A program made the position numbers and the translations under genes. This document shows, piece by piece, positions 1 to 64,000 of a DNA stretch of 64,000 nucleotides (its first letter is position 1; every line of letters begins with the position of its first letter). The notes under the pieces were generated by a model, which worked only from the letters and a program-made list of their open reading frames with translations, was not told where the DNA came from and ran no database searches. This stretch comes from Tenacibaculum jejuense (GTDB lineage Bacteria; Bacteroidota; Bacteroidia; Flavobacteriales; Flavobacteriaceae): contig NZ_LT899436.1 of assembly GCF_900198195.1 (NCBI RefSeq), forward strand, positions 3,501,001 to 3,565,000. The letters are read 5' to 3'.

Positions 1-13
1 TTTAAGATAAAAT

Positions 14-562
14 TTACTCGGCAATAAGTTCATCTATTTTCTTTCTAAAACTTTTACTATTCCAATTAGCAGAGCCCGATTTATCTACTCTAATATTTCC
101 TTGTGTATCTATTACAAAAGTTCTGGGAATAGAAGTTACAGGAGGTAATTCTTTCGGAAAATCATGATTGGATTGATAAACTGGAAATTCATACCCATGT
201 TTTTTAAAAAACTCATTTAAAGTTCTAACATCATCACTTGTAATGAATACAAATGCAACCTTTCCTTTATAATCGTTATAAAAATCTTGAATGTATGGTA
301 ACTCTGCTATACAAGGAGGACACCAAGTTGCCCAAAAGTTTAAGAAAACGACTTTTCCTTTAAATTCAGCAAAATTGGCGTTATAAGTATTTAAACCTGT
401 TAACTTCCAGTTATAATCGAATATTCTTGCACTTCCTTCAGCTTTTTCTACAGTTGGAGAAAAAGATATTTGCCTTATAAACCAAACTCTACTTGGTTTA
501 TATAAAATTAAGCATATCAATGCTATAAAAAGAATATTAGATAATGTAATATGTTTCTTCAA
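14..562 (-). CDS. Membrane-anchored TlpA/ResA-type thioredoxin
   Basis: This is a thioredoxin-fold thiol-disulfide oxidoreductase that should act outside the cytoplasmic membrane. An uncleaved-looking hydrophobic segment lies at residues 9-21, and the fold follows from about residue 45. The active site WCPPC is at residues 80-84 (Cys81, Cys84), inside the typical FLNFWATW context of TlpA/ResA/AhpC-TSA proteins. The cis-proline loop TSIPRTF sits near residue 146. The length of 182 residues suits a single-domain TlpA protein. Family members reduce apocytochrome c or other periplasmic thiols; the actual partner cannot be told here because no cytochrome maturation genes are adjacent. It lies just downstream of a terminator, so it is probably transcribed separately from the gene at 670-1302. 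Confidence 0.9.
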   Translation of the reverse strand: MKKHITLSNILFIALICLILYKPSRVWFIRQISFSPTVEKAEGSARIFDYNWKLTGLNTYNANFAEFKGKVVFLNFWATWCPPCIAELPYIQDFYNDYKGKVAFVFITSDDVRTLNEFFKKHGYEFPVYQSNHDFPKELPPVTSIPRTFVIDTQGNIRVDKSGSANWNSKSFRKKIDELIAE

Positions 563-580
563 ATCTGTTTAAATTAAGAA

Positions 581-611
581 AAAGTACGAGTAAAAGTACT
601 CGCACTTTTTT
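581..611 (-). terminator. Intrinsic terminator after the NmrA-like gene
   Basis: An 11-bp stem (AAAGTACGAGT with ACTCGCACTTT) surrounds a 3-4 nt loop. The single mismatch becomes a G-U pair only on the minus strand, where the stem is followed by a run of T. It therefore ends transcription of the 670-1302 gene before the TlpA-like gene. Confidence 0.7.
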
Positions 612-669
612 CCTTGGTCTTTCAATTTAAAGAAAACTAACATGTAGTATTCTAAAACTTTAGTTAAAC

Positions 670-1302
670 TTAATGAGAAACTCCTGGCGACTTTAACATA
701 TACATATTGGTTCTCAATTGTTTTAAAATAAAATCTGCTACATCTGCTCTTGAAATTTTTAACTTTAAAGATTTTAAACTAGATGGAAAACCATGTAAAT
801 ACTCTTCTGTTTTTTCTCCATCAGTAAAAGCACTTGGTTTTACAATCGTCCAATCTAAACTACTTGCTCTTACATATTTTTCTTGTAATTCATGATCTAG
901 AAAAACTTGTTTTAAAAACCATCCGAACATGATATATTTCCAAAAGAAATTTAAATTATTATTACTTTCTCCCGTGCCTAAAGTACTCTGACAAATTAAT
1001 CTTTTCACATTATTTTTTTCCATGGCTTCAATAATGTTTTTTGTTCCGAATGATCTAACTGAACTTTTTCTACTCTTACCAGAACCTAAAACAATAATTA
1101 CTGCTTCCTTTCCTTTAATGGCTTCACTTACATCTTTTTTATTAAAAACATCTCCTTCAAAATATTGTAGTTTTTTATTCTTTACGTCTGATAGTTTACG
1201 TTTATCTCTACAAAATGCTGTTACATCATAACCTTGTTCTAAGGCCTGATTTACAACATGCTTCCCTACTGTTCCTGTAGCTCCAAATATTATAAGTTTC
1301 AT
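670..1302 (-). CDS. NAD(P)-binding atypical SDR (NmrA-like/BLVRB-like)
   Basis: This 210-residue protein has a Rossmann fold of the atypical short-chain dehydrogenase type. The dinucleotide motif GATGTVG is at residues 7-13 right after the first beta strand. The segment EGDVFNKKDVSEAIKG matches the conserved Asp-containing strand that contacts the adenine ring in NmrA-like and biliverdin/flavin-reductase-like proteins. No classical YxxxK catalytic pair is visible, so it may be a redox sensor, a flavin reductase or a simple NAD(P)H-binding protein. Substrate unknown. It sits next to AraC regulators and an SDR but with an 80-bp gap and its own terminator. Confidence 0.8.
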   Translation of the reverse strand: MKLIIFGATGTVGKHVVNQALEQGYDVTAFCRDKRKLSDVKNKKLQYFEGDVFNKKDVSEAIKGKEAVIIVLGSGKSRKSSVRSFGTKNIIEAMEKNNVKRLICQSTLGTGESNNNLNFFWKYIMFGWFLKQVFLDHELQEKYVRASSLDWTIVKPSAFTDGEKTEEYLHGFPSSLKSLKLKISRADVADFILKQLRTNMYMLKSPGVSH

Positions 1303-1382
1303 ATCTATTTATTTTAATATTACACCACAAAATTATTAGTAATGTCTATCTTAAAATTGAACAAAACCGACAAAATGAAAAT

Positions 1383-2165
1383 TTAAGCGATTTGATTTAA
1401 GTAGAATTTTGGAGTTTGACCAGTGTAACTTTTAAAAGTTCTTATAAAATGAGATTGATCTGAAAATCCGCTATCTAAGCCAACATCTAACAAAGTATCG
1501 AATTTAGATTGACTTAATAAATGAATAGAGCTTTGAAACTGAATAATTCTGGCAAACTGTTTTGGTGTTAAACCTACATAATTCATAAAATTTCTCTCTA
1601 AGGTTCGTTCTGTTATAGGAACTATCTCTAGAATTTCTTTCACTTTTATTTGGCCTTTTTTCTCTATAATAATTCGAATTACTCGTTCTATTATAGCATT
1701 TTCTGAAACTGTATTCGCCTTAATTAAACTTCTTATTAAGTTAAATAAAGTTGAAATCTGCTGATTTATTTCAGAAGTTTTTACTAATTCGTTTCGATAA
1801 AAGTTCGTATTTACATGATTTAACTGTAATAAATCGTAACAGTCGTCATTAAGAACTTTAGGCGCTATTCCTAAGAGATATTTTGAGGCAAATGGATATA
1901 GTTGAACTACAATATATTCGTGAGCACCTTTTACATCCAAAGAAATAGGCTGTAAAGTTTGTCCGTATAAAAACAACTCTGAAAGTTTTTTCTCTTTTGG
2001 TAATAAATAAAAGCCATGATCAGAAGATTGATACATAATACCAGGATAACCATCAGCATACAAAGGAATATTCGTATGAGAATCTTCATTCGTATTACTT
2101 CCAATCATAATACAATTTACATAAGGAAGTATGTCTTTTGGTAATATGTATTCCGTCTTATACAT
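1383..2165 (-). CDS. AraC-family transcriptional regulator
   Basis: A 260-residue DNA-binding protein. Residues 1-150 form an N-terminal sensing domain of the kind often annotated DUF6597 in Bacteroidota AraC proteins, beginning with a YILPKDILPYV-type segment. The C-terminal ~95 residues hold the two helix-turn-helix motifs; ITERTLERNFMNYVGLTPKQ and the later SGFSDQSHFIRTFK with a final GQTPKFY are the family signature. No effector is predicted. It is followed on the minus strand by the NmrA-like reductase gene and preceded by a second AraC gene 36 bp upstream, so the two could share a transcript. Confidence 0.9.
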   Translation of the reverse strand: MYKTEYILPKDILPYVNCIMIGSNTNEDSHTNIPLYADGYPGIMYQSSDHGFYLLPKEKKLSELFLYGQTLQPISLDVKGAHEYIVVQLYPFASKYLLGIAPKVLNDDCYDLLQLNHVNTNFYRNELVKTSEINQQISTLFNLIRSLIKANTVSENAIIERVIRIIIEKKGQIKVKEILEIVPITERTLERNFMNYVGLTPKQFARIIQFQSSIHLLSQSKFDTLLDVGLDSGFSDQSHFIRTFKSYTGQTPKFYLNQIA

Positions 2166-2201
2166 AAAGTACAGCTAAAGATACAAATTAACTTAAGCTA
2201 T

Positions 2202-3107
2202 TTAATTAAATGTTTTTCTAAACTCTAAAGGAGACATTGTTGTTTTGTTTTTAAAAAGTTTCGTAAATGAAGATGGATATTCAAAACCTAAGTAATATGC
2301 GATTTCACTAACTGTAAATTCTGAAGTATTTAGTAATTCTTTTGCTTTTCTGATTAGCTGACTGTGAATATGTTGTTGTGTATTTTGTCCTGTCAAATTT
2401 TTTAAAACACTCGTTAAATAACTTGTAGAAACACACAATTCTTCAGCAATCCATTGTACTGAAGGTAATCCTTTATCTATTAAGTTTTCTTGATTAAAGT
2501 AATTAGACAGTAATGTTTCTAATTGTGTAACAATTTTATGATTTGAAACTTTACGTGTTCTAAATTGTCTTTCATAAAACCTTTCTGCGTAATTCAACAA
2601 TAACTCTACCTGTGAGATGATAATATTCTGACTAAACTGATCTGTATTAGATTGATATTCTGAACGAATATTATTTAGTATTGAAATCATCATTTTCTCT
2701 TCTTTGTCCGAAAGAAACAATGCTTCATTTACTGCGTAACCAAAAAATTGATAATTCTTTATCTTTTTTGCTAAAATTGTATTCCATAAAAAATCTGGAT
2801 GAATCAATAAAAGCCAACCTGATGGTTTAGTATTGAGATTAGGGTTTTCTGCTAAACTCATTACTTGATTTGGCGCAATGAAAGTCATAACACCTTCATC
2901 AAAATCATACTCTTGCTGACCGTAAAAGAATTTATATGCTACATTCCTTTTTAATCCTACAGTAAAATAATCTTGTCTCCATTTAATTTCTTTAATATTA
3001 TCAGGATAATTAACTTCATCGTAATTTATTAAACTGATTAAAGGATGTTCCGGAGCTTTTAGTCCTGCTAACTTATGGTACTCTAAAATTCTTTTGAAAT
3101 GTAGCAT
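2202..3107 (-). CDS. AraC-family transcriptional regulator
   Basis: A 301-residue regulator with an N-terminal cupin-like sensor half (GVMTFIAPNQVMSL is a typical cupin turn near residue 80-90) and a C-terminal AraC DNA-binding domain from about residue 205. The second HTH ends in the usual signature GFEYPSSFTKLFKNKTTMSPLEFR. The start lies only 15 bp downstream of the SDR stop codon at 3123, so the SDR and this regulator are very probably one operon. The arrangement suggests that the regulator controls the oxidoreductase next to it; the effector is unknown. Confidence 0.9.
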   Translation of the reverse strand: MLHFKRILEYHKLAGLKAPEHPLISLINYDEVNYPDNIKEIKWRQDYFTVGLKRNVAYKFFYGQQEYDFDEGVMTFIAPNQVMSLAENPNLNTKPSGWLLLIHPDFLWNTILAKKIKNYQFFGYAVNEALFLSDKEEKMMISILNNIRSEYQSNTDQFSQNIIISQVELLLNYAERFYERQFRTRKVSNHKIVTQLETLLSNYFNQENLIDKGLPSVQWIAEELCVSTSYLTSVLKNLTGQNTQQHIHSQLIRKAKELLNTSEFTVSEIAYYLGFEYPSSFTKLFKNKTTMSPLEFRKTFN

Positions 3108-3122
3108 TCTTTTCTTTTTATT

Positions 3123-3878
3123 TTAAACAATCATTCCACCAGAAACTTCAATTCGTTGTCCGTTTATCCATCCTGCTTTTTCAGAACATAAAAAAGCTAC
3201 AACTCCACCTAGATCTTCCACTTCTCCTACTCTACCTAAAGCTGTTAAACTTTCTATAATTGTTCTTTTTTCTTGATTATCTCTGTTCGTTCCTCCTGCA
3301 AAATCAGTAGCTATAGCTCCAGGAGCAACAACATTAGCTGTAATTTTTCTGTTTCCTAATTCTTTTGCTAGGTACTTTGTAAACGTTTCTACTCCAGATT
3401 TCATAATTGCATACGAAGACATTCCTGGGAAACTAAAACGTGTTAAACCACTAGAAATGTTTATAATTCTTCCTGAATTATTTAAAAATGGTAAAGCTGC
3501 TTGTGTTAAAAAGTAGACGCTTTTCAAGTGAATGTTTAACATTTCATCAAATTCAGCTTCCTTTGTATTTGCTATTAAATTATGAATTCCTGTTCCTGCA
3601 TTGTTGATTAAAAAATCGAAATTCGGACTTCCATTTACTTCTTTTAAATAGGCCGTTACTTTATCTATAAAAATTTTGATATCATGAAACTCTTTTGCAT
3701 TAAATGAAAATGCTTTCGCACTTCTACCTAAAGCAATAACTTCTTGTATTACTTCATTGGCCTTTTCAAGATTGGTGTGATATGAAAATATAATATCATA
3801 TCCTTCTTTGGCTAAACTAATTACCATTTCTCTTCCTAAGCCTCTGCTTCCTCCTGTAAGTACTGCTATTTTACTCAT
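3123..3878 (-). CDS. Classical short-chain dehydrogenase/reductase
   Basis: An NAD(P)(H)-dependent oxidoreductase of 251 residues. The cofactor motif TGGSRGLG is at residues 8-15, NNAG follows mid-protein, and the catalytic Ser (INISSGL) and YxxxK (SSYAIMKSG) are all present. The C-terminus GWINGQRIEVSGGMIV is typical of FabG-like SDRs. The ORF extends 11 codons further upstream, but the ATG at 3878 puts the glycine motif at the usual distance from the N-terminus and is preferred. Substrate unknown; FabG-like activity or reduction of a small carbonyl compound is possible. It precedes an AraC gene by 15 bp. Confidence 0.9.
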   Translation of the reverse strand: MSKIAVLTGGSRGLGREMVISLAKEGYDIIFSYHTNLEKANEVIQEVIALGRSAKAFSFNAKEFHDIKIFIDKVTAYLKEVNGSPNFDFLINNAGTGIHNLIANTKEAEFDEMLNIHLKSVYFLTQAALPFLNNSGRIINISSGLTRFSFPGMSSYAIMKSGVETFTKYLAKELGNRKITANVVAPGAIATDFAGGTNRDNQEKRTIIESLTALGRVGEVEDLGGVVAFLCSEKAGWINGQRIEVSGGMIV

Positions 3879-3966
3879 TGTTTTATTTTTTTGTTGCAAT
3901 ACAAAATTCAAACATTTACAAGCTTTCTATTTTTCCAAATCAACTATTTACTTTTCCAAAATCAAT

Positions 3967-4389
3967 TTAACTCAAAAAAACAAAAATCAATAAAGCGGCT
4001 ATAAAACCAAAAATACTTGTAAACCAACCCAAAGATTTAGATTGTGTCCAACCAGATAAACTCACTACAGTTATTTGAGAAGCGATACCAATCATAAATG
4101 CAATAAATGATATTATTCTAGGAAACATAATTTTTTCATGGCTTGCTTCTAAAGGATAACCTTTAGTAGTCATTAGTAAGATTTTTGTCATTCCAAAAAT
4201 CGCTATTAAGAATGCCAATGAAGAAATTACAGAAGTTTTAAAAATTATACGCTTTAGCTTTGTATCAAGTTTTCCAATTAATAACGTTACAACGGTTGTT
4301 AAGGAAAAACCTCCTAAAAAAGTACAAATAAGAATAAATTGTCTTGCTAATTCATTCCAATATCCAAAAGATAGATTATCTAATTGCAT
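3967..4389 (-). CDS. Small four-helix integral membrane protein, unknown function
   Basis: A 140-residue hydrophobic protein with four predicted membrane segments (about residues 15-37, 50-70, 88-108 and 120-139) and no catalytic motif I can recognise. It resembles the many small uncharacterised membrane proteins in Flavobacteriaceae. It is separated from the SDR by 88 bp on the same strand and faces the DsbA-like gene divergently, with a 110-bp intergenic gap that must hold both promoters. Real gene status rests on the coherent membrane topology and codon usage like its neighbours. Confidence 0.6.
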   Translation of the reverse strand: MQLDNLSFGYWNELARQFILICTFLGGFSLTTVVTLLIGKLDTKLKRIIFKTSVISSLAFLIAIFGMTKILLMTTKGYPLEASHEKIMFPRIISFIAFMIGIASQITVVSLSGWTQSKSLGWFTSIFGFIAALLIFVFLS

Positions 4390-4499
4390 TATGTAATAAT
4401 TATAATCATTAAAAATAGTGTAAGTTTCAAGTATCTTTTCCTACAAATAGAAAAAATAGTATCATTTTTTAGATCATAAAAAAAGATCAAAATAAACTT

Positions 4500-5153
4500 A
4501 TGAAAAATACATTAAAAATAGATATAGTTTCTGATGTTGTTTGTCCTTGGTGTACAGTTGGATACAAACACTTAAAAAAGGCCATAGATGAATTAGATAT
4601 TGCGGATCAAATAGAGATTGAATGGCAACCTTTTGAATTAAATCCAAATATGCCTAAAGAAGGGCAGGATTTAACAGAGCATATCACTCAAAAGTATGGT
4701 TCTACAAAAGAACAACACGAAGCATCTAGAAGCAGATTAGTAGAAGCAGGAGCTAATGTTGATTTTAAATTTGATTTTTACGAAAACATGAAAATCGTAA
4801 ATACTTTTGATGCACACGTTTTATTAGAATATGCCAAACAATTTGGAAAACAAACAGAATTAAAAATGCGCTTAACTACAGCTTATTTTAGTGAGCGTAA
4901 AGATGTTTCTAAACAAGAAGTTTTAAAACAAGCTTTATTAGATGTTGGACTTAATGCAGAAGAAGCTTTAGCTAAATTGAATGATGATGACGCTCGTTTT
5001 GAAGTTCAACGCAACAAACAACACTGGCAAAACTTAGGTGTTCGTTCTGTACCGACTATAGTTTTTGATAGAAAAGAAGCTGTAACTGGTGCACAACCTA
5101 TAGGAGTTTTTAAAAGTGTTTTAAGAGAATTTATCAAGCCTAAAGCAATCTAA
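4500..5153 (+). CDS. DsbA-family thiol oxidoreductase (FrnE-like)
   Basis: A 217-residue cytoplasmic DsbA-like protein with no signal peptide. The redox motif CPWC is at residues 15-18, directly after the first beta strand (IDIVSDVVCPWC), and the cis-Pro segment RSVPTIVFD lies near residue 185. Together with an all-helical insertion, this is the FrnE/2-hydroxychromene-2-carboxylate isomerase-like branch, which has been linked to oxidative stress resistance in other bacteria. The substrate here is inferred only from the family. The gene is monocistronic: divergent from the membrane protein upstream and closed by a strong terminator. Confidence 0.88.
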   Translation: MKNTLKIDIVSDVVCPWCTVGYKHLKKAIDELDIADQIEIEWQPFELNPNMPKEGQDLTEHITQKYGSTKEQHEASRSRLVEAGANVDFKFDFYENMKIVNTFDAHVLLEYAKQFGKQTELKMRLTTAYFSERKDVSKQEVLKQALLDVGLNAEEALAKLNDDDARFEVQRNKQHWQNLGVRSVPTIVFDRKEAVTGAQPIGVFKSVLREFIKPKAI

Positions 5154-5186
5154 GCATAGGTTAGGTTAATTATATGTTTTGCAAAT

Positions 5187-5215
5187 AAGCCTCACTTTTT
5201 TAAGTGAGGCTTTTT
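5187..5215 (+). terminator. Terminator after the FrnE-like gene, probably bidirectional
   Basis: A perfect 11-bp stem (AAGCCTCACTT / AAGTGAGGCTT) with a TTTT loop and trailing T run lies 34 bp after the stop codon. It also sits just past the end of the convergent gene at 5233-6507. Confidence 0.85.
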
Positions 5216-5232
5216 AATGATTCAGATGAACT

Positions 5233-6507
5233 TTATTTTAAATCTCTTATCCATCTTACTTTTCTCATCAAACGATAATCTTCTTTGGTTTTTCTTTGTG
5301 TTTTAAACCAAATTGTGTCATTTTCTATTACTCCATTAAAAACAAATGTTTTTTTGTTACTCTGCTTATAATTTAAAGTAAATGTATTAGTACTATCTCT
5401 TCGATTTTTTAGTATTATTTCTTTACTAATTGTATCTGCTTTAAATGAATAATAACTTTTACTATTATTTTCTTTCTGTACAGTTATATTTCCTATTTGC
5501 CAAGAAGAACCATTTATTAAAAGACTTTTCCATTTTTTTTGATTTGGAATATTTATTGAATCTCCATTTATTCTCTGTTCATTTACTTTGAAAAAACCAG
5601 TTATAGATGGATTGTCATTAGTTTTATAATACCCTAATGACATTCTGGTGAAGAAAAATAGTGATATTGTATATGCTACTAAAAGTACAGGTTTGATAAA
5701 TTTCCTGATTTGTTTACTTTTTACATTTGTAAATAAAATAGGTTCATTTTTTGATTCTGTATTTTTATTAAATACAAACATATTGATTAAGACTTTTCTA
5801 TAATACCAAAGTAAAATTACATCCATTACAAATAAATGAATTGCAAACATTTTTACTGATACATCATAACCAATATCAATTATGACTACATTAAACATTG
5901 CTATAAATAAGATAAATGATCCTAAAAAAGTAGTTCTTCTAAACAATATTAAAACTCCTCCTACTACTTCAACCCAACCAGTAGTCATGGTATATAATTT
6001 TGAATGACTCATAAAAGTCCATAAAAAACTCATCCCACTGTACTCTCCTATAGTAGATTCTAAGCTAGCAACATCCATTCTACCAAATTGTGTCATAAAG
6101 ACCTTACCAAAACCATACAGCACTAAAGTAAAACCAACATGATATCTTAACATGATTCTTAAGAAACTTTTTACTTTAGTATTATAATTCTTTTTCAGCT
6201 TAGACTCGATAAAAATCCAAAGTATAGTAAGTATTATAGATAATATTGCAATAAGCAAGAATCTACTGTAATCGTATCTAGAATCAATACCATTGTAAAG
6301 TAACTTTTCATTGAGTTCCCACCCTAAAAACGTTTCACTAAACCACATCGTTATTTTTCTCCAGATGGAAAAATCGTCTCTTTCAATTCCATATATATAC
6401 TCAAATCCATATGGATAGATATAGAATATGAAATATAACAAGGTGAATCTCGTTAAAAAAGATTTTAGTAGTTTTCTAGGAGTTTTTAAGTCACTGTTCA
6501 TAGTCAT
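5233..6507 (-). CDS. DoxX-like multi-pass membrane protein
   Basis: A 424-residue integral membrane protein. About eight hydrophobic segments occupy residues 15-245; the block MLRYHVGFTLVLYGFGKVFMTQF followed by TTGWVEVVGGVLILFRRTTFLGSFILF is DoxX/DoxD-like, the fold seen in quinone-linked and SURF4-like proteins. A further membrane segment (VLLVAYTISLFFFT) near residue 275 leads into a ~130-residue C-terminal beta-rich soluble domain with no motif I can name. The family is often paired with redox functions, but no substrate can be assigned. Convergent with the FrnE-like gene. Confidence 0.65.
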   Translation of the reverse strand: MTMNSDLKTPRKLLKSFLTRFTLLYFIFYIYPYGFEYIYGIERDDFSIWRKITMWFSETFLGWELNEKLLYNGIDSRYDYSRFLLIAILSIILTILWIFIESKLKKNYNTKVKSFLRIMLRYHVGFTLVLYGFGKVFMTQFGRMDVASLESTIGEYSGMSFLWTFMSHSKLYTMTTGWVEVVGGVLILFRRTTFLGSFILFIAMFNVVIIDIGYDVSVKMFAIHLFVMDVILLWYYRKVLINMFVFNKNTESKNEPILFTNVKSKQIRKFIKPVLLVAYTISLFFFTRMSLGYYKTNDNPSITGFFKVNEQRINGDSINIPNQKKWKSLLINGSSWQIGNITVQKENNSKSYYSFKADTISKEIILKNRRDSTNTFTLNYKQSNKKTFVFNGVIENDTIWFKTQRKTKEDYRLMRKVRWIRDLK

Positions 6508-6628
6508 AAAAGTTTATTAGCTAATACTATTTTTATTTTATGACTCCCAATCTACGATAAATACATAAAATTTAACCTTAATCATTAATAAATGTATAGT
6601 AGAGTGAACTTAGAAGGTAATTATTCAT

Positions 6629-6676
6629 AAAAAAACTGAAATATTTAAACTAGTTTAGTTCAAATATTTCAGCTTT
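6629..6676 (-). terminator. Terminator of the trp operon
   Basis: A long AT-rich hairpin pairs CTGAAATATTT with AAATATTTCAG, extended by AAC/GTT inside, and is followed on the minus strand by seven T. It lies 27 bp past the trpA stop and is the only strong minus-strand terminator after the attenuator, so it marks the end of the tryptophan operon. Confidence 0.8.
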
Positions 6677-6702
6677 TAAAAATTATAAATTAAGATATAG
6701 TT

Positions 6703-7470
6703 TTACCCTTTAATTCCTTTTACGAAATCTGCTATTCCTTCAACTCCATTTTTATCTAAGCTTTTAATGAATGCTGAACCTATTATGGCTCCATTACCAT
6801 ATTCACAAGCTTTTGAAAATGTTTTGTTATCTGAAATTCCAAAACCAATAATTAATTTACTTTTTAAATTCATGGTTTTAATACGCTCAAAATAATCAAT
6901 TTGTTGTTTAGAAATTTCTCCTTTTGCTCCTGTAATTGCTGAAGATGCTACCATATAAATGAAAGATTCAGTTAAATCATCGATTTTACGAATTCTTTCT
7001 TCTGAAGTTTGTGGTGTAATTAAAAACACATTTGTTAATCCGTACTTTTTAAATAACGCTCTATAATGTGATTCGTATTCTACCATTGGTAGATCTGGAA
7101 GAATTAAGGTATCAATACCGCAATCTACTACTTTCTGGCAAAAAGCTTCTTCTCCGTATTTTATAATTTGATTTACATATCCCATTAACACTAACGGAGT
7201 TGTATTTGTATCTTTAATGGCTTTTAATTGTTCAAAAACAACATCTAGATTCATTCCATTCTTTAGGGCAACAGTACTACTATGTTGAATTGTTGGTCCG
7301 TCTGCTAAAGGATCAGAAAAAGGTAAACCAACTTCGATAAAGTCTACACCGTTACTTCCTAATTTATCTATAATTTCGGCAGTTTGATTTAACTCTGGAA
7401 ATCCTGCAGTGAAAAATATAGATAATAAATTATGTTCTTGTTTTTGAAATATTTGTTGAATTGAGTTCAT
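6703..7470 (-). CDS. trpA: Tryptophan synthase alpha subunit
   Basis: Cleaves indole-3-glycerol phosphate to indole and glyceraldehyde 3-phosphate in the TrpAB complex; cytoplasmic TIM barrel of 255 residues, normal length. The signature FIEVGLPFSDPLADGPTIQ holds the two catalytic acids, Glu46 and Asp57 (equivalent to Glu49 and Asp60 of Salmonella). The phosphate loop GFGISDN and the end of the barrel (GAIIGSAFIK) are intact. It is the last gene of the trp operon; 106 bp separate it from the hypothetical gene upstream, and that gap contains a 16-bp AT palindrome (7523-7538). Confidence 0.97.
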   Translation of the reverse strand: MNSIQQIFQKQEHNLLSIFFTAGFPELNQTAEIIDKLGSNGVDFIEVGLPFSDPLADGPTIQHSSTVALKNGMNLDVVFEQLKAIKDTNTTPLVLMGYVNQIIKYGEEAFCQKVVDCGIDTLILPDLPMVEYESHYRALFKKYGLTNVFLITPQTSEERIRKIDDLTESFIYMVASSAITGAKGEISKQQIDYFERIKTMNLKSKLIIGFGISDNKTFSKACEYGNGAIIGSAFIKSLDKNGVEGIADFVKGIKG

Positions 7471-7576
7471 TATTTTTCTTCTTATGCATCATTGTAAGAT
7501 AAAATAATCAAGATCATCTGACTAAAAAGATCTTTTTAAGTTTTACCTAGAATGATAATATTTTGAATTTGATATG

Positions 7577-8050
7577 TTATTGAAAATCTAAATCTTTAAT
7601 TTCTCCATCTACATAATCAAAAGAAACATCTTTTGGATATGAATTTTCTTCAGAAAAAGGCTCTAAATAAAATGAAAAACCTTTTTCATTATGTAATGAA
7701 TTAATTCCCATGAAATAATATTCTTCAAGCCAATTTTGAACAACCTTTTTTTCTTTTCCTTCATTTTGATCTTTTAAAGCTTGGTTTAATCGATCAAATA
7801 AAAAATCTAAGTTATTCAATATCTGCTTAAGAATTTCTATATGTTCTTTATCAGGAGTTTTAGAATCGCCTTGTAAAATTATACTAGTGGTTTCATTTTC
7901 TTTATTTGGTATCAAATAATCATCAACATACCAATTGTACTTTTTTTTACCTTTTTTAATTCTTTCGCTAGTTATCTCTCCAAAATAAGAATCTGTAAAT
8001 GTCAGCTCATTTCCCAAGAAAAAACCTTCTATCTTTTCAAAAACTCCCAT
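7577..8050 (-). CDS. Hypothetical 157-residue acidic protein between trpB and trpA
   Basis: Not recognised. It is a soluble, charged protein without signal peptide or membrane segment. The order is an N-terminal segment (FEKIEGFFLGNELTF), a helical charged middle (HIEILKQILNNLDFLFDRLNQ) and an acidic C-terminus with FDYVDGEIKDLDF. The pattern suggests a small cytoplasmic immunity- or DUF-type fold, but that is only an impression. The start is 6 bp after the trpB stop codon, so it is translationally linked to trpB although no tryptophan role is known. Its presence separates trpB from trpA, which usually abut. Confidence 0.6.
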   Translation of the reverse strand: MGVFEKIEGFFLGNELTFTDSYFGEITSERIKKGKKKYNWYVDDYLIPNKENETTSIILQGDSKTPDKEHIEILKQILNNLDFLFDRLNQALKDQNEGKEKKVVQNWLEEYYFMGINSLHNEKGFSFYLEPFSEENSYPKDVSFDYVDGEIKDLDFQ

Positions 8051-8056
8051 TTTGTT

Positions 8057-9232
8057 TTACTTCAAATGTTTGATAAAAGTTTCTAAATCTTTATCTCCTC
8101 GACCTGATAGATTAATTACTATAGTTTGATCTGGTTTTAAATCCATTTTTGGTAAAACAGCTAAAGCATGAGCGGTTTCTAATGCTGGAATAATTCCTTC
8201 AATTCGAGTTAATTCATATGCTGCTTGTAATGCTTCATCGTCTGTTGCATTCATAAACTTAGCTCTCTTTGTATCATGTAAAAAGGCGTGTAATGGTCCA
8301 ACTCCTGGATAATCTAATCCAGCTGAAATAGAATAAGGCTCAACAATTTGTCCGTATTCATCTTGCATTAAAATAGTTTTACTTCCGTGAATCACACCTA
8401 CTTCTCCTAACTGCGAAGTTGCTGCACTTTCACCAGAATTTACTCCTAAACCAGCAGCTTCAACAGCAATTAATTCTACTTCTTCATCTTCTAAATAATG
8501 ATAAAAAGCGCCAGCTGCATTACTTCCTCCACCAACACAAGCGATAATAGTATCTGGATTTTCTTTACCTGTTTTCTCTTTTAACTGCCATTTCATTTCT
8601 TCTGAAATAATAGCTTGTAAACGCGCTACCATGTCTGGATGTGGATGCGGACCAACAACTGAACCAATTAAATAAAACGTTTCTGGGTTTTGAATCCAAT
8701 AACGAATGGCTTCATTGGTCGCATCTTTTAAAGTTTTACTTCCACTAGTTGCAGGAATAATTTTTGCTCCTAGCATTTTCATACGAGCAACATTTGGTGC
8801 TTGACGTTCAATATCAATTTCACCCATAAACACGGTACAATCTAATCCCATTAAAGCACAAACTGTTGCCGTTGCTACACCATGCTGCCCAGCTCCTGTT
8901 TCTGCAATAATATTAGTTTTACCTAACTTTTTTGCAATTAGAATCTGACCAATCGTATTGTTTACCTTATGAGCTCCAGTATGATTTAAATCTTCACGCT
9001 TTAAATAAATAGTTGCTCCATATTTTTCAGATAAACGCTTTGCTAAATATAATGGACTAGGTCTACCAACGTAGTCTTTTAACAATGCTTTATATTCTTC
9101 TTGAAATTCTTCTGATTCTATAATTTGAATATAATTATCTTCAATCTCTTTTACATTTGGGTGTAACAATTCTGGAATAAATGCGCCTCCAAATTGTCCA
9201 TAGTACCCATTTTCATCTGGATTATATTTCAT
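8057..9232 (-). CDS. trpB: Tryptophan synthase beta subunit
   Basis: Condenses indole with L-serine using PLP. 391 residues, standard TrpB1 length. The Schiff-base lysine is Lys89 in HTGAHKVNN; the active-site glutamate segment [11 protein letters not shown] and the phosphate-binding GGGSNAAG near residue 236 are intact, as is the C-terminal LSGRGDKD. The N-terminal [11 protein letters not shown] is the usual TrpB start. In the operon it follows a lipoprotein gene (28-bp gap) and precedes a hypothetical gene by 6 bp, so it is separated from trpA by that insertion. Confidence 0.98.
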
Positions 9233-9260
9233 GATACTTTTATTTTGTGTGTTGTGTCTG

Positions 9261-10019
9261 TTATTTCTTAATTATTATTTCTTCGTTTTTAATCCACTTT
9301 TCAAGTAATTGTTTATTTGTACTTAATTCGACTAAATAAAACTTAAAAAATGACGCAAAAACTGTTGATTTCTGTATGCGTTCTACTCCTACTTTTCCTT
9401 CTAGATAATTGGAATGAATGAGATATAATTCTCCTTTTTTCTTAAGAATATATCCTACATGACCTGCATCAAAACCTATAAAATGGATTCCTTCAGGTAA
9501 TACTTCTTTTATCTTTTGAATGATTTTGTCTGTCTCGTGATCAAAAATCTCAATTACTTTATTTTCTAAAGCTAGTGTTTTAGCTTCGTTAATGGGACTT
9601 TGCTGTGCTAATTGATATCTATTTATATTGAATCCAATATGTTTTAATGTTGTTGAAATAAAATATCCGCACGCGATTTCTCCTTTTTTCGGTGTTGATG
9701 TATACCCTTCAAAAGACCAAACTGTTCCTTCCCATTGAGGAATAATTCGATGTAATAATGCTGTTTCAAAAAACTGACTTAAAGAATCGAATTGCTTACG
9801 TTCTAATAATTCTCTTTTTTGTTCAAGAATTGTATTTCTTATTTGCTGATAGTTTCTATTCTTATCTTCAGTTAATACAAATTCTTGTAGGCTTTTGATT
9901 TGATGAGTTTTAGGCTCTTTTTTTTCTACAACTATCTTTTCTACTTTTTCTTTTTCTTGACCTTTACAAGAAATTAGAACTGTAGTAAACAGTATAAAAA
10001 ATTGACCTAACTTTCTCAT
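9261..10019 (-). CDS. Lipoprotein with possible Cys-His (NlpC/CHAP-like) fold
   Basis: A 252-residue lipoprotein: the signal ends in LISC with lipid-acceptor Cys18, followed by a Lys/Glu-rich linker. The folded part begins near residue 90. It contains [11 protein letters not shown] (Cys117 at the start of a helix) and [10 protein letters not shown] (His187 at the start of a strand), then a strand with HSN. That spacing is what papain-like NlpC/P60 or CHAP enzymes show, but overall similarity is unclear and peptidase activity is inference. Its ATG overlaps the trpF stop as TAATG, so it is translationally coupled to trpF although it has no obvious tryptophan role. Confidence 0.6.
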
Positions 10020-10720
10020 TATAAAACCTGGCTAATAAACTTTTTCAAATCTTTTACAGACTTTAAACCAGGTTCTTTTTCGAACTTACTGTTTACATCT
10101 AAAGCATAAACTGGTAAATCTGTTTTTATAATTTCTTTCACCTTAGCTACTTCATTTAATCCTATTCCGCCACTTAAAAAAAATGGTTTATTAGAATTGT
10201 AGCCTTCTAAAACTTTCCAATCGAAAGTAACTCCATTTCCTCCGCGCTCCTTTCCTTTGGTATCGAACAGGAAATAATCGACTACAGCTTCATAAGGTTC
10301 TAAAACAGAAAAATCAAATTCATCTTTAATTCCAAAAACTTTGATGATCTCTACTTTTGGTAATCGTTTTTCCTCTCTACTGCGCTCAAGGTGACCTTTT
10401 AATTCTTTTATATATTCGACAGACTCATCACCATGTAATTGTAAAGCTTCTAATTGATACTCTTCAGCAAGAGAAACTAAAATCTCTAAATAATCATTTA
10501 CAAATACGCCTGTTTTTTTTATTCCTTTAGGAATCTCAGGAATGATACCTTCAAAATTTCGTTTTGATTTTTCATAGAAAATAAAACCTAAATAATCAGG
10601 TTTTAATTCAGCAACTTGCCGAATATTATCTACGTACTTCATTCCACAAATTTTAAGAAGCTTCTTTGCTTCAGAAGAGGAATTATCAAAGCTTGAAACT
10701 TTGTTGTTTTTTTTATTCAT
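10019..10720 (-). CDS. trpF: Phosphoribosylanthranilate isomerase
   Basis: Amadori rearrangement of phosphoribosylanthranilate to CdRP. A TIM barrel whose catalytic Cys25 lies in KICGM and whose catalytic Asp is in ALDVNSKFE near residue 213. Two oddities: a ~20-residue Ser/Asn/Lys-rich extension precedes the first strand, and residues about 108-121 (GHLERSREEKRLP) are an extra in-frame segment between the QLHGDE helix and the IIKVFG strand. The DNA coding for that extra segment (10371-10396) looks like a Bacteroidota interspersed repeat. It starts 2 bp after the upstream lipoprotein stop and overlaps the next gene by one base. Confidence 0.95.
   Translation of the reverse strand: MNKKNNKVSSFDNSSSEAKKLLKICGMKYVDNIRQVAELKPDYLGFIFYEKSKRNFEGIIPEIPKGIKKTGVFVNDYLEILVSLAEEYQLEALQLHGDESVEYIKELKGHLERSREEKRLPKVEIIKVFGIKDEFDFSVLEPYEAVVDYFLFDTKGKERGGNGVTFDWKVLEGYNSNKPFFLSGGIGLNEVAKVKEIIKTDLPVYALDVNSKFEKEPGLKSVKDLKKFISQVL
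10371..10396 (-). repeat. REP-like interspersed element inside trpF
   Basis: On the minus strand the sequence begins GGTCACCTTGAGCGCAGT and continues AGAGAGG. To my knowledge very similar strings (CACCTTGAGCGCAGTCGA-type, usually as an inverted pair) are a common dispersed palindromic repeat in Bacteroidota genomes. Here only one arm is present, inserted in frame in trpF. Its G+C content is clearly higher than that of the surrounding coding sequence. No second copy was noticed in the window. Confidence 0.5.
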
Positions 10721-10722
10721 TA

Positions 10723-11694
10723 TTACTTTAACGTTAACTTATATGTTTTACCATAAGTACTTATCAATATATCTCTATTAAAACTGATGGCTTTATTCAT
10801 ATGTGCATGCGTTTTAAATCTATACACCTTTTCTCCTATTTTAATTTCTTTATAATACAAATACTTCGTACTATAGTCTGGAAAAAAGCGATTGCTTTTA
10901 GTCATCCAATCTACATCGTAGTCATATAAAATTCGGTCATCAAAATCGGTAAGTGTAAAATTTTTATTTGTGAAATCTTGATATGATGATTTAGATTGAT
11001 TTTTAGTAGCCTTCTTTTTATCCTTCAATATCAAATCGAAATTTCTAACAATATCGTTTATTGAATCTAAACTTAAAAAAAGCTCTTCTCCGTTATTATA
11101 TCTTATAATATAATTTCTCTCATTACATAAAATCTCTTTATAATCTTTCAATAATTTCTGTTCTACAAGTTCTTTTTGTTTCTCTACTATAAAATTATTG
11201 CGAGATGTATTTTTATTATACAATGTAGAATCTAGAGGTATTTGTTCGTAAGCTTTTTTATTTGCAGCCACAACATTCATATACTCTAGATATGCTGTTT
11301 CTATTTCTTTGACTTTTATTTTTTCAAATAAAGGTGGAGATATCTTATAACAGCTCTTTTTATTAGTGAAGTAAATTGTTCCTATCTTATCTACAAGTAT
11401 ATTATTTCTAGGACTACCATATCTAAAATCAAATTCAAACTCTTTAATGATTTGTTTAGACTTTTTATCTCTAATATGTATTTTGTGTTCTTTAATTTCA
11501 AAATTATTAGAAAAAGTATAAATAAACACGTCTGTATCAGTCAGAAAACTTTCCACAAAATATGAGGATTCTACTTTTATATCTTCAGAAAAATTCTCAG
11601 TAAAATATGGAACATCAGGATATTTATCTTCTTGCTTTCTACAAGAAAGTAACATGCAAAAGCATAGAAGAATTATGATTCCTTTTGTTTTCAT
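10723..11694 (-). CDS. Hypothetical lipoprotein inside the trp operon
   Basis: Not recognised. 323 residues; the signal peptide ends in LLSC (Cys18), followed by a mixed charged protein with many beta-prone segments (SSYFVESFLTDTDVFIYTFS, GTIYFTNKKSCYKIS), which hints at a propeller-like or beta-sandwich fold. A stretch around DEVEQ-free residues 150-215 is Lys/Asp-rich and helical. It sits 9 bp after the trpC stop and 2 bp before the trpF start, so it is locked into the operon. Nothing suggests a tryptophan function; it may be a passenger regulated together with biosynthesis. Confidence 0.6.
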   Translation of the reverse strand: MKTKGIIILLCFCMLLSCRKQEDKYPDVPYFTENFSEDIKVESSYFVESFLTDTDVFIYTFSNNFEIKEHKIHIRDKKSKQIIKEFEFDFRYGSPRNNILVDKIGTIYFTNKKSCYKISPPLFEKIKVKEIETAYLEYMNVVAANKKAYEQIPLDSTLYNKNTSRNNFIVEKQKELVEQKLLKDYKEILCNERNYIIRYNNGEELFLSLDSINDIVRNFDLILKDKKKATKNQSKSSYQDFTNKNFTLTDFDDRILYDYDVDWMTKSNRFFPDYSTKYLYYKEIKIGEKVYRFKTHAHMNKAISFNRDILISTYGKTYKLTLK

Positions 11695-11703
11695 TTTTAA
11701 TAG

Positions 11704-12492
11704 TTATCGAATTTGATTGATGAAATCTATACAAGCTTCACCCGGATTTTCTTCTTTCATAAAGTTCTCACCAATTAAGAAGCCTTGGAATCCGTATTCT
11801 TTTAATCCTGTTACAATTCTAGGATTACTAATTCCACTTTCGGAAACTTTTACTGCTGAACTTGGAATTTGATTCGCTAGATTAATAGAATGCTCAAGAT
11901 CTACTTTAAATGTTTTTAAATCACGGTTGTTAATTCCTATAATCTTGTGATCTAAATCTGAAATTTTATCTAAATCTTGTTGATTATGTACTTCATACAA
12001 AACCTCTAATCCTAAATCGTTGGCTAACTTACCATAGTTCTTTATTTCTTCAGCAGTTAAACAAGCCGCAATTAATAGAATAACATCTGCTCCAATTGCT
12101 TTAGCTTCTACAATTTGAAATCCGTCTACAACAAAATCTTTACGTAAAATCGGTTTGATCGAATTTACATTTCTAGCTTCCATTAAATCGGCCATTGTTC
12201 CTCCGAAGAAAGAAGTATCTGTAAGTATCGATTGCGCCGCTACGTTAGCATCTAAATATCCATTAGTAACTTCAGCAACGGTAACTTTATCATTGATAAT
12301 TCCTTTTGAAGGAGATTGACGCTTAAATTCTGCTATGATTCCAGTAGAATCTTGTGCTGTTAAAGATGCTTTTAATGAAATTGGAGTTCTTTTAAAACTC
12401 GGACTTTCAACTAGTTTTTTAACAGGAACTTCTGCTTTTATTTTTGCTATTTCCTGCTTTTTAAAGTTTACTATTTTCTCTAAAATTGTCAT
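11704..12492 (-). CDS. trpC: Indole-3-glycerol phosphate synthase
   Basis: Closes the indole ring of CdRP to give indole-3-glycerol phosphate. 262 residues, stand-alone TrpC (not fused to TrpF). The signature IIAEFKRQSPSKG carries Lys57 and the phosphate-binding SPSKG; LRKDFVVDGFQI holds the general-acid lysine; the strand-7/8 elements GINNRDLKTF and VSESGIS complete the active site. Start ATG at 12492 is preceded by an AT-rich stretch that includes one arm of an inverted repeat (12516-12528). Confidence 0.97.
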   Translation of the reverse strand: MTILEKIVNFKKQEIAKIKAEVPVKKLVESPSFKRTPISLKASLTAQDSTGIIAEFKRQSPSKGIINDKVTVAEVTNGYLDANVAAQSILTDTSFFGGTMADLMEARNVNSIKPILRKDFVVDGFQIVEAKAIGADVILLIAACLTAEEIKNYGKLANDLGLEVLYEVHNQQDLDKISDLDHKIIGINNRDLKTFKVDLEHSINLANQIPSSAVKVSESGISNPRIVTGLKEYGFQGFLIGENFMKEENPGEACIDFINQIR

Positions 12493-12515
12493 TTTAATTA
12501 TAAATTCTAAATTAA

Positions 12516-12528
12516 TAATTACGAATTA
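12516..12528. repeat. Inverted-repeat arm next to the four-helix-bundle gene (trpC side)
   Basis: TAATTACGAATTA here is the exact reverse complement of TAATTCGTAATTA at 12959-12971. The two arms enclose the four-helix-bundle gene, as the ends of a small inserted cassette would. Confidence 0.5.
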
Positions 12529-12577
12529 TGCTCTTTAAAATTAATTCAACATTAATAAGTAATCTATTATTTTGATT

Positions 12578-12931
12578 CTAAGAGCTACGAACTGTTTTTT
12601 GAATACTCCCAATTATTCTAAGTAACTCTTCCGAATCTTTTAAAAATGGAGTAGCCTCTGTTTCTTTTAAATAATCTGTATCCTTTAATAATCGTATCCA
12701 ATAATTTGCTTCTCTTGCTTCTTTGTACGCAATAGTGAGTTTAGCATAAAAATCTTTTCTACTTTGTCCACCAATAGCTTCTTCTATATTCGCTCCTATT
12801 GATGTTCCTGAACGTAAGAGTTGTTTGCTTAGAACGAACTCTTTTCTTTCTTTTGATAATTGCTGATATAGTTTTACAATCTTTACAGCAAACTCATAGC
12901 TTTTAATCTGAATTATATTGTCTCTTTTCAT
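12578..12931 (-). CDS. Four helix bundle protein (S23/IVS-like)
   Basis: A 117-residue all-helical protein of the family named 'four helix bundle protein' (TIGR02436 type), related to the proteins encoded in 23S rRNA intervening sequences and to the Avd accessory protein of diversity-generating retroelements. Diagnostic segments are SYEFAVKIVKLYQQL at the N-terminus, LRSGTSIGANIEEAIGGQSRKDFYAKLTIA in the middle and EANYWIRLLKDT after it. Cellular role unknown; a nucleic-acid-binding pentamer is known for relatives. It interrupts trpD and trpC and is flanked by 13-bp perfect inverted repeats, so it looks like a mobile passenger. Confidence 0.9.
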   Translation of the reverse strand: MKRDNIIQIKSYEFAVKIVKLYQQLSKERKEFVLSKQLLRSGTSIGANIEEAIGGQSRKDFYAKLTIAYKEAREANYWIRLLKDTDYLKETEATPFLKDSEELLRIIGSIQKTVRSS

Positions 12932-12957
12932 AGCATTTAATTTCCATTTCTTAATTC

Positions 12958-13947
12958 CTAATTCGTAATTAACTTATCCAAACACGCTTTTGCTTTTCCA
13001 CCAAATAACGAATCTTTAGCCTCTTCAAAAGCTACTGAAAATTCTTTTTCTGGATTTACAATAGTTAATGCAAAAGAAGCATTGGTTAAAACTACATTAT
13101 TTTGTGCTTCTGTTCCTTCACCGTTTAAAATCGATTTAAATATTTTAGCTGCAGCTTCTACAGAATCTCCTCCGTAAATATCAGATTGTTGAACTCTATT
13201 AATTCCAAAATCTTCAGGAGTGATTAATTGTTCTCCCGCTTTGGTAAATAATTTAAACCCTCCTGTTAAAGAAATTTCATCATAACCATCTAACGCATGA
13301 ACAATACCGTAGTTAGTATCTTCTTCTTGTAAGATATAGTTATACAATCTTGCCACTTCTAAATTGTATGTTCCCAATAATTGATTTTGCGCAAAACTAG
13401 GATTTACTAAAGGACCTAACATGTTAAAGAATGTCTTTAATTTTAAAGCTTTTCTTGTTGGTCCTACAGCTTTCATTGCTGGATGAAATTTAGGCGCATG
13501 AAGAAAACAAATATTTGCTTCTTCTAATTGTGATTTTAAAACTGATTCATCGTTCGTAAACTCATACCCGAAGCTTTCTAACATGTCTGAAGATCCAGAT
13601 TTAGAAGACACAGAATAATTTCCGTGCTTCGCAACTTTTTGTCCAGTTCCCGCAACAATAAAAGACGTTAATGTAGAAATGTTAAATGTATCTTTTCCAT
13701 CTCCACCTGTACCCACGATATCTATCGTATTAAATTCAGACAAATCAACTTTTACAGCTAACTCCAATAATGCTTCTCTAAAACCTGCAAGTTCTTCTAC
13801 TGTAATTGGACGCATCATGAAAACCGTTAGAAAAGAAGCCAAATGTGCATCGTTATATTCTTCTTTGGCAATATTGATTAAAATCTCTTTTGCTTCTGAT
13901 TTCGACAATCTTTTATGTTGATATAAATCGTTTAGAATCGATTTCAT
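12958..13947 (-). CDS. trpD: Anthranilate phosphoribosyltransferase
   Basis: Transfers phosphoribose from PRPP to anthranilate. 329 residues. The PRPP-binding GTGGDG is at residues 79-84 followed by DTFNIST; KHGNYSVSSKSGSSDMLE supplies the anthranilate and PRPP sites. It begins 5 bp after trpG. The last residues, LITN, and the stop codon are encoded by the inverted-repeat arm at 12959-12971, so the C-terminus appears to have been reshaped by the element that carries the four-helix-bundle gene; this should be harmless because the C-terminus is outside the active site. Confidence 0.97.
   Translation of the reverse strand: MKSILNDLYQHKRLSKSEAKEILINIAKEEYNDAHLASFLTVFMMRPITVEELAGFREALLELAVKVDLSEFNTIDIVGTGGDGKDTFNISTLTSFIVAGTGQKVAKHGNYSVSSKSGSSDMLESFGYEFTNDESVLKSQLEEANICFLHAPKFHPAMKAVGPTRKALKLKTFFNMLGPLVNPSFAQNQLLGTYNLEVARLYNYILQEEDTNYGIVHALDGYDEISLTGGFKLFTKAGEQLITPEDFGINRVQQSDIYGGDSVEAAAKIFKSILNGEGTEAQNNVVLTNASFALTIVNPEKEFSVAFEEAKDSLFGGKAKACLDKLITN
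12959..12971. repeat. Inverted-repeat arm next to the four-helix-bundle gene (trpD side)
   Basis: TAATTCGTAATTA, perfect partner of the arm at 12516-12528. It overlaps the trpD stop codon and its last codons. Confidence 0.5.
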
Positions 13948-13952
13948 TTGAA

Positions 13953-14534
13953 TTAATTTTTAGAAACTGAATTAATAAAATTACGCACCAACTGTTCTCC
14001 AACTTCTGTTAGAATGCTTTCTGGGTGAAATTGTACGGCACTAATTTGGTGCTCTGTATGACGAATTGCCATAATTCCACCTTCTTCATCTATTGCAGTA
14101 ACTTCAAGTTCTGCTGGTAAATCTTCGTTTGAAGCAATCCAAGAATGATAACGGGCAGCTGGGAAAGTTTCTGGAACTCCATTAAAGATTACAGCTTCTG
14201 GCTTTGTAACTTTCATATCTGTTGCAACACCATGAAATACTTCATTCATATTGATAATCTTTCCTCCAAAAACTTCTGTAATTGCTTGTAAACCTAAACA
14301 CACACCAAAAATTGGCTTTTTACCTGCATAAGTTTTAATTACATCTTTTAAAATTCCTGCTTCATCTGGAATTCCAGGACCAGGTGACAACATGATTAAA
14401 TCGTATTCTCCAACATCTTCTATTGAAATTTCGTCATTTCTGTAAACGTCTGGGTACTTATCGGTAATTTTTTCAACCATATGCACCAAGTTATATGTAA
14501 ACGAATCGTAATTATCTAGGATTAATATTTTCAT
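13953..14534 (-). CDS. trpG: Anthranilate synthase component II (glutamine amidotransferase)
   Basis: Supplies ammonia from glutamine to TrpE; class I glutamine amidotransferase, 193 residues. Catalytic Cys79 is in GVCLGLQAI, the oxyanion segment MLSPGPGIP is at residues 48-56, and the His-Glu pair is in FHPESILT near residue 170. The start is close to the standard MKILILDNYDSFTYNLV. A 74-bp gap separates it from trpE and holds a long imperfect palindrome. The same subunit often also serves PabB, but no pabB is near. Confidence 0.97.
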   Translation of the reverse strand: MKILILDNYDSFTYNLVHMVEKITDKYPDVYRNDEISIEDVGEYDLIMLSPGPGIPDEAGILKDVIKTYAGKKPIFGVCLGLQAITEVFGGKIINMNEVFHGVATDMKVTKPEAVIFNGVPETFPAARYHSWIASNEDLPAELEVTAIDEEGGIMAIRHTEHQISAVQFHPESILTEVGEQLVRNFINSVSKN

Positions 14535-14541
14535 TTTTTTT

Positions 14542-14605
14542 GTATTGAGTACTTAGTACCGAGTATTAAGACATAACTTATTTCTTAATACTTTTTACTT
14601 AATAC
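14542..14605. repeat. Long imperfect palindrome between trpE and trpG
   Basis: Outer arms GTATTGAGTA (14542-14551) and TACTTAATAC (14596-14605) pair with one G-U; inner arms AGTATTAAG (14562-14570) and CTTAATACT (14584-14592) pair perfectly. It fills almost the whole trpE-trpG gap. Neither strand has a good T run after it, so an intercistronic repeat or RNA-processing structure is more likely than a terminator. Confidence 0.45.
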
Positions 14606-14608
14606 AGT

Positions 14609-16000
14609 TTATATTTTCTCTGCTAAGGTTAATGCTTTCTTTAATGCTGCTAGTTTGTTATTTACTTCTTGTAACTCTTTTTCTTCATCAGAATGAATTA
14701 CAATTCCTGCTCCTGCTTGATAATACAACACATTGTTTTTACTTACAAATGAACGAATACCAATCGCTAAGTTTACATCTCCATCTAAACCTAAAATCCC
14801 TACTGCTCCACCATAAAAACCACGTGACTGGTTTTCATATTTATCAATCAATTGCATTGCTTTATATTTTGGCGCTCCACTTAATGTTCCTGCAGGAAAA
14901 GTATCTCCAACAACTTTAATTGGATCTCCGTTTAAATCTCCTTGTACTGTAGAAACTAAATGAATTACGTGACTAAAATATTGTACTTCTTTAAACACCT
15001 CTACTGTTACATCGGCAGCATGTTTACTTAGGTCGTTACGAGCTAAATCAACTAACATTACATGCTCGGCAGTTTCTTTTTTATCTTCTGAAAGTTTTTT
15101 CCCAAGCTTTATATCTTCAGCCATATTACCCGTTCTTCTGAATGTTCCAGCAATCGGATTAATAATCGCTTTCCCTTCATTAACTTTAATTTGAGCTTCA
15201 GGTGAAGACCCCATTAACTTAAAACTTCCATAATCGAAATAGAATAAATACGGTGATGGATTTATAGATCGTAAAGCTCTATACACATTGAACTCATCTC
15301 CTTTGTATTGTTGTTGAAATTGACGAGATAATACCAATTGAAATACATCTCCTCTTTTACAATGTGATTTTGCTCTTTTTACATTTTCAATAAACTCTTC
15401 TCCTGTTAAATTCGAAGTTTCATCACCAACTATTTCGAATTTTTGCGTATTGAAGGTTTGCGCTTCAATAATTGTTTCTATTTCACTTAATCGTGATGTT
15501 TCTCCTTCTTCTAAGTTTTCAATTAATTTCATTTCATCATTGAAGTGATTAATGGCAATCACAAAACGATAAAAACTGTACTGCATCATTGGAATTGCAG
15601 AAGGTGCATCTGGATTATTTAATTTGATAGTTTCGAAATACTGAACACTATCGTAAGTTGTATAACCATATAAACCATTGAATGCTTTTAATTCTGGCTC
15701 ACAATCTAAATCTATGATCTGCGTAAAATCGTTAAATAATTCATTAAAATTTCTATCGATTTTATCTTTTTTCACTTCTTTATTCTTGTGAAAAATTGAA
15801 AATTCATCTTTATCTGCTTTAAAAGAAACCATGGGTTCTATACAGATAAATGAATAACTTTCTTCTTTACTATGATAATCTGAACTCTCTAGTAATAAAG
15901 TATTTGAATACTTATCTCTCAAACGCAGATATAATCCTACAGGAGTAACTGTATCTGAGATTTTTTGTTTAAAAAGTGTTTTAAATTTTGTAGGTTTCAT
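14609..16000 (-). CDS. trpE: Anthranilate synthase component I
   Basis: Makes anthranilate from chorismate with ammonia from TrpG; the first committed step of tryptophan synthesis. 463 residues, normal for Bacteroidota. Chorismate-binding motifs are intact: PIAGTFRRTG, MLVDLARNDLS, HLVSTVQG, GTLSGAPK and the C-terminal QAGAGIVIHSD. The N-terminal LLLESSDYHSKEESYSF corresponds to the LLES allosteric loop, so feedback inhibition by tryptophan is expected. First structural gene of the operon; its ATG lies 15 nt downstream of an intrinsic terminator that forms part of an attenuator. Confidence 0.97.
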   Translation of the reverse strand: MKPTKFKTLFKQKISDTVTPVGLYLRLRDKYSNTLLLESSDYHSKEESYSFICIEPMVSFKADKDEFSIFHKNKEVKKDKIDRNFNELFNDFTQIIDLDCEPELKAFNGLYGYTTYDSVQYFETIKLNNPDAPSAIPMMQYSFYRFVIAINHFNDEMKLIENLEEGETSRLSEIETIIEAQTFNTQKFEIVGDETSNLTGEEFIENVKRAKSHCKRGDVFQLVLSRQFQQQYKGDEFNVYRALRSINPSPYLFYFDYGSFKLMGSSPEAQIKVNEGKAIINPIAGTFRRTGNMAEDIKLGKKLSEDKKETAEHVMLVDLARNDLSKHAADVTVEVFKEVQYFSHVIHLVSTVQGDLNGDPIKVVGDTFPAGTLSGAPKYKAMQLIDKYENQSRGFYGGAVGILGLDGDVNLAIGIRSFVSKNNVLYYQAGAGIVIHSDEEKELQEVNNKLAALKKALTLAEKI

Positions 16001-16015
16001 TGTATTTGGTCAATA

Positions 16016-16047
16016 AAAAAAGGCTTATCATGAGATAAGCCTTTTTT
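16016..16047 (-). terminator. Attenuator terminator upstream of trpE
   Basis: A perfect 14-bp stem (AAAAAAGGCTTATC / GATAAGCCTTTTTT) with a 4-nt loop is followed on the minus strand by a T run, ending 15 bp before the trpE ATG. It lies downstream of a leader peptide rich in Trp codons. The loop and the 5' arm can pair with upstream leader RNA: GTGAGA (16080-16075) with TCTCAT (16035-16030), TCTT (16071-16068) with AAGG (16043-16040) and GTTAT (16067-16063) with ATAAC (16053-16049). Such a fold would be an antiterminator. Confidence 0.85.
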
Positions 16048-16079
16048 AGTTATTATTTATATATAACAAGATGGTCTCA

Positions 16080-16133
16080 CTAACGTAAGTTAAGAGTTTT
16101 CCACCACCAGTTATTTAATTGTTTCATTTTCAT
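16080..16133 (-). CDS. trpL: Trp leader peptide with three tandem Trp codons
   Basis: A 17-residue ORF, MKMKQLNNWWWKTLNLR, ending in TAG. Residues 9-11 are three consecutive TGG codons (16109-16101). A second in-frame ATG at 16127 could also start it. It lies between a consensus promoter and the intrinsic terminator in front of trpE. A pause hairpin, CTC (16096-16094) and TAAC (16092-16089) pairing with GTTA (16084-16081) and GAG (16078-16076), spans the end of the ORF. A ribosome stalled on the Trp codons would cover that hairpin's 5' arm. This is the classic layout of ribosome-mediated trp attenuation. Confidence 0.85.
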   Translation of the reverse strand: MKMKQLNNWWWKTLNLR

Positions 16134-16140
16134 TTGACAA

Positions 16141-16171
16141 CAAATTTATAAAGTCTTTTTTATCTAAACAA
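16141..16171 (-). promoter_or_regulatory. Bacteroidota-type promoter of the trp operon
   Basis: On the minus strand TAAATTTG (16148-16141) matches the -7 consensus TAnnTTTG exactly, and TTG (16171-16169) lies 20 nt upstream as the -33 element. The predicted start of transcription is only a few bases before the leader ATG at 16133, so the leader peptide would be translated from an almost leaderless RNA. Confidence 0.7.
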
Positions 16172-16179
16172 GTATTTAT

Positions 16180-17889
16180 TTATTTTTTTGTTTGATAGTA
16201 TTGAAGTGCGTTTATAACATATACCATAGGTGCATTCCAATTGATAGTTACTTCATTAGAAGCATAGGAACACCAAGTATCAGAATATGATTTTGCTGGC
16301 ATTTTACTTGTGTATTTACATTTGTCTTGTTGCCCAGGTTGCGGTCCGCCAACAACCATTCCTGGTACTGGTAAATCTACTTTATCTGCTTCTGAAATCC
16401 TGTGATGAGGATATTTTGCAGAATTTGTTCCTGCTCCTGTAATATAAGAAGTTCCTGTTCCATTTCTTCCTAACAAATAATCTAAACCAACAAAAACAGC
16501 ATCTAAATACGATTTATCATTTGTAAGTTCGTAAGCTTTCAAAACATACATTAACTGATTTCCTGCTACTCCATTACTTCCCCAAACATAATCTTTTCCA
16601 TTCATTGCTATTCGCATTGGAGAATTTGTAATTCTTTCTTTTAATTCGTCTGCTTTGCTTAAAAACTTACTTTTTGCTTTTTCAAATGGAATTCTATCCT
16701 TAAAATTCTCACCAAATTTCACAAGAGTGAATAATGTTAAAGCACTAGCATCTTTCCACCAAGGAACTTCATTAGAAACGGTTTCAACTGAAATATCTTT
16801 TGCAAATTCTTCCCCTCCAGTAACCACAAACAATTCTGTTGCGGCCCATTGAAACTCTCCTTTTAAATCAAAATCTTCATACTGACCAGTACGCACACCT
16901 TTTGGATTTGTAAAATAATCTTTAGGATGTTTTTTTGCCCATTTATAAGCCTTTAAAGCTGCTGTCAATAATTTACTACTGTAGGCTTCTTTTCCTGTTA
17001 CTTTTGAAAATATTCTAGAAGCAATCGCACAAACTGCCGCAAGATTAAGAGCTGCAGAAGTACTCTTCTTAACTACATACCTATCTAAATTGTATTCATG
17101 AGGCATAATTGCTCCAGAAAACTTTAATCCTGAAAGTTTATGATATACTCCTCCATCATTAGGATCTTGCATAGCTAACATCCAATCTAAATTCCAAATT
17201 ACCTCATCTAGAATATCTGGAATCTCATTTGTATTTTCAGGAATATGATAACTTTTACTTTTGTAATATTCTTGATAGTTTTCAAATGCACTTAATAAAG
17301 TATACGTACTTATTCCACTATTGGTAATATACATATTGTAATCTCCAGCATCGAACCAACCTTTTGTAGCAGAAATAATTGTTCCTTCAGGTCTTTCTTT
17401 ACTTGCCGCAGATTTATGAATGATAACTTTATCATCTTTTAAACCACTTGGTCTTTTCCATACTCCCGCATATTCTTCTGTTAATACTGTTGAAGCTCTA
17501 TTAAAATAATAATATTTGAAAACATCATCAGCTAGTTTTTTGTATGGATTTTTAAGAACTTTTATGTTTGATTGCTTTCCTGAAACAGACACTACATATT
17601 TACCTTCTTTGTTTATAGATGTGAAATCTATAATTCCGACATACTCATTTGCGTCTTTCCAAAAACTATCTACATTCAATTTTCCTGATTGAATTACATT
17701 ATTTGATTCATCTTTGATTTGATATATAGTTTTAACTTTTGAATTCGCATTTACAGTAATTAATTTTGTTTGTCCTATTGTATAACCTACTTGATTTACT
17801 CTAAGTTCAAGTTGATTTCCTTCTAAAGTTTGAGAAGCTAGTTTTACGGTAACAAAAAGTAATACCATCTTAAGGAGTACCTTCATCAT
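16180..17889 (-). CDS. Glycoside hydrolase family 9 protein
   Basis: A secreted glucanase-type enzyme of about 569 residues. The preferred start is the ATG pair at 17889/17886, which gives a normal signal peptide (MKVLLKMVLLFVTVKLAS); the ORF extends 24 codons further but with a non-signal-like N-terminus. An Ig-like CelD_N domain (LRVNQVGYTIGQTKLITV) is followed by the (alpha/alpha)6 barrel. GH9 motifs are present: WFDAGDYNMYITNSG with the catalytic base Asp, the His-containing YPHHRISEADK, and SNEVTINWNAP with the acid Glu. Substrate could be cellulose or another beta-glucan or chitooligosaccharide. No polysaccharide-utilisation (SusC/D) genes are adjacent. Divergent from asnB. Confidence 0.9.
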   Translation of the reverse strand: MMKVLLKMVLLFVTVKLASQTLEGNQLELRVNQVGYTIGQTKLITVNANSKVKTIYQIKDESNNVIQSGKLNVDSFWKDANEYVGIIDFTSINKEGKYVVSVSGKQSNIKVLKNPYKKLADDVFKYYYFNRASTVLTEEYAGVWKRPSGLKDDKVIIHKSAASKERPEGTIISATKGWFDAGDYNMYITNSGISTYTLLSAFENYQEYYKSKSYHIPENTNEIPDILDEVIWNLDWMLAMQDPNDGGVYHKLSGLKFSGAIMPHEYNLDRYVVKKSTSAALNLAAVCAIASRIFSKVTGKEAYSSKLLTAALKAYKWAKKHPKDYFTNPKGVRTGQYEDFDLKGEFQWAATELFVVTGGEEFAKDISVETVSNEVPWWKDASALTLFTLVKFGENFKDRIPFEKAKSKFLSKADELKERITNSPMRIAMNGKDYVWGSNGVAGNQLMYVLKAYELTNDKSYLDAVFVGLDYLLGRNGTGTSYITGAGTNSAKYPHHRISEADKVDLPVPGMVVGGPQPGQQDKCKYTSKMPAKSYSDTWCSYASNEVTINWNAPMVYVINALQYYQTKK

Positions 17890-18134
17890 TATTTCACTTT
17901 TATCTTTATGTTGTTGAATAATGTTACAAGTTAATACAAAAGAAGTATTGAAAAATAGCAAACTTTAATTCAAATTAAACATTTCATTTAAAAATATTAC
18001 ATTTAAAAACAAAAAATACACAAATAATTAAAATTTAAAACCAATACTTATTTTTTTGTTTTTAATAAAAAGTATATTCAAGTAATTTGAACCATAATTA
18101 GAAGTAAAATATATAAATAAAAAGATAAAAGATT

Positions 18135-19796
18135 ATGTGTGGAATTGTATGTGCGTTTGATTTAAAAGAGAAATCTGATGTGTTAAGACCTCAGATTTTA
18201 GAAATGTCGAAAAAGATTCGTCATAGAGGACCAGACTGGAGTGGAATTTATAGTGATGATAAAGTTATCATGTCTCATGAAAGACTTGCCATTGTAGATC
18301 CAACCTCTGGACAACAACCTCTTTTTAGTAGCGATAGAAGATTTGTTTTAGCTGCAAATGGAGAAATATACAATCACCAAGAATTAAGAAAACAATTCGA
18401 AGATAAATACGATTTTCAAACAAAATCTGACTGTGAAGTAATTCTTGCTTTATACAAAGAAAAGGGAGTTGAATTTTTAGATGATTTAAACGGAATTTTT
18501 GGCTTTGCTGTTTATGATGCTAAAACTGATGAATATTTAGTTGCTAGAGATCATATGGGAATTATTCCTTTATATATTGGCTGGGACAAAAAAGGAACTT
18601 TTTATGTAGCTTCAGAATTAAAAGCTTTAGAAGGTTTTTGTAACAAAGTAGAAGTTTTTCCTCCGGGACATTATTATACTCGTGAAGATGGATTACAACG
18701 TTGGTACTCTAGAGACTGGATGGAGTATGAAGCAGTCCGAGAAAACCAAACTAGTATAGATGAATTAAGAGATGCTTTAGAAGCTGCTGTTCACCGTCAA
18801 TTAATGAGTGATGTTCCTTACGGTGTGTTATTATCTGGAGGGTTAGATTCTTCAATTACATCTGCCATTGCAAAAAAATACGCCTCTAAACGTGTAGAAA
18901 GTGGTGATGAAGAAGAAGCTTGGTATCCACAGTTACACTCATTCTCTATTGGTTTAGAAGGTTCCCCTGACTTAGCTGCTGCTAAGAAAGTATCTGATCA
19001 TATTGGAACAATTCATCATGAAATTACATTTACTATTCAAGAAGGATTAGATGCTATCCGTGATGTAATTTACAACTTAGAAACCTACGATATCACAACA
19101 ATTAGGGCTTCTACTCCAATGTATTTAATGGCTCGTGTTATTAAATCTATGGGAATTAAAATGGTATTATCTGGTGAAGGTGCTGATGAAATTTTTGGAG
19201 GATATTTGTATTTCCACAAAGCACCAGATGCAGAAGAATTCCACAAAGAAACAGTTCGTAAACTAGATAAATTATATCAATACGATTGCTTAAGAGCTAA
19301 CAAAAGTTTAATGGCTTGGGGAATTGAAGGTCGTGTTCCTTTCTTAGATAAAGAATTTATGGATATTGCTATGCGAATTAACCCTGAAGATAAAATGATC
19401 AATGGAGAACGTATGGAGAAATGGGTATTACGTAAAGCTTTTGAAAGTTATTTACCAGAAAGCGTAGCTTGGAGACAAAAAGAACAATTCTCTGATGGTG
19501 TTGGATACAACTGGATTGACACTTTAAAGGATTTAGTTGAACAAGAAGTAACTGATGAAATGATGAAGAGTGCTCATCATAGATTCCCAGTACAAACACC
19601 AAGAGCTAAAGAAGAATATTATTATCGTTCTATTTTCGAAGAGCATTTCCCTAGTGAAACAGCCGCTTTAACAGTGCCTTCTGTACCGTCTATTGCATGT
19701 AGTACACCAACTGCGTTAGCTTGGGATGAAAGTTTTAAAAACCAAAATGAACCTAGTGGTAGAGCAATTAAGATGGTTCATGAAGATGCTTATTAA
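18135..19796 (+). CDS. asnB: Asparagine synthetase B (glutamine-hydrolysing)
   Basis: ATP-dependent amidation of aspartate with glutamine as nitrogen donor. 553 residues. The mature N-terminal nucleophile is Cys2 (MCGIVCAFD); the glutaminase domain carries RHRGPDWSG and NGEIYNHQELR, and the synthetase domain has the pyrophosphate loop SGGLDSS near residue 235, followed by LSGEGADEIFGGY and the GRVPFLDKEFMD block. All catalytic elements are intact. It is monocistronic: divergent from the GH9 gene and closed by a strong terminator 35 bp downstream. Confidence 0.97.
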   Translation: MCGIVCAFDLKEKSDVLRPQILEMSKKIRHRGPDWSGIYSDDKVIMSHERLAIVDPTSGQQPLFSSDRRFVLAANGEIYNHQELRKQFEDKYDFQTKSDCEVILALYKEKGVEFLDDLNGIFGFAVYDAKTDEYLVARDHMGIIPLYIGWDKKGTFYVASELKALEGFCNKVEVFPPGHYYTREDGLQRWYSRDWMEYEAVRENQTSIDELRDALEAAVHRQLMSDVPYGVLLSGGLDSSITSAIAKKYASKRVESGDEEEAWYPQLHSFSIGLEGSPDLAAAKKVSDHIGTIHHEITFTIQEGLDAIRDVIYNLETYDITTIRASTPMYLMARVIKSMGIKMVLSGEGADEIFGGYLYFHKAPDAEEFHKETVRKLDKLYQYDCLRANKSLMAWGIEGRVPFLDKEFMDIAMRINPEDKMINGERMEKWVLRKAFESYLPESVAWRQKEQFSDGVGYNWIDTLKDLVEQEVTDEMMKSAHHRFPVQTPRAKEEYYYRSIFEEHFPSETAALTVPSVPSIACSTPTALAWDESFKNQNEPSGRAIKMVHEDAY

Positions 19797-19830
19797 TACA
19801 ATTTTTATTTTTATATTTTAGTGATTGATA

Positions 19831-19871
19831 AATCCCGAGCTAAGTTTTGTCCTTTTGCTCGGGATTTTTTT
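19831..19871 (+). terminator. Terminator after asnB
   Basis: A 10-bp G+C-rich stem (AATCCCGAGC / GCTCGGGATT, 16-nt loop) ends in a run of T on the plus strand. Confidence 0.85.
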
Positions 19872-20034
19872 ATTCTATTTTTTTTACTTCAGACTGTTTT
19901 TTCTAAAAATTTCTTCTCTATAATAATTCAAATTAAAGGTAGGGAATTTATTATTTTATTTGTTTTATTTTTAATTAAAAACAACAAGCCTCAAACATAC
20001 TTAAGACAATTTAAATTAACCTTTTTATCATTTT

Positions 20035-20481
20035 ATGTCTTTTAAAAAACTATCCGAATTATTTAAAAAAACGAGTTTAAGAGATTTTTTTTACTCTGTA
20101 AAGAAAAACAAACAAGAAGAATTCTCATTCAATTTCTCAACAATTGAAAATGACGATTTTTTATTAAAAATAAAGTTATTCATTATATCTAAACCCTGTA
20201 ACGAAAAAATTAATGTCAAAGAAATAGCTAATGAATTTAATTTATCTGAAAGAACTATTTTAAGAAGAATTAAAGCCAAAACAGGATTAACAACAATAAA
20301 TTTTATTAATCAATGCAAAATGGAACACTCGATTCATTTAATGAACAAAGAGAAAGATTTAAGTATTGCTGAAATAACTTATTGTTTAGGATACAATACT
20401 CCTTCATACTTTAGCAAATGTTTTAAAGAAACATATAACAAAACACCTTCTGAAATTAAAAAATATAATAATAACTTATAA
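20035..20481 (+). CDS. Small AraC-type helix-turn-helix protein
   Basis: A 148-residue protein that is little more than an AraC DNA-binding domain: a ~45-residue Lys/Phe-rich N-terminus with no known sensor fold, then two HTH motifs. The first is VKEIANEFNLSERTILRRIKAKTG; the second ends in the signature YNTPSYFSKCFKETYNKTPSEIKKY. It lacks the cupin or ligand-binding half of normal AraC proteins. It lies downstream of asnB beyond the terminator and converges on the two lipoprotein genes; a regulatory link to those genes is possible but not shown. Confidence 0.8.
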   Translation: MSFKKLSELFKKTSLRDFFYSVKKNKQEEFSFNFSTIENDDFLLKIKLFIISKPCNEKINVKEIANEFNLSERTILRRIKAKTGLTTINFINQCKMEHSIHLMNKEKDLSIAEITYCLGYNTPSYFSKCFKETYNKTPSEIKKYNNNL

Positions 20482-20523
20482 AAAAAAAGCATCATCTAAA
20501 GCAAAATGCTTTAGGTGATGCTT
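20479..20523 (-). terminator. Terminator for the EEP-family lipoprotein gene
   Basis: A 17-bp stem with one G-U pair (20487-20503 with 20507-20523) and a 3-nt loop. The T run follows on the minus strand only, so its main job is to end the minus-strand unit at 20575-21408; it may also stop plus-strand transcripts from the AraC-type gene. Confidence 0.75.
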
Positions 20524-20574
20524 AATATATTTAATTAAGAAAATAACCTTAGAAGTTAGTACTATTAATAATTA

Positions 20575-21408
20575 CTATTCAATTCTACCCCAAATTGCCC
20601 TATGATCAGAAAGTTTCATTTCAATAGTATTATACTTACCTTTCTTTATAAATTTTCTATTTGAATTGATATGATCTCTACCATCATAGTAATGAGACTT
20701 GGTTTTTATAATATCTTTTACATCTTCTACAAAAAGATTATAATCTCCTAAGACAACAATATTATTATAAAATTCAATATTAGATCCTAGCCTAGAATTA
20801 ATATAATCTTTAAATTTGTTCATACCTTCTTTCTCAGATTCAAAATTATTTATGTTCCAATTATAAGTATTATGATAATGAAAAAAATCTATGTTTTGAT
20901 TTTTAAAAGTAAAAGATACATGCTGTGCCTTTCTTTTCCATCTATCTCCGCCTGGATCTTTCTGTATTTCTTTAGAGTGAGACTGATAAAATGGTATTTT
21001 AGATAATGTTAAAATTCCTCCTTTTTTTGTTCTCCAAGAAAAACTACTCCAATTCCAAAATTTTTTTTCTGCTTGAATCTCTGTAAAAAAAACATATTTG
21101 AATTCATTAAAAATTTCTTTTATTGTTTTTAACATTTCAGGTTTTACTTCTTGAAAAAACAATATTTTTTCTTCTTTTAATAGCTTTTTAAAAGCTTTTA
21201 AATTATCTTTTAAATTTCCTTCATCATTAGGTCCCTTACCTCCATGGATATTATATGTTACAAATTGTAGTTCTTTTTCTTTACTTTTAGAAATCGCTTT
21301 TCTTTCTAACTCGTTCTCCTCAATAAGAGTCATATTATCTGTACATGAAAAGAAAATCAAAAAAACTAATGGTAAAAATTTATTAAAGTATTTTTTCATT
21401 TTTGTCAT
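20575..21408 (-). CDS. Lipoprotein of the endonuclease/exonuclease/phosphatase (DNase I-like) family
   Basis: A 277-residue surface or periplasmic lipoprotein (signal ending LIFFSC, Cys22). The catalytic set of the EEP fold is complete in order: VTYNIHGGKG (Asn), FFQEV (metal-binding Glu), GGILTLSKIP, FFHYHNTYN (His), VVLGDYNL (Asp/Asn) and LSDHRAIW (terminal Asp-His pair). EEP proteins include DNase I, CdtB toxins, sphingomyelinases and phosphoinositide phosphatases, and the sequence alone does not decide among them; the FQEV and GDYN context is shared with CdtB-like nucleases. It follows the gene for a pore-former-like lipoprotein on the same strand, with a hairpin in the 59-bp gap. Confidence 0.8.
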   Translation of the reverse strand: MTKMKKYFNKFLPLVFLIFFSCTDNMTLIEENELERKAISKSKEKELQFVTYNIHGGKGPNDEGNLKDNLKAFKKLLKEEKILFFQEVKPEMLKTIKEIFNEFKYVFFTEIQAEKKFWNWSSFSWRTKKGGILTLSKIPFYQSHSKEIQKDPGGDRWKRKAQHVSFTFKNQNIDFFHYHNTYNWNINNFESEKEGMNKFKDYINSRLGSNIEFYNNIVVLGDYNLFVEDVKDIIKTKSHYYDGRDHINSNRKFIKKGKYNTIEMKLSDHRAIWGRIE

Positions 21409-21423
21409 TTTAAAGCTTAAGAA

Positions 21424-21458
21424 AGGGATGAAATAGATTAGAATACTTTTTCATCCCT
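21424..21458 (-). terminator. Hairpin between the two accessory lipoprotein genes
   Basis: AGGGATGAAA pairs with TTTCATCCCT across a ~14-nt loop. Only a short, interrupted T tract follows on the minus strand, so it may be a partial terminator or an RNA processing/stability element that lets the two genes be expressed at different levels. Confidence 0.5.
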
Positions 21459-21467
21459 ATAATTAAA

Positions 21468-22490
21468 CTATTGTTCAACAGTAGTGTCATTTATAACCCA
21501 AGACCTTACTCTTATCTCTTTTCCTGATTCTTCTGTTACATTAATAGTAAAAAACTCATTATCTTTTCTAGTATACTCATGAAAAAACCAACCTGCTTCT
21601 ACAGCCCAAAAATGATGCCCTTCATATTTTTTAGCTCCATAATCTGCACCTATTAAACCCTTAAACTCCAGAGGTGCTTTCCATTCTGACTTTATAGTTT
21701 GATGACGTTCTGATAACTCCCAAACAACTTCTTTTCCTGCAGGAACCCAAATACCACCACCTTTAAACACCTCAGTTATGGTTTTATCTTTTGAGCCTCC
21801 AAAACCATGTTTAAGAGACACGCTAATTTTGGCAGATGCATCAGCAACTAAAGGAACTTTAATCTCACCTCCAAGTTCAACTCCTATATTTCCTTCAACA
21901 TTCCAATGGCTAGTATTCTTTATAGCCACTCTCCATTCCCCTGGTAATTCCATAAATTTTCTTTTCCCACTTTTATTACGGGCTGATCTTCTATTAGTAC
22001 CTTCAACTTTTTTCCATTTTCCATAATCAGATTTAGTCCTCTTAATTAAAGTTCCGTTAACTCTATAATCTGCATACCATTTAAATTGTGAATTAGGATT
22101 TTTACTTCCTTTTCCACTTTCGAATTTGTTATTGTTAATTGATACACTAACAGGCCACTTATCGCCGCTCTTTAAAGCCCAAGCAAATCTGCCTCTTAAA
22201 TCATGTTGATTTGTAAAATCAATCGTCTTTTTACCAGATAATCCTTTTAAATCTTTATTATCTAATCTTTTCCAATCATTAGATATTTTAGTCCTTAACC
22301 TATTAGAAAAATTATTTTCATTAAAATCATCTTGTATTTTAATAATGGGACCATATACATACTCAACTTCTTCATTGTTTTTTTTACTAGATTCAATTCT
22401 ATCTAAAGATTCTAGCTCATCATCATTATTACATGAAATGATAAGACAAAAAAATACCAGATACGAAAGTGATTTTATTATTTTTTGCAT
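21468..22490 (-). CDS. Lipoprotein resembling aerolysin/ETX-MTX2 beta-pore-forming proteins
   Basis: A 340-residue lipoprotein (signal ending CLIISC, Cys20). After an acidic linker it is beta-rich. Residues ~210-290 show the Ser/Thr/Val-alternating pattern and the turn IWVPAGKEVVWELSER that in ETX/MTX2/aerolysin-like toxins precedes the receptor-distal strand; before it comes SAKISVSLKHGFGGSKDKT, which would suit an insertion hairpin. Trp/Tyr-rich flanks (SHWNVEG, HHFWAVEAGWFFHEY) could bind sugars or membranes. This assignment is by pattern, not by a confirmed homologue; a plain beta-sandwich lipoprotein is the alternative. The next gene downstream is a DNase I-like lipoprotein. Confidence 0.5.
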   Translation of the reverse strand: MQKIIKSLSYLVFFCLIISCNNDDELESLDRIESSKKNNEEVEYVYGPIIKIQDDFNENNFSNRLRTKISNDWKRLDNKDLKGLSGKKTIDFTNQHDLRGRFAWALKSGDKWPVSVSINNNKFESGKGSKNPNSQFKWYADYRVNGTLIKRTKSDYGKWKKVEGTNRRSARNKSGKRKFMELPGEWRVAIKNTSHWNVEGNIGVELGGEIKVPLVADASAKISVSLKHGFGGSKDKTITEVFKGGGIWVPAGKEVVWELSERHQTIKSEWKAPLEFKGLIGADYGAKKYEGHHFWAVEAGWFFHEYTRKDNEFFTINVTEESGKEIRVRSWVINDTTVEQ

Positions 22491-22995
22491 TTTATTTTAT
22501 TTTAATAGTTTAAAGAATAATTTAACAAGAGTAATTGTGCACACTTTTATCTACTCACATTATTTTTATTCTAAATCGTTTAATTATTTGCTCGAACATC
22601 CGTAAAACTATATTAAAAAAGCAATTTTAGCTCCTAATAAAAAGACACTAACTAAAATAAAATGGACAATGCTAATACATATCGGACAGCAATAGCACAA
22701 ATCAGACAGTTTTAGTTTTATTGAATAAATAAATATTATCAAAAGTGAAATCCGATGCTCAAAAACGAATAAATAAGTATACATTATGATCAATCTACTT
22801 TTTCGAAAAAATTAAAAAAAATAAAATATTAGATTAAATTCTAACAAAAGTATTGTAAGAATTTTTAACGATATATCAGCCCTTTACAAACAAAACATAG
22901 TAGTAATTTCAAATAAAGATTGTATTTTACAAAAAACACTAAACAAAAAAAAAACAAACCTACTATAAACCAATAACATAAACACAAACTTCCCA
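22491..22995. other. 505-bp gene-free AT-rich region with short periodic repeats
   Basis: No convincing gene is present; the short ORFs on both strands are composed of AT-rich, low-complexity hydrophobic codons. The promoter of the pore-former-like lipoprotein gene should lie near 22491-22600. At 22641-22710 four GACA cores (22644, 22665, 22685, 22705) recur at 20-21 bp steps, listed separately. Confidence 0.5.
22641..22710. repeat. Array of four ~20-bp GACA-centred repeats
   Basis: Units beginning at 22641, 22661, 22681 and 22701 share a GACA core; the last two are ATCGGACAG and ATCAGACAG exactly 20 bp apart. Helically phased repeats of this size occur as regulator operators and at the ends of Mu/Tn7/IS21-type transposons, where the transposase binds. 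No transposase gene is nearby, so either an operator array or a relic element end is possible. Confidence 0.4.
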
Positions 22996-24927
22996 CTACC
23001 TTAAAACAGAAAATTCAATACTTGAATCTGTAAATACAGTATGTGTTTGCGTTTTAAAATCTTTTGCTTCAGCTTTATAAATATTATCCACATAAGTCTG
23101 CGGATTTAAATCTATTAAAGGAAACCAAGTACTTTGCACTTGAATCTGTAGTTTATGACCTTTCTTAAACGTATGAAAAACGTCTTGTAATGTAATATTT
23201 ACATCTGTTTTTTTGTTTGGAGAAAATGGCTCTGGCTTTGAAAAACTATTTCTAAATCTACCACGCATTACTTCACTACGCACCATCATGTGATAGTTAC
23301 TTAGTTTTAAATGCGTTTGCATGTCTTCATTATCATTTTTTAAATCTGAAGGATGCACGTCTACAACTTTTACAATCCAATCTGCAGCTGTACCAGTTGT
23401 AGCTACTTTTAATTTTGCTAAAATATCTCCTGCTAATGTTAAATCTTCAGTTAACACGTCTGTTTCAAAGACTAATACATCTGGTCTACGGGCAGCAAAA
23501 CGCTGATCGTCTGTCATATATTTTCTTGGCGTAAATACTGTTTTAATATCTTCTGAATACGGAACAGGACGTTTTACATCACTGATAAACTGAATTTTTG
23601 TACTTCCTGCTTTTGCCGATGTCAACTCTTGATTTTCTCCTAAGTAAAAAGATTCTTTTTGAATGTTTTTAGGAGGCCAAGCTTCATAAGATTTCCATTC
23701 TTTTTTTCCAGTATCAAAAACATAAGCTTCTGGTAATCCTGAGTTCTTAGATCCATCTCCTTTTAAGAAATGATTAAAAAACTTGGTTTCAATATCTTTT
23801 TGAAAGTTTAAAGAAATAGAATCTCCAAAATAATAGTTTCCTACTTTATTTTTTACTTTACTTCTCGACCATCCACCATGATCCCAAGGACCAAAAACCA
23901 TTGTATTATAATTATTTGGCTGATTCTTTTCTATGCCTTTGTATGTTTCTAACGGTCCGTATAAATCTTCAGCATCAAACCATCCACCTACAACCATTGT
24001 TGCAACAGTTGGCGGAACTTTATTTAAATGTTGAATAATACCTTTGCTTTGCCAAACAGAATCATAATTTGGATGTTCTACAATTTCTTTCCAAAAGAAA
24101 TCATCAATTCTATTTTTATCATTAGCAGCAACTTTTGTATCTAATTTATCGTATTGAAAATATTCATTCAAATTTTTTAATGGACCTTTATCTAAAAAAA
24201 ACTGATATTGATCTTGTGTATTCATCTTTGGGTATGAGTACCACACAGAATCTGTTGGTTGATCTTTATATGTTCCGAATAAAGAAATTGCTCTAAAGTA
24301 ACTTAATAAGAAAGCTCCATTATGATGAAAATCATCAAAAAAGAAGTCTCCAATACAAGCCTGAGGTGAAGCTGCTTTTAAAGCTGGGTGCGCATCAATT
24401 GCTGATACTGTAGCATAATGACCTGGATAAGAAATTCCCCAAGTTCCAACTTTTCCATTATTATTTTTCACATTTTTAACTAACCAATCGATAGTATCGT
24501 AAGTATCTGTAGTTTCATCAGATTCCTTTTCTTTCTTGTTTGGAATATAAGCACGCATATTATCGTAAACTCCTTCGCTCATCCAACGTCCACGAACATC
24601 TTCATATACAATAATATTCCCTTCTTTCATTAAATTTGGATTTGGTCCTATTCGCTTTCTGAATTTACCTTCTCCATAAGGTGCACAACTATACGGAGTT
24701 CTTTGTAATAAGATCGGATATGTTTTTGTTGTATCTTTTGGAGCATAAATAGTCGCATGAAGTTTAACTCCATCTCTCATGGTAATTTTAACTTCTTTTT
24801 TCGTGTAATTGTCTTCTACAAAGGTATCTTGTTTCTCAACTGCTTTGTTTTCTTCTTCATTGTTTTTAGCTGTTGTACAACTTAGAATTAAACTAGCAAC
24901 TACGAAAAGATTTAGTACTTTTTTCAT
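22996..24927 (-). CDS. CocE/NonD-family hydrolase lipoprotein (S15-like)
   Basis: A 643-residue lipoprotein (signal ending LILSC, Cys17) of the X-Pro dipeptidyl-peptidase/cocaine esterase/glutaryl-7-ACA acylase superfamily. The alpha/beta-hydrolase domain starts near residue 45 (KITMRDGVKLHATIYAPKD); the nucleophile Ser166 is in GTWGISYPGHYATV, the acid/His region is GPWDHGGW, and the C-terminal ~190 residues form the jelly-roll PepX_C domain. Enzymes of this family act on esters or amides of amino acids; the substrate here is unknown. It is followed by a large gene-poor stretch and preceded by a metalloprotease gene that has its own terminator. Confidence 0.9.
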   Translation of the reverse strand: MKKVLNLFVVASLILSCTTAKNNEEENKAVEKQDTFVEDNYTKKEVKITMRDGVKLHATIYAPKDTTKTYPILLQRTPYSCAPYGEGKFRKRIGPNPNLMKEGNIIVYEDVRGRWMSEGVYDNMRAYIPNKKEKESDETTDTYDTIDWLVKNVKNNNGKVGTWGISYPGHYATVSAIDAHPALKAASPQACIGDFFFDDFHHNGAFLLSYFRAISLFGTYKDQPTDSVWYSYPKMNTQDQYQFFLDKGPLKNLNEYFQYDKLDTKVAANDKNRIDDFFWKEIVEHPNYDSVWQSKGIIQHLNKVPPTVATMVVGGWFDAEDLYGPLETYKGIEKNQPNNYNTMVFGPWDHGGWSRSKVKNKVGNYYFGDSISLNFQKDIETKFFNHFLKGDGSKNSGLPEAYVFDTGKKEWKSYEAWPPKNIQKESFYLGENQELTSAKAGSTKIQFISDVKRPVPYSEDIKTVFTPRKYMTDDQRFAARRPDVLVFETDVLTEDLTLAGDILAKLKVATTGTAADWIVKVVDVHPSDLKNDNEDMQTHLKLSNYHMMVRSEVMRGRFRNSFSKPEPFSPNKKTDVNITLQDVFHTFKKGHKLQIQVQSTWFPLIDLNPQTYVDNIYKAEAKDFKTQTHTVFTDSSIEFSVLR

Positions 24928-24957
24928 GTTTAGCTTTGATTGATTTTGAAGTAAATA

Positions 24958-24992
24958 TAAATAAAAAAGAGGTCTATAAAAGACCTCTTTTT
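24958..24992 (-). terminator. Terminator after the zinc metalloprotease gene
   Basis: A perfect 12-bp stem (AAAAAGAGGTCT / AGACCTCTTTTT) with a 5-nt loop and T run on the minus strand, 10 bp past the stop codon. Confidence 0.85.
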
Positions 24993-25002
24993 AGGTTCCT
25001 AA

Positions 25003-27501
25003 CTATTTAGGATCTAATATTTCATTGATTCTTTCAACAGCATCCTGTAGATGATATCTACTTAAACGATTAGAAGTCCTACCTATAGCAGCTTTAACAC
25101 TTCTTCTTAAAATTTTCAAGTCTGCTCTTACAATAGCTCTAATATCAGACTGACTTACATCTACCCTAGTTCCTCCGAAAAACCTTCTAAATCTTGCAGG
25201 GACTGGACGTTGTTCTTTTTCCATTAAAAACTGTAAACGTTCAATATGTGCTCTTTGTAAGTTTCTTCTGTAAGTGTCTATTTTTCTTCCACTATTCAAT
25301 TCACTCCAAATACCTCTTCTCAGATCTCCTAACATATCAATTGCAGAATACGCTGCTGTTCCATTTAATGTTTCGTTTTCAATCATTCTAGCCAATCTTC
25401 CAAAATCTAAAACATTGTTTAATGTTCTAACTTGTGTTCCTCTTAAACGCTCAACACTTCCTGAATTTTCAATTTTATTGAAAATTTCTTCATCAATCAA
25501 CCAGGTTGGCGTTTTGAATAATTGATCCTGTAAAAACTTCATTGCTTTCTTCTGATGATCTTTACTTACATGAGTGTAAACAGCTCCTTTTTGATCATAT
25601 GATTTATAGTTTTCGTACACTCCCCCAATATTAGCAGATACATGCCCCATATATCTATTGTATTGTCCTAGTAACTGACCATACATAGTTCCTAACTCAC
25701 TATAATCTTGTCCGTCTTCTGCTGTCCAATTTATTAAGTTAGGACGGATTCGTTTTAAATTTGCAATTCCATACATACTTGCTTTCATGGCATCATTTCC
25801 TATATCTTCAGTTTGTGAACTAGGATCAATAACTCCAAATTGTTGTCTACCGAAACGATACATTGGATCTCCTGCATGCTCTAAAATCCACTGATCTAAC
25901 ACTGGTTTTTCTTCTTCAGCAGTTTTATCTAAAATAGGACGATATCCCCATTTGATAGAATACTTGTCATAAATACCAATATTTGGCATTAACGCTACTC
26001 CTTTATCTTCTGGTTGAGCTACGTAATTGAAACGAGCATAATCCATAATAGAAGGTGCTGTTCCATATTTTTTTGTAAAAGTAGCAGAACGTAGGGAATC
26101 TACAGGATAAGCAGTAGAACTTCCCATGTTGTGAGGTAAACCAATCGTATGACCAACTTCGTGAGCAGAAACGAAACGAATTAAACGTCCCATAATTTCA
26201 TCTTTAAACTGATTTGATCTTGCTTCTGGATTAATTGCAGCAGTTTGAATAAAATACCAATTGTGTAATAATGTCATTACATTATGATACCAATTGATGT
26301 CTGATTCTAAAATTTCTCCTGATCTAGGATCACTTACGTGCGGTCCGTTAGCATTTGGAATTGGAGATGCTAAATAACGTACAACAGAATAACGTACATC
26401 TTCTGGGCTCCAATCCGGATCTTCTTCCTTGCTTGGTGGATCTTTAGCTATGATAGCGTTTTTAAATCCTGCTGCTTCAAAAGCAACTTGCCAATCTTCA
26501 ATACCTTGCTTAATATATTTTCTCCACTTTTCTGGCGTAGCTCTATCTATATAATAAACAATCGGTTTCTTAGGTTCAACTAATTCACCTCTTTTAAATT
26601 TCTCAATATCTTCGTCTTTTACCTCTAATCTCCAACGATCTAAGTAACGAACAGATTTACTTTTCTGTGCTTCTAAACCATAATCTGTTTGAGATCTAGC
26701 AAACCAACCTACTCTTCTATCAAAATAACGACGTTTCATAGGTTTTTCTGGTAATAAAATCATAGAGTTACTTAATTCTAATGAAATAGAACCGACACTA
26801 CCGTTTGATGGTGGTTGACTAGAAAAGTATGTTTTTACATGACGAACTTCAATATTTTTTGGATAACTACTAACACGATCTACAAAAGATCTAGTTTTAT
26901 CCATTCTTGTAATTTTAAATTGTCTTCTTCTAGATTGAGGAAAACCTAAAGCTTTAACATCAGTAGCAAACAAAGGAGTAGCATCAATAACTGTTGCTGT
27001 AGAGTCTTTACTAAACGCTTTTATTGGAAAAGAGAATAAAATTGGTTCAAAATTAGAATTTACAACAGCTTCATGAACTGGTAAAATACTATCTGCAACT
27101 ACAGAATGAGAAACTACACGTAATAAAATCTTTTTATGCTTTTTCTCCCATCTTAATACTTGTGTATTTTGTTTCCCTCCACCGAAACCAATTCCGCTGG
27201 CTGTTTTAGCAATTCTAGTTACCATTAACATTTCTTTCCCAAGTAAAGAATCTGGAATTTCAAAAAGATATGCCTGATCTTTTTCATGAACTTTAAACAA
27301 ACCTTCGTCTGTTTTATGCTTTTTTGTTACGACCTTTGCATAAGGTTGAATCCCTCCTTTTTTTGGTCTTTTTTTAGGTGGAGCAACGGTTTTCGCCTCC
27401 TTCTTTTTATTCTTTTTCTTTCTTCTTTGTGCATCTGCATTTATTGTGACACCCAAAGTCATAAGAACGATAAGAATTCTTGATAATAATTTTATATTCA
27501 T
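25003..27501 (-). CDS. Secreted zinc-dependent metalloprotease (DUF5117/DUF4953 type)
   Basis: An 832-residue exported protein. The signal peptide (to about residue 24, ending in A-D-A) is followed by a very basic Lys-rich linker (residues 25-50). Domains follow in the order of Bacteroidota DUF5118-DUF5117-DUF4953 proteases: a beta-rich N-terminal half, then a metzincin-like catalytic region with HEVGHTIGLPH, an HExxHxxGxxH zinc site with His447, Glu448, His451 and His457. The downstream SIMDYARFNYVAQPED segment supplies the Met-turn. Substrates are unknown; a role in extracellular protein degradation is inferred from family and export. Confidence 0.92.
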   Translation of the reverse strand: MNIKLLSRILIVLMTLGVTINADAQRRKKKNKKKEAKTVAPPKKRPKKGGIQPYAKVVTKKHKTDEGLFKVHEKDQAYLFEIPDSLLGKEMLMVTRIAKTASGIGFGGGKQNTQVLRWEKKHKKILLRVVSHSVVADSILPVHEAVVNSNFEPILFSFPIKAFSKDSTATVIDATPLFATDVKALGFPQSRRRQFKITRMDKTRSFVDRVSSYPKNIEVRHVKTYFSSQPPSNGSVGSISLELSNSMILLPEKPMKRRYFDRRVGWFARSQTDYGLEAQKSKSVRYLDRWRLEVKDEDIEKFKRGELVEPKKPIVYYIDRATPEKWRKYIKQGIEDWQVAFEAAGFKNAIIAKDPPSKEEDPDWSPEDVRYSVVRYLASPIPNANGPHVSDPRSGEILESDINWYHNVMTLLHNWYFIQTAAINPEARSNQFKDEIMGRLIRFVSAHEVGHTIGLPHNMGSSTAYPVDSLRSATFTKKYGTAPSIMDYARFNYVAQPEDKGVALMPNIGIYDKYSIKWGYRPILDKTAEEEKPVLDQWILEHAGDPMYRFGRQQFGVIDPSSQTEDIGNDAMKASMYGIANLKRIRPNLINWTAEDGQDYSELGTMYGQLLGQYNRYMGHVSANIGGVYENYKSYDQKGAVYTHVSKDHQKKAMKFLQDQLFKTPTWLIDEEIFNKIENSGSVERLRGTQVRTLNNVLDFGRLARMIENETLNGTAAYSAIDMLGDLRRGIWSELNSGRKIDTYRRNLQRAHIERLQFLMEKEQRPVPARFRRFFGGTRVDVSQSDIRAIVRADLKILRRSVKAAIGRTSNRLSRYHLQDAVERINEILDPK

Positions 27502-27655
27502 TAGTAAATTTGTTGAAAAATTTATCGAAATTACTAAATGAGCACCCCATTAAATCTTAACATAATGTTAAAGAAACTCAAGAATTCTTAATAAAAACAG
27601 AACTTATTTAAAATACTTATTTTTAAACATTGAAATTTATCATAATATTAAAGAA

Positions 27656-28378
27656 ATGAGAAAAATTTTACTTTTTGTATTTATTATCACCTTAACTGCT
27701 TGTCAACAAACCAAAAAAGCAGAAAAAACTCCTAAAACTTTCCCTGAGTTAAAACCTAATAGGTACAATGTTGCATTTCTTATTATGGATGGAACTTATA
27801 ATACAGAACTTACTGCTCCTTACGATATTTTTCAACATACCATTTTTAGAGAAGGAATAAGACCAATGAATGTTTTTACTGTTGCTGATAAAGATGAACC
27901 TGTTACCACTTTTGAAGGAATGCGAATTATTCCTGATTTTAATTATCTAAAAGATAAACTACCTAAAATTGATATCCTTGTTGTACCAAGTGCTGAACAT
28001 CATCTAGATACTGACTTAAACAATAAACAAATGATCGATTTTGTAAAAAAGGTAGATAAAGAAGCGCAATTTGTAACCTCACATTGTGATGGTGCTTTTG
28101 TTTTAGCTAAAGCTGGTTTACTTGATAAAAAAGTTTCTACTACATTTCCTTCTGATATCGATAAGATGCGTGAAATGTTTCCTAATTTAGATATTAGAAA
28201 AGAAGTCCTTTTTGTTCATGATGATAAATACATCACCTCAGCAGGTGGAGCAAAATCTTTCGAAGCTGCTTTATATTTATGTGAACTTTTATACGGAAAA
28301 GACGTTGCTAAATCTATTTCTGGTGGATTAGTAATTGATTGGGATGTTACTAAAGTTCCACATTTAGTTATTAAATAG
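27656..28378 (+). CDS. DJ-1/PfpI-family lipoprotein
   Basis: A 240-residue lipoprotein (signal ending LTAC, Cys16) with a class I glutamine-amidotransferase-like (DJ-1/PfpI) domain. The nucleophile elbow is SHCDGAF with Cys144, close in sequence to the GATase1-like domains at the N-terminus of AraC regulators. The acidic partner is in DGTYNTELTAP and the conserved SAGGAKSFEAALYL block follows. Known relatives include isonitrile hydratases and glyoxalase-like proteins, but most exported members are uncharacterised. It converges end-to-end with the DUF3667 gene, with no intergenic space. Confidence 0.85.
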   Translation: MRKILLFVFIITLTACQQTKKAEKTPKTFPELKPNRYNVAFLIMDGTYNTELTAPYDIFQHTIFREGIRPMNVFTVADKDEPVTTFEGMRIIPDFNYLKDKLPKIDILVVPSAEHHLDTDLNNKQMIDFVKKVDKEAQFVTSHCDGAFVLAKAGLLDKKVSTTFPSDIDKMREMFPNLDIRKEVLFVHDDKYITSAGGAKSFEAALYLCELLYGKDVAKSISGGLVIDWDVTKVPHLVIK

Positions 28379-29245
28379 TTACTGTTTAAAGATATCTGGA
28401 TTTTTAATTCCTATGAAAACACCGATGATTAAGCTTAATATCACAACTATAAATAGTAGTATTAAAGCAAAAATTAATAATACCAATAAAAACCTTAAAA
28501 AGTAAAGTATACTTTGCTTTAAATTGTATCCATGCAATTTATTTAAAGCATACATATAATAAACAGTAAAGAAAATTAAATTAGAAAAGTAAAATCCAGG
28601 ATGTATCAAAAGAGCTAAGAAAAACAGTAAAATTGACACATACATTGTAGTTCCCATTAAGTAACTATTTATTACTATATGTTCTCCAAAATTGTACGGT
28701 TTCCTATACGTAAAGCTACTTATTATTGCATACATTGGAATTAACAAGAACATTACTAGATTAAAGTACTTCAGAAAAAACGTCATTATTTTATCTTGTA
28801 CTTTCAGCCTAATACCAGCAGTCATTTTTTCTGTTTTCATTTTTTTTAACTGCTCGGCAGAAACATCTTTTAACTCAGATAAATCTTGATTTGCAATTTT
28901 TTGTAGTGCTTCAATTTCATTTGAATTAATAGAGCTTTGAATTTTAATAAAATCTTCAGCAAAAAAATTAAATATAATTAATGATAATGCTGCACTGATA
29001 GCTAAATAAGTAAACGGATTTAAATATCTTTTTCTAATACCCCCAACATATTCTCGTAAAACAACATGAGGCTCGGTAAACATCTTTTTAATAGTTAAAA
29101 TAAAATAACTATCCCAACCAAAACTTGCAAAGAGTTCTTTTAATAAAAAACGAAGTGTAATACGATCTTTTAAAACTTTTGCTCCGCAATGATCACAAAA
29201 TAAGGCATCATTTTCTATTGTTTCATTACAATTTTTACACTTCAT
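28379..29245 (-). CDS. DUF3667 membrane protein with N-terminal zinc ribbon
   Basis: A 288-residue integral membrane protein. It opens with a rubredoxin-like zinc ribbon, CKNCNE...FCDHCG, with Cys3, Cys6, Cys17 and Cys20, then the DUF3667 signature TIKKMFTEPHVVLREYVGGIRKRYLNPFTYL and about five transmembrane segments. DUF3667 is widespread in Bacteroidota with no established function. The stop codon touches that of the convergent DJ-1-like gene, so transcripts of the two genes probably overlap at their 3' ends. Confidence 0.9.
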   Translation of the reverse strand: MKCKNCNETIENDALFCDHCGAKVLKDRITLRFLLKELFASFGWDSYFILTIKKMFTEPHVVLREYVGGIRKRYLNPFTYLAISAALSLIIFNFFAEDFIKIQSSINSNEIEALQKIANQDLSELKDVSAEQLKKMKTEKMTAGIRLKVQDKIMTFFLKYFNLVMFLLIPMYAIISSFTYRKPYNFGEHIVINSYLMGTTMYVSILLFFLALLIHPGFYFSNLIFFTVYYMYALNKLHGYNLKQSILYFLRFLLVLLIFALILLFIVVILSLIIGVFIGIKNPDIFKQ

Positions 29246-29303
29246 CTTTTCAATTACTTAAGTTTATCCTACCCAAATATATGAGAATTAGCCAATATTA
29301 CCG

Positions 29304-29311
29304 TATTTTTG
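29304..29311 (+). promoter_or_regulatory. Candidate -7 element upstream of ygiQ
   Basis: TATTTTTG matches TAnnTTTG exactly and ends 6 bp before the ATG at 29318, which would give a leaderless or nearly leaderless mRNA. No clear TTG -33 element is seen, so confidence is limited. Confidence 0.35.
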
Positions 29312-29317
29312 CAGAAT

Positions 29318-31267
29318 ATGAGGATAAGAAGACTTTCTGACTGGTTACCAACGACTAACAAAGAAGTAAAACTTCGTGGTTGGGATGAATTAGATGTGAT
29401 TTTGTTTAGTGGAGATGCGTATGTTGATCATCCGTCATTTGGTCCTGCAGTAATTGGACGTATATTAGAAAGCTATGGTTTACGTGTTGCAATTGTTCCA
29501 CAACCTAATGTAAACGATAACTTACAGGATTTTTCAAAATTAGGAACTCCTAGACTTTTCTTTGCAATTACTGGTGGATGTATGGATCCAATGGTTAGTA
29601 ATTACACGGCAAACAAAAAGAAAAGAGATAAAGATGCCTATACACCTAATGGTGATATTGGTTTTAGACCAGACTATGCCACTTCTGTATACTCAAAAAT
29701 ATTAAAGGAAAAGTTCCCAGATGTTCCTGTGCTTATTGGTGGAATTGAAGCTTCTTTACGAAGAGTAACACATTACGATTATTGGTCGGATAAGTTACTT
29801 CCTTCTATTTTAGAAACTTCTAAAGCCGACATGTTAGTGTATGGAATGGGAGAACAACCGCTACGTGAAATTGTAGAATTATTACAAAAAGGTGTTCCTT
29901 TCTCTAGTTTACGAACGATTAAACAAACTGCTTTTTTAGTAAATCCTGACGAAAAAACTCCTAAGAATAAGAATTGGGAAGATGTAGAAATTGCTTCTCA
30001 TCAAGCCTGTTTAAAAGATAAAAAAACATTTGCATCTAATTTTAAAATCATAGAGCAAGAATCCAATAAGTTAATTGCTCGACGTATTTTTCAACAAATT
30101 GGAGATAAAAAATTAGTCATCAATCCTCCTTTTCCAACAATGACGGAAAACGAAATTGATGCTTCTTTTGATTTACCATATACGAGGTTACCGCATCCGA
30201 AATACAATAAGCGCGGACCAATTCCTGCTTTTGAAATGATTAAGTTCTCAATTAATATTCATAGAGGATGTTTTGGTGGTTGTAGTTTCTGTACAATTTC
30301 TGCACATCAAGGAAAATTTATTGCCAGTAGAAGTCAGGAATCTGTTTTAAAAGAAGTTGATAAAGTTGCTCAAATGGACGACTTTAAAGGATATTTATCT
30401 GATATCGGTGGACCTTCTGCTAACATGTATAAGATGAAAGGAAAAATACAATCGATTTGTGACAAATGTGTTGCTCCATCTTGTATTTCACCTGTTATCT
30501 GTAGTAATTTAGATACTTCTCATAAACCATTAACAGAGTTATATAAAGCTGTTGATGCTCATCCGAAAGTAAAAAAATCATTTATTGGAAGTGGAATTCG
30601 CCATGACATGTTAGTTCCTGAATTCAATAAAAATGCTGATCCGCAAGAATTAGATGATTATACTGAAGAAGTGATGAAAAATCATGTTTCTGGACGATTA
30701 AAAGTTGCTCCAGAACATACTTCAGATCCTGTTTTAAAATTAATGCGTAAACCATCTTTTACGTATTTCCATAAGTTTAAAGATCGTTTTGATCGTTTGA
30801 ATAAAAAGAACAAACTGAAACTTCAGTTAATTCCGTATTTCATTTCAAGTCACCCAGCTTGTGAACCAGAAGATATGGCAAATTTAGCTGCGGAAACTAA
30901 AGATATGGGATTCCAGTTAGAACAAGTTCAAGGATTTACTCCTACTCCAATGACTGTTGCTACAGTTATTTACTATAGTGGTTATCATCCGTATACTTTA
31001 AAACCAGTTAAAACTGCGAAAACGCGTCAGGAAAAATTAGATCAGCATAAGTTTTTCTTTTGGTACAAAAAGGAAAATAGAAAGTGGATTAAAGACACGT
31101 TGACTAAAGTTGGAAAAACAGATTTAGTTAAAAAGTTATTACCTGAAGATAAATCTTGGAGAAAGAATAAACCTGGTAAAACAAAAAACACGTTTAACGA
31201 CACGGTAACTAGCGTAAAGGAATCGAGAAGAAAAAACAAAGGATTTAAAAAGAAAAGAAGACGATAG
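29318..31267 (+). CDS. YgiQ-family radical SAM protein
   Basis: A 649-residue YgiQ/UPF0313 radical SAM enzyme. An N-terminal cobalamin-binding-like domain (VILFSGDAYVDHPSFGPAVIGRILE) leads to the radical SAM core, whose [4Fe-4S] motif CFGGCSFC (CxxxCxxC) lies near residue 320; the C-terminal DUF3362 segment is lysine-rich. The reaction of YgiQ is not established. The ATG at 29318 is preferred over the upstream TTG at 29309, which overlaps a -7 promoter element. The two bases after its stop begin the convergent DUF1801 gene. Confidence 0.93.
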   Translation: MRIRRLSDWLPTTNKEVKLRGWDELDVILFSGDAYVDHPSFGPAVIGRILESYGLRVAIVPQPNVNDNLQDFSKLGTPRLFFAITGGCMDPMVSNYTANKKKRDKDAYTPNGDIGFRPDYATSVYSKILKEKFPDVPVLIGGIEASLRRVTHYDYWSDKLLPSILETSKADMLVYGMGEQPLREIVELLQKGVPFSSLRTIKQTAFLVNPDEKTPKNKNWEDVEIASHQACLKDKKTFASNFKIIEQESNKLIARRIFQQIGDKKLVINPPFPTMTENEIDASFDLPYTRLPHPKYNKRGPIPAFEMIKFSINIHRGCFGGCSFCTISAHQGKFIASRSQESVLKEVDKVAQMDDFKGYLSDIGGPSANMYKMKGKIQSICDKCVAPSCISPVICSNLDTSHKPLTELYKAVDAHPKVKKSFIGSGIRHDMLVPEFNKNADPQELDDYTEEVMKNHVSGRLKVAPEHTSDPVLKLMRKPSFTYFHKFKDRFDRLNKKNKLKLQLIPYFISSHPACEPEDMANLAAETKDMGFQLEQVQGFTPTPMTVATVIYYSGYHPYTLKPVKTAKTRQEKLDQHKFFFWYKKENRKWIKDTLTKVGKTDLVKKLLPEDKSWRKNKPGKTKNTFNDTVTSVKESRRKNKGFKKKRRR

Positions 31268-31268
31268 T

Positions 31269-31610
31269 TTAATATAATTTCATCACTTCATCGAAAATAG
31301 TATAAATTTTAGTGGTTGGAATATCTTGGTGTATTTCAACCATTAATTTTGATGTAAAGGTTCGTTTTTCTTTTATCAAATCTGGATGATTAATATGAAT
31401 TCCTTTTCCGATAGCGATATAAGGCGTTTTACTTTTTTTATCAATCCACAAATAACAAAATATCTGATTCTTATACATAAAGCAAGGCAATCGATAATAC
31501 CATTTGTGTGTGAATTCTGCATTGTACTTTAATATAATACTTTTTAATGCCAGCAAACACTCTTTTACTTCATCTTCTTGATTGTAATAAAACTCTTCTA
31601 AAGATTTCAT
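31269..31610 (-). CDS. DUF1801 domain protein
   Basis: A 113-residue cytoplasmic protein of the DUF1801/YdhG type, recognised by the AEFTHKWYYRLPCFMYKNQIFCYLWI segment and the C-terminal LIKEKRTFTSKLM. Such proteins share a fold with SHOCT-adjacent small proteins but have no proven activity. An ATG 17 codons upstream (31661) lies within a terminator hairpin, so the start at 31610 (MKSLEEF) is preferred. It is convergent with ygiQ. Confidence 0.8.
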   Translation of the reverse strand: MKSLEEFYYNQEDEVKECLLALKSIILKYNAEFTHKWYYRLPCFMYKNQIFCYLWIDKKSKTPYIAIGKGIHINHPDLIKEKRTFTSKLMVEIHQDIPTTKIYTIFDEVMKLY

Positions 31611-31642
31611 ATCAACTTTACAATTATCTAGACATCTAATGT

Positions 31643-31685
31643 ATAAAAAAACACCATTCAAAACTTATGCTTTAAATGATGTTTT
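31643..31685 (-). terminator. Terminator after the YceI-like gene
   Basis: A 15-bp stem (31648-31662 with 31671-31685) is fully paired on the minus strand if G-U pairs are allowed, has an 8-nt loop and is followed by T. It separates yceI from the DUF1801 gene and overlaps the longer, less likely start of the latter. Confidence 0.7.
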
Positions 31686-31710
31686 AAAATATAAAGTAAA
31701 ACTATATCTT

Positions 31711-32292
31711 TTATTTCAACTGTAATTCAGCAACTAAATCGAACTCATCGTAAATAGCTTTATCTTTTAAGTTATCGAAAAAACTAGATGAACCGTATTT
31801 AATATCATATTTTGTTCTATCAACTTTTAATGAAGCTGTGGCTTTATTTCCATAAATAGAAATTAAAAATTTCACAGATTTCGTAATTCCTTTAATAGTT
31901 AGTTTCCCTGTTACTTCGTATGCATTCTTTCCTTTAACCTTCACTTTAGTAAAATCTAAAGTTGAAGTATTGTATTTTTCTACACCAAAGAAATCTCCTG
32001 ACTTTAAATGACCATCTAACTTGTTTTTATACTCTCCCGTTAAATCTGTAGTATTGATAGTTGTCATATCAATCGTAATTGATCCTCCAGACAATTTACC
32101 ATCATCAAGACTTAAATATCCTGATTTAATATTCACTATTCCTTTGTGAGAACCTGTTACTTTATAAGCTTTCCATTCAACATTACTTTCACTGATATTA
32201 ATTTGTTTTCTTTCTTTTTTAATTGTTGTAAAAGAAACTGTAAAAAGAGCTATTAAAGCAATTCCTAATCCTTTGTTGAATAAATTCTTCAT
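31711..32292 (-). CDS. YceI-family lipid-binding protein
   Basis: A 193-residue exported protein. The ATG at 32292 gives a clean signal peptide (MKNLFNKGLGIALIALFTVSF). The mature protein has the YceI/lipocalin-like barrel signatures: NVEWKAYKVTGSHKG, GGSITIDMTTINTTDL, SGDFFGVEKYNTSTLDFTKV and AEVSLKVDRTKYDI-type strand ending in the KYGSSSFFDNLKDK motif. Family members bind isoprenoid-like ligands. It follows a Crp-family gene on the same strand; a 16-bp palindrome in the gap could be an operator. Confidence 0.92.
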   Translation of the reverse strand: MKNLFNKGLGIALIALFTVSFTTIKKERKQINISESNVEWKAYKVTGSHKGIVNIKSGYLSLDDGKLSGGSITIDMTTINTTDLTGEYKNKLDGHLKSGDFFGVEKYNTSTLDFTKVKVKGKNAYEVTGKLTIKGITKSVKFLISIYGNKATASLKVDRTKYDIKYGSSSFFDNLKDKAIYDEFDLVAELQLK

Positions 32293-32374
32293 CGTATTTG
32301 TTTTTAAATTAAAATTATACGACAAATTTCAGAAAGAAAGAGAAGGTTAGAAATGATCTATTTTATGAAATCAT

Positions 32375-32390
32375 GTTAAACTAGTTTAAC
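32375..32390. promoter_or_regulatory. 16-bp perfect palindrome upstream of yceI
   Basis: GTTAAACTAGTTTAAC is perfectly self-complementary and overlaps the stop codon of the Crp-family gene. On the plus strand a T run follows, but no plus-strand gene ends here, so an operator in front of yceI is more plausible than a terminator. Confidence 0.35.
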
Positions 32391-33006
32391 TTTTTGTTTC
32401 TCTAGCGAGTTGGCTTTTAATTCTACTCAAAAATTCTTTTGTAATTCCTAAATAAGATGCTAGTAAGTATTGCGGAACTCTCTTTTCTATTTTTGGATAA
32501 TTCTCTTTAAAAATTAAATATCTTTCTTTAGCAGTTTCACTAAAGTTTGTTATAATTCTCTTTTGAGAAGCTACTAAAGCGCGTTCTGTTATTTTTCTAA
32601 AACAACGTTCGAGCTTTGGTACTTTTTTAAACAATTCTTCTACGGTAGTGTAGTTTAACTGTAGCAACTCTGTATTTTCGATACACTGAATATTATAATC
32701 TGCTGGTGTTTGGGTTATAAAACTCCCCATATCTGAAGTCCACCAATCTTCTATAGAAAACATTACAATATGCTCATGACCATTAGAATCTAAATAAGAT
32801 GTTTTAGTACATCCTGTTAATATAAAATTAATGCATTTACAAACGTCTCCTTGCTGAACTATGTATTGATCTTTTAAGTATTTTCTGTGTGTTAAAGCAT
32901 CAATTATAATTTGTTCTTCATTTGAATTTAGCTCAACTATTTTATTGATATAACGGATAAGTGCTAGTGTGTGTTCCAAAACTAATTTTATAAATACTAC
33001 AAACAA
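32386..33006 (-). CDS. Crp/Fnr-family transcriptional regulator
   Basis: A 206-residue regulator with an N-terminal cyclic-nucleotide-binding-like beta-barrel (YIVQQGDVCKCINFILTGCTKTSYLD) and a C-terminal winged helix (PQYLLASYLGITKEFLSRIKSQL). The cAMP-contacting Arg-Ser pair of E. coli CRP is not visible, and there is no Fnr-type Cys cluster, so the effector is unknown. A Phe/Val-rich N-terminal extension (MFVVFIKLVLEHTLAL) suggests that the true start may be internal. It resembles the second Crp-like protein at 34135-34719. Confidence 0.88.
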   Translation of the reverse strand: MFVVFIKLVLEHTLALIRYINKIVELNSNEEQIIIDALTHRKYLKDQYIVQQGDVCKCINFILTGCTKTSYLDSNGHEHIVMFSIEDWWTSDMGSFITQTPADYNIQCIENTELLQLNYTTVEELFKKVPKLERCFRKITERALVASQKRIITNFSETAKERYLIFKENYPKIEKRVPQYLLASYLGITKEFLSRIKSQLARETKS

Positions 33007-33116
33007 AGTAGCCTTTGTATAGTTTCAAAAATAACATATAAAACTTAATTAAGCAGTAAAAATCAAATGAGTTAATATCTGAATCTTTTGAGCTAAAACT
33101 AATTAGATCTTGGATG

Positions 33117-33124
33117 TACTTTTG
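33117..33124 (+). promoter_or_regulatory. -7 promoter element for the small-ORF transcript
   Basis: TACTTTTG is an exact TAnnTTTG match. A TTG at 33088-33090 lies 26 bp upstream, longer than usual. The element faces a 27-residue ORF and a terminator, and no other gene is on this strand here. Confidence 0.45.
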
Positions 33125-33157
33125 TATTGAAATGAATAATTAACCAATTAATTATAA

Positions 33158-33241
33158 ATGATTATGAGAGATTTAATAAAAATAATTTTAATGAATTTAA
33201 GACAATTAGGTAGAGCTGCAGGTTATGCGCTAAGACACTAA
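33158..33241 (+). CDS. Small ORF, 27-residue basic amphipathic peptide
   Basis: ATG-initiated ORF of 27 codons; in-frame ATGs at 33158 and 33164, ending TAA. The C-terminal part reads NLRQLGRAAGYALRH and the N-terminal part is a short hydrophobic helix (LIKIILM). The peptide is basic and would be amphipathic. Not recognised; too short for standard gene finders. Support comes from its position in a self-contained unit: an exact -7 promoter element 34 bp upstream and a strong terminator 106 bp downstream. It could instead be chance within a small regulatory RNA. Confidence 0.4.
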   Translation: MIMRDLIKIILMNLRQLGRAAGYALRH

Positions 33242-33346
33242 ATAAGATTGTAAGACTTTTATTAAACACGATTAGAACACACTATAAAGTATTATATGTT
33301 GTTTCGTAGTTTTTAATAGTAGTTTTTCTTTTTCATGGGGATTATT

Positions 33347-33376
33347 AAAACCACTCAATTACTTGAGTGGTTTTTT
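33347..33376 (+). terminator. Strong bidirectional terminator
   Basis: A perfect 12-bp stem (AAAACCACTCAA / TTGAGTGGTTTT), 4-nt loop, six T on the plus strand and AAAA on the other side. It ends the small-ORF transcript on the plus strand and probably also the DJ-1-like gene (stop at 33391) on the minus strand. Confidence 0.85.
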
Positions 33377-33390
33377 CATTAAGAGATTTA

Positions 33391-34065
33391 TTATAATTGC
33401 TTTAATAATAATTCTGCAACTAATTCTGATGATGCTGGGTTTTGACCAGTAATTAAATGTCCGTCTTCTACTGCATATGGATGCCAGTCTTCTGCTTTAG
33501 AATATTCACCTCCATTTTCTTGTAACATATTTTCTACTAAAAAAGGAACTACTTCTGTTAACTGAACAGCTTCTTCTTCTGTATTACTAAAACCTGTAAC
33601 TTTTTTTCCTTTCACTAAAGACTCTCCATTACTCGTTGTATTTTTAAATATAGCTGGCGCGTGACACACAGCACCTACTGGCTTGTTATTATTGTAAAAA
33701 TCCTCAATTAAACGAACTGAATCTTTATCTTCTGCTAAATCCCAAAGTGGCCCGTGTCCTCCTGGATAAAAAATAGCGTCAAAATCTTCTGATTTTACTT
33801 CGTTTAATACTTTTGTATTTGCTAATTTATTTTGAAGTTCTGTATCCTTATTAAAGCGTTCTGTTGCCGGTGTTTGAAAATCTGGCAACTCACTTTTAGG
33901 ATCAATTGGAGGTTGTCCTCCTTTAGGTGAAGCTAATGTAACAGCTACATCTTTATCTGCTAAATAGTAATACGGGCTAGCAAACTCTTCTACCCAAAAA
34001 CCTGTTTTTTCTTCTGTATTTCCTAGCTTATCATGGCTAGTTAAAACAAATAATACTTTTTTCAT
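33391..34065 (-). CDS. DJ-1/PfpI-family protein (class I glutamine amidotransferase-like, Hsp31-type)
   Basis: A 224-residue cytoplasmic protein. The start at 34065 (MKKVLFVLTSHDKLG) matches the family N-terminus; an earlier in-frame ATG adds a non-conserved tail. The nucleophile elbow is GAVCHAPA, the conserved Glu lies in TGFWVEEFASPY, and YPGGHGPLWDL and the GQNPASSE C-terminal motif are those of the YDR533C/Hsp31-like subgroup, members of which act as glyoxalase III or protein deglycases/chaperones. It follows a SigZ-Crp pair on the same strand by 70 bp and may belong to the same stress regulon. Confidence 0.92.
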   Translation of the reverse strand: MKKVLFVLTSHDKLGNTEEKTGFWVEEFASPYYYLADKDVAVTLASPKGGQPPIDPKSELPDFQTPATERFNKDTELQNKLANTKVLNEVKSEDFDAIFYPGGHGPLWDLAEDKDSVRLIEDFYNNNKPVGAVCHAPAIFKNTTSNGESLVKGKKVTGFSNTEEEAVQLTEVVPFLVENMLQENGGEYSKAEDWHPYAVEDGHLITGQNPASSELVAELLLKQL

Positions 34066-34134
34066 ACATAAGTGATTTAAATTATAGTACAAATTTAAAG
34101 TCAAACTCACATATAAAAATTGATGTATGGTAAT

Positions 34135-34719
34135 TTATGCTTTTAATGAAATTTCTTTTCGTATTCTACTTAAACTTTCAGTCGTAATTCCTAAGTAAGA
34201 AGCAATATGAAAGTTTTTTATATGTTTTTCGAAATCTGGATATACTCTTATGAAATCTAAGTAACGTTCTTTGGCAGATTTAGTCAAATTTGATAAAATT
34301 CGTTTCTCTTGTCGTACAAAAGCCTTTTGTAATTTTTGTCTGAAAAAAAGATTTAATTTTGGAACTTCCAAGAAAAGTTGTTCTAAATCTTCTTGACTTA
34401 TTTTCACTAACTCTGCATCTTGAATACACTCTACATTTAAAACCGACTTTTTACTTGTCCACAAGGCAATATAATCACTTATCCACCAATCTTTAATTGC
34501 AAATTGTAGTGTATGTTCTTTGCCTAAATCATCTAAATGATAGGTTCTTAAACATCCATTTAACACAAAAAACTGATCTTTAACATCATGATTTTGAGCA
34601 ATTAATAGTTGGCCTTTTTTAACTTGAATATAATTCAACTTTGAAAGTATAATTTCTTTTTCAGTTTTATTTAACTCAAGATTTTTAAATATGGTTGTTA
34701 CAATAGTATTAGATAACAT
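34135..34719 (-). CDS. Crp/Fnr-family regulator coupled to sigZ
   Basis: A 194-residue Crp/Fnr-like protein: cyclic-nucleotide-binding barrel (VKKGQLLIAQNHDVKDQFFVLNGCLRTYHLD) and a winged helix with FHIASYLGITTESLSRIRKEI. The start at 34719 shares one base with the stop of the sigma factor gene (TAATG), a usual coupling signal; a start three codons earlier is possible. It is a close relative of the regulator at 32386-33006 in order of motifs. The pairing with an ECF sigma factor suggests that both answer one signal; no effector-binding residues are diagnostic. Confidence 0.88.
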   Translation of the reverse strand: MLSNTIVTTIFKNLELNKTEKEIILSKLNYIQVKKGQLLIAQNHDVKDQFFVLNGCLRTYHLDDLGKEHTLQFAIKDWWISDYIALWTSKKSVLNVECIQDAELVKISQEDLEQLFLEVPKLNLFFRQKLQKAFVRQEKRILSNLTKSAKERYLDFIRVYPDFEKHIKNFHIASYLGITTESLSRIRKEISLKA

Positions 34720-35258
34720 TATTTGCAAACTTTACAGTCCTCTCGATCCTGTATTTCGCCTACTAATTTACCATTTTCATTTATGGTATAACCACAACAA
34801 TCCATAAAACCTTTTGCTATTAATTTTCTTCCTCTTTGAATTTGAGATTTAATCGTTGATAATGGTAAGTTTAACTGTTCTGCAATTTCTTGCTGTTTGA
34901 TTCCTTTAATATCATACAAAAAAAGTGGAGTTCTATATTTTTTAGGTAGATTTTTAATTATCCCAGACAAACAATCTCGTTCTGTGTGTTCTTTATTTTC
35001 TTCTTCAAACTCAACTTCTACAGTATCAAATGTTACTGTTTTACCTTTAGATTTAAAGTAATCGTATACTGTATTTCTTGCGATGGTAAAAACCCAAGAT
35101 TTTAATTTTGATGGATCTTTTAAAGTAGGTAATTTGCTATGAATTTTTATGAAAGTATCTTGTAAGATATCTTCTATAACAGCTTCATTTTTAACTTTAC
35201 TTGTAATGAAACGCTTTAAATCCTCATTATAATTAGTCCAAACTTCATAAGTATTCAT
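34719..35258 (-). CDS. sigZ: SigZ-like ECF RNA polymerase sigma factor
   Basis: A 179-residue group 4 sigma factor. Region 2 (VWTNYNEDLKRFITSKVKNEAVIEDILQDTFIKIHSKL, with PSKLKSWVFTIARNTVYDYF) and region 4 (PLFLYDIKGIKQQEIAEQLNLPLSTIKSQIQRGRKLI) are complete. The C-terminus is cysteine-bearing (DCCGYT and EDCKVCK), a feature of SigZ-type proteins that may respond to thiols or metals. No anti-sigma factor is adjacent; instead the gene overlaps a Crp-like regulator by one base. Upstream, behind a terminator, lies the cysteine-rich 34-residue gene. Confidence 0.88.
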   Translation of the reverse strand: MNTYEVWTNYNEDLKRFITSKVKNEAVIEDILQDTFIKIHSKLPTLKDPSKLKSWVFTIARNTVYDYFKSKGKTVTFDTVEVEFEEENKEHTERDCLSGIIKNLPKKYRTPLFLYDIKGIKQQEIAEQLNLPLSTIKSQIQRGRKLIAKGFMDCCGYTINENGKLVGEIQDREDCKVCK

Positions 35259-35263
35259 AAATA

Positions 35264-35294
35264 CAAAGATAATTTACAAAAAATAGAGTTTCAA
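35264..35294 (-). promoter_or_regulatory. Candidate promoter of the sigZ-crp operon
   Basis: TATCTTTG (35271-35264) is an exact TAnnTTTG match with TTG (35294-35292) 20 nt upstream, the same spacing as the trp promoter. It ends only 6 bp before the sigZ ATG, so a nearly leaderless transcript is predicted; the -33 part lies inside the terminator of the upstream small gene. Confidence 0.5.
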
Positions 35295-35318
35295 TAATTT
35301 TATATTGAAACTCTATTT
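35279..35318 (-). terminator. Terminator after the metallothionein-like gene
   Basis: A perfect 16-bp stem (35281-35296 with 35303-35318) with a 6-nt loop, followed by T on the minus strand. It makes the cysteine-rich gene a separate transcript from sigZ. Confidence 0.8.
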
Positions 35319-35332
35319 TAAACTGTTATAAA

Positions 35333-35437
35333 TTAACAAGCACAGTTTGAACATGTACAGTTATCGCATGTACAATTTGAACAATCTCCTGTTTTGCATC
35401 CAGCACAATTACATGTGCACTCTCCTTTGTATATCAT
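35333..35437 (-). CDS. Metallothionein-like cysteine-rich small protein
   Basis: A 34-residue ORF with 11 cysteines at positions 7, 9, 11, 14, 19, 22, 24, 27, 29, 32 and 34, in CxC and CxxC patterns; other residues are small or polar (Thr, Asn, Ser, Ala, Asp, Gly). There are no aromatic residues except Tyr3 and no His. This is the composition of a metallothionein, so it probably binds Cu(I), Zn(II) or Cd(II) in the cytoplasm. It is too short for usual gene callers. It lies just upstream of the SigZ-like gene, has its own terminator and an ECF-like promoter. No specific known metallothionein family is recognised. Confidence 0.75.
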   Translation of the reverse strand: MIYKGECTCNCAGCKTGDCSNCTCDNCTCSNCAC

Positions 35438-35460
35438 AATATCTATTTTTTTAACTTTAT

Positions 35461-35492
35461 ATAATAGACATCGTTCTTTTGAAAAAGATGCA
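35461..35492 (-). promoter_or_regulatory. Possible ECF-type promoter of the metallothionein-like gene
   Basis: On the minus strand TGCATCTTTTTC (35492-35481) is followed 14-16 nt later by TGTCTATTAT. This resembles the TGCAACnTTTT / CGTC layout that I associate with ECF sigma promoters in Bacteroidota, not the TTG/TAnnTTTG housekeeping type. Recognition by the neighbouring SigZ-like factor is inference. Confidence 0.4.
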
Positions 35493-35508
35493 AAAAAGTT
35501 TTTTTATT

Positions 35509-38500
35509 TTAATTCATAATCATTTTTTGTGTCTTGATTTTAGTGCCTGAAGTCAATTTCACTAAGTATATACCTTTAGACATTTCTGGTATAGTTAGTA
35601 TATTAGTTCCTTCATTAACTTTATTCTTTAAAATTTCTTCTCCTAATAAAGAGTATAAAATAATTTTTCCTTTTTCTTCCAAACCTTTAACTGTAAGTTG
35701 ATTTTCTGATGACTTATAAATCGCAATATTTTGTGAGAAATCATTTTCTTCGGTACTCAAACTTTTTCTAGATAGATGTAAATAAAATCGTCCTACATCA
35801 CTTAAATTACTTGTCAACGTGGTTTTATAATTCTCTTGAGATAAATTTGTAAAAGTACTATTAACTCTATCTTCAAGATAAACTTCTGTATCTTGACTTA
35901 AATTAGAAGCCGATATTGAAAAATTTAACTCATCTCCAACTTTAGCTATCAAACCAATTGGAACTATAGTTTGTTCTATGTTTGAATTAGGTAATGCTTG
36001 AATGGCTAATTTTTTATTTGAACTAGCATCATCTGGTAATTTTGTATATACAGCAAAATCGTAATTCTGTCCACTAAATAGACTACCATCATACCCATTA
36101 TCAAATCCATTTGTTGTATTATTCGCTACATAAAAAACTTTAGTTGAAAAACCATTTACTGTAAGTTCTACATTAGTGTTTTGTTGCGATCTCATAAAAG
36201 TATTTGTAGTTTGATGACTCTGATTCGCTTGATTAAAAATTATACTTCCGTTATTTTGCACATCAACAAAAAATCCTTGAGTTGGTGCAATTTCAATTGG
36301 ATCTGCCAAAGTATATGCCTCATATTGTATACCATTCCATAACCAAACTGTTCCTTCACTAAGTAAAGCTGAATTTTCATTTAAAAAACTACTTGAATTC
36401 ACATATGAAGTATACGGATTACCAATTAAATTATTATTGTTTTGAGTACCCACTTCTGTAGGGTAACTCACAGTATTAGAATTTAAGTTTCCAATAAACT
36501 TTACATCGCCTAAAGGTTCCAACTCTAGAGCAAATCCTAACCCTTGATTAATATTCCCTAAAACATCATTTCTCTTATATTCAAATAAATCAGTGTTATT
36601 ATTATAAGTAGCTATACCAGTTGCAGTTGTATTATCTAAAGTAAGATTATTATCTCTTATGAAATCTTCAAAAGTTTGATTGATTACTGGAGAAGATATC
36701 AAATGCCTATTATTCGTTAGCGTTCTCGTGTAAATAACTTTTCCATTTACAGGAGCATTAGCTATTAAAGTTGTGTTATTATTTAAAGTAATAGTATTCA
36801 CACTTATTTCGGTAGAAACTGTTGGGTAGTTAGCTAAATTAGTATCTATTACTACGTCATCGATAGAAGTAGGTAAAATTCCAGTCGACCAATTATTTGA
36901 ATTATTCCAATTATTGTCTTCAGTTCCTAACCATTCAAATACTGTTCTGATAAACGAAGCCGTGATATTTTTATCAGTATCTGCTATAATAGTTAATGGA
37001 TTCGTTGTTCCTGATGCATCTCCACTCCAACTATCAAATTGATATCCTGGAGCTGGAACTGCAGTTAAAATAATTTCTGTGTTAATATCATAAGTTCCAT
37101 TCACAGGTGGTTTATCTACTTCAATTGTTCCATTTACTGAAGTTGTAGTTAAAGTAACCTGAATTTTACTAAACAATGCTGTAATATTTTTGTTACTATT
37201 CATCACTACAGATATCGGATTTGTTGTTCCTGATATATCACCACTCCAACCATCAAACTGATAATTCTCATCTGGAATTGCTGTTAATACAAGTTCAGTA
37301 TCGATATCATAACTTCCATTTACTGGTGCTTTATCTACAGTAATTGTTCCATTTACTGAAGTTGTGGTTAAAGTTGTTTGAATTTTACTAAATAGTGCAG
37401 TAATGTTTTTATCCGTATCCATTGTTAGAATTAATGGATTTGTTACCTCTGAAACATCTCCACTCCAACCGTCAAATTGATAGTTCTCATCTGGAATCGC
37501 AGTTAATACTAACTCAGTATTTATATCATAACTTCCATTCACTGGTGCTTTATCTACGGTAATTGTTCCGTTTACTGAAGTTGTGGTTAAAGTTGTTTGA
37601 ATTTTACTAAATAATGCAGTAATATTTTTATTACTATTTGCTGTAATTGTTAGTGGATTTGTTGTTCCTGATGCATCTCCACTCCAACCATCAAATTGAT
37701 AATCTGTATCAGGTACTGCTGTTAGTACTAGCTCACTATTAATATCATAAGTTCCATTTACTGGCGGTTTATCTACTTCAATTGTACCATTTGTCGCATT
37801 AGTAACTAAAGTAACTTGAATTTTACTAAATAATGCAGTAATATTTTTATCTGTATTCATTGTTAATGTAAATGGATTTGCAGAACCAGACGCATCTCCA
37901 CTCCAACCATCAAATTGATAATATTGATCTGGAACTGCGGTTAAATTAACAATATCTCCATTTGTATAATTCTCCAAAATAGTTGGAGCTAAATCAGGAT
38001 TCACACGACCGTTTTCTGCTGTTATTGTTAATTTAGGATAGCAAATATCTGTACTAAAACTTGCTACATTATCTTTAAATGTACTCCAATTAGCATTACT
38101 ATAAGCAGCATCATCTACAGTTATACAAGTTAAGTTAGCATTAGACGTAAGATCGAAAAACGCTTTAGCAGCTGTTCTAAAATTAGTATTGTTTCCATTT
38201 GCTATATTTAAGATTCTTAAATCATTATCATCACAAGTAATACTTGTTAACGATTTACTGTTAGATACATTAATTTCTTGTATTTTATTATGACTACAAT
38301 CTAAAGTTCTTAAAGCTACGTTTTTAGAAAGATCTAGCTTTTCTATATCATTAAAACTACAATCTAAGTCATCTAAATTAATATTTTCAGAAAGCTTTAA
38401 ACTTGTTAAACTATTAATACCACAATCGAGAGTTTTTAAAGCTATATTTTTAGAAACATCTATTTTTTTGATATTACTATGATCTACTATTAACTTTGTT

Positions 38501-39561
38501 AAAGCTATATTTTTAGAAACATCAATGTTTGTAAATGTATTCATATGAGAAGAAAACAACTCTTTCAAAAGAATATTTTTAGAAACATCTACTGTTACTA
38601 ATAAATTACTTTGACAGTTTAATGTAATTAAGTTGGTGTTTTTAGAAACATTTAAACTTCTTAAATCGTTATTTCTACAATTCAAATCTATTAAAGCAGT
38701 ATTTTTAGTAACATCTAACGTGCTTAATGAAGCAAAACCTACATTCAACTTAGTAAGGTTTGTGTGTTTAGAAACATCTATTTTTTTAAGATCTGCATTA
38801 ATACCGCAATCTAAATCTATTAAGCCTAAATTTTTAGAAATATCTAGACCTAGTAAATTATTTTCACTACAATCTAATTTCTGCAAAAGTGTGTTTTTGG
38901 AAAGATCAATTCGCGCCAAGTCATTTCTACGGCAATCTAACTCAATTAAATCTGTATTTTTTGAAACATTTAAACTTGTTAAACCATTTCCTGAGCATTC
39001 TAATTTTTTTAATTTAATATGCTTAGAAACATCTAAACTTCCTAATGAATTAAATCCACAATACAATTCTTCTAAAGCTAAACTATTAGAAATATTTAAA
39101 TTCACTAAATCGCTATTTTGTCTAGTATTTAAAACTTTTAAAGCTTTGTTTTTAGAAACATCCAAGCTAGTTATACTTGTTAGTCTACAATTTAAATGAG
39201 TTAACTCCAAGTTTTTAGAAATATCTAAACTTGTTAAACCTCTAGCACTTTGTAAATTTAAAACCTTCAACTTCGTGTTTTTGGTAACATTAATACTGGT
39301 TATACGTCTGTTACTGAGGCTTTCTATCTCTGTAATATTAGTAAAAGCTTCTATACCTTGTAGATTTGTAACTAGCGTAGACACACTAATTTTTCCTGTA
39401 AAAGCTTCTGCCTCTGTTACACTGATTTCAGAATCATTATTTGTATTAATTGATGAATTGTTTGTTAGTGATGATTTAAAAATGGGATCAGGTATACTAA
39501 CATTCTGAGAAAACAGAGTAGTAAAACACCCTATAAATAGTAAAAGTAATTTGTTCTTCAT
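35509..39561 (-). CDS. T9SS-exported leucine-rich-repeat and InlB-repeat surface protein
   Basis: A 1350-residue exported protein: signal peptide (to about residue 18, ending LFSQ); residues ~50-480 with about twenty 21-residue leucine-rich repeats of the LxxLDVSKNxxLxxLDC type; a short spacer; residues ~508-872 with five ~73-residue InlB B-like repeats (NYQFDGWSGDASG...NPLTLTMNTDKNITALFSK); a beta-rich stalk of ~400 residues; and a C-terminal ~75-residue T9SS type A sorting domain (LYSLLGEEILKN...KGIYLVKLTSGTKIKTQKMIMN). The domains indicate a cell-surface or secreted adhesin-like role. It faces no operon partner; the TPR-HTH gene is divergent. Confidence 0.92.
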   Translation of the reverse strand: MKNKLLLLFIGCFTTLFSQNVSIPDPIFKSSLTNNSSINTNNDSEISVTEAEAFTGKISVSTLVTNLQGIEAFTNITEIESLSNRRITSINVTKNTKLKVLNLQSARGLTSLDISKNLELTHLNCRLTSITSLDVSKNKALKVLNTRQNSDLVNLNISNSLALEELYCGFNSLGSLDVSKHIKLKKLECSGNGLTSLNVSKNTDLIELDCRRNDLARIDLSKNTLLQKLDCSENNLLGLDISKNLGLIDLDCGINADLKKIDVSKHTNLTKLNVGFASLSTLDVTKNTALIDLNCRNNDLRSLNVSKNTNLITLNCQSNLLVTVDVSKNILLKELFSSHMNTFTNIDVSKNIALTKLIVDHSNIKKIDVSKNIALKTLDCGINSLTSLKLSENINLDDLDCSFNDIEKLDLSKNVALRTLDCSHNKIQEINVSNSKSLTSITCDDNDLRILNIANGNNTNFRTAAKAFFDLTSNANLTCITVDDAAYSNANWSTFKDNVASFSTDICYPKLTITAENGRVNPDLAPTILENYTNGDIVNLTAVPDQYYQFDGWSGDASGSANPFTLTMNTDKNITALFSKIQVTLVTNATNGTIEVDKPPVNGTYDINSELVLTAVPDTDYQFDGWSGDASGTTNPLTITANSNKNITALFSKIQTTLTTTSVNGTITVDKAPVNGSYDINTELVLTAIPDENYQFDGWSGDVSEVTNPLILTMDTDKNITALFSKIQTTLTTTSVNGTITVDKAPVNGSYDIDTELVLTAIPDENYQFDGWSGDISGTTNPISVVMNSNKNITALFSKIQVTLTTTSVNGTIEVDKPPVNGTYDINTEIILTAVPAPGYQFDSWSGDASGTTNPLTIIADTDKNITASFIRTVFEWLGTEDNNWNNSNNWSTGILPTSIDDVVIDTNLANYPTVSTEISVNTITLNNNTTLIANAPVNGKVIYTRTLTNNRHLISSPVINQTFEDFIRDNNLTLDNTTATGIATYNNNTDLFEYKRNDVLGNINQGLGFALELEPLGDVKFIGNLNSNTVSYPTEVGTQNNNNLIGNPYTSYVNSSSFLNENSALLSEGTVWLWNGIQYEAYTLADPIEIAPTQGFFVDVQNNGSIIFNQANQSHQTTNTFMRSQQNTNVELTVNGFSTKVFYVANNTTNGFDNGYDGSLFSGQNYDFAVYTKLPDDASSNKKLAIQALPNSNIEQTIVPIGLIAKVGDELNFSISASNLSQDTEVYLEDRVNSTFTNLSQENYKTTLTSNLSDVGRFYLHLSRKSLSTEENDFSQNIAIYKSSENQLTVKGLEEKGKIILYSLLGEEILKNKVNEGTNILTIPEMSKGIYLVKLTSGTKIKTQKMIMN
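36945..38040 (-). repeat. Five tandem ~219-bp coding repeats (InlB B-like)
   Basis: Five 73-codon units encode InlB B-like domains. Units 3 and 4 are nearly identical in protein and DNA (for example both start TTLTTTSVNGTITVDKAPVNG), pointing to a recent duplication. Unit 1 is the most diverged. Confidence 0.85.
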
Positions 39562-39828
39562 TCTTTTGACTTTAATTGATCTACTTATTATTTGTTGGGT
39601 AAATCTAAGAAGGTCAAGAATTAAAAAAGTCTCATTTTATAATTTGAGACAAGTAGTATTTAGGTTAAGTTAGATTTCATAAAACTCTCTACAGAACAAC
39701 ATTATTGTTTTCAAGATCTTTCTTTTAATCATTATTCTAAAATCAAACACGAAAAGTTTCTATATTTTATACATTTATCATTTTTCTTACGTTATTTTAC
39801 GATACAATAGCATAATCCCAAATCGCAA

Positions 39829-41466
39829 ATGCATCTTTTTTTACGTTATTTTATTTTTGTTTTGTCTTTTTTAGCCTCTCAAGAAATTTTTGCAGCTGAT
39901 AGAAAAAACAACTTTATGCAAGAGAATATCTCTCCAAGAGATAGTATAAAAAAATATAAAAAAAAGTCTATAGAATGTTATAGAAATGGAAACCTAGAAG
40001 GTTTTGGACGTTATAGTTATCAAGTATTGTCAATTGCTGAAAAATATGACTTGAAGGAAGCAAGAATTAGATCGTTAATAAATTTAGCCATATATCATCA
40101 ACGAAAAGATGAATATCAAAAAGCTCTTGCTAAGTACATAAAAGCAAAAGAACTTACTCCTTCCTTACAAGAATCTTCATATTTAAAAGTGATACTCAAT
40201 ACTAATCTTGGTAATTTTTATTATAAGATAGGTGATTACGATAATGCTAAATTAATTATGGAAAGAGTTATCACTCTAGCTGATCACCATAAGAATGAAA
40301 AAACTAAAATTATAACTTCTGCGTACAACACTTTAGCCAATATAGCTAGTGATGAATACAAATATGAAGAAGCCTTAAATTATTACAACAACTTAAAAAC
40401 GATCATAAAAGACTTAGAAAACAATACACAAAAACTAGCTACATTGTATTCTAATATTGCGTCTTGTTATATCGATAAAAATGATTATGAAAAGGCTATT
40501 GAAAATTTACAAGAAGCTTTAAATATCATAGGAAAAGAAAAATTTATAGAGACAGAAGCTTCCATAAAGTTAAATATGGGGATTGCACACTATAATTTAA
40601 AAAATTATAACAAAGCATTACTTTATTTACAATCTGCTAATCAAATTGCAATTAAAGAAAATTCTCTTGAAGTGAAAATGAAAACCCATAAATTTCTAGC
40701 AAAAGTTCAAGAAGCTTCAAACAATATAGATGAAGCTTTTGCGCAACAAAAAAAATATATGTTAGCTAGAGAAAGTTTTCTAAAAACACTAACTAAAACA
40801 CAAAGGCTTAGGTTTGAAAACGACACTAGAAATAAATTATTAAAAATTAATAAGCAAAAACAAATTATTTCCTTTTTAAATAAAGAGAAAGTTACCTACA
40901 TAAGTTTAGCTTTACTGGTACTGTGTCTTCTTTTAACCTTAGTATTCAGGTATTATAAAAAAAGAAAAATATATAGTAACGACATAGCATTATTAAAAGT
41001 CGATAACAACTTTTTGGAAAATGAAAATGAGCTACTTAGAGATAAACTAAATAAGCTTTCTCTTTCTCTAATAGAACAGGACAAAGTCAAGAAAAATAAA
41101 AAATCTTCTTCAATATCTATAGAAAAGCAAAATCAATACAAAGAGCACATTTTGAATTATATGGATGAACATAAGCCTTACTTAAATTCTGAAATAAAAC
41201 AATTGGATGTGGCTAAGGCACTGGATATTAATCTGCATCTTTTTTCTGAAATATTAAATACTTGCTTCAAACAGAATTTTAATAGTTTTATAAATTTATA
41301 CAGAGTAGAACAAGCTAAACGATTAATAAAAGATCCAAAATATAGCAATTACAAAATTATGACTATTGCTTACGATTCTGGCTTTTCGAGTAAACCGTCT
41401 TTCAATAGAGTTTTTAAAAAGCTCGTAGGTTGCACTCCTTCTGAATATCAAAAGAAAAAAGAATAA
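39829..41466 (+). CDS. TPR-transmembrane-AraC-type HTH regulator
   Basis: A 545-residue one-component regulator. It has an N-terminal signal sequence (LRYFIFVLSFLASQEIFA), then about seven tetratricopeptide repeats between residues 55 and 315 (ANYNNLKTIIKDLENNTQKLATLYSNIASCYI-like blocks with NLGNFYYKIGDYDNAK and KLNMGIAHYNLKNYNKALLYL), a transmembrane helix near residue 353-373 (YISLALLVLCLLLTLVFRYY), a coiled-coil linker and a C-terminal AraC domain ending SGFSSKPSFNRVFKKLVGCTPSEYQ. The TPR part is periplasmic and the DNA-binding part cytoplasmic. Common in Flavobacteriaceae; its target may be the divergent surface protein gene. Confidence 0.9.
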   Translation: MHLFLRYFIFVLSFLASQEIFAADRKNNFMQENISPRDSIKKYKKKSIECYRNGNLEGFGRYSYQVLSIAEKYDLKEARIRSLINLAIYHQRKDEYQKALAKYIKAKELTPSLQESSYLKVILNTNLGNFYYKIGDYDNAKLIMERVITLADHHKNEKTKIITSAYNTLANIASDEYKYEEALNYYNNLKTIIKDLENNTQKLATLYSNIASCYIDKNDYEKAIENLQEALNIIGKEKFIETEASIKLNMGIAHYNLKNYNKALLYLQSANQIAIKENSLEVKMKTHKFLAKVQEASNNIDEAFAQQKKYMLARESFLKTLTKTQRLRFENDTRNKLLKINKQKQIISFLNKEKVTYISLALLVLCLLLTLVFRYYKKRKIYSNDIALLKVDNNFLENENELLRDKLNKLSLSLIEQDKVKKNKKSSSISIEKQNQYKEHILNYMDEHKPYLNSEIKQLDVAKALDINLHLFSEILNTCFKQNFNSFINLYRVEQAKRLIKDPKYSNYKIMTIAYDSGFSSKPSFNRVFKKLVGCTPSEYQKKKE

Positions 41467-41482
41467 TAATTTTCCTTTTAAT

Positions 41483-41962
41483 TTACTCTTTATGAAGCTC
41501 TAAAATATCTTCAAAATATTTCTCCCAATTACCATTTACCAAACGTTCACCAAACTCATGAAATTCTCCTTTTTCTGTTTTTGTAAATGTTAATCGTCTA
41601 CTTTCATTAAAATACACCATAAACTTACCTTCTACTATTTCTCCTTTATATCCTTGTTTATTTCCGTTTTTCGTAAATGGATAATAGTAATACTTTTTAT
41701 CTTTCACATTATAACTGATAATAGTGTGTAAAGCTATCCATTCAGATTTTACATTCAACTGAATCAAATTACCATCTAGTAAGTAACTTACATTTTCAGT
41801 AACAGGTACTTTTTTCACTCCATTCTTACCATAAGAAGTTGAAGTTCCTTCCCAATCACCTATTAAAAAAGAAAGTTTTTGCAACGCTTGTTTTTCTGAT
41901 TCTTGTGCATTTACCATAAATACGACAAAAAAGAATCCAATTATTAATTTTACTGATCTCAT
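41483..41962 (-). CDS. Exported DUF1579-like protein
   Basis: A 159-residue protein with a signal peptide (MRSVKLIIGFFFVVFMVNAQ) and a single beta-barrel domain. The start of the mature part, LQKLSFLIGDWEGTSTSYG, matches the 'LIGxWxG' opening of DUF1579/THAP4-nitrobindin-like lipocalin folds, and repeated strands with YYYYPFTKNGNKQGYKG follow. The heme-binding His of nitrobindins is not clearly present. Function unknown. It converges with the TPR-HTH gene and is separated from the amidohydrolase operon by a terminator. Confidence 0.75.
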   Translation of the reverse strand: MRSVKLIIGFFFVVFMVNAQESEKQALQKLSFLIGDWEGTSTSYGKNGVKKVPVTENVSYLLDGNLIQLNVKSEWIALHTIISYNVKDKKYYYYPFTKNGNKQGYKGEIVEGKFMVYFNESRRLTFTKTEKGEFHEFGERLVNGNWEKYFEDILELHKE

Positions 41963-41964
41963 AA

Positions 41965-42015
41965 TATAAAAAACGGGTTATTTTCTAATTCCTTACAGAA
42001 TATCAAAAATAACCC
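41965..42015 (-). terminator. Terminator after the M28-DoxX-amidohydrolase operon
   Basis: GGGTTATTTT (41975-41984) pairs with AAAATAACCC (42006-42015) across a 21-nt loop; on the minus strand the stem is followed by G then six T. It lies between the amidohydrolase stop and the next minus-strand start. Confidence 0.65.
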
Positions 42016-42156
42016 TTTATAACTATTTTAATTACTACTAAGCTTGAACTATTTCTATTTCTGACAAAAGAAAGGAATTGAAGTTTTACCTTTTTAATAG
42101 TTTTTAGCCAAATTGCTAACGCTAATAGTACTCTTTTATTTTATTTACTTGTAAAA

Positions 42157-43770
42157 TTACTTTACTTTTTGACCTGCTAAGTACGTTTCTAAAACTTTTG
42201 TCTTAGGAACTTTATTAATCTCAACTGTCATGATATCTTGATCTAAGATAATGAAATCTGCCATTTTACCTACTTCTATACTTCCTTTTTCATTTTCTTC
42301 AAAATTAGCATAAGCATTCCAAATGGTCATTCCTTTTAAAGTTTCTTCTCTGGTTAACGCATTTTCCATTTGATATCCGTTTTCAGGATAATTATTTAAA
42401 TCCTTTCTTGCAACAGCAGCGTAAAAAGTTAAAAACGGATTTACTTTTTCTACAGGATAATCGGTACCTAAAGCAACTTTTCCATAAACATTTAACAGCT
42501 GTTTAAAAGCATAACCTCCTTTTATTCTTTCTTCTCCTACTCGATCTGCTGCCCAGTACATATCTGAAGTTGCGTGTGTAGGCTGAATAGATGGAATTAC
42601 ATTTTTAAACAAATCGAAATCTTGTTGATCTACAATTTGCGCATGTTCGATTCTCCATCGTCTATCGGTCTGACCTTTTAAAACTTCTTGATATGTTTTC
42701 AACATTAAATAATTTGCTGAATCTCCAATGGCATGCGTATTCATTTGATATTCTGAATCTGCAATTTGTTTCGCAATTTCCTTATAACGTTCAGGAGAAA
42801 AAATTAACGCTCCGAAATGATTATGACGATCGCTATATGGCTTTTTTAATGCTGCTCCACGAGAACCTAAAGCTCCGTCTCCGTAAACTTTAAAAGAACG
42901 AACATTTAAACGATCTGTTTTAATAATTCCTTTTTTAATGTAGTAATCTAAATTCTTTTGTGTTGCAGAAACCATTGCATACATTCTAATTTTTAAATCA
43001 TCAGCTTGCTGTAAACTATCAATTAGTTCGATTGTTTCTTGATCTAAACCTGCATCAACAACAGTTGTTAATCCATAAGAAAAATTGATTTTCTCAGCAT
43101 CTTTTAATGCTTGAATTTGTTCTGCTTTAGAAGCCACAGGAACTTTTACAAAATCCATTGCATTATCGATTAACACTCCTGTTATTTTTCCATCTTCTTT
43201 GATAAACTCTCCTCCTTCAACTTTAGAATCGTTTGTAATTCCTGAAACATCTAAAGCTTTTTGATTCACCAACATTGCATGTCCGTCAACTCTTGTGATT
43301 GCTACAGGAGTATCTGGAAAAAGTTGATCTAGTTTCTCTTTTGTAGGAAACTTTTTTACTTCCCAATCATTTTGATCCCAACCTCTACCTGTGATGAAAG
43401 GAAGATTTTTTTCTTTCTGAAAAGCAACTAATCTCTCTAAAACAGCATCATAACTTTCTGTTCCAGTAACATCTACTTTTTGTAATTGCAATCCAAATCT
43501 AAAAAAGTGACAATGTCCATCTATAAAACCTGGATAAACAGCTTTTCCTTCAGCATCTATTACTGAAGCTGCTTCATATTTATTTTCAATTTCTGATGTT
43601 GATCCAACTGCTATAAATTTTCCATCTTGAATGGCAAAACTTTCAACAGTTTCGAAATTTTCATTTACGGTATAGGCATTCGCATTTTTAACAATAATAG
43701 CAACCTTTTGTTTTTGTTGACAAGAATATGCTAAGAATCCTAATGCTGATAATAAAATTATTTTTTTCAT
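42157..43770 (-). CDS. Amidohydrolase-family lipoprotein (YtcJ/amidohydrolase_3 type)
   Basis: A 537-residue lipoprotein (signal ending LAYSC, Cys17). It has the metal-dependent TIM-barrel amidohydrolase motifs: the HxH site in DGHCHFFRFG, GRGWDQNDW, the metal or base His in NTHAIGDSAN, EHAQIVDQQD and the final Asp in ALGTDYPVE, then the C-terminal beta-sandwich with GSIEVGKMADFIILDQD. YtcJ-like enzymes hydrolyse N-substituted formamides or amides; the true substrate is unknown. It is the last gene of a three-gene operon: M28 peptidase, DoxX-like protein, amidohydrolase. Confidence 0.92.
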   Translation of the reverse strand: MKKIILLSALGFLAYSCQQKQKVAIIVKNANAYTVNENFETVESFAIQDGKFIAVGSTSEIENKYEAASVIDAEGKAVYPGFIDGHCHFFRFGLQLQKVDVTGTESYDAVLERLVAFQKEKNLPFITGRGWDQNDWEVKKFPTKEKLDQLFPDTPVAITRVDGHAMLVNQKALDVSGITNDSKVEGGEFIKEDGKITGVLIDNAMDFVKVPVASKAEQIQALKDAEKINFSYGLTTVVDAGLDQETIELIDSLQQADDLKIRMYAMVSATQKNLDYYIKKGIIKTDRLNVRSFKVYGDGALGSRGAALKKPYSDRHNHFGALIFSPERYKEIAKQIADSEYQMNTHAIGDSANYLMLKTYQEVLKGQTDRRWRIEHAQIVDQQDFDLFKNVIPSIQPTHATSDMYWAADRVGEERIKGGYAFKQLLNVYGKVALGTDYPVEKVNPFLTFYAAVARKDLNNYPENGYQMENALTREETLKGMTIWNAYANFEENEKGSIEVGKMADFIILDQDIMTVEINKVPKTKVLETYLAGQKVK

Positions 43771-43775
43771 TTAAG

Positions 43776-44141
43776 TTAGTTTAGTTTTTTGAATAAGAAC
43801 CATGCCCACGCTATCAAAACAAATTGAATAACAAGCCTAATGTAGGCTCCTTTTTTTGTTCTCATTGCTGGTTTTTCTCTTGTAATATCCCAAATGTGTA
43901 ATGGTAAAAATGCAATCATAAGCAAGGCCATTCCTAAAGCTGCATATTTCTGATAATTTGGAATACACAAACCTATTCCTATGACTAATTCTACTATTCC
44001 TGAAGCATACGTAACAAAAAGCTTAGGAAAAAAAGCTGGTATAATAGGATAATAAAATTTAGGTTTATAAAAATGATGAAGTCCTATAGCTATTAACATT
44101 ACCGCCATGAGAAACCTTGAATATAAAAACATCTGCTCCAT
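43776..44141 (-). CDS. DoxX-like membrane protein
   Basis: A 121-residue, four-helix DoxX-like protein: helix 1 (LMAVMLIAIGLHHFYKP), helix 2 (TYASGIVELVIGIGLCIPN), helix 3 (AALGMALLMIAFLPLHIWDI) and helix 4 (LVIQFVLIAWAWFLF). The GxHHF and E motifs in helices 1 and 2 are common in this group. It begins one base after the M28 peptidase stop and ends five bases before the amidohydrolase start, so it is tightly co-translated with two exported hydrolases. Function unknown; relatives are linked to redox or quinone chemistry. Confidence 0.85.
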   Translation of the reverse strand: MEQMFLYSRFLMAVMLIAIGLHHFYKPKFYYPIIPAFFPKLFVTYASGIVELVIGIGLCIPNYQKYAALGMALLMIAFLPLHIWDITREKPAMRTKKGAYIRLVIQFVLIAWAWFLFKKLN

Positions 44142-44142
44142 A

Positions 44143-45591
44143 TTATGGTTTTACTTTTTCGTCTGTATACAAATATTTATCCATTAAGTAGACTAAACTT
44201 GTCATAGACGCGCTACCTAATTCTAATTCTCTCTTATTTACTTTATCAAAAGTATCAGTAGAAGTATGGTGATAATCAAAATAACGTTGACTGTCTGGTC
44301 TGTATCCTGCTAAGGTAACATGATCGTCTTTTAACGGAGAAATATCTGCTCCACTTCCACCTTTAATTAAATCGTGTAAACCGTAAGGAGCTAATAACGT
44401 TTTCCAACTTTGAACTAAAGCAGTATTTTCAGCATTTGCATCAATAGAAAAACCTCTAGGAGTGTGTCCGCCCGCATCACTTTCTAAACCAGCAACATGA
44501 ATTTCTTTATTCAATTTTGCTAATCTAGCGTATTCTTTAGCTCCACGAGTTCCGTTTTCTTCATTCATAAAGAATACGATTCGAATTGTATTTTTAGGTT
44601 TTATATTATTCTTTTTTAACAAGTAGGCTACTTCTAAAGATTGTACAACTCCTGTTCCGTCGTCATGAGCACCTTCACCTAAATCCCAAGAATCTAAATG
44701 CCCTCCTACGACAATAATTTTCTCTGGATTTTCACTTCCTTTTATTTCACCAACAACGTTATGAGATGGCGCATCTGGTAATGTTTCACAACTTTGTTTG
44801 AAGTAAAACTGTAAACTTGGATTCTTTTTTAAATCTGCACTTAGATTTTCTGCTGCTCTTGAACTAATTGCAGCTGCAGGAATGTATTGATCTTTTGGTG
44901 TTTCTCCATAACTCATTGTTCCGGTGTGAGGGTAATCGTTGATTCCGTTAGTCATTGAACGAACAATGACTCCTTTAGCACCAAACTGTCCACAAATTCT
45001 AGCTCCAGAAAAACGTTGTCCGACACAACCTCCGTAAGCTTGGAAAGTATTGATTAAAGTTTCATCAAAAGCACCATTAAAGAATACTATTTTTCCTTTT
45101 AGTCTGTCACCCAACTCTTCAGCTTCTTTTAAACTTTTCACTTCAATAACTTCAGCTTTAATTCCAGTTCCAGGAGTAGCAATTGAAAAACCTAAAGCAC
45201 AAACAGGTACATCTTTTTTCTTTCCGTTTACGGTATAATACGCTTCTTCTTTTTCTCCTCGAACCCAATGTGGTACCATAACAGGTTGCAACCATACAGA
45301 ATCTAAACCTACGTCTTTCATTAGTTGTTCTCCCCAAACAACAGCTTTAGCAGCTTGCGGAGAACCCGATAAACGTCCTCCAATATTTTGAGTTAAATCA
45401 CGTAGCCATTCGTATGACTTTCCTTCAGTTAATGCCGCATTAAAAAAATGCTTGATATTAGCACTATCTTTCTTTTGCTCTGCTTTACTTACAATAGCAA
45501 CAGCTTTGGATTCATCCGTTTTTTCTTTTTTATCTGTATTACAGCTACTAATTATAGCTGATGTTAACAGAAAAATGAGAGTTTTTTTCAT
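44143..45591 (-). CDS. M28-family metallopeptidase lipoprotein
   Basis: A 482-residue lipoprotein (signal ending IISSC, Cys17) of the M28 zinc aminopeptidase/carboxypeptidase Q family. The PA-like insert domain (residues ~120-280) is followed by the di-zinc site: VVGGHLDSWDLGEGAHDDGTG (His and Asp), FMNEENGTRG (catalytic Glu-Glu), LESDAGGHTP (Asp) and the final His in YHHTSTDTFDKV. It should release amino acids from peptides outside the cytoplasm. First gene of an operon with a DoxX-like protein and an amidohydrolase; an alanine/glycine symporter gene lies 85 bp upstream. Confidence 0.95.
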   Translation of the reverse strand: MKKTLIFLLTSAIISSCNTDKKEKTDESKAVAIVSKAEQKKDSANIKHFFNAALTEGKSYEWLRDLTQNIGGRLSGSPQAAKAVVWGEQLMKDVGLDSVWLQPVMVPHWVRGEKEEAYYTVNGKKKDVPVCALGFSIATPGTGIKAEVIEVKSLKEAEELGDRLKGKIVFFNGAFDETLINTFQAYGGCVGQRFSGARICGQFGAKGVIVRSMTNGINDYPHTGTMSYGETPKDQYIPAAAISSRAAENLSADLKKNPSLQFYFKQSCETLPDAPSHNVVGEIKGSENPEKIIVVGGHLDSWDLGEGAHDDGTGVVQSLEVAYLLKKNNIKPKNTIRIVFFMNEENGTRGAKEYARLAKLNKEIHVAGLESDAGGHTPRGFSIDANAENTALVQSWKTLLAPYGLHDLIKGGSGADISPLKDDHVTLAGYRPDSQRYFDYHHTSTDTFDKVNKRELELGSASMTSLVYLMDKYLYTDEKVKP

Positions 45592-45675
45592 GTTTTGGTT
45601 TAATTAATGGAATTTAAAATTACGGTTTTATTTTTTTTCATAGTAAGTTCCACGTTCTTATAAACACATTTTTGA

Positions 45676-47187
45676 TTAATGTTTATTTTCCTTGATCTTT
45701 AATTTATATTTTTTTAGTTCTTTTAATACTTGCGGAGCTAATACTACTAAACCTATCATGTTAGGCACCATCATGGAAAAAACCATAGCATCAGAAAAAT
45801 CAGTTACTGCATTTAAAGTCGCTGCCGCTCCAACAACTGTAAATATGCAAAAGATGATTTTGTAAATATTTCCGATGGTTTTATTTCTTCCGAAGAGAAA
45901 TGTCCAAGCTTGATAACCATAATACGACCAAGAAATCATAGAAGAAAATGCAAACAAAATCACAGCTATAGTTAACACATATGGAAACCAAGAAATACTA
46001 CTTTCCAGAGCTTTAGAAGTTAAAATTGCTCCTTGTTCAAAAGACACTTCATTTCCAGCAGTTATTTGTCCTGTTATAATTAACGCTAGGGCTGTCATAG
46101 TACAAACAATTACCGTATCAATAAAAGGTTCCAATAAAGCCACTAAACCTTCACTAGCTGCATAATTTGTTTTTACTGCTGCATGTGCTATCGAAGAAGA
46201 TCCGATTCCAGCTTCATTTGAAAATGCACCACGACGAAAACCTTGAATCATAACTCCAATAAAACCACCTGCGATTCCTTCCGGATGAAACGCTCCATTA
46301 ATAATTTGTAATATCGCATTAGGAATTTCAGAAAAATTAGTCAATAAAACTACAATAACAGCAAACACATATACAACCACCATAACAGGCACAACTTTAT
46401 CTGTTACTTTAGCTATTTTTTTGATTCCGCCAATGATGACTATTCCGGCAAAAATGGCCATGATACATCCGAAAACCCAACCTTTTCCATAAATAAAACT
46501 TTCTTCTGCTCCAGTCACATATTCGAATAATTTAAATGCTTGATTTACCTGAAACATATTTCCTCCTCCGAAAGAACCTCCAACACACATTATTGCGAAT
46601 AAAATCGACAACAACTTTCCTAATTTAGAAAAACCTAATTGTGAAAAACCTTTTTTAAGATAGTACATCGGTCCGCCAAAAACAGTTCCGTCTTTTGCTA
46701 TTTCTCTATATTTTACACCTAAAGTACATTCGACAAATTTTGACGCCATTCCGAGTAATCCAATAACAATCATCCAAAATGTAGCTCCAGCTCCACCGAT
46801 AGACAAAGCAATGGCAACTCCAGCAATATTACCTAAACCTACTGTTGCTGAAAGTGCAGCTGTTAATGCCTGAAAATGTGAAACTTCTCCATTACCTTCA
46901 ACTCGTATTGTTTCTTTAATATCTTCTTGATTTGGAATATCAATATGATCATATTTTCCTCTGATAATATTTACTGAAGTTAAAAAGCTACGGATATTTA
47001 TTCCTTTGAAATAGATTGAAAAATACAATGCGCCAAGTACAAGAATAATTAATACCCAAGGAATGGAAATAGTATTTGTTATCGGTATTTGATATAAGAT
47101 TGCATCGGTAAACCAACTTGTTGCTTCATGAAAAGATTGATTGATTTGTTGATCTAAACTTTGTGTTTCTTGAATGAGAAATGCCAT
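45676..47187 (-). CDS. Alanine/glycine:cation symporter (AGCS family)
   Basis: A 503-residue secondary transporter with about eleven membrane segments. The AGCS signature is present as SHFQALTAALSATVGLGNIAGVA and GGPMYYLKKG, and the central FRRGAFSNEAGIGSSSIAHAA is the SNEAGxGSxxxAHA motif. It should import alanine or glycine with Na+. An N-terminal ~30-residue polar stretch precedes helix 1, common in this family. It lies upstream of the M28 peptidase operon on the same strand, so peptide hydrolysis and amino-acid uptake may be linked functionally. Confidence 0.94.
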   Translation of the reverse strand: MAFLIQETQSLDQQINQSFHEATSWFTDAILYQIPITNTISIPWVLIILVLGALYFSIYFKGINIRSFLTSVNIIRGKYDHIDIPNQEDIKETIRVEGNGEVSHFQALTAALSATVGLGNIAGVAIALSIGGAGATFWMIVIGLLGMASKFVECTLGVKYREIAKDGTVFGGPMYYLKKGFSQLGFSKLGKLLSILFAIMCVGGSFGGGNMFQVNQAFKLFEYVTGAEESFIYGKGWVFGCIMAIFAGIVIIGGIKKIAKVTDKVVPVMVVVYVFAVIVVLLTNFSEIPNAILQIINGAFHPEGIAGGFIGVMIQGFRRGAFSNEAGIGSSSIAHAAVKTNYAASEGLVALLEPFIDTVIVCTMTALALIITGQITAGNEVSFEQGAILTSKALESSISWFPYVLTIAVILFAFSSMISWSYYGYQAWTFLFGRNKTIGNIYKIIFCIFTVVGAAATLNAVTDFSDAMVFSMMVPNMIGLVVLAPQVLKELKKYKLKIKENKH

Positions 47188-47291
47188 AATTTGTGTGATT
47201 AAAATGTTTCACACAAAAATGTTTGTAAAGACAAAGCATGTAAAGGTTACACAATGCTCTTTTTTATAAGTAGCAGTGATTAAGCATATGG

Positions 47292-48434
47292 TTAATCATG
47301 TTGAATCGTAGCAAAATCAAGTAATTCATGATCTTTAGCGTAAGCAATTAACTGTTCTTTTCCTCCTGTTCCTGAAATATTAAGTACTTTTTTGATTTGA
47401 TAAATATGAGTTTGAAATCCGTCAACACTTATATTCATAGCCTCAGCAATTTCAGTATAAGATTTTTTTTCACCACAAATTCCTAAATTTCCTAATACTT
47501 CTTTTTGACGATCAGATAACTCTACTTTAGAAGCTAATTGCAACTCTTTGAATTTCTTTTTCTCAGCTAAAATTTCTGATTTCAAACTTTTTATTGTGCT
47601 TAAATGACTTTCGTTTGCTATTTGTAGCTTTTCATTTTCAAGAATTAAATCTTCTTGTAAGAGCTTTGTATTTTGTAATTCTGTTTGTTTTTCTTCTTTC
47701 TCGGCTAATAATTTCCAACTGTATAATAAGATCGTAAACAAGAGTATAAACAAGAACTTAAATGAAATACTAGTTACTATTCCTAAGATATTCCAGGTAG
47801 TATTATCAATCCAATTCGACATGCTTTCTTCAGAAAAAATCCGATGTGTGACTGCAACAATAATCAATAAAAACAAAGCTAGAGTTGGTAATACCATAAA
47901 ACGCATTCCTCTATTTTTAAATGCTTTATTTAACTCTTGTAAAAGTGCAAACGCAACCACGATAGATATTGGAATATCGATTAACCAAATAACATTGTTA
48001 CTTGAGTTTGATTGTGTGTTTGTATAAAATGAAATTAGAAAAACGGAAGCGATCATGATCAAAACACCTCCGAAGATTACAAATACTTCTTTATTTGTAA
48101 AACGTTCTATAATTCGAATTACAATGTTTCTTTTTTCATTATGTTGAATTGATGGAATAGATAATAATATAAATAATGAGTTTAACAATGAAAAGAAAAC
48201 TCCTAAACTAATTATAATACTATTAGATTGTTCTAACTGAAAGATTTCATGCAATATGATATTCAAAAAAGCTCCTAATCCCCAAGAGAAAATTGCCAAA
48301 GCAAACCACTTAATACCTTCAACTGCATTAGAGGTTACACTTTTAGATTTTTCTTTGCGATATATGCGTTGAATTACAAAAAAAGTAATTAAACAAACTA
48401 TGGCTGTAATGTAATTTGAAATATGAATTAACAT
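47292..48434 (-). CDS. Membrane LuxR-type HTH regulator
   Basis: A 380-residue protein with about seven membrane helices (residues 1-245, first helix NYITAIVCLITFFVIQRIY), a long coiled coil (EEKQTELQNTKLLQEDLILENEKLQIANESHL region) and a C-terminal LuxR/FixJ DNA-binding domain (LSDRQKEVLGNLGICGEKKSYTEIAEAMNISVDGFQTHIYQIKKVLN). The ORF extends to 48473, but that start lies inside a terminator hairpin; the ATG at 48434 is preferred. It probably senses a membrane or extracellular signal. It lies upstream of the alanine symporter gene and may regulate it. Confidence 0.85.
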   Translation of the reverse strand: MLIHISNYITAIVCLITFFVIQRIYRKEKSKSVTSNAVEGIKWFALAIFSWGLGAFLNIILHEIFQLEQSNSIIISLGVFFSLLNSLFILLSIPSIQHNEKRNIVIRIIERFTNKEVFVIFGGVLIMIASVFLISFYTNTQSNSSNNVIWLIDIPISIVVAFALLQELNKAFKNRGMRFMVLPTLALFLLIIVAVTHRIFSEESMSNWIDNTTWNILGIVTSISFKFLFILLFTILLYSWKLLAEKEEKQTELQNTKLLQEDLILENEKLQIANESHLSTIKSLKSEILAEKKKFKELQLASKVELSDRQKEVLGNLGICGEKKSYTEIAEAMNISVDGFQTHIYQIKKVLNISGTGGKEQLIAYAKDHELLDFATIQHD

Positions 48435-48459
48435 ATCTTCAAGGTACGTTTTTTTATTA

Positions 48460-48496
48460 AAACAAAAACACAACTATGATGTGCATAGCTGTGTTT
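48460..48496 (-). terminator. Terminator after the TPR/beta-barrel operon
   Basis: AAACACAACTATG (48466-48478) pairs with CATAGCTGTGTTT (48484-48496) with one G-U on the minus strand, followed by T-rich sequence. It ends the operon that runs from 53317 to 48517. Confidence 0.7.
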
Positions 48497-48516
48497 ACAA
48501 ACTAAAAAAAGTTCTT

Positions 48517-50298
48517 TTAGTTAAAAAGTGCATCGAACTTCCAAATGAATCCTCCTATAATTTGGAATCCTTGAGCATCGAAATTGGTATATCTTTGATA
48601 ACTACTATTAGTTATGTTATTCGCCTGTAAGAATACCGAAAATAAATCATTAAAATGATATCCTCCATTAAGATTCAAATCGATATAAGCATCTAAATCT
48701 ATTGCTGTAAAAGTTGCTCCGTTGCGTTGCGCTCCTTTTCTATCTCCTACAAAATATAAATTTGCACCTGCGTACCATTTTTTCACTTTGTAATTTGCAA
48801 AGACATCAGCTTTAATTTGTGGTAAATTCCAAGCTTCTTCTTGATTTGTTGTATTGTAGGTATTAAATTCAGCATTTAATCCTAAATTTAATTTTCTAGA
48901 AAAATCATAAGTTACTTCTCCAAAGAAACCAACTGTAGTAATGTCGTCATAAATTACATCAAACGAGTTTCCATAATTATATCCTCTGAATAAAATACCA
49001 CTTGGAAACCCAATTGTAATTCCGTTTGAAGCAGATTCATTTAAAACAAAAAATGCTCTGTTTTCTTCTTTCTTAAAGCTAGCTCTAACATTGTAATTTA
49101 AATTTCCACTTAAAATTCCTCTGAATCCTCCAAATGTATTTATAGCCTCACTAGACTGTTGAATGTTTAATGTTGGAGATACATAAGGATTTTCTTTCGA
49201 AAAACTTTCATAAGAATTTACAGTTAAATCTCCTGTTGCTCCAGCGTAAATATTCGCATATCTAGGAATAATTGGGTAGTTTACTTCAACATCTGGATAG
49301 GCAAAAAACTTCCCTTCTGTATTTTCAAGATCGAAAGAGTAATAAGCTTTCCCTCCTAATTTGATATCGAAATCATTAAATGAAAAAGCATATGATGGGT
49401 TTATACCTGCAGTAGCAAAACTGTAATTTATCTTTTGTAAAGGATCTGCATAAGATCTATCAAATCCTCCTAAAATAAAGTTAAGAGAAGTTCTCAACTG
49501 TAAATCTTCATAATTTAATCCAAATCTTCCTAAAGAAATTGCAAATTTAGCATCTACATCTGCATGAATTTCGTCAGAATCTTGATCATCAGAAAAATAA
49601 CCTATGGAAGTATTTACCTCTTCAGTAGCACTATACGGGAAATAAATTGATCCTTGTAAATTATAGTATTTATATACTTGTTCTTCTTCAATTGTACTAA
49701 TTGTTGTATCTAAAAAAACAACATCAGAAGGTAAACCATACCAGTTATACTTATTTCTGTATGCATTAAATCCAACTTTCCAATCAAAGTTTCTCATTTC
49801 TTGCTTTAAAAATAAATCTACGCTTGCATTGTAATAACTACTACTTAGAATAGCATCTTTAACAGGATCTTGAGAAGAAATAAAATTTATTTTCCCACCG
49901 TATTCGTATTCAAATGCACTTGTATTTTGGAAATAAGCTTCTACAAAAGGAGTTAAATTATTTCCAAACCCTAGTGATAAATAATTGTCAAATAAACGTT
50001 CGCGTTCACCAACATCTATTCCTTTTAAAACTCCACTTTTGGGCTTAAACTTAGAAGCTACAGGTACAGATTGTATTTTATAGTTTAAAGCTTTACGTTT
50101 TGCCTTATCTGATAATTTAATTACTGGCTTCTTTTTAATTTTATAAGCATCTGTAACTTTTGGAGCATAAGAAGTTACTACTTCTACTATTTCAGTTTTT
50201 ATGATTGAATCTTTCGATTTTTCTGTTTTGGGTTTATTTTGAGCTACACAAAAGCTTACAACAAACATTGCTATAGTGACTACTATTCCTCTTTTCAT
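48517..50298 (-). CDS. TonB-dependent-receptor-like outer-membrane beta-barrel
   Basis: A 593-residue outer-membrane protein with a signal peptide (MKRGIVVTIAMFVVSFCVAQ). It lacks a plug and carboxypeptidase-like domain: after a ~90-residue Lys-rich periplasmic segment (VVTSYAPKVTDAYKIKKKPVIKL) the rest is alternating barrel strands ending LQANNITNSSYQRYTNFDAQGFQIIGGFIWKF, with a terminal Phe close to the C-terminus as usual for BAM substrates. Such plug-less proteins occur next to TPR genes in Flavobacteriaceae. Its ATG follows the TPR protein stop by 13 bp, so they form an operon. Confidence 0.85.
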   Translation of the reverse strand: MKRGIVVTIAMFVVSFCVAQNKPKTEKSKDSIIKTEIVEVVTSYAPKVTDAYKIKKKPVIKLSDKAKRKALNYKIQSVPVASKFKPKSGVLKGIDVGERERLFDNYLSLGFGNNLTPFVEAYFQNTSAFEYEYGGKINFISSQDPVKDAILSSSYYNASVDLFLKQEMRNFDWKVGFNAYRNKYNWYGLPSDVVFLDTTISTIEEEQVYKYYNLQGSIYFPYSATEEVNTSIGYFSDDQDSDEIHADVDAKFAISLGRFGLNYEDLQLRTSLNFILGGFDRSYADPLQKINYSFATAGINPSYAFSFNDFDIKLGGKAYYSFDLENTEGKFFAYPDVEVNYPIIPRYANIYAGATGDLTVNSYESFSKENPYVSPTLNIQQSSEAINTFGGFRGILSGNLNYNVRASFKKEENRAFFVLNESASNGITIGFPSGILFRGYNYGNSFDVIYDDITTVGFFGEVTYDFSRKLNLGLNAEFNTYNTTNQEEAWNLPQIKADVFANYKVKKWYAGANLYFVGDRKGAQRNGATFTAIDLDAYIDLNLNGGYHFNDLFSVFLQANNITNSSYQRYTNFDAQGFQIIGGFIWKFDALFN

Positions 50299-50311
50299 TA
50301 TCGTTTAACTT

Positions 50312-53300
50312 TTATTGTTTAGAGTTAATTGATTCATTTGTTTTCGCTTCTTTACTCTTAATTTTATTAAGCTCATTTTTAGCTTCTTCATTAAGATCTT
50401 TAAATTGAGTAAAATTTTTCACGATATTATCTAAGATATATGTAGCTTGGTAAGCATCTTTTAGTTTATAATAGTTTTTTGCCATTATGATATAACTCTT
50501 TACTCCCCAATATTGGTATTTAGAGTAATTTGCTATTAAGTTCTGAACTTCTTCATTTGAACTTTCATAAGCTTCTTCTTCATGTAAAAAGAATGCTTTG
50601 TAATATAATGTTTCTGCCTTCAACTCTCCTGTTGCTGTATTATCTAATGCACTATAATAATCTTGAGCGGTATTAAAGTCATTTGTTTTAATTGCAGAAC
50701 GTGCTAAAATAATTTGAGCATCTTCACCAACAACTTGGTCTATTTTACCGTTAGTTAAAACTTTCTCGGCATAAGTAACAGCTTTCGGATAATCTTTTCT
50801 ATCGTAATAGCCTTTCATTAAATTACTTTGAGCAAAAATTAAATTCTGATCGATATTTCCTTCTTGTTCTAAACGTTCTAATAACGGAATAGCTTTATTC
50901 CAATTCTCTTTTTCTAAATATAATTGACTTAGTTTAGCTAATGCTTCTTCAGAAAATTCATTTACCCCTGCTTTGATCACATAAGTATAATGTGGAACAG
51001 CTGTTTGTTTTTTTGTTCCGTTAAAGTATAATTGACCTAGATAGAAGTTTGCTTTTAAAGCATGAATTCCGTTAGGAAAGTCTCGTAAATATGTTTTAAA
51101 TCCACTTATCGCTCTTACTTGGTCATTTTCTAAAAACTTATTTTCTGCAGCTTCGTATGTTGTATTATCAATATCGCTATTCGTTACATTAACAAAATCA
51201 ACTGTTTTTACCCAAGAAGCATATTCATTTACTTTTCCTATATCTACATAAACATTTCTTGCGCTTGCAACTGCTTGTTTGGCTTCATTAGAATTAGGGA
51301 ACTTTGCAACGACTTCTTTAAACTTTATTAAGGCGTCTTTGTTATTTCCTTTATTATACTCCAACAATCCTTGTCGTAACAAAACAGTAGGTACATAACC
51401 ACTTTGAGCATGCTCTAATAATAATTGGTTGTAAGCTTTCTTAGCTTGATTAGAATTTCCTTTTGAGGTATATGTAGTTCCTAATTGAAAAAGTGCATCA
51501 TCTTTTAAGTTTGAAGTTGGAAAATCTTTAATCAACTGTTTAAGATCACTCACTTTTGCATCACTATCTCCAATTAATCCGTTACTCATTGCTTTTTGAT
51601 ATTGTGCATAATCCGATCCGCTACCGCCTTCTTGAATTACTTTTTCATAAGCTTGCATAGCTTTACCATAGCGTTTTGTTGCATAATAAGAATCACCTAA
51701 TCTATTCGAAGCATCATCGTTTAAATCATTCTCGTCTATATTTTCCTTTAAAAACTCTTCAAAATATGTAGTGGCGTTATCGTAATCTTTTTGTTTAAAA
51801 TATGCATAAGCCATATTGTAATTTAGGTATTTTGCTTCTTCAAAATTTGGACTTGAAATTTTTGAAAAAGACTTTACGGCATTATCATAATTTCCTAAAA
51901 GATAATTCGTTTCTGCTAACCAGTAATATCCTTTATTTTTGATAGTATCGTTTACTGCATCTGTAGCAATTAAAAAATGTGGTAATGATTTTTTCAGCTT
52001 TTGTTCATTGAATAGCTGAATTCCTCTGTATAAAGACACTTCATTCGCCAACGCATTATTATCTGCACTTTGATTTGTCTTTAAATAATCTATCGCTCCT
52101 TGATAATCTTGCTGATTTAAGTAAGAAGTAATTAATAACCCAGAAATTTCTTTTGAATTTGGTGATTGTGGGTATTTTGCTAAATACGCTTTTAACACAT
52201 CAGGAACGCTTTTGTATGGATTTCCTTCTTCGTAACTTAATTTTGCATAATTAAAATCAGCATCTGCTGTAATTACAGGATTGAAATTCATTTCACTTGC
52301 ATTTTTAAATGCATTTAGAGCTTCATTCTTCTTCTCTGCTTTTAAATAACATTCTCCTAAATGATAGTAAGCACTCTGAGCAACACTATTTTGACCGTTT
52401 ATAATTTTATTAAACTGCCCGATTGCACTTTCGTAATCTTCTAATTTATAATACGAATATCCTAGATAATAATAATCTGTGTTTGTCCATTTTCCTTTTT
52501 TTCCTTCATATTGATTTAAATAAGGAACAGCTTTATCATATTTTTCTAAGTTGAAATAACTTTCTCCAATAATTTTACTGATATCTGACTTTTGCTTTTC
52601 TTTAGCTTTCGGGAAAATCTTTTCTCCAATTTGAGCTGCTTTATCAAACTTTCCACTTTTAAAAGCCATATCTAAAAGATAGTAATTGGCTTCAGATTTA
52701 TAAGTTTCGTTATCTGCTAACTGACTTAAGTTATCTTCAGCCTCTCCATAGTTTTCTTGTCGATAAGAAATATATCCATAAAAATAACGCGCATCAGTAC
52801 CATATCTCGGATCACCTAATAGTGTAGCAAACTTCTTTTTAGCATCTTCAAAATAGTTAGAAACTAAAAGCGCATAACCCATTTTATAATTCAGTTCTTT
52901 ATTCTCTTCAACATTTAATAAAGCAGGATTTACTTTAGAATACCATTTTAAAGAATGTGAAGCTTTTCTGTTTGCGAAATAATAATTTCCAACATTTAAA
53001 AAAGCTTTCTCCTTTTTACTACTGTAAGGATGTTTTTTAACAAAATCGAGCACTTTTTTATCTGCATCTGTCTGATTAAGCTTAATCGCACACATGGCAT
53101 CATAAAAATCTGAATCTGTTTGTAGATTATGTTTAGCCGTATTTTCTGATACTTCTTTGAATACTCTTTGTGCTCCTGAGTATGCTTTGTTATTGTACAA
53201 AGTTATAGCTCTGTGAAACTTCGCATCAATATTAGTTTGAACTTCAGTATTTTGCCCTTCAGCATTTAAAAAACTTAAAAAGTAACAAAGTGTTATAAAT

Positions 53301-53317
53301 AAATATTTATATTTCAT
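50312..53317 (-). CDS. Large TPR-repeat protein of the cell envelope
   Basis: A 1001-residue exported protein (signal peptide MKYKYLFITLCYFLSFLNAEG) composed almost entirely of tetratricopeptide repeats from about residue 35 to the end. Examples are ARYFYGYISYRQENYGEAEDNLSQL, AYYHLGECYLKAEKKNEALNAFKNASEM, and YLNYNMAYAYFKQKDYDNATTYFEEFL. It has BamD/YfgC-like and CpoB-like helices but no enzymatic domain. It likely scaffolds an envelope complex with the co-transcribed beta-barrel protein. Divergent from the FtsE-like gene; both starts share a 134-bp gap. Confidence 0.88.
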   Translation of the reverse strand: MKYKYLFITLCYFLSFLNAEGQNTEVQTNIDAKFHRAITLYNNKAYSGAQRVFKEVSENTAKHNLQTDSDFYDAMCAIKLNQTDADKKVLDFVKKHPYSSKKEKAFLNVGNYYFANRKASHSLKWYSKVNPALLNVEENKELNYKMGYALLVSNYFEDAKKKFATLLGDPRYGTDARYFYGYISYRQENYGEAEDNLSQLADNETYKSEANYYLLDMAFKSGKFDKAAQIGEKIFPKAKEKQKSDISKIIGESYFNLEKYDKAVPYLNQYEGKKGKWTNTDYYYLGYSYYKLEDYESAIGQFNKIINGQNSVAQSAYYHLGECYLKAEKKNEALNAFKNASEMNFNPVITADADFNYAKLSYEEGNPYKSVPDVLKAYLAKYPQSPNSKEISGLLITSYLNQQDYQGAIDYLKTNQSADNNALANEVSLYRGIQLFNEQKLKKSLPHFLIATDAVNDTIKNKGYYWLAETNYLLGNYDNAVKSFSKISSPNFEEAKYLNYNMAYAYFKQKDYDNATTYFEEFLKENIDENDLNDDASNRLGDSYYATKRYGKAMQAYEKVIQEGGSGSDYAQYQKAMSNGLIGDSDAKVSDLKQLIKDFPTSNLKDDALFQLGTTYTSKGNSNQAKKAYNQLLLEHAQSGYVPTVLLRQGLLEYNKGNNKDALIKFKEVVAKFPNSNEAKQAVASARNVYVDIGKVNEYASWVKTVDFVNVTNSDIDNTTYEAAENKFLENDQVRAISGFKTYLRDFPNGIHALKANFYLGQLYFNGTKKQTAVPHYTYVIKAGVNEFSEEALAKLSQLYLEKENWNKAIPLLERLEQEGNIDQNLIFAQSNLMKGYYDRKDYPKAVTYAEKVLTNGKIDQVVGEDAQIILARSAIKTNDFNTAQDYYSALDNTATGELKAETLYYKAFFLHEEEAYESSNEEVQNLIANYSKYQYWGVKSYIIMAKNYYKLKDAYQATYILDNIVKNFTQFKDLNEEAKNELNKIKSKEAKTNESINSKQ

Positions 53318-53427
53318 TTTAGAATTTATCTTTGTATCGTTCCCTGTAAGATAACGCTATTTTTTCTGTTTTGTTTGATCAATAATCGGCAAAAATAAAA
53401 AAAGTGGTTTAAATTGATAATAAATAA

Positions 53428-53435
53428 TAGATTTG
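53428..53435 (+). promoter_or_regulatory. -7 element upstream of ftsE
   Basis: TAGATTTG matches TAnnTTTG exactly and ends 17 bp before the ATG at 53452. No clear TTG lies at the usual distance upstream, so this is a moderate-confidence call. Confidence 0.4.
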
Positions 53436-53451
53436 TAAAAACTTTCTTTTT

Positions 53452-54168
53452 ATGCAAGAGCCAATACTGCATTTAGAAAATGCAGATATCTACCAAAGAG
53501 ACATTCTGGTTTTATCCAAAATTAACTTCACCTTAAACAAAGGTGATTTTTACTATTTAATCGGTAAAACTGGTAGTGGAAAAAGTAGTTTATTAAAAAC
53601 ATTGTACGGAGATCTAAGACTGCAACGTGGTTTAGGAAGTATTGTTGGTTTTGATTTAAAGAAAATGAGAGAAAAAGACATTCCTTTTTTACGAAGAAAA
53701 TTAGGAATTGTTTTTCAGGACTTCAAACTTTTAAATGATCGTAATGTTTTTGATAATCTTGAGTTTGTTTTGAAAGCAACAGGATGGAAAGATAAAAACG
53801 AACGTAAAGAGAAAATTTACGAAGTTCTGGATAAAGTAGGTATGAAAGAAAAATACTACAAAAAAACTTTCGAACTTTCTGGTGGTGAACAGCAACGTGT
53901 GGCTATAGCTAGAGCCTTACTTAACGATCCTGAATTGATCTTAGCTGATGAGCCAACTGGTAATTTAGACCCAAGAACCTCTTTGGAGGTGATGGAGCTT
54001 TTAAATGAAATTCATAAAAGTGGAAAAACTATTTTTATGGCAACACACGATTATCAGTTAATTGTAAAATTTAAGCAGAAAACCGTAAAATGTGAAGGTG
54101 GAAAACTATTTGAAGTTGTTCAACAGACTCCTCCTATTCAGAATCAAGAGAAAAACGAAAACGCATAG
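53452..54168 (+). CDS. ftsE: FtsE-like ABC transporter ATP-binding protein
   Basis: A 238-residue ATPase. Walker [10 protein letters not shown] is at residues 38-46, the signature [16 protein letters not shown] and Walker [14 protein letters not shown] are typical of the FtsE/LolD/MacB group, and the His switch is ATHDYQLI. FtsE with FtsX controls peptidoglycan hydrolysis at division; no ftsX is present in the window and none overlaps downstream. It heads an operon with two glycosyltransferase genes; the next start is 3 bp after its stop. Confidence 0.85.
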
Positions 54169-54171
54169 TTA

Positions 54172-55269
54172 TTGAAAAAAAAGGTTTTTGTTGCTGTTAC
54201 TAACGATATTTCTACAGATCAAAGGGTTCATAAAGTTTGTACTTATCTTTTAAAAAATAACTTTGATATTTTGGTATATGGTAGAGTGCTACCAAATACT
54301 ATTGAAATTGATCGACCGTACAAAATAGTTCGAAAAAAACATTGGTTTAACAATAACTTTCTTTTTTACGCAGAATATAATATTCGATTATTTTTTTATT
54401 TACTTTTTAGTAAACACTCTTACATATTATCTAATGATTTAGATACGTTACCTGCTTGTTTTTTTGCCAATTCTTTAAAACGAAATACACAATTGGTATA
54501 TGATAGTCATGAATTATTTTCTGAAGGACCGGAATTACAAGGACGTAAATTTGTGCAAGGATTTTGGCGAAAGTTAGAGTACTTTTTCTTACCGAAAATT
54601 AGAAAATCTTACACCGTTAGTCAATCTATTGTTAAGTTTTACAATAACAGGCATAACAACCATATGGGACTAATTCGAAACTTACCTTTACTCGACAGAA
54701 AAATTATTGAAGAAAAAGTAAGTTTTCCTACAAAAAATAAAGTGATTTTATATCAAGGTGTGTTAAATCCAGGAAGAGGAATTAAGCCCATGATTAAAGC
54801 GCTACATTTACTTCCTAATATTGATTTAGTTATTATTGGCTACGGAAAAGTAGAACAAGAATTAAAAGATTTTGTTCAATTAGAAAAACTTGAATCAAGA
54901 GTTCATTTTTTAGGTAGAGTTGCTCACGAAAAGTTACCTAATTATACAAAACTTGCTGATCTTGGTATGGTACTAGAAGAACCTCTTGGTAAGAGTTTCG
55001 AATTTTCTTTACCTAACAAATTATTTGATTATATTCATGCTGAATTACCTTTGATTTCTGGAAACTTACCAGAAATTTCTAATATTGTAAATTCCTATAA
55101 AGTTGGCATTGTTGTAGACTCATATCAGCCTGAAGCTATTGCTAAAGCAATAACACTAATTTTAGAAGACGAAGAATTATATCATGAAATCAAGCATAAT
55201 CAACGAAAAGCTAGTAAAGAATTATGCTGGGAAAAAGAACAAATGAAACTAGATTCATATTTTAATTAA
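54172..55269 (+). CDS. GT4-type glycosyltransferase with TTG start
   Basis: A 365-residue GT-B glycosyltransferase. The N-terminal Rossmann half (VFVAVTNDISTDQRVHKVCTYL) and the C-terminal nucleotide-sugar half (ILYQGVLNPGRGIKPMIKALHLL, VHFLGRVAHEKLPNYTKLADLGMV and the E...SLPNKLFDYIHAELP motif region) are complete. It starts at a TTG; the only in-frame codons between it and the FtsE stop are TTA, so the TTG call is firm. It probably builds a surface glycan. It lies between ftsE and a GT2 gene on the same strand. Confidence 0.9.
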   Translation: MKKKVFVAVTNDISTDQRVHKVCTYLLKNNFDILVYGRVLPNTIEIDRPYKIVRKKHWFNNNFLFYAEYNIRLFFYLLFSKHSYILSNDLDTLPACFFANSLKRNTQLVYDSHELFSEGPELQGRKFVQGFWRKLEYFFLPKIRKSYTVSQSIVKFYNNRHNNHMGLIRNLPLLDRKIIEEKVSFPTKNKVILYQGVLNPGRGIKPMIKALHLLPNIDLVIIGYGKVEQELKDFVQLEKLESRVHFLGRVAHEKLPNYTKLADLGMVLEEPLGKSFEFSLPNKLFDYIHAELPLISGNLPEISNIVNSYKVGIVVDSYQPEAIAKAITLILEDEELYHEIKHNQRKASKELCWEKEQMKLDSYFN

Positions 55270-55273
55270 TACT

Positions 55274-56005
55274 ATTATAAAACCTAAGGTTTCCATAATC
55301 ATTCCTACATTTAATAACTTAGAGAAGTTAAAACAATGTTTGCTAAGCATACAAGCACAAAGTTATACTAATTTTGAAGTTTGGATAATAGATGGTGCTT
55401 CTGCCGACGGAACAATAGATTTTTTAAAAACCTTACCTCCTCAATTTCATTTTATATCAGAAAAAGACAATGGTATTTATGATGCCATGAACAAAGGAAT
55501 TGATTTAGCAAATGGAGAATGGTTATATTTTATGGGAGCAGACGATAAACTATTCTTTAACCTTACTTTAGCTTCAATTTTTTCTTCAAACGATTTTGAT
55601 GATAAGAATTTGATTATTGGCAATATTACCTATCCTAAAAACCAAAATTTTTATTCTAGTTTTTCTAGTAAACTATGGATTAAAAACACATTACATCATC
55701 AGTCTGTATTCTATAAGAAAATATTATTTAGAAACATAAAATACGACACTTCATTTAAGGTTTTAGCAGATTATCATTTTAATTTATATTTATTCAGAAA
55801 CAAAGTTAATCACATAAAGATCAACGAAACTATAGCTATATGCGGAGCTGAAGGAATTTCAAAAAATTATAATTGGAATTTATATAAAGAAGATATTCGT
55901 TTGAAAATAAAAAACTCAAATATTCTCTTTGCTATTTTTTTCTGGACTTTAGGAATATCTAAATATCTATTCAGAAAACTAAATAAAAAACCCGCTTCGA
56001 AGTAG
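55274..56005 (+). CDS. GT2-family glycosyltransferase with non-standard start
   Basis: A ~243-residue GT-A enzyme. The nucleotide-binding N-terminus KVSIIIPTFNNLEKLKQC is in frame immediately upstream of the first canonical start (TTG at 55340). The open frame begins after a TAG at 55250-55252, and between 55253 and 55339 there is no ATG, GTG or TTG. If intact, translation begins at a non-standard codon (ATT at 55274, or ATA at 55277). The core motif is QSYTNFEVWIIDGASADGTIDFL with a DKDNG...MNKGIDLANGEWLYFMGADD DxD region. Adjacent to the GT4 gene; likely the same glycan pathway. Confidence 0.8.
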   Translation: MIKPKVSIIIPTFNNLEKLKQCLLSIQAQSYTNFEVWIIDGASADGTIDFLKTLPPQFHFISEKDNGIYDAMNKGIDLANGEWLYFMGADDKLFFNLTLASIFSSNDFDDKNLIIGNITYPKNQNFYSSFSSKLWIKNTLHHQSVFYKKILFRNIKYDTSFKVLADYHFNLYLFRNKVNHIKINETIAICGAEGISKNYNWNLYKEDIRLKIKNSNILFAIFFWTLGISKYLFRKLNKKPASK

Positions 56006-56012
56006 AAGCGGG
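55985..56012 (-). terminator. Terminator for the GNAT gene (minus strand), overlapping the GT2 stop
   Basis: CCCGCTTC (55991-55998) pairs with GAAGCGGG (56005-56012) across a 6-nt loop; on the minus strand six T follow. The GT2 stop codon lies in the loop region. It could stop plus-strand transcription too, but no T run follows on that side. Confidence 0.6.
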
Positions 56013-56141
56013 AAATTGCTATGAAAAACTATGAAAAAGAAACTTTAAATACGTCTCTGGCAATGTAGACGGAGCTTTATCTTCCTACTTACAAAACCTT
56101 TGTTACTTTAACACTTTTTAAGATTTCTTTCACATTTGTTG

Positions 56142-56630
56142 TTATGATTTCAATTCTTTTAACATCCAAACATTACAACTTGAGTGGCCTGAATTTCCTA
56201 ATTGTACATCTAGCGTTTTAAATCCAGATTCTTCATACATCGCTATTGCTTTAGAAAAATGTGGTAAACTTTCTAAATAAATATTTGTGTATCCTAACGT
56301 TCTAGCGGAATCGATACTTTTTAGCATTAATTCTTTTCCAATACCTTTTCCTCTAACTGAATTAGAAATATAAAATTTCACTAACTCACAAACTCCTTCA
56401 TCTAAACCATCTGTAGGATATATACCACAGCAACCTACAGCTTCCCCATTTTGTTCTGCTACCCATAAAATTGCTTTAGGAATATCGAATAATTCAAATA
56501 AATGATCTGTAGATTCATCTGAGTATACAGTTCCTGTTCTTGGTGCATCGAACTCTTCAATTGTATTACGAATCACTTTTGCTAAAAAAGGATTGTCTTC
56601 TGATTTTACTTTTCTATAAATTACACTCAC
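56142..56630 (-). CDS. GNAT-family N-acetyltransferase
   Basis: A 162-residue acetyl-CoA-dependent acyltransferase. The acetyl-CoA-binding motif A is FYISNSVRGKGIGKELMLKSID (RGKGIG loop), followed by LESLPHFSKAIAMYEESGFK (motif B, conserved Tyr in the MYEESGF turn). The ORF can be read back to an ATG at 56669, but that ATG lies inside the mdh terminator hairpin; a GTG at 56630 (VSVIYRKV) gives the usual GNAT N-terminus and is preferred. Substrate unknown. Confidence 0.85.
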   Translation of the reverse strand: MSVIYRKVKSEDNPFLAKVIRNTIEEFDAPRTGTVYSDESTDHLFELFDIPKAILWVAEQNGEAVGCCGIYPTDGLDEGVCELVKFYISNSVRGKGIGKELMLKSIDSARTLGYTNIYLESLPHFSKAIAMYEESGFKTLDVQLGNSGHSSCNVWMLKELKS

Positions 56631-56656
56631 TTTCGAAAATTTTATGACTAAGATAA

Positions 56657-56690
56657 AACAAAAAAGCAATCTCTAATGAGATTGCTTTTT
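56657..56690 (-). terminator. Terminator after malate dehydrogenase
   Basis: A perfect 13-bp stem (56661-56673 with 56678-56690) with a TAAT loop; T run on the minus strand. It lies 23 bp past the mdh stop codon. Confidence 0.85.
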
Positions 56691-56712
56691 AATATAGTTC
56701 GCTTAAAATTTA

Positions 56713-57639
56713 TTATAATTCTAAGTTTGCGTTATTTGTTTTTACAGCATCAGCAGAAGCAGCCAAGTGTTCTTTTTCAGCATCACTTAAATTGATTTCT
56801 ACAATACTTTCGATACCATTTCTACCTAATACTACAGGAACTCCGATACATAAATCAGATAAACCGTACTCACCATCTAATAAAGCCGAACATGGGTAGA
56901 TTTTCTTTTGGTCACAAGCAATTGCTTGAACTAAACCTGATACAGCAGCACCTGGAGCATACCAAGCAGAAGTTCCTAATAAACCTGTTAATGTAGCTCC
57001 ACCAACTTTAGTATCTTGCTTTACTTGCTCTAATCTTTCTTCTGATAAGAATTCAGAAACTGGAACAGAATTACGAGTAGCTAAACGAGTTAATGGAACC
57101 ATACCTTTATCAGAGTGACCTCCAATTACCATTCCGTCTACATCAGAAATTGGTGCTTCTAAAGCTTCCGCTAATCTGTACTTGAAACGAGCAGAATCTA
57201 AAGCTCCTCCCATACCGATAATTCTATTCTTTGGTAATCCAGTGGTTTTATGAACTAAATATGTCATTGTATCCATTGGATTAGATACTACGATGATAAT
57301 TGTATTTGGAGAATGCTCAATTAAACTAGAAGAAACTGATTTTACGATACCAGCGTTAATTCCTAATAACTCATCACGAGACATTCCTGGCTTACGAGCG
57401 ATACCAGAAGTAATAACACAGATGTCTGAACCTGCAGTTTTGCTGTAATCTCCTGTAGTTCCTACGATTTTAGTATCAAATCCGTTTAAAGAAGCTGTTT
57501 GCATTAAATCCATTGCTTTACCTTCTGCAAAACCTTCTTTAATATCTACTAATACAACTTCAGAAGCGAAGTTTTTAATCGCGATGTACTCAGCACAACT
57601 TGCACCTACAGCACCTGCTCCAACAACTGTTACTTTCAT
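56713..57639 (-). CDS. mdh: Malate dehydrogenase
   Basis: NAD-dependent oxidation of malate to oxaloacetate in the TCA cycle; 308 residues, LDH-like MDH type common in Bacteroidota. The NAD motif GAGAVGAS is at residues 7-14 with Asp in VLVDIKEG. Substrate-binding arginines lie in ARKPGMSRDELL and ALDSARFKYRLA, and the catalytic His is in VIGGHSDKGMVP. Monocistronic, with a terminator behind it. Codon usage is regular and the gene looks highly expressed. Confidence 0.97.
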   Translation of the reverse strand: MKVTVVGAGAVGASCAEYIAIKNFASEVVLVDIKEGFAEGKAMDLMQTASLNGFDTKIVGTTGDYSKTAGSDICVITSGIARKPGMSRDELLGINAGIVKSVSSSLIEHSPNTIIIVVSNPMDTMTYLVHKTTGLPKNRIIGMGGALDSARFKYRLAEALEAPISDVDGMVIGGHSDKGMVPLTRLATRNSVPVSEFLSEERLEQVKQDTKVGGATLTGLLGTSAWYAPGAAVSGLVQAIACDQKKIYPCSALLDGEYGLSDLCIGVPVVLGRNGIESIVEINLSDAEKEHLAASADAVKTNNANLEL

Positions 57640-57721
57640 TTTATATATTTTTTATTGAAAATTAATAATCTAAGTTGAGCAAAAATAATTCTTTTTTAAG
57701 AAAAAAATAAGCTCGTTTTAT

Positions 57722-57750
57722 AAAAAAACCATCGAATTTCGATGGTTTTA
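57722..57750 (-). terminator. Terminator after the PQQ-propeller gene
   Basis: A 12-bp stem (57725-57736 with 57738-57749; inner part CCATCGAA/TTCGATGG) ends in seven T on the minus strand, 8 bp beyond the stop codon. Confidence 0.8.
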
Positions 57751-57757
57751 ACGTATT

Positions 57758-59674
57758 TTAATTAAATGTGAAAATTTTTAAATCACTCCCATTTCTGAAA
57801 TATATTTTCTTTGATAGTTCATCTAATTTATATTTTGGTTCATTCACACCAAATTCAAAACTTTCTACAATATCTCCTGTGTCTTTATTAATTTGTAACA
57901 ATACTTTTTTATCATTTTTCTTTGTGTAGAAAAAAGCACTGTTTTTAGTAGCTTTAAATGCATTATAACGTTCTCCATCCCATAAAAGGTTTGCAGCACC
58001 TACCATTGCTCGTCCAGTTTGATATTGATTTGCTCCGGTTCTCATTTTTCTTTTTCCATCATCCATAAGGTTTCTACTACCAACTAATGCTCCTCCACTT
58101 GTGAAAGCAGCTCCACTAGTTGCATTTGTTACTCCAGATACAGCATTAACCATACCTCCAACAGCTAAAAAAGCAGATCCAACATTTTTTAAATGACGAA
58201 GTCCTTCACCTGGCTGCTTGAAACGTTCTTGTTTTATTGTACTACCTTTAAAATCTGTAATTACATACTCCCAACTTCCATATATAAAATAACCTCCTTC
58301 TCTTACTTCTATTGTTGTGATAAGTTTATGATCATGAAAGTCAATTTTTTTAACTTCATCTAAGCCTAATCCTTTATCTGGATTGATAACTAGAATCTCT
58401 TTTCTTCTAATTAAGATGATATTATTATTTTTCTCATCATAACTTAATTTATCATCTTCTTTTATTTTAACTCTATAATCTCTCCTTTGCTCTCCTTTCT
58501 TAAAATACTCGATTCGAGTTGGTGTCATAAATACCACACCACTCTCATATTCAAAAGAAGTATAATCTTCATCATCATCTACTTCAAAATCAGCATTCTT
58601 AACAACTCTTTCAGGTCTTTTCCAAATTTTCTTTCCAACATTATCTACTAAGTGTTTTTTATTTTTATAAAAAACCATGTATCCTTCAGGAGTTTTCTCA
58701 GCATATTTCACTTTATTTCTTTTGAACTCTTTTTTCCATACTTCCTTTCCAGAAGTAGGATCATATAAACTAGCTCCATCTTTATGCATTAAAAATAATT
58801 TACCATCAACAAATTGATAATCAATAAAACCTTCGCTTAATTTGATAGGTTTTCTCCAAAACTCTTCCCCTGTATTGATGTCAAAAGCTAATACTTCTTT
58901 ACCTATTACTTTTTTCTTAAGTAATGAAAGCCCCATTGTAAATCCAGCTTTTAAAGCGCCCCCGATTAGTGAACTACTTTTATTTTCTACAGCAATTAAA
59001 GCTTTGTTATCTTCAGAAAAGAACAACTTACCAGCATCATATTTCTCTGTTAAGATAATTTTCCCACTTTCTTTATCTACTAGGAATACTGTTTTTCCTG
59101 TTGTAAATGCGATTCTATTTTCATTTTGTATAAAGTTAGAAATACCTCCTAAACCTGTAAGTTTACTTTGAATTCTTTTATTTGACTTTATTTTTGACTC
59201 CCAAAGTAATTTATCATTTTCAATACTTATTAAAAATAGCTTAGCTTCAGTTTTTGCTACTCTTCCAAAAAATAAAATTCCTTTTTTACCTGTTATGTAT
59301 TTTGAATCAACTACACCTTCAAACCCATTATCTTTATCATTAAGAATTTTATTTCCAGATTTTATATTGAAAACTGTTTGATTAAACTTACCGTATGGAG
59401 AAAAAGGAACTTCACTGAAAGAAGTACCTCCATCTTGACCTAATTGGTTTAAACTTTTTATAAAACCTGTTTCTTTAAATTCCCAGATTTTTTCACCAGT
59501 CTCACCATTTATTCCATACACTCCTCCTTTAGTTGTTACTACTGGAATACCTGTAATTTGATGTAAATTAATATTGACTATTTTACTATCTAAAGTAATT
59601 GATTGATCTGGACTTTTTTGTGCATAACTAATAAAAGATAAAAGCATTAGCCCAAGGATTATTTTAATCTTCAT
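57758..59674 (-). CDS. Exported PQQ-like beta-propeller protein
   Basis: A 638-residue protein with a signal peptide (MKIKIILGLMLLSFISYAQ). Repeated blades contain the PQQ-like core, for example GVYGINGETGEKIWEFKE, AFDINTGEEFWRKPIKL and SLYDPTSGKEVWKKEFK, with the AxDxxTGxxxW pattern of BamB-like and quinoprotein propellers. Near residue 500 is an unusual Gly/Ala-rich hydrophobic segment (AVGGMVNAVSGVTNATSG and on) that could insert in a membrane. It lacks metal and PQQ ligands of dehydrogenases, so a scaffold or sensor role is more likely. Confidence 0.85.
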   Translation of the reverse strand: MKIKIILGLMLLSFISYAQKSPDQSITLDSKIVNINLHQITGIPVVTTKGGVYGINGETGEKIWEFKETGFIKSLNQLGQDGGTSFSEVPFSPYGKFNQTVFNIKSGNKILNDKDNGFEGVVDSKYITGKKGILFFGRVAKTEAKLFLISIENDKLLWESKIKSNKRIQSKLTGLGGISNFIQNENRIAFTTGKTVFLVDKESGKIILTEKYDAGKLFFSEDNKALIAVENKSSSLIGGALKAGFTMGLSLLKKKVIGKEVLAFDINTGEEFWRKPIKLSEGFIDYQFVDGKLFLMHKDGASLYDPTSGKEVWKKEFKRNKVKYAEKTPEGYMVFYKNKKHLVDNVGKKIWKRPERVVKNADFEVDDDEDYTSFEYESGVVFMTPTRIEYFKKGEQRRDYRVKIKEDDKLSYDEKNNNIILIRRKEILVINPDKGLGLDEVKKIDFHDHKLITTIEVREGGYFIYGSWEYVITDFKGSTIKQERFKQPGEGLRHLKNVGSAFLAVGGMVNAVSGVTNATSGAAFTSGGALVGSRNLMDDGKRKMRTGANQYQTGRAMVGAANLLWDGERYNAFKATKNSAFFYTKKNDKKVLLQINKDTGDIVESFEFGVNEPKYKLDELSKKIYFRNGSDLKIFTFN

Positions 59675-59741
59675 AATTGATTTTTATATTAAACTATGTT
59701 AAATTATGTTAATGTCCGCTAAAGTAGTCAAATTAATGAAA

Positions 59742-59773
59742 AATAAAAAGCCTAGAAATTTTCTAGGCTTTTT
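59742..59773 (-). terminator. Terminator after the DUF6588 gene
   Basis: AAAAAGCCTAGAAA pairs with TTTCTAGGCTTTTT; T and A-rich flanks follow on the minus strand. It lies between the DUF6588 stop (59795) and the start of the PQQ-propeller gene. Confidence 0.8.
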
Positions 59774-59794
59774 GACATATGTTTTTGTTTGTTT

Positions 59795-60817
59795 TTATCT
59801 AAAACTAAAAGCAATTCCTGCATTTATAGATCCGTATTCTTGTAAGGTATAACTTCCAAATATTTTGAAAAAACCTAGACTAATTCTAGTTCCTATTGTA
59901 GCATTAAAACTGCTTGCACTTTCACTTAAAGAAAAAGGATCTGTGATTGTTTCTTCAACTGTAGGTAATACAGGATTTCCTGTGTTATATCGTAATGTAT
60001 AATCTCCTAACATATTTAAAGTTGTATTTCCTGAATTGAAACCTAAACCTCCGTAAAAATTAATGATTGGTAAATTTAAAGAGGCTATTGCTTGAAATGT
60101 GTACGCATTTAATTTAAATTCTGTTAACGCATTACGAGTTGAAATTTCTTGTTCATTAACATCACCAATAACATAATCTACATTCATATTAGAGTAAGCT
60201 GCTAAAATAGAAATATGCAAAGGTGTTTTTCCTACAATACCAAACCAATCTGTGATTTCTTTCTTTAAACCAAAACCAAAAATGCTTCCTTTTACGTCAT
60301 CTGAACCAACTTTAGGTGTATATCTGACCATAGCATCTAATTTAAATGGCAAACCTACTCCTACTTGTATAGATGGAGCTGGCACTGAATTTAAAGGTAG
60401 ATCTTCTTTAATACCGTTTGGCATTTGAAAACTAGCTGAAACGTTTTGACCAGCTACAGTAGATTCATATGTAATTGTTGCAGGTGTATCAGAATCTCCT
60501 GCTACCGTTGGTGTAAGATTACGATCAAATCTTGTTGAATTTGATAAACCAATAGTTGATAAATCAAAGATCTCTTCTTTTTCAGGAACTAAAGAAGCAC
60601 TAGCCCCTATAGTTATATCAAAACCAAACTTCTTATGTACTTTAGCTGTATGATACCATCCATTATTCATACTGTAAATAAAACCTTTAAATGCTGGTTG
60701 TAAATACGCATCTGTTATTTTTGCTGCATCTTCTCTTGCTAATAATATTGTTTCTAACTCTTGTGAAAATGAGCTAATTGAAGTACAAACAAAAAGTGAC
60801 AATAAAATTTTCTTCAT
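59795..60817 (-). CDS. Outer-membrane DUF6588-type protein
   Basis: A 340-residue exported protein; start at 60817 gives a clean signal peptide (MKKILLSLFVCTSISSFSQE), while the ORF's earlier ATG adds a non-signal-like stretch. The mature part is a beta-barrel-like protein with the features of DUF6588: AKITDAYLQPAFKGFIYSMNNGWYHTAKVHKKFGFDITIG and a C-terminal run of amphipathic strands ending in FR. Function unknown; likely an integral outer-membrane protein. It is divergent from the ArnT-like gene. Confidence 0.75.
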   Translation of the reverse strand: MKKILLSLFVCTSISSFSQELETILLAREDAAKITDAYLQPAFKGFIYSMNNGWYHTAKVHKKFGFDITIGASASLVPEKEEIFDLSTIGLSNSTRFDRNLTPTVAGDSDTPATITYESTVAGQNVSASFQMPNGIKEDLPLNSVPAPSIQVGVGLPFKLDAMVRYTPKVGSDDVKGSIFGFGLKKEITDWFGIVGKTPLHISILAAYSNMNVDYVIGDVNEQEISTRNALTEFKLNAYTFQAIASLNLPIINFYGGLGFNSGNTTLNMLGDYTLRYNTGNPVLPTVEETITDPFSLSESASSFNATIGTRISLGFFKIFGSYTLQEYGSINAGIAFSFR

Positions 60818-60950
60818 ATGATATAGTATTGATAGTTTTGGTAAAAATATGAAAACTATATTCAAAACAACTACCCAATTTTAGGTATTTACACTAAAAT
60901 AATTTCAGTGATTCCCCCAAATGGACCAGTTATTTTTTAGTTTTGCTGCG

Positions 60951-62594
60951 ATGAAAAAAATCTTGACTTCGAAATACAGCTTATTAATATTTCTTGTTTT
61001 ACTTTCTGTAATAAATATAATTCAAGGGTATACAACTGAACTAATAGCTGATGAAGCTTACTATTGGGTTTATAGTAACTATATGGATTGGGGATATTTC
61101 GATCATCCTCCAATGGTTGCAGTTTGGATTTCAATCTCTAAGTTTTTCTTTTCATCAGGGGAATTAAGTGTTCGTTTTTTTTCATCAATTACATTATCAA
61201 TTACATTCTTTTGGGTTTGGCTTTTAATTAAACACCCAAATAAACAAAAATATGTATGGCTTTACATTTTATTAGTATTAAGTACATCATTATTTAATGT
61301 ATATGGATTTATTACTGTTCCAGATACTCCATTAATGTTCTTTTATTCATTGTTTTTATTAGGATATCAAAAATATTTAGACCAAAAAAACTTTCTAAGT
61401 TACCTTATACTCGCTGTTGCTATGGCTGGCATGCTATACAGTAAATATCATGCTGTACTAATTATTTTGTTTGTTTTACTATCTAATTTAAAGGTTTTAA
61501 AAGATTGGAAAATTTGGTTTACTACATTGGTTACTATCATTTTATTTTTCCCTCATCTTTATTGGCAATTTAGTAACGACTTTCCCTCTATAAAATACCA
61601 TCTTTATGAAAGAAGTTCAAGAAGGTATCATTTCTATTTTACTGCCTATCATTTTTTAAATCTGATGGTTATTATAGGATTCACCTTCCCTATTATTTAT
61701 AAAGCATTATACAAAAGATTACATATCAAAGATAAATTTGAAACAGCCTTACGCTTTTTAGCTGTTGGTTTTGCTGTGTTTTTCTTTATTTCTTCTTTTA
61801 AAAACCAAGTCCAAGCACAATGGATAGTTCCTATGTCTATTCCACTAGTGGTGATTCCTTTTTATTATTTAATAAATCATGTAAAAGATTTAAAATTATT
61901 TAAAAAACTAGCTTTAGCTACCTTAATTGTGACATTTGGTATTAGAATATGTATGGCCAACGATGGTATTTTACCTAAACAATTTGAAATGCATGGAAAT
62001 AAAAAATGGGTAGAAAAAATAGAAAATGAGCTTGGAGATATTACACCTCTTTTTTTGAATTCATATCAAAACACTTCTTTGTATTGGTTTTATTCTGGTA
62101 AAAGACCTATTCAAATTAACACTTGGAACAGTAGAAAAAACCAGTATGATCTATACGAATACAACAAGAATTTTGAATTGGAAGAGTTCTCGATAGTAAC
62201 ATTTAGCAGAACTGGATATGCAACAGATTCAATCACTAAAAAAAATAGAAGTCGATTATTTATTGAACACAATACAAACGGATACAAAAAAGTTGGTAAT
62301 CTAAAATTCGAAATTAAAAACCCTATACTTAAAGCAGAAGCTAAAAACAGTGTGACTGTATCCTATGACAAACAATTGTTAAATAAATTTGATGGAACTT
62401 TAGCTTTATCTGTAATTTTAAAATTAGGAAGCTCTAGAGAAATCATAGAAGCAGATCTTAATGACAATCAAATTACTTTCGAACTACCTCTACTAGACGC
62501 TACACCAACTCATATTCAAATAGTTGGAACACCTAACCCTAAAATTTGGCCAGTTCGTTTAAGTACAATGGAAAAGTGTTCGTTTATAGAATAA
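60951..62594 (+). CDS. ArnT-like (GT39/GT83) integral membrane glycosyltransferase
   Basis: A 547-residue polytopic GT-C glycosyltransferase starting at the ATG at 60951 (MKKILTSKYSLLIFLV). Conserved residues are LIADEAYYWVYSNYMDWGYFDHPPMVA in the first loop (the DE motif that binds polyprenyl phosphate donors and catalytic Asp), and about eleven membrane segments follow; the C-terminal ~190 residues are soluble. It probably moves a sugar from a lipid-phosphate carrier to lipid A, a protein or a surface glycan. Convergent with the PAP2 phosphatase gene by 8 bp. Confidence 0.88.
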   Translation: MKKILTSKYSLLIFLVLLSVINIIQGYTTELIADEAYYWVYSNYMDWGYFDHPPMVAVWISISKFFFSSGELSVRFFSSITLSITFFWVWLLIKHPNKQKYVWLYILLVLSTSLFNVYGFITVPDTPLMFFYSLFLLGYQKYLDQKNFLSYLILAVAMAGMLYSKYHAVLIILFVLLSNLKVLKDWKIWFTTLVTIILFFPHLYWQFSNDFPSIKYHLYERSSRRYHFYFTAYHFLNLMVIIGFTFPIIYKALYKRLHIKDKFETALRFLAVGFAVFFFISSFKNQVQAQWIVPMSIPLVVIPFYYLINHVKDLKLFKKLALATLIVTFGIRICMANDGILPKQFEMHGNKKWVEKIENELGDITPLFLNSYQNTSLYWFYSGKRPIQINTWNSRKNQYDLYEYNKNFELEEFSIVTFSRTGYATDSITKKNRSRLFIEHNTNGYKKVGNLKFEIKNPILKAEAKNSVTVSYDKQLLNKFDGTLALSVILKLGSSREIIEADLNDNQITFELPLLDATPTHIQIVGTPNPKIWPVRLSTMEKCSFIE

Positions 62595-62602
62595 ATCTTT
62601 CT

Positions 62603-63187
62603 TTACAACGACTCTTTAAAAACCTTAAGAAATATAACTTTATATAATTTGTAAAATAAAGTTCCTAAAATAATACCCGAAATATACCCTGCTGAAACGT
62701 CTATTGGATAATGAACTCCAAGATACAATCTACTATATCCAAATACTAAAGGAAATAAAATTAACACGTAAATGTATTTTATTTTATTACGCAATAACAA
62801 GATAATAAAAGTTGTAAATGTAGTTGATAACGAAGCGTGACCCGACCAGAAACTCTTTCCTCGAGGTTTGTATGAAAATTGTCTTAAATATTCCTGCATA
62901 TCAATTGCATTACAAGGCCTCGTTCTTCCTGTCAGGTTTTTGATTAAGTTTGTAAACTGATCAGAAAAAGCTACAAAGATTGCGATAAACAATAGTGTAA
63001 AAAGTGTTTTTTTTACTCCAAACTTCCATGTTATTAATCCCAATATTACAACAAATAAAGGAATCCAATTGAACTGATGTGTAATCCATAACCAAAGATT
63101 GTCCCATTGTTCATTTCCTAAATTGTTTAGATAAATTAATAGGGCTTTATCTTTTGCTATAAGCGTATCGAGCAAACTATTTTCCAA
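62603..63187 (-). CDS. PAP2-family phosphatase
   Basis: A 194-residue membrane phosphatase with about five helices. The three-part phosphatidic-acid-phosphatase signature is complete: [10 protein letters not shown] (motif 1), FWSGHASLS (motif 2 SGH) and [17 protein letters not shown] (motif 3, catalytic His). It may dephosphorylate undecaprenyl pyrophosphate or another lipid phosphate. The start overlaps the peptidylprolyl isomerase gene by 11 bp, so the two are translationally coupled. Convergent with the ArnT-like gene. Confidence 0.92.
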
Positions 63188-64000
63188 CTTTTAAAACTTC
63201 AATTTCAAAAATAAGATCTGTATTCGGTTTGATTACCGGCAAACGACCAACTTCTCCGTAACCTAAATAACTTGGAATGAAAAGACGCGCTTTTTCTCCT
63301 TCTTTAAGCATAGCCGCACCTTCTTTCCAGCCAGCAATTAAAGGATAATTAGGATCATTAATAGTAAATGTAAAAGGTTGATTTTGATCTATACTTGAAG
63401 CTATTTTGTTACCTAAATCATCCAATAAAACATAATGAACAGTTGTTGGTAAATCTGGATTTACTTTCTTACCTAAAGTTTCTTTTATTTTAACAACTTT
63501 AAGTCCAGATTTGGTAGTAATAGCACTGTAATAGTCTAACTCTTTTTTAAGATTTTCTTTTGCTATTTTAATTTTTCGTTCTCTTTCTTTTTTTCTTTCT
63601 TCTGAATTAGATAACTCAGTAAGGAAAATTTCAGGAGCATTAAAGTCTTTAGCTTTTTTACCTACTCTAATTATTTCTACTTTGTTAATGAAATCGTTTT
63701 GAACAATAGTATCAACAATATTTTGTCCATATGTCACTTTACCAAAAATAGAATGTTTACCATCTAACCATGGCGTTTCTTTGTGCGTTATAAAAAACTG
63801 AGCAGAATTTGTTGCCGGTCCAGAGTTGGCCATAGATAAAATACCTGGACTGTTATGTTTATAAATTAATTCTCCTTTTTCATTTAAAGGGAATTCATCA
63901 TCAAAACGGTATCCTGCACTTCCTCTACCAGTACCTGTAGGATCTCCTCCTTGAATCATAAAATCTTTAATAACTCTGTGAAATTTAATTCCATCATAAA
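63177..64000 (-). CDS. Cyclophilin-FKBP fusion peptidylprolyl isomerase (5' end cut by the window)
   Basis: Two prolyl-isomerase domains in one exported-type protein. The frame stays open beyond 63959 to the window edge: the upstream codons read [24 protein letters not shown], which is the classic cyclophilin active-site start, so the gene begins outside the window and the Met at 63959 is internal. The cyclophilin part runs to about residue 105 ([23 protein letters not shown]), a helical linker follows, and residues ~165-260 form an FKBP domain ([28 protein letters not shown]). The gldI-like setting could suit gliding/T9SS folding, but this is inference. Confidence 0.93.

Follow-up and report, generated by a model that had tools for sequence, protein, structure and literature searches.

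The window analyzed here is a 64,000-nucleotide stretch of the Tenacibaculum jejuense genome. On its minus strand it carries a tryptophan biosynthesis operon that follows a gene for a GH9 glycosidase, with the genes arranged as follows (all coordinates are window positions).

14609..16000, minus strand: trpE, anthranilate synthase component I, presumably the regulated gene (PF04715 and PF00425; TIGR00564 is the best NCBIfam match, below its cut-off)
6703..14534, minus strand: remaining trp operon genes, all sharing this strand, interspersed with four further ORFs
13953-14534, minus strand: trpG
12958-13947, minus strand: trpD
11704-12492, minus strand: trpC
10019-10720, minus strand: trpF
8057-9232, minus strand: trpB
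6703-7470, minus strand: trpA
16180-17961, minus strand: GH9 glycosidase gene, adjoining the trp leader on its upstream side and ending at 16180

The operon order is trpE-G-D-(four-helix)-C-(unknown)-F-(unknown)-B-(unknown)-A. The interspersed genes include one for a four-helix-bundle protein of the 23S rRNA intervening-sequence type (PF05635, TIGR02436) at 12578-12931, between trpD and trpC. Three other ORFs, at 10723-11694, 9261-10019, and 7577-8050 among trpC, trpF, trpB, and trpA, gave no Pfam or NCBIfam match at E ≤ 0.001.

The region between the GH9 gene and trpE contains the following features.

16169..16171, minus strand: TTG, the -33 element of a promoter of the Bacteroidota sigma-A type, with an N20 spacer to the -7 box
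16141..16148, minus strand: TAAATTTG, the -7 element (consensus TAnnTTTG), 7 nt before the leader ATG
16134..16136, minus strand: predicted 5′ UTR of 3 nt, with a predicted +1 at 16136 derived from published box spacing
16080..16133, minus strand: leader ORF of 17 aa, MKMKQLNNWWWKTLNLR, plus TAG (A of the ATG at 16133, stop codon at 16082-16080)
16127, minus strand: second in-frame ATG of the leader, an alternative start
16101..16109, minus strand: three tandem TGG (Trp) codons, leader codons 9-11
16063..16114, minus strand: predicted 1:2 (pause-type) structure over the leader end, within the Rfam consensus stem region
16096-16089/16084-16076, minus strand: predicted inner helix of the pause-type structure
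16108-16103/16075-16070 and 16114-16110/16067-16063, minus strand: predicted outer helices of the pause-type structure
16073..16080, minus strand: segment 2, GUGAGACC, the 5′ strand of the predicted antiterminator, beginning at the last base of the stop codon
16030..16041, minus strand: segment 3, the predicted antiterminator 3′ strand (GG at 16041-16040, UCUCAU at 16035-16030), part of the terminator 5′ arm and loop
16015..16047, minus strand: predicted intrinsic terminator of 14 bp plus a U run (5′ arm 16047-16034, loop UCAU 16033-16030, 3′ arm 16029-16016)

A previous sequence-only reading of this DNA had proposed a complete trp attenuator, and its details, coordinates, and numbers are all borne out. 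The 17-residue leader with TGG at codons 9-11 and the TTG-N20-TAAATTTG promoter just upstream can be read directly, all on the minus strand. The 14-bp terminator had been placed and measured correctly, with the trpE ATG at 16000 lying 15 nt past its U run, and the proposed hairpin over the leader end is recovered as a predicted fold around the inner helix. The leader folds with a z-score of -5.7, and none of 200 dinucleotide shuffles folded equally well. In 464,000 bases of the same genome (the window plus twenty 20-kb stretches), only 9 of 5,710 short ATG ORFs (8-30 aa, counted per ATG) contain WW, and a terminator lies downstream of only two of these, namely both ATGs of the trp leader. A chance ORF was ruled out by this count together with the shuffle controls.

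The element belongs to a family that is already known. A match to RF01692 (Bacteroid-trp) lies directly 5′ of trpE at 16034..16153 on the minus strand and covers model positions 1-131 of 131 at 50.3 bits, just 1.3 bits over the gathering threshold of 49. In the Rfam alignment the AUG, the Trp codons, the main stem, and the terminator 5′ arm all fall in register. A gathering scan of the whole window returned only RF01692 and no T-box or other riboswitch family; ten further Rfam matches were sub-threshold (e.g., MicC at 28.6 bits versus 90). Rfam describes RF01692 as the "Bacteroidete tryptophan peptide leader RNA", and Bacteroid-trp, Bacteroidetes, and RF01692 appear in Table 1 of Weinberg 2010 (PMC2864571). 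The element has also been noted 5′ of the F. psychrophilum trp operon (PMC6414381). Furthermore, attenuation by a leader peptide, as we read it here, has been proposed before amino-acid operons in that related genus from transcriptome data (PMC9723704), where the pheA and hisG 5′ elements are named as lacking Rfam matches; the words trp and tryptophan do not occur in its main text. The earlier suggestion that such attenuation is little described in Bacteroidota finds no support in view of Weinberg 2010 and the two F. psychrophilum papers. The trp leader described here is real, in all likelihood functional, and a member of this described family. It shares with RF01692 its position, AUG, Trp codons, main stem, and the start of the terminator arm, whereas the Rfam model stops inside the terminator 5′ arm and holds neither the terminator nor the antiterminator pairs. 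What we add to the known family is a ribosome-position folding test, a spread wider than that of the Rfam model, and a predicted near-leaderless geometry that is absent from a his leader of the same genus.

RF01692 matches occur in 144 of 166 genomes of the genus, the window's own included (83 over the cut-off), and in 46 of 392 genomes of the phylum; the genus sample apparently spans the names Tenacibaculum and Polaribacter. We examined 152 loci, comprising the window, 60 Rfam loci, 80 named trpE loci (the best 80 of 232), and 11 further Rfam loci. The 71 Rfam loci were picked by model match alone, regardless of the gene that follows, and the 80 trpE loci were picked independently of the model. 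Because the genus and trpE samples overlap, counts are given on unique loci, of which there are 136. Leader starts were assigned by script as the longest ATG ORF to the stop, with GTG and TTG also allowed in some of the searches, including those of loci lacking an Rfam match.

A short ORF with WW(W) is present in 152 of 152 loci. The Trp run is three codons long in 129 of the unique loci and two in the other 7, and the peptides are mostly 14-18 aa. The residues that follow WWW (mostly NSL) are also kept in the Polaribacter and Tenacibaculum loci. Among the 22 genus genomes that lack an Rfam match, 20 were listed and searched; trpE was found in 15, each with a WWW leader, and the 5 genomes lacking it have a completeness of 53 to 92%. 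A script that allows one mismatch found a terminator-like hairpin in 135 of the 136 unique loci, missing L060 (an earlier version found 131). Conservation in relatives had been proposed as the check on the attenuator, and the TGG run is indeed kept throughout; the stems are conserved as well, but they show little of the covariation that had been hoped for.

Folding was then modelled with the ribosome at defined positions. The nascent RNA was ended 3 nt into the terminator 3′ arm, and the ribosome was taken to mask all RNA as far as 12 nt downstream of the A-site codon's first base. Antiterminator pairs are the expected pairs of upstream RNA with the terminator core, and the controls are 20 mononucleotide shuffles of the spacer. 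Averaged over 135 loci, the expected number of such pairs was 10.7 with the ribosome at the second Trp codon, 1.5 with the ribosome at the stop codon, and 6.2 without a ribosome. The Trp-minus-stop difference was 9.2, versus 0.7 for shuffled spacers; 98 of the 135 loci beat all 20 shuffles, and 133 beat at least 18. The window alone gave 7.6, 0.3, and 4.2 pairs in the same three states, with a difference of 7.3 versus 1.3 for its shuffles, one of 20 of which reached the real value. The competing antiterminator pairing, which the sequence-only reading had invoked without naming exact bases, takes concrete form in the window's minimum-energy fold with the ribosome at the second Trp codon, where 16080-16073 pairs with 16041-16040 and 16035-16030. 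With the ribosome stalled at the first or third Trp codon, a local hairpin has the lowest energy, and the expected number of antiterminator pairs is 6.2 and 7.1, respectively. Once the full terminator has been transcribed, it holds 11.3-11.6 pairs on average versus 0.8-1.1 for the antiterminator in every ribosome state. Antitermination must therefore be kinetic, and the antiterminator need only delay the terminator.

Segment 2 pairs with the terminator core at a mean duplex energy of -11.5 kcal/mol, and shuffled versions of it at -6.4 kcal/mol. Taken by itself, the longest perfect helix of segment 2 does not discriminate, being 6 bp in 86 of 135 loci and at least 6 bp in 1,119 of 2,700 shuffles. 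In lineage A (94 loci with the GGCTTATC arm), GUGAGN stands opposite UCUCAC, UCUCAU, or UCUCGC, with six pairs in 80 loci and five in 14. In lineage B/C, GUCGUGA typically stands opposite UCACGAC (the loop and the start of the 3′ arm); at a fixed register there are seven pairs in 27 of 38 loci, six in 5, and two to four in 6, while 3 loci could not be placed. These pairs were counted on windows whose anchor is the motif itself, so the counts do not amount to independent evidence. Lineage A segments 2 scored -10.1 with their own terminators versus -7.7 and -6.8 with those of the other groups, and the 33 loci with the GGCTTGTC arm scored -15.4 versus -14.3 and -9.0. The 8 remaining loci, at -12.2, preferred their own terminators only barely over foreign ones (-11.1 and -11.8). 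The terminator loop is UCAC in 85 of 135 loci and ends in UCAC in many more, and this conserved loop matches what an antiterminator modelled as gripping the loop predicts. The antiterminator pairs are nearly invariant within lineages, so no strong covariation results; a column covariation count (MAFFT, 40 of 46 representatives) was dropped because GUGAG aligned two columns apart between lineages.

The proposal of a trp attenuator fits the Rfam match, the WW(W) conservation, the terminator, and the ribosome-position folding. On these sequence and modelling grounds, we consider it highly probable that the element, in keeping with RF01692, is a ribosome-mediated transcription attenuator of trpE whose three Trp codons would be read by the first ribosome. 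The TTG-N20-TAAATTTG promoter would yield an mRNA that begins ~3 nt before the leader AUG, where a ribosome would load without a Shine-Dalgarno sequence. When Trp is scarce, this ribosome would stall at codons 9-11 and sequester segment 1. Segment 2 (GUGAGACC) could then, according to the folding model, pair with the end of the terminator 5′ arm and the loop, and RNA polymerase would continue into trpE. When Trp is plentiful, the ribosome would move on to the stop codon and mask segment 2, which would allow the 14-bp terminator to form.

The trpL attenuator of E. coli has two tandem Trp codons, a 1:2, 2:3, and 3:4 pairing logic, and a stop codon beside segment 2. The tandem codons, pairing logic, and stop codon position are shared with the present leader, which differs in having three Trp codons rather than two, no Shine-Dalgarno sequence, a predicted 5′ UTR of ~3 nt, and a predicted antiterminator that partly grips the terminator loop. 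Attenuation of this kind requires a ribosome close behind RNA polymerase. Conservation of a switch that, as modelled, folds according to the position of the ribosome may thus serve as indirect evidence for early transcription-translation coupling in Bacteroidota, organisms that naturally lack Shine-Dalgarno sequences (PMC6847099).

It is also conceivable, though rather unlikely in our judgment, that the terminated leader RNA, or the peptide it encodes, has a role in trans besides attenuating in cis, like rnTrpL and peTrpL of S. meliloti. In that Alphaproteobacterium, the trp leader mRNA is leaderless, with its 5′ end at the trpL ATG, and the terminated RNA with its 14-aa ORF acts in trans, as does the peptide (PMC7298713). 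Conservation of the residues after WWW in the Polaribacter and Tenacibaculum loci would suit a functional peptide, but the codons concerned fall in segment 1, so RNA pairing alone could explain it. Far less plausible is that the same RNA senses Trp in some other manner (through a T-box, a TRAP-like protein, or a Trp-binding riboswitch) and that the leader peptide is incidental. A strongly structured leader 5′ of a Trp operon is what such a sensor would offer, but the gathering scan of the window found RF01692 alone, and both the tandem Trp codons near codon 9 and a stop codon next to segment 2 have been kept in relatives, as a sensing ribosome requires. Least credible of all is that the hairpin merely terminates the GH9 gene, whose same-strand end lies 8 nt before the promoter TTG, and that the Trp-rich ORF arose by chance, since the promoter separates that gene from the hairpin, the 464 kb of the same genome hold no other ORF combining WW with a terminator, and a GH9 match (sought in flanks of 1,500 nt at most, shorter at a few loci) occurs in only 10 of 80 fetched relatives' loci versus a WW leader in 80 of 80, so that the terminator is not simply the end of the GH9 gene.

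The -12 to -5 placement of TAnnTTTG in F. psychrophilum (PMC9723704), together with its spacing of 4-5 nt from the F. johnsoniae start site (PMC6847099), predicts a 5′ UTR of 2-3 nt for the leader (~9 nt if the second leader ATG is used). A near-leaderless start with a 5′ UTR of ~3 nt is accordingly predicted for Tenacibaculum from box spacing. Of the 136 unique loci, 130 carry the exact box no more than 40 nt from the AUG, and 113 have a TTG at a distance of 17-23 nt upstream of their best -7 box; among the 134 loci with one mismatch or none in the box, 107 show a spacing of 19 or 20 nt. All 64 unique trpE-anchored loci carry the exact box; its distance from the AUG does not exceed 10 nt in 57 of them and 9 nt in 54, whereas shuffled controls placed a box within 10 nt in a mean of 0.5 and a maximum of 3 of these loci. 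Of 206 T. jejuense genes with an unobstructed upstream region, 12 carry the exact box 9 nt or less from their start, a share near the 5.5% of mRNAs that are leaderless in F. psychrophilum (PMC9723704).

The geometry has a limited range. Among 41 Rfam loci from the wider phylum, the box is within 40 nt in 35 but within 10 nt in only 9 (it is at 16-18 nt in 22), and the near-leaderless trait is therefore not universal. For loci of the same class without an Rfam match, an exact box lies within 10 nt in 8 of 15, a count that carries no shuffle control. Judged by box position, the putative near-leaderless geometry, on which the earlier suggestion of different timing rules would rest, is conserved in this genus and is not family-wide; many Flavobacterium-type loci lack it. 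The median gap from box to AUG in the genus is 7 nt for the trp leader (95 loci), consistent with the earlier claim of an almost leaderless leader mRNA whose start is deduced from spacing. S. meliloti provides an earlier case of a leaderless trp leader mRNA (PMC7298713), which the start predicted here from spacing would resemble, and the idea itself is therefore not new. In the literature searched, which omits most subscription journals, no paper was found on near-leaderless trp-leader geometry in Bacteroidota.

Trp-codon leaders extend past the reach of RF01692. A TrpE-like match at E ≤ 1e-60 is present in 102 of the 118 genomes of a phylum sample, and the upstream 600 nt were read at 40 of these. 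The same-class set consists of all 15 loci that lack an Rfam match (1 from the same family, 2 from the same order, and 12 further). The outside-class set is a non-random 25 of 76, hand-picked for family spread, whose TrpE-like matches are just 35-43% identical, so some may not be trpE. WWW is encoded in the last 380 nt at 12 of 15 same-class loci and at 13 of the 25 loci from other classes of the phylum; with WW or W.W accepted, all 15 same-class loci and 14 of the 25 others qualify. No such Trp run appeared on the antisense strand of those 40 regions, and 50 rounds of dinucleotide shuffles produced no WWW. The pattern W.?W appeared in shuffles at a mean of 0.5 (maximum 3) for the same-class set and 1.3 (maximum 3) for the outside-class set. 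A gathering scan of 14 of the 40 loci, and of the his and phe leaders described below, gave no Rfam match.

With a looser ORF pattern, 15 leaders were taken from each set, and a terminator was found at all 15 same-class leaders and at 12 of the 15 outside the class. The modelled ribosome switch was 7.0 versus 1.9 for shuffles in the same-class set, with at most 2 of 20 shuffles reaching the real value at 11 of 15 loci, and 6.8 versus 2.2 outside the class, with 7 of 12 loci doing as well; L179, L185, and L201 showed no switch in the folding model. For the genus loci without an Rfam match, the switch was 7.3 versus 0.8 in the 11 of 15 with a script-found terminator, and 10 of the 11 passed. At the other four (L220, L222, L224, and L225), the stricter terminator finder returned none, though the sequence has a hairpin and a T run.

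The current Rfam model evidently overlooks trp leaders of the phylum, and the WWW leaders at trpE loci outside it go beyond the published record as far as it was searched. It is about an even call whether the ancestral control of Bacteroidota trpE was a Trp-codon attenuator that reaches well past the Rfam family, with a near-leaderless mRNA in Tenacibaculum/Polaribacter and several other lineages on which the first ribosome would engage an AUG at the extreme 5′ end without Shine-Dalgarno contact. If true, this would be a leaderless-initiation form of the classic transcription-translation coupling switch.

An HHH his leader is present at 27 of 30 genus hisG loci. In 25 of the 27, the TTTG nearest to its start lies 16-19 nt upstream (median 18), and 2 have none; only 3 of the 27 contain an exact TAnnTTTG in the 40 nt before the start, which makes the his promoter box less certain. 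The trp leader, at 7 nt, and the his leader, at 18 nt, would thereby form a natural near-leaderless and leadered pair within one genus for testing timely loading of the first ribosome. At one hisG locus (L228; G000:C1, hisG match at 2451375-2451839, minus strand), where there is no Rfam match, the his leader MTFIQLHHHHHHICTQAN starts at 1168 of the reverse complement and has six tandem His codons and a terminator-like hairpin. Likewise, upstream of a prephenate dehydratase match (L229; G000:C1, at 4099969, plus strand), a leader without an Rfam match in the gathering scan consists of a Phe/Tyr-rich short ORF, MLQNVWQGFYFYFYYYSKRRGFVS, at 1348, followed by a hairpin and a T run.
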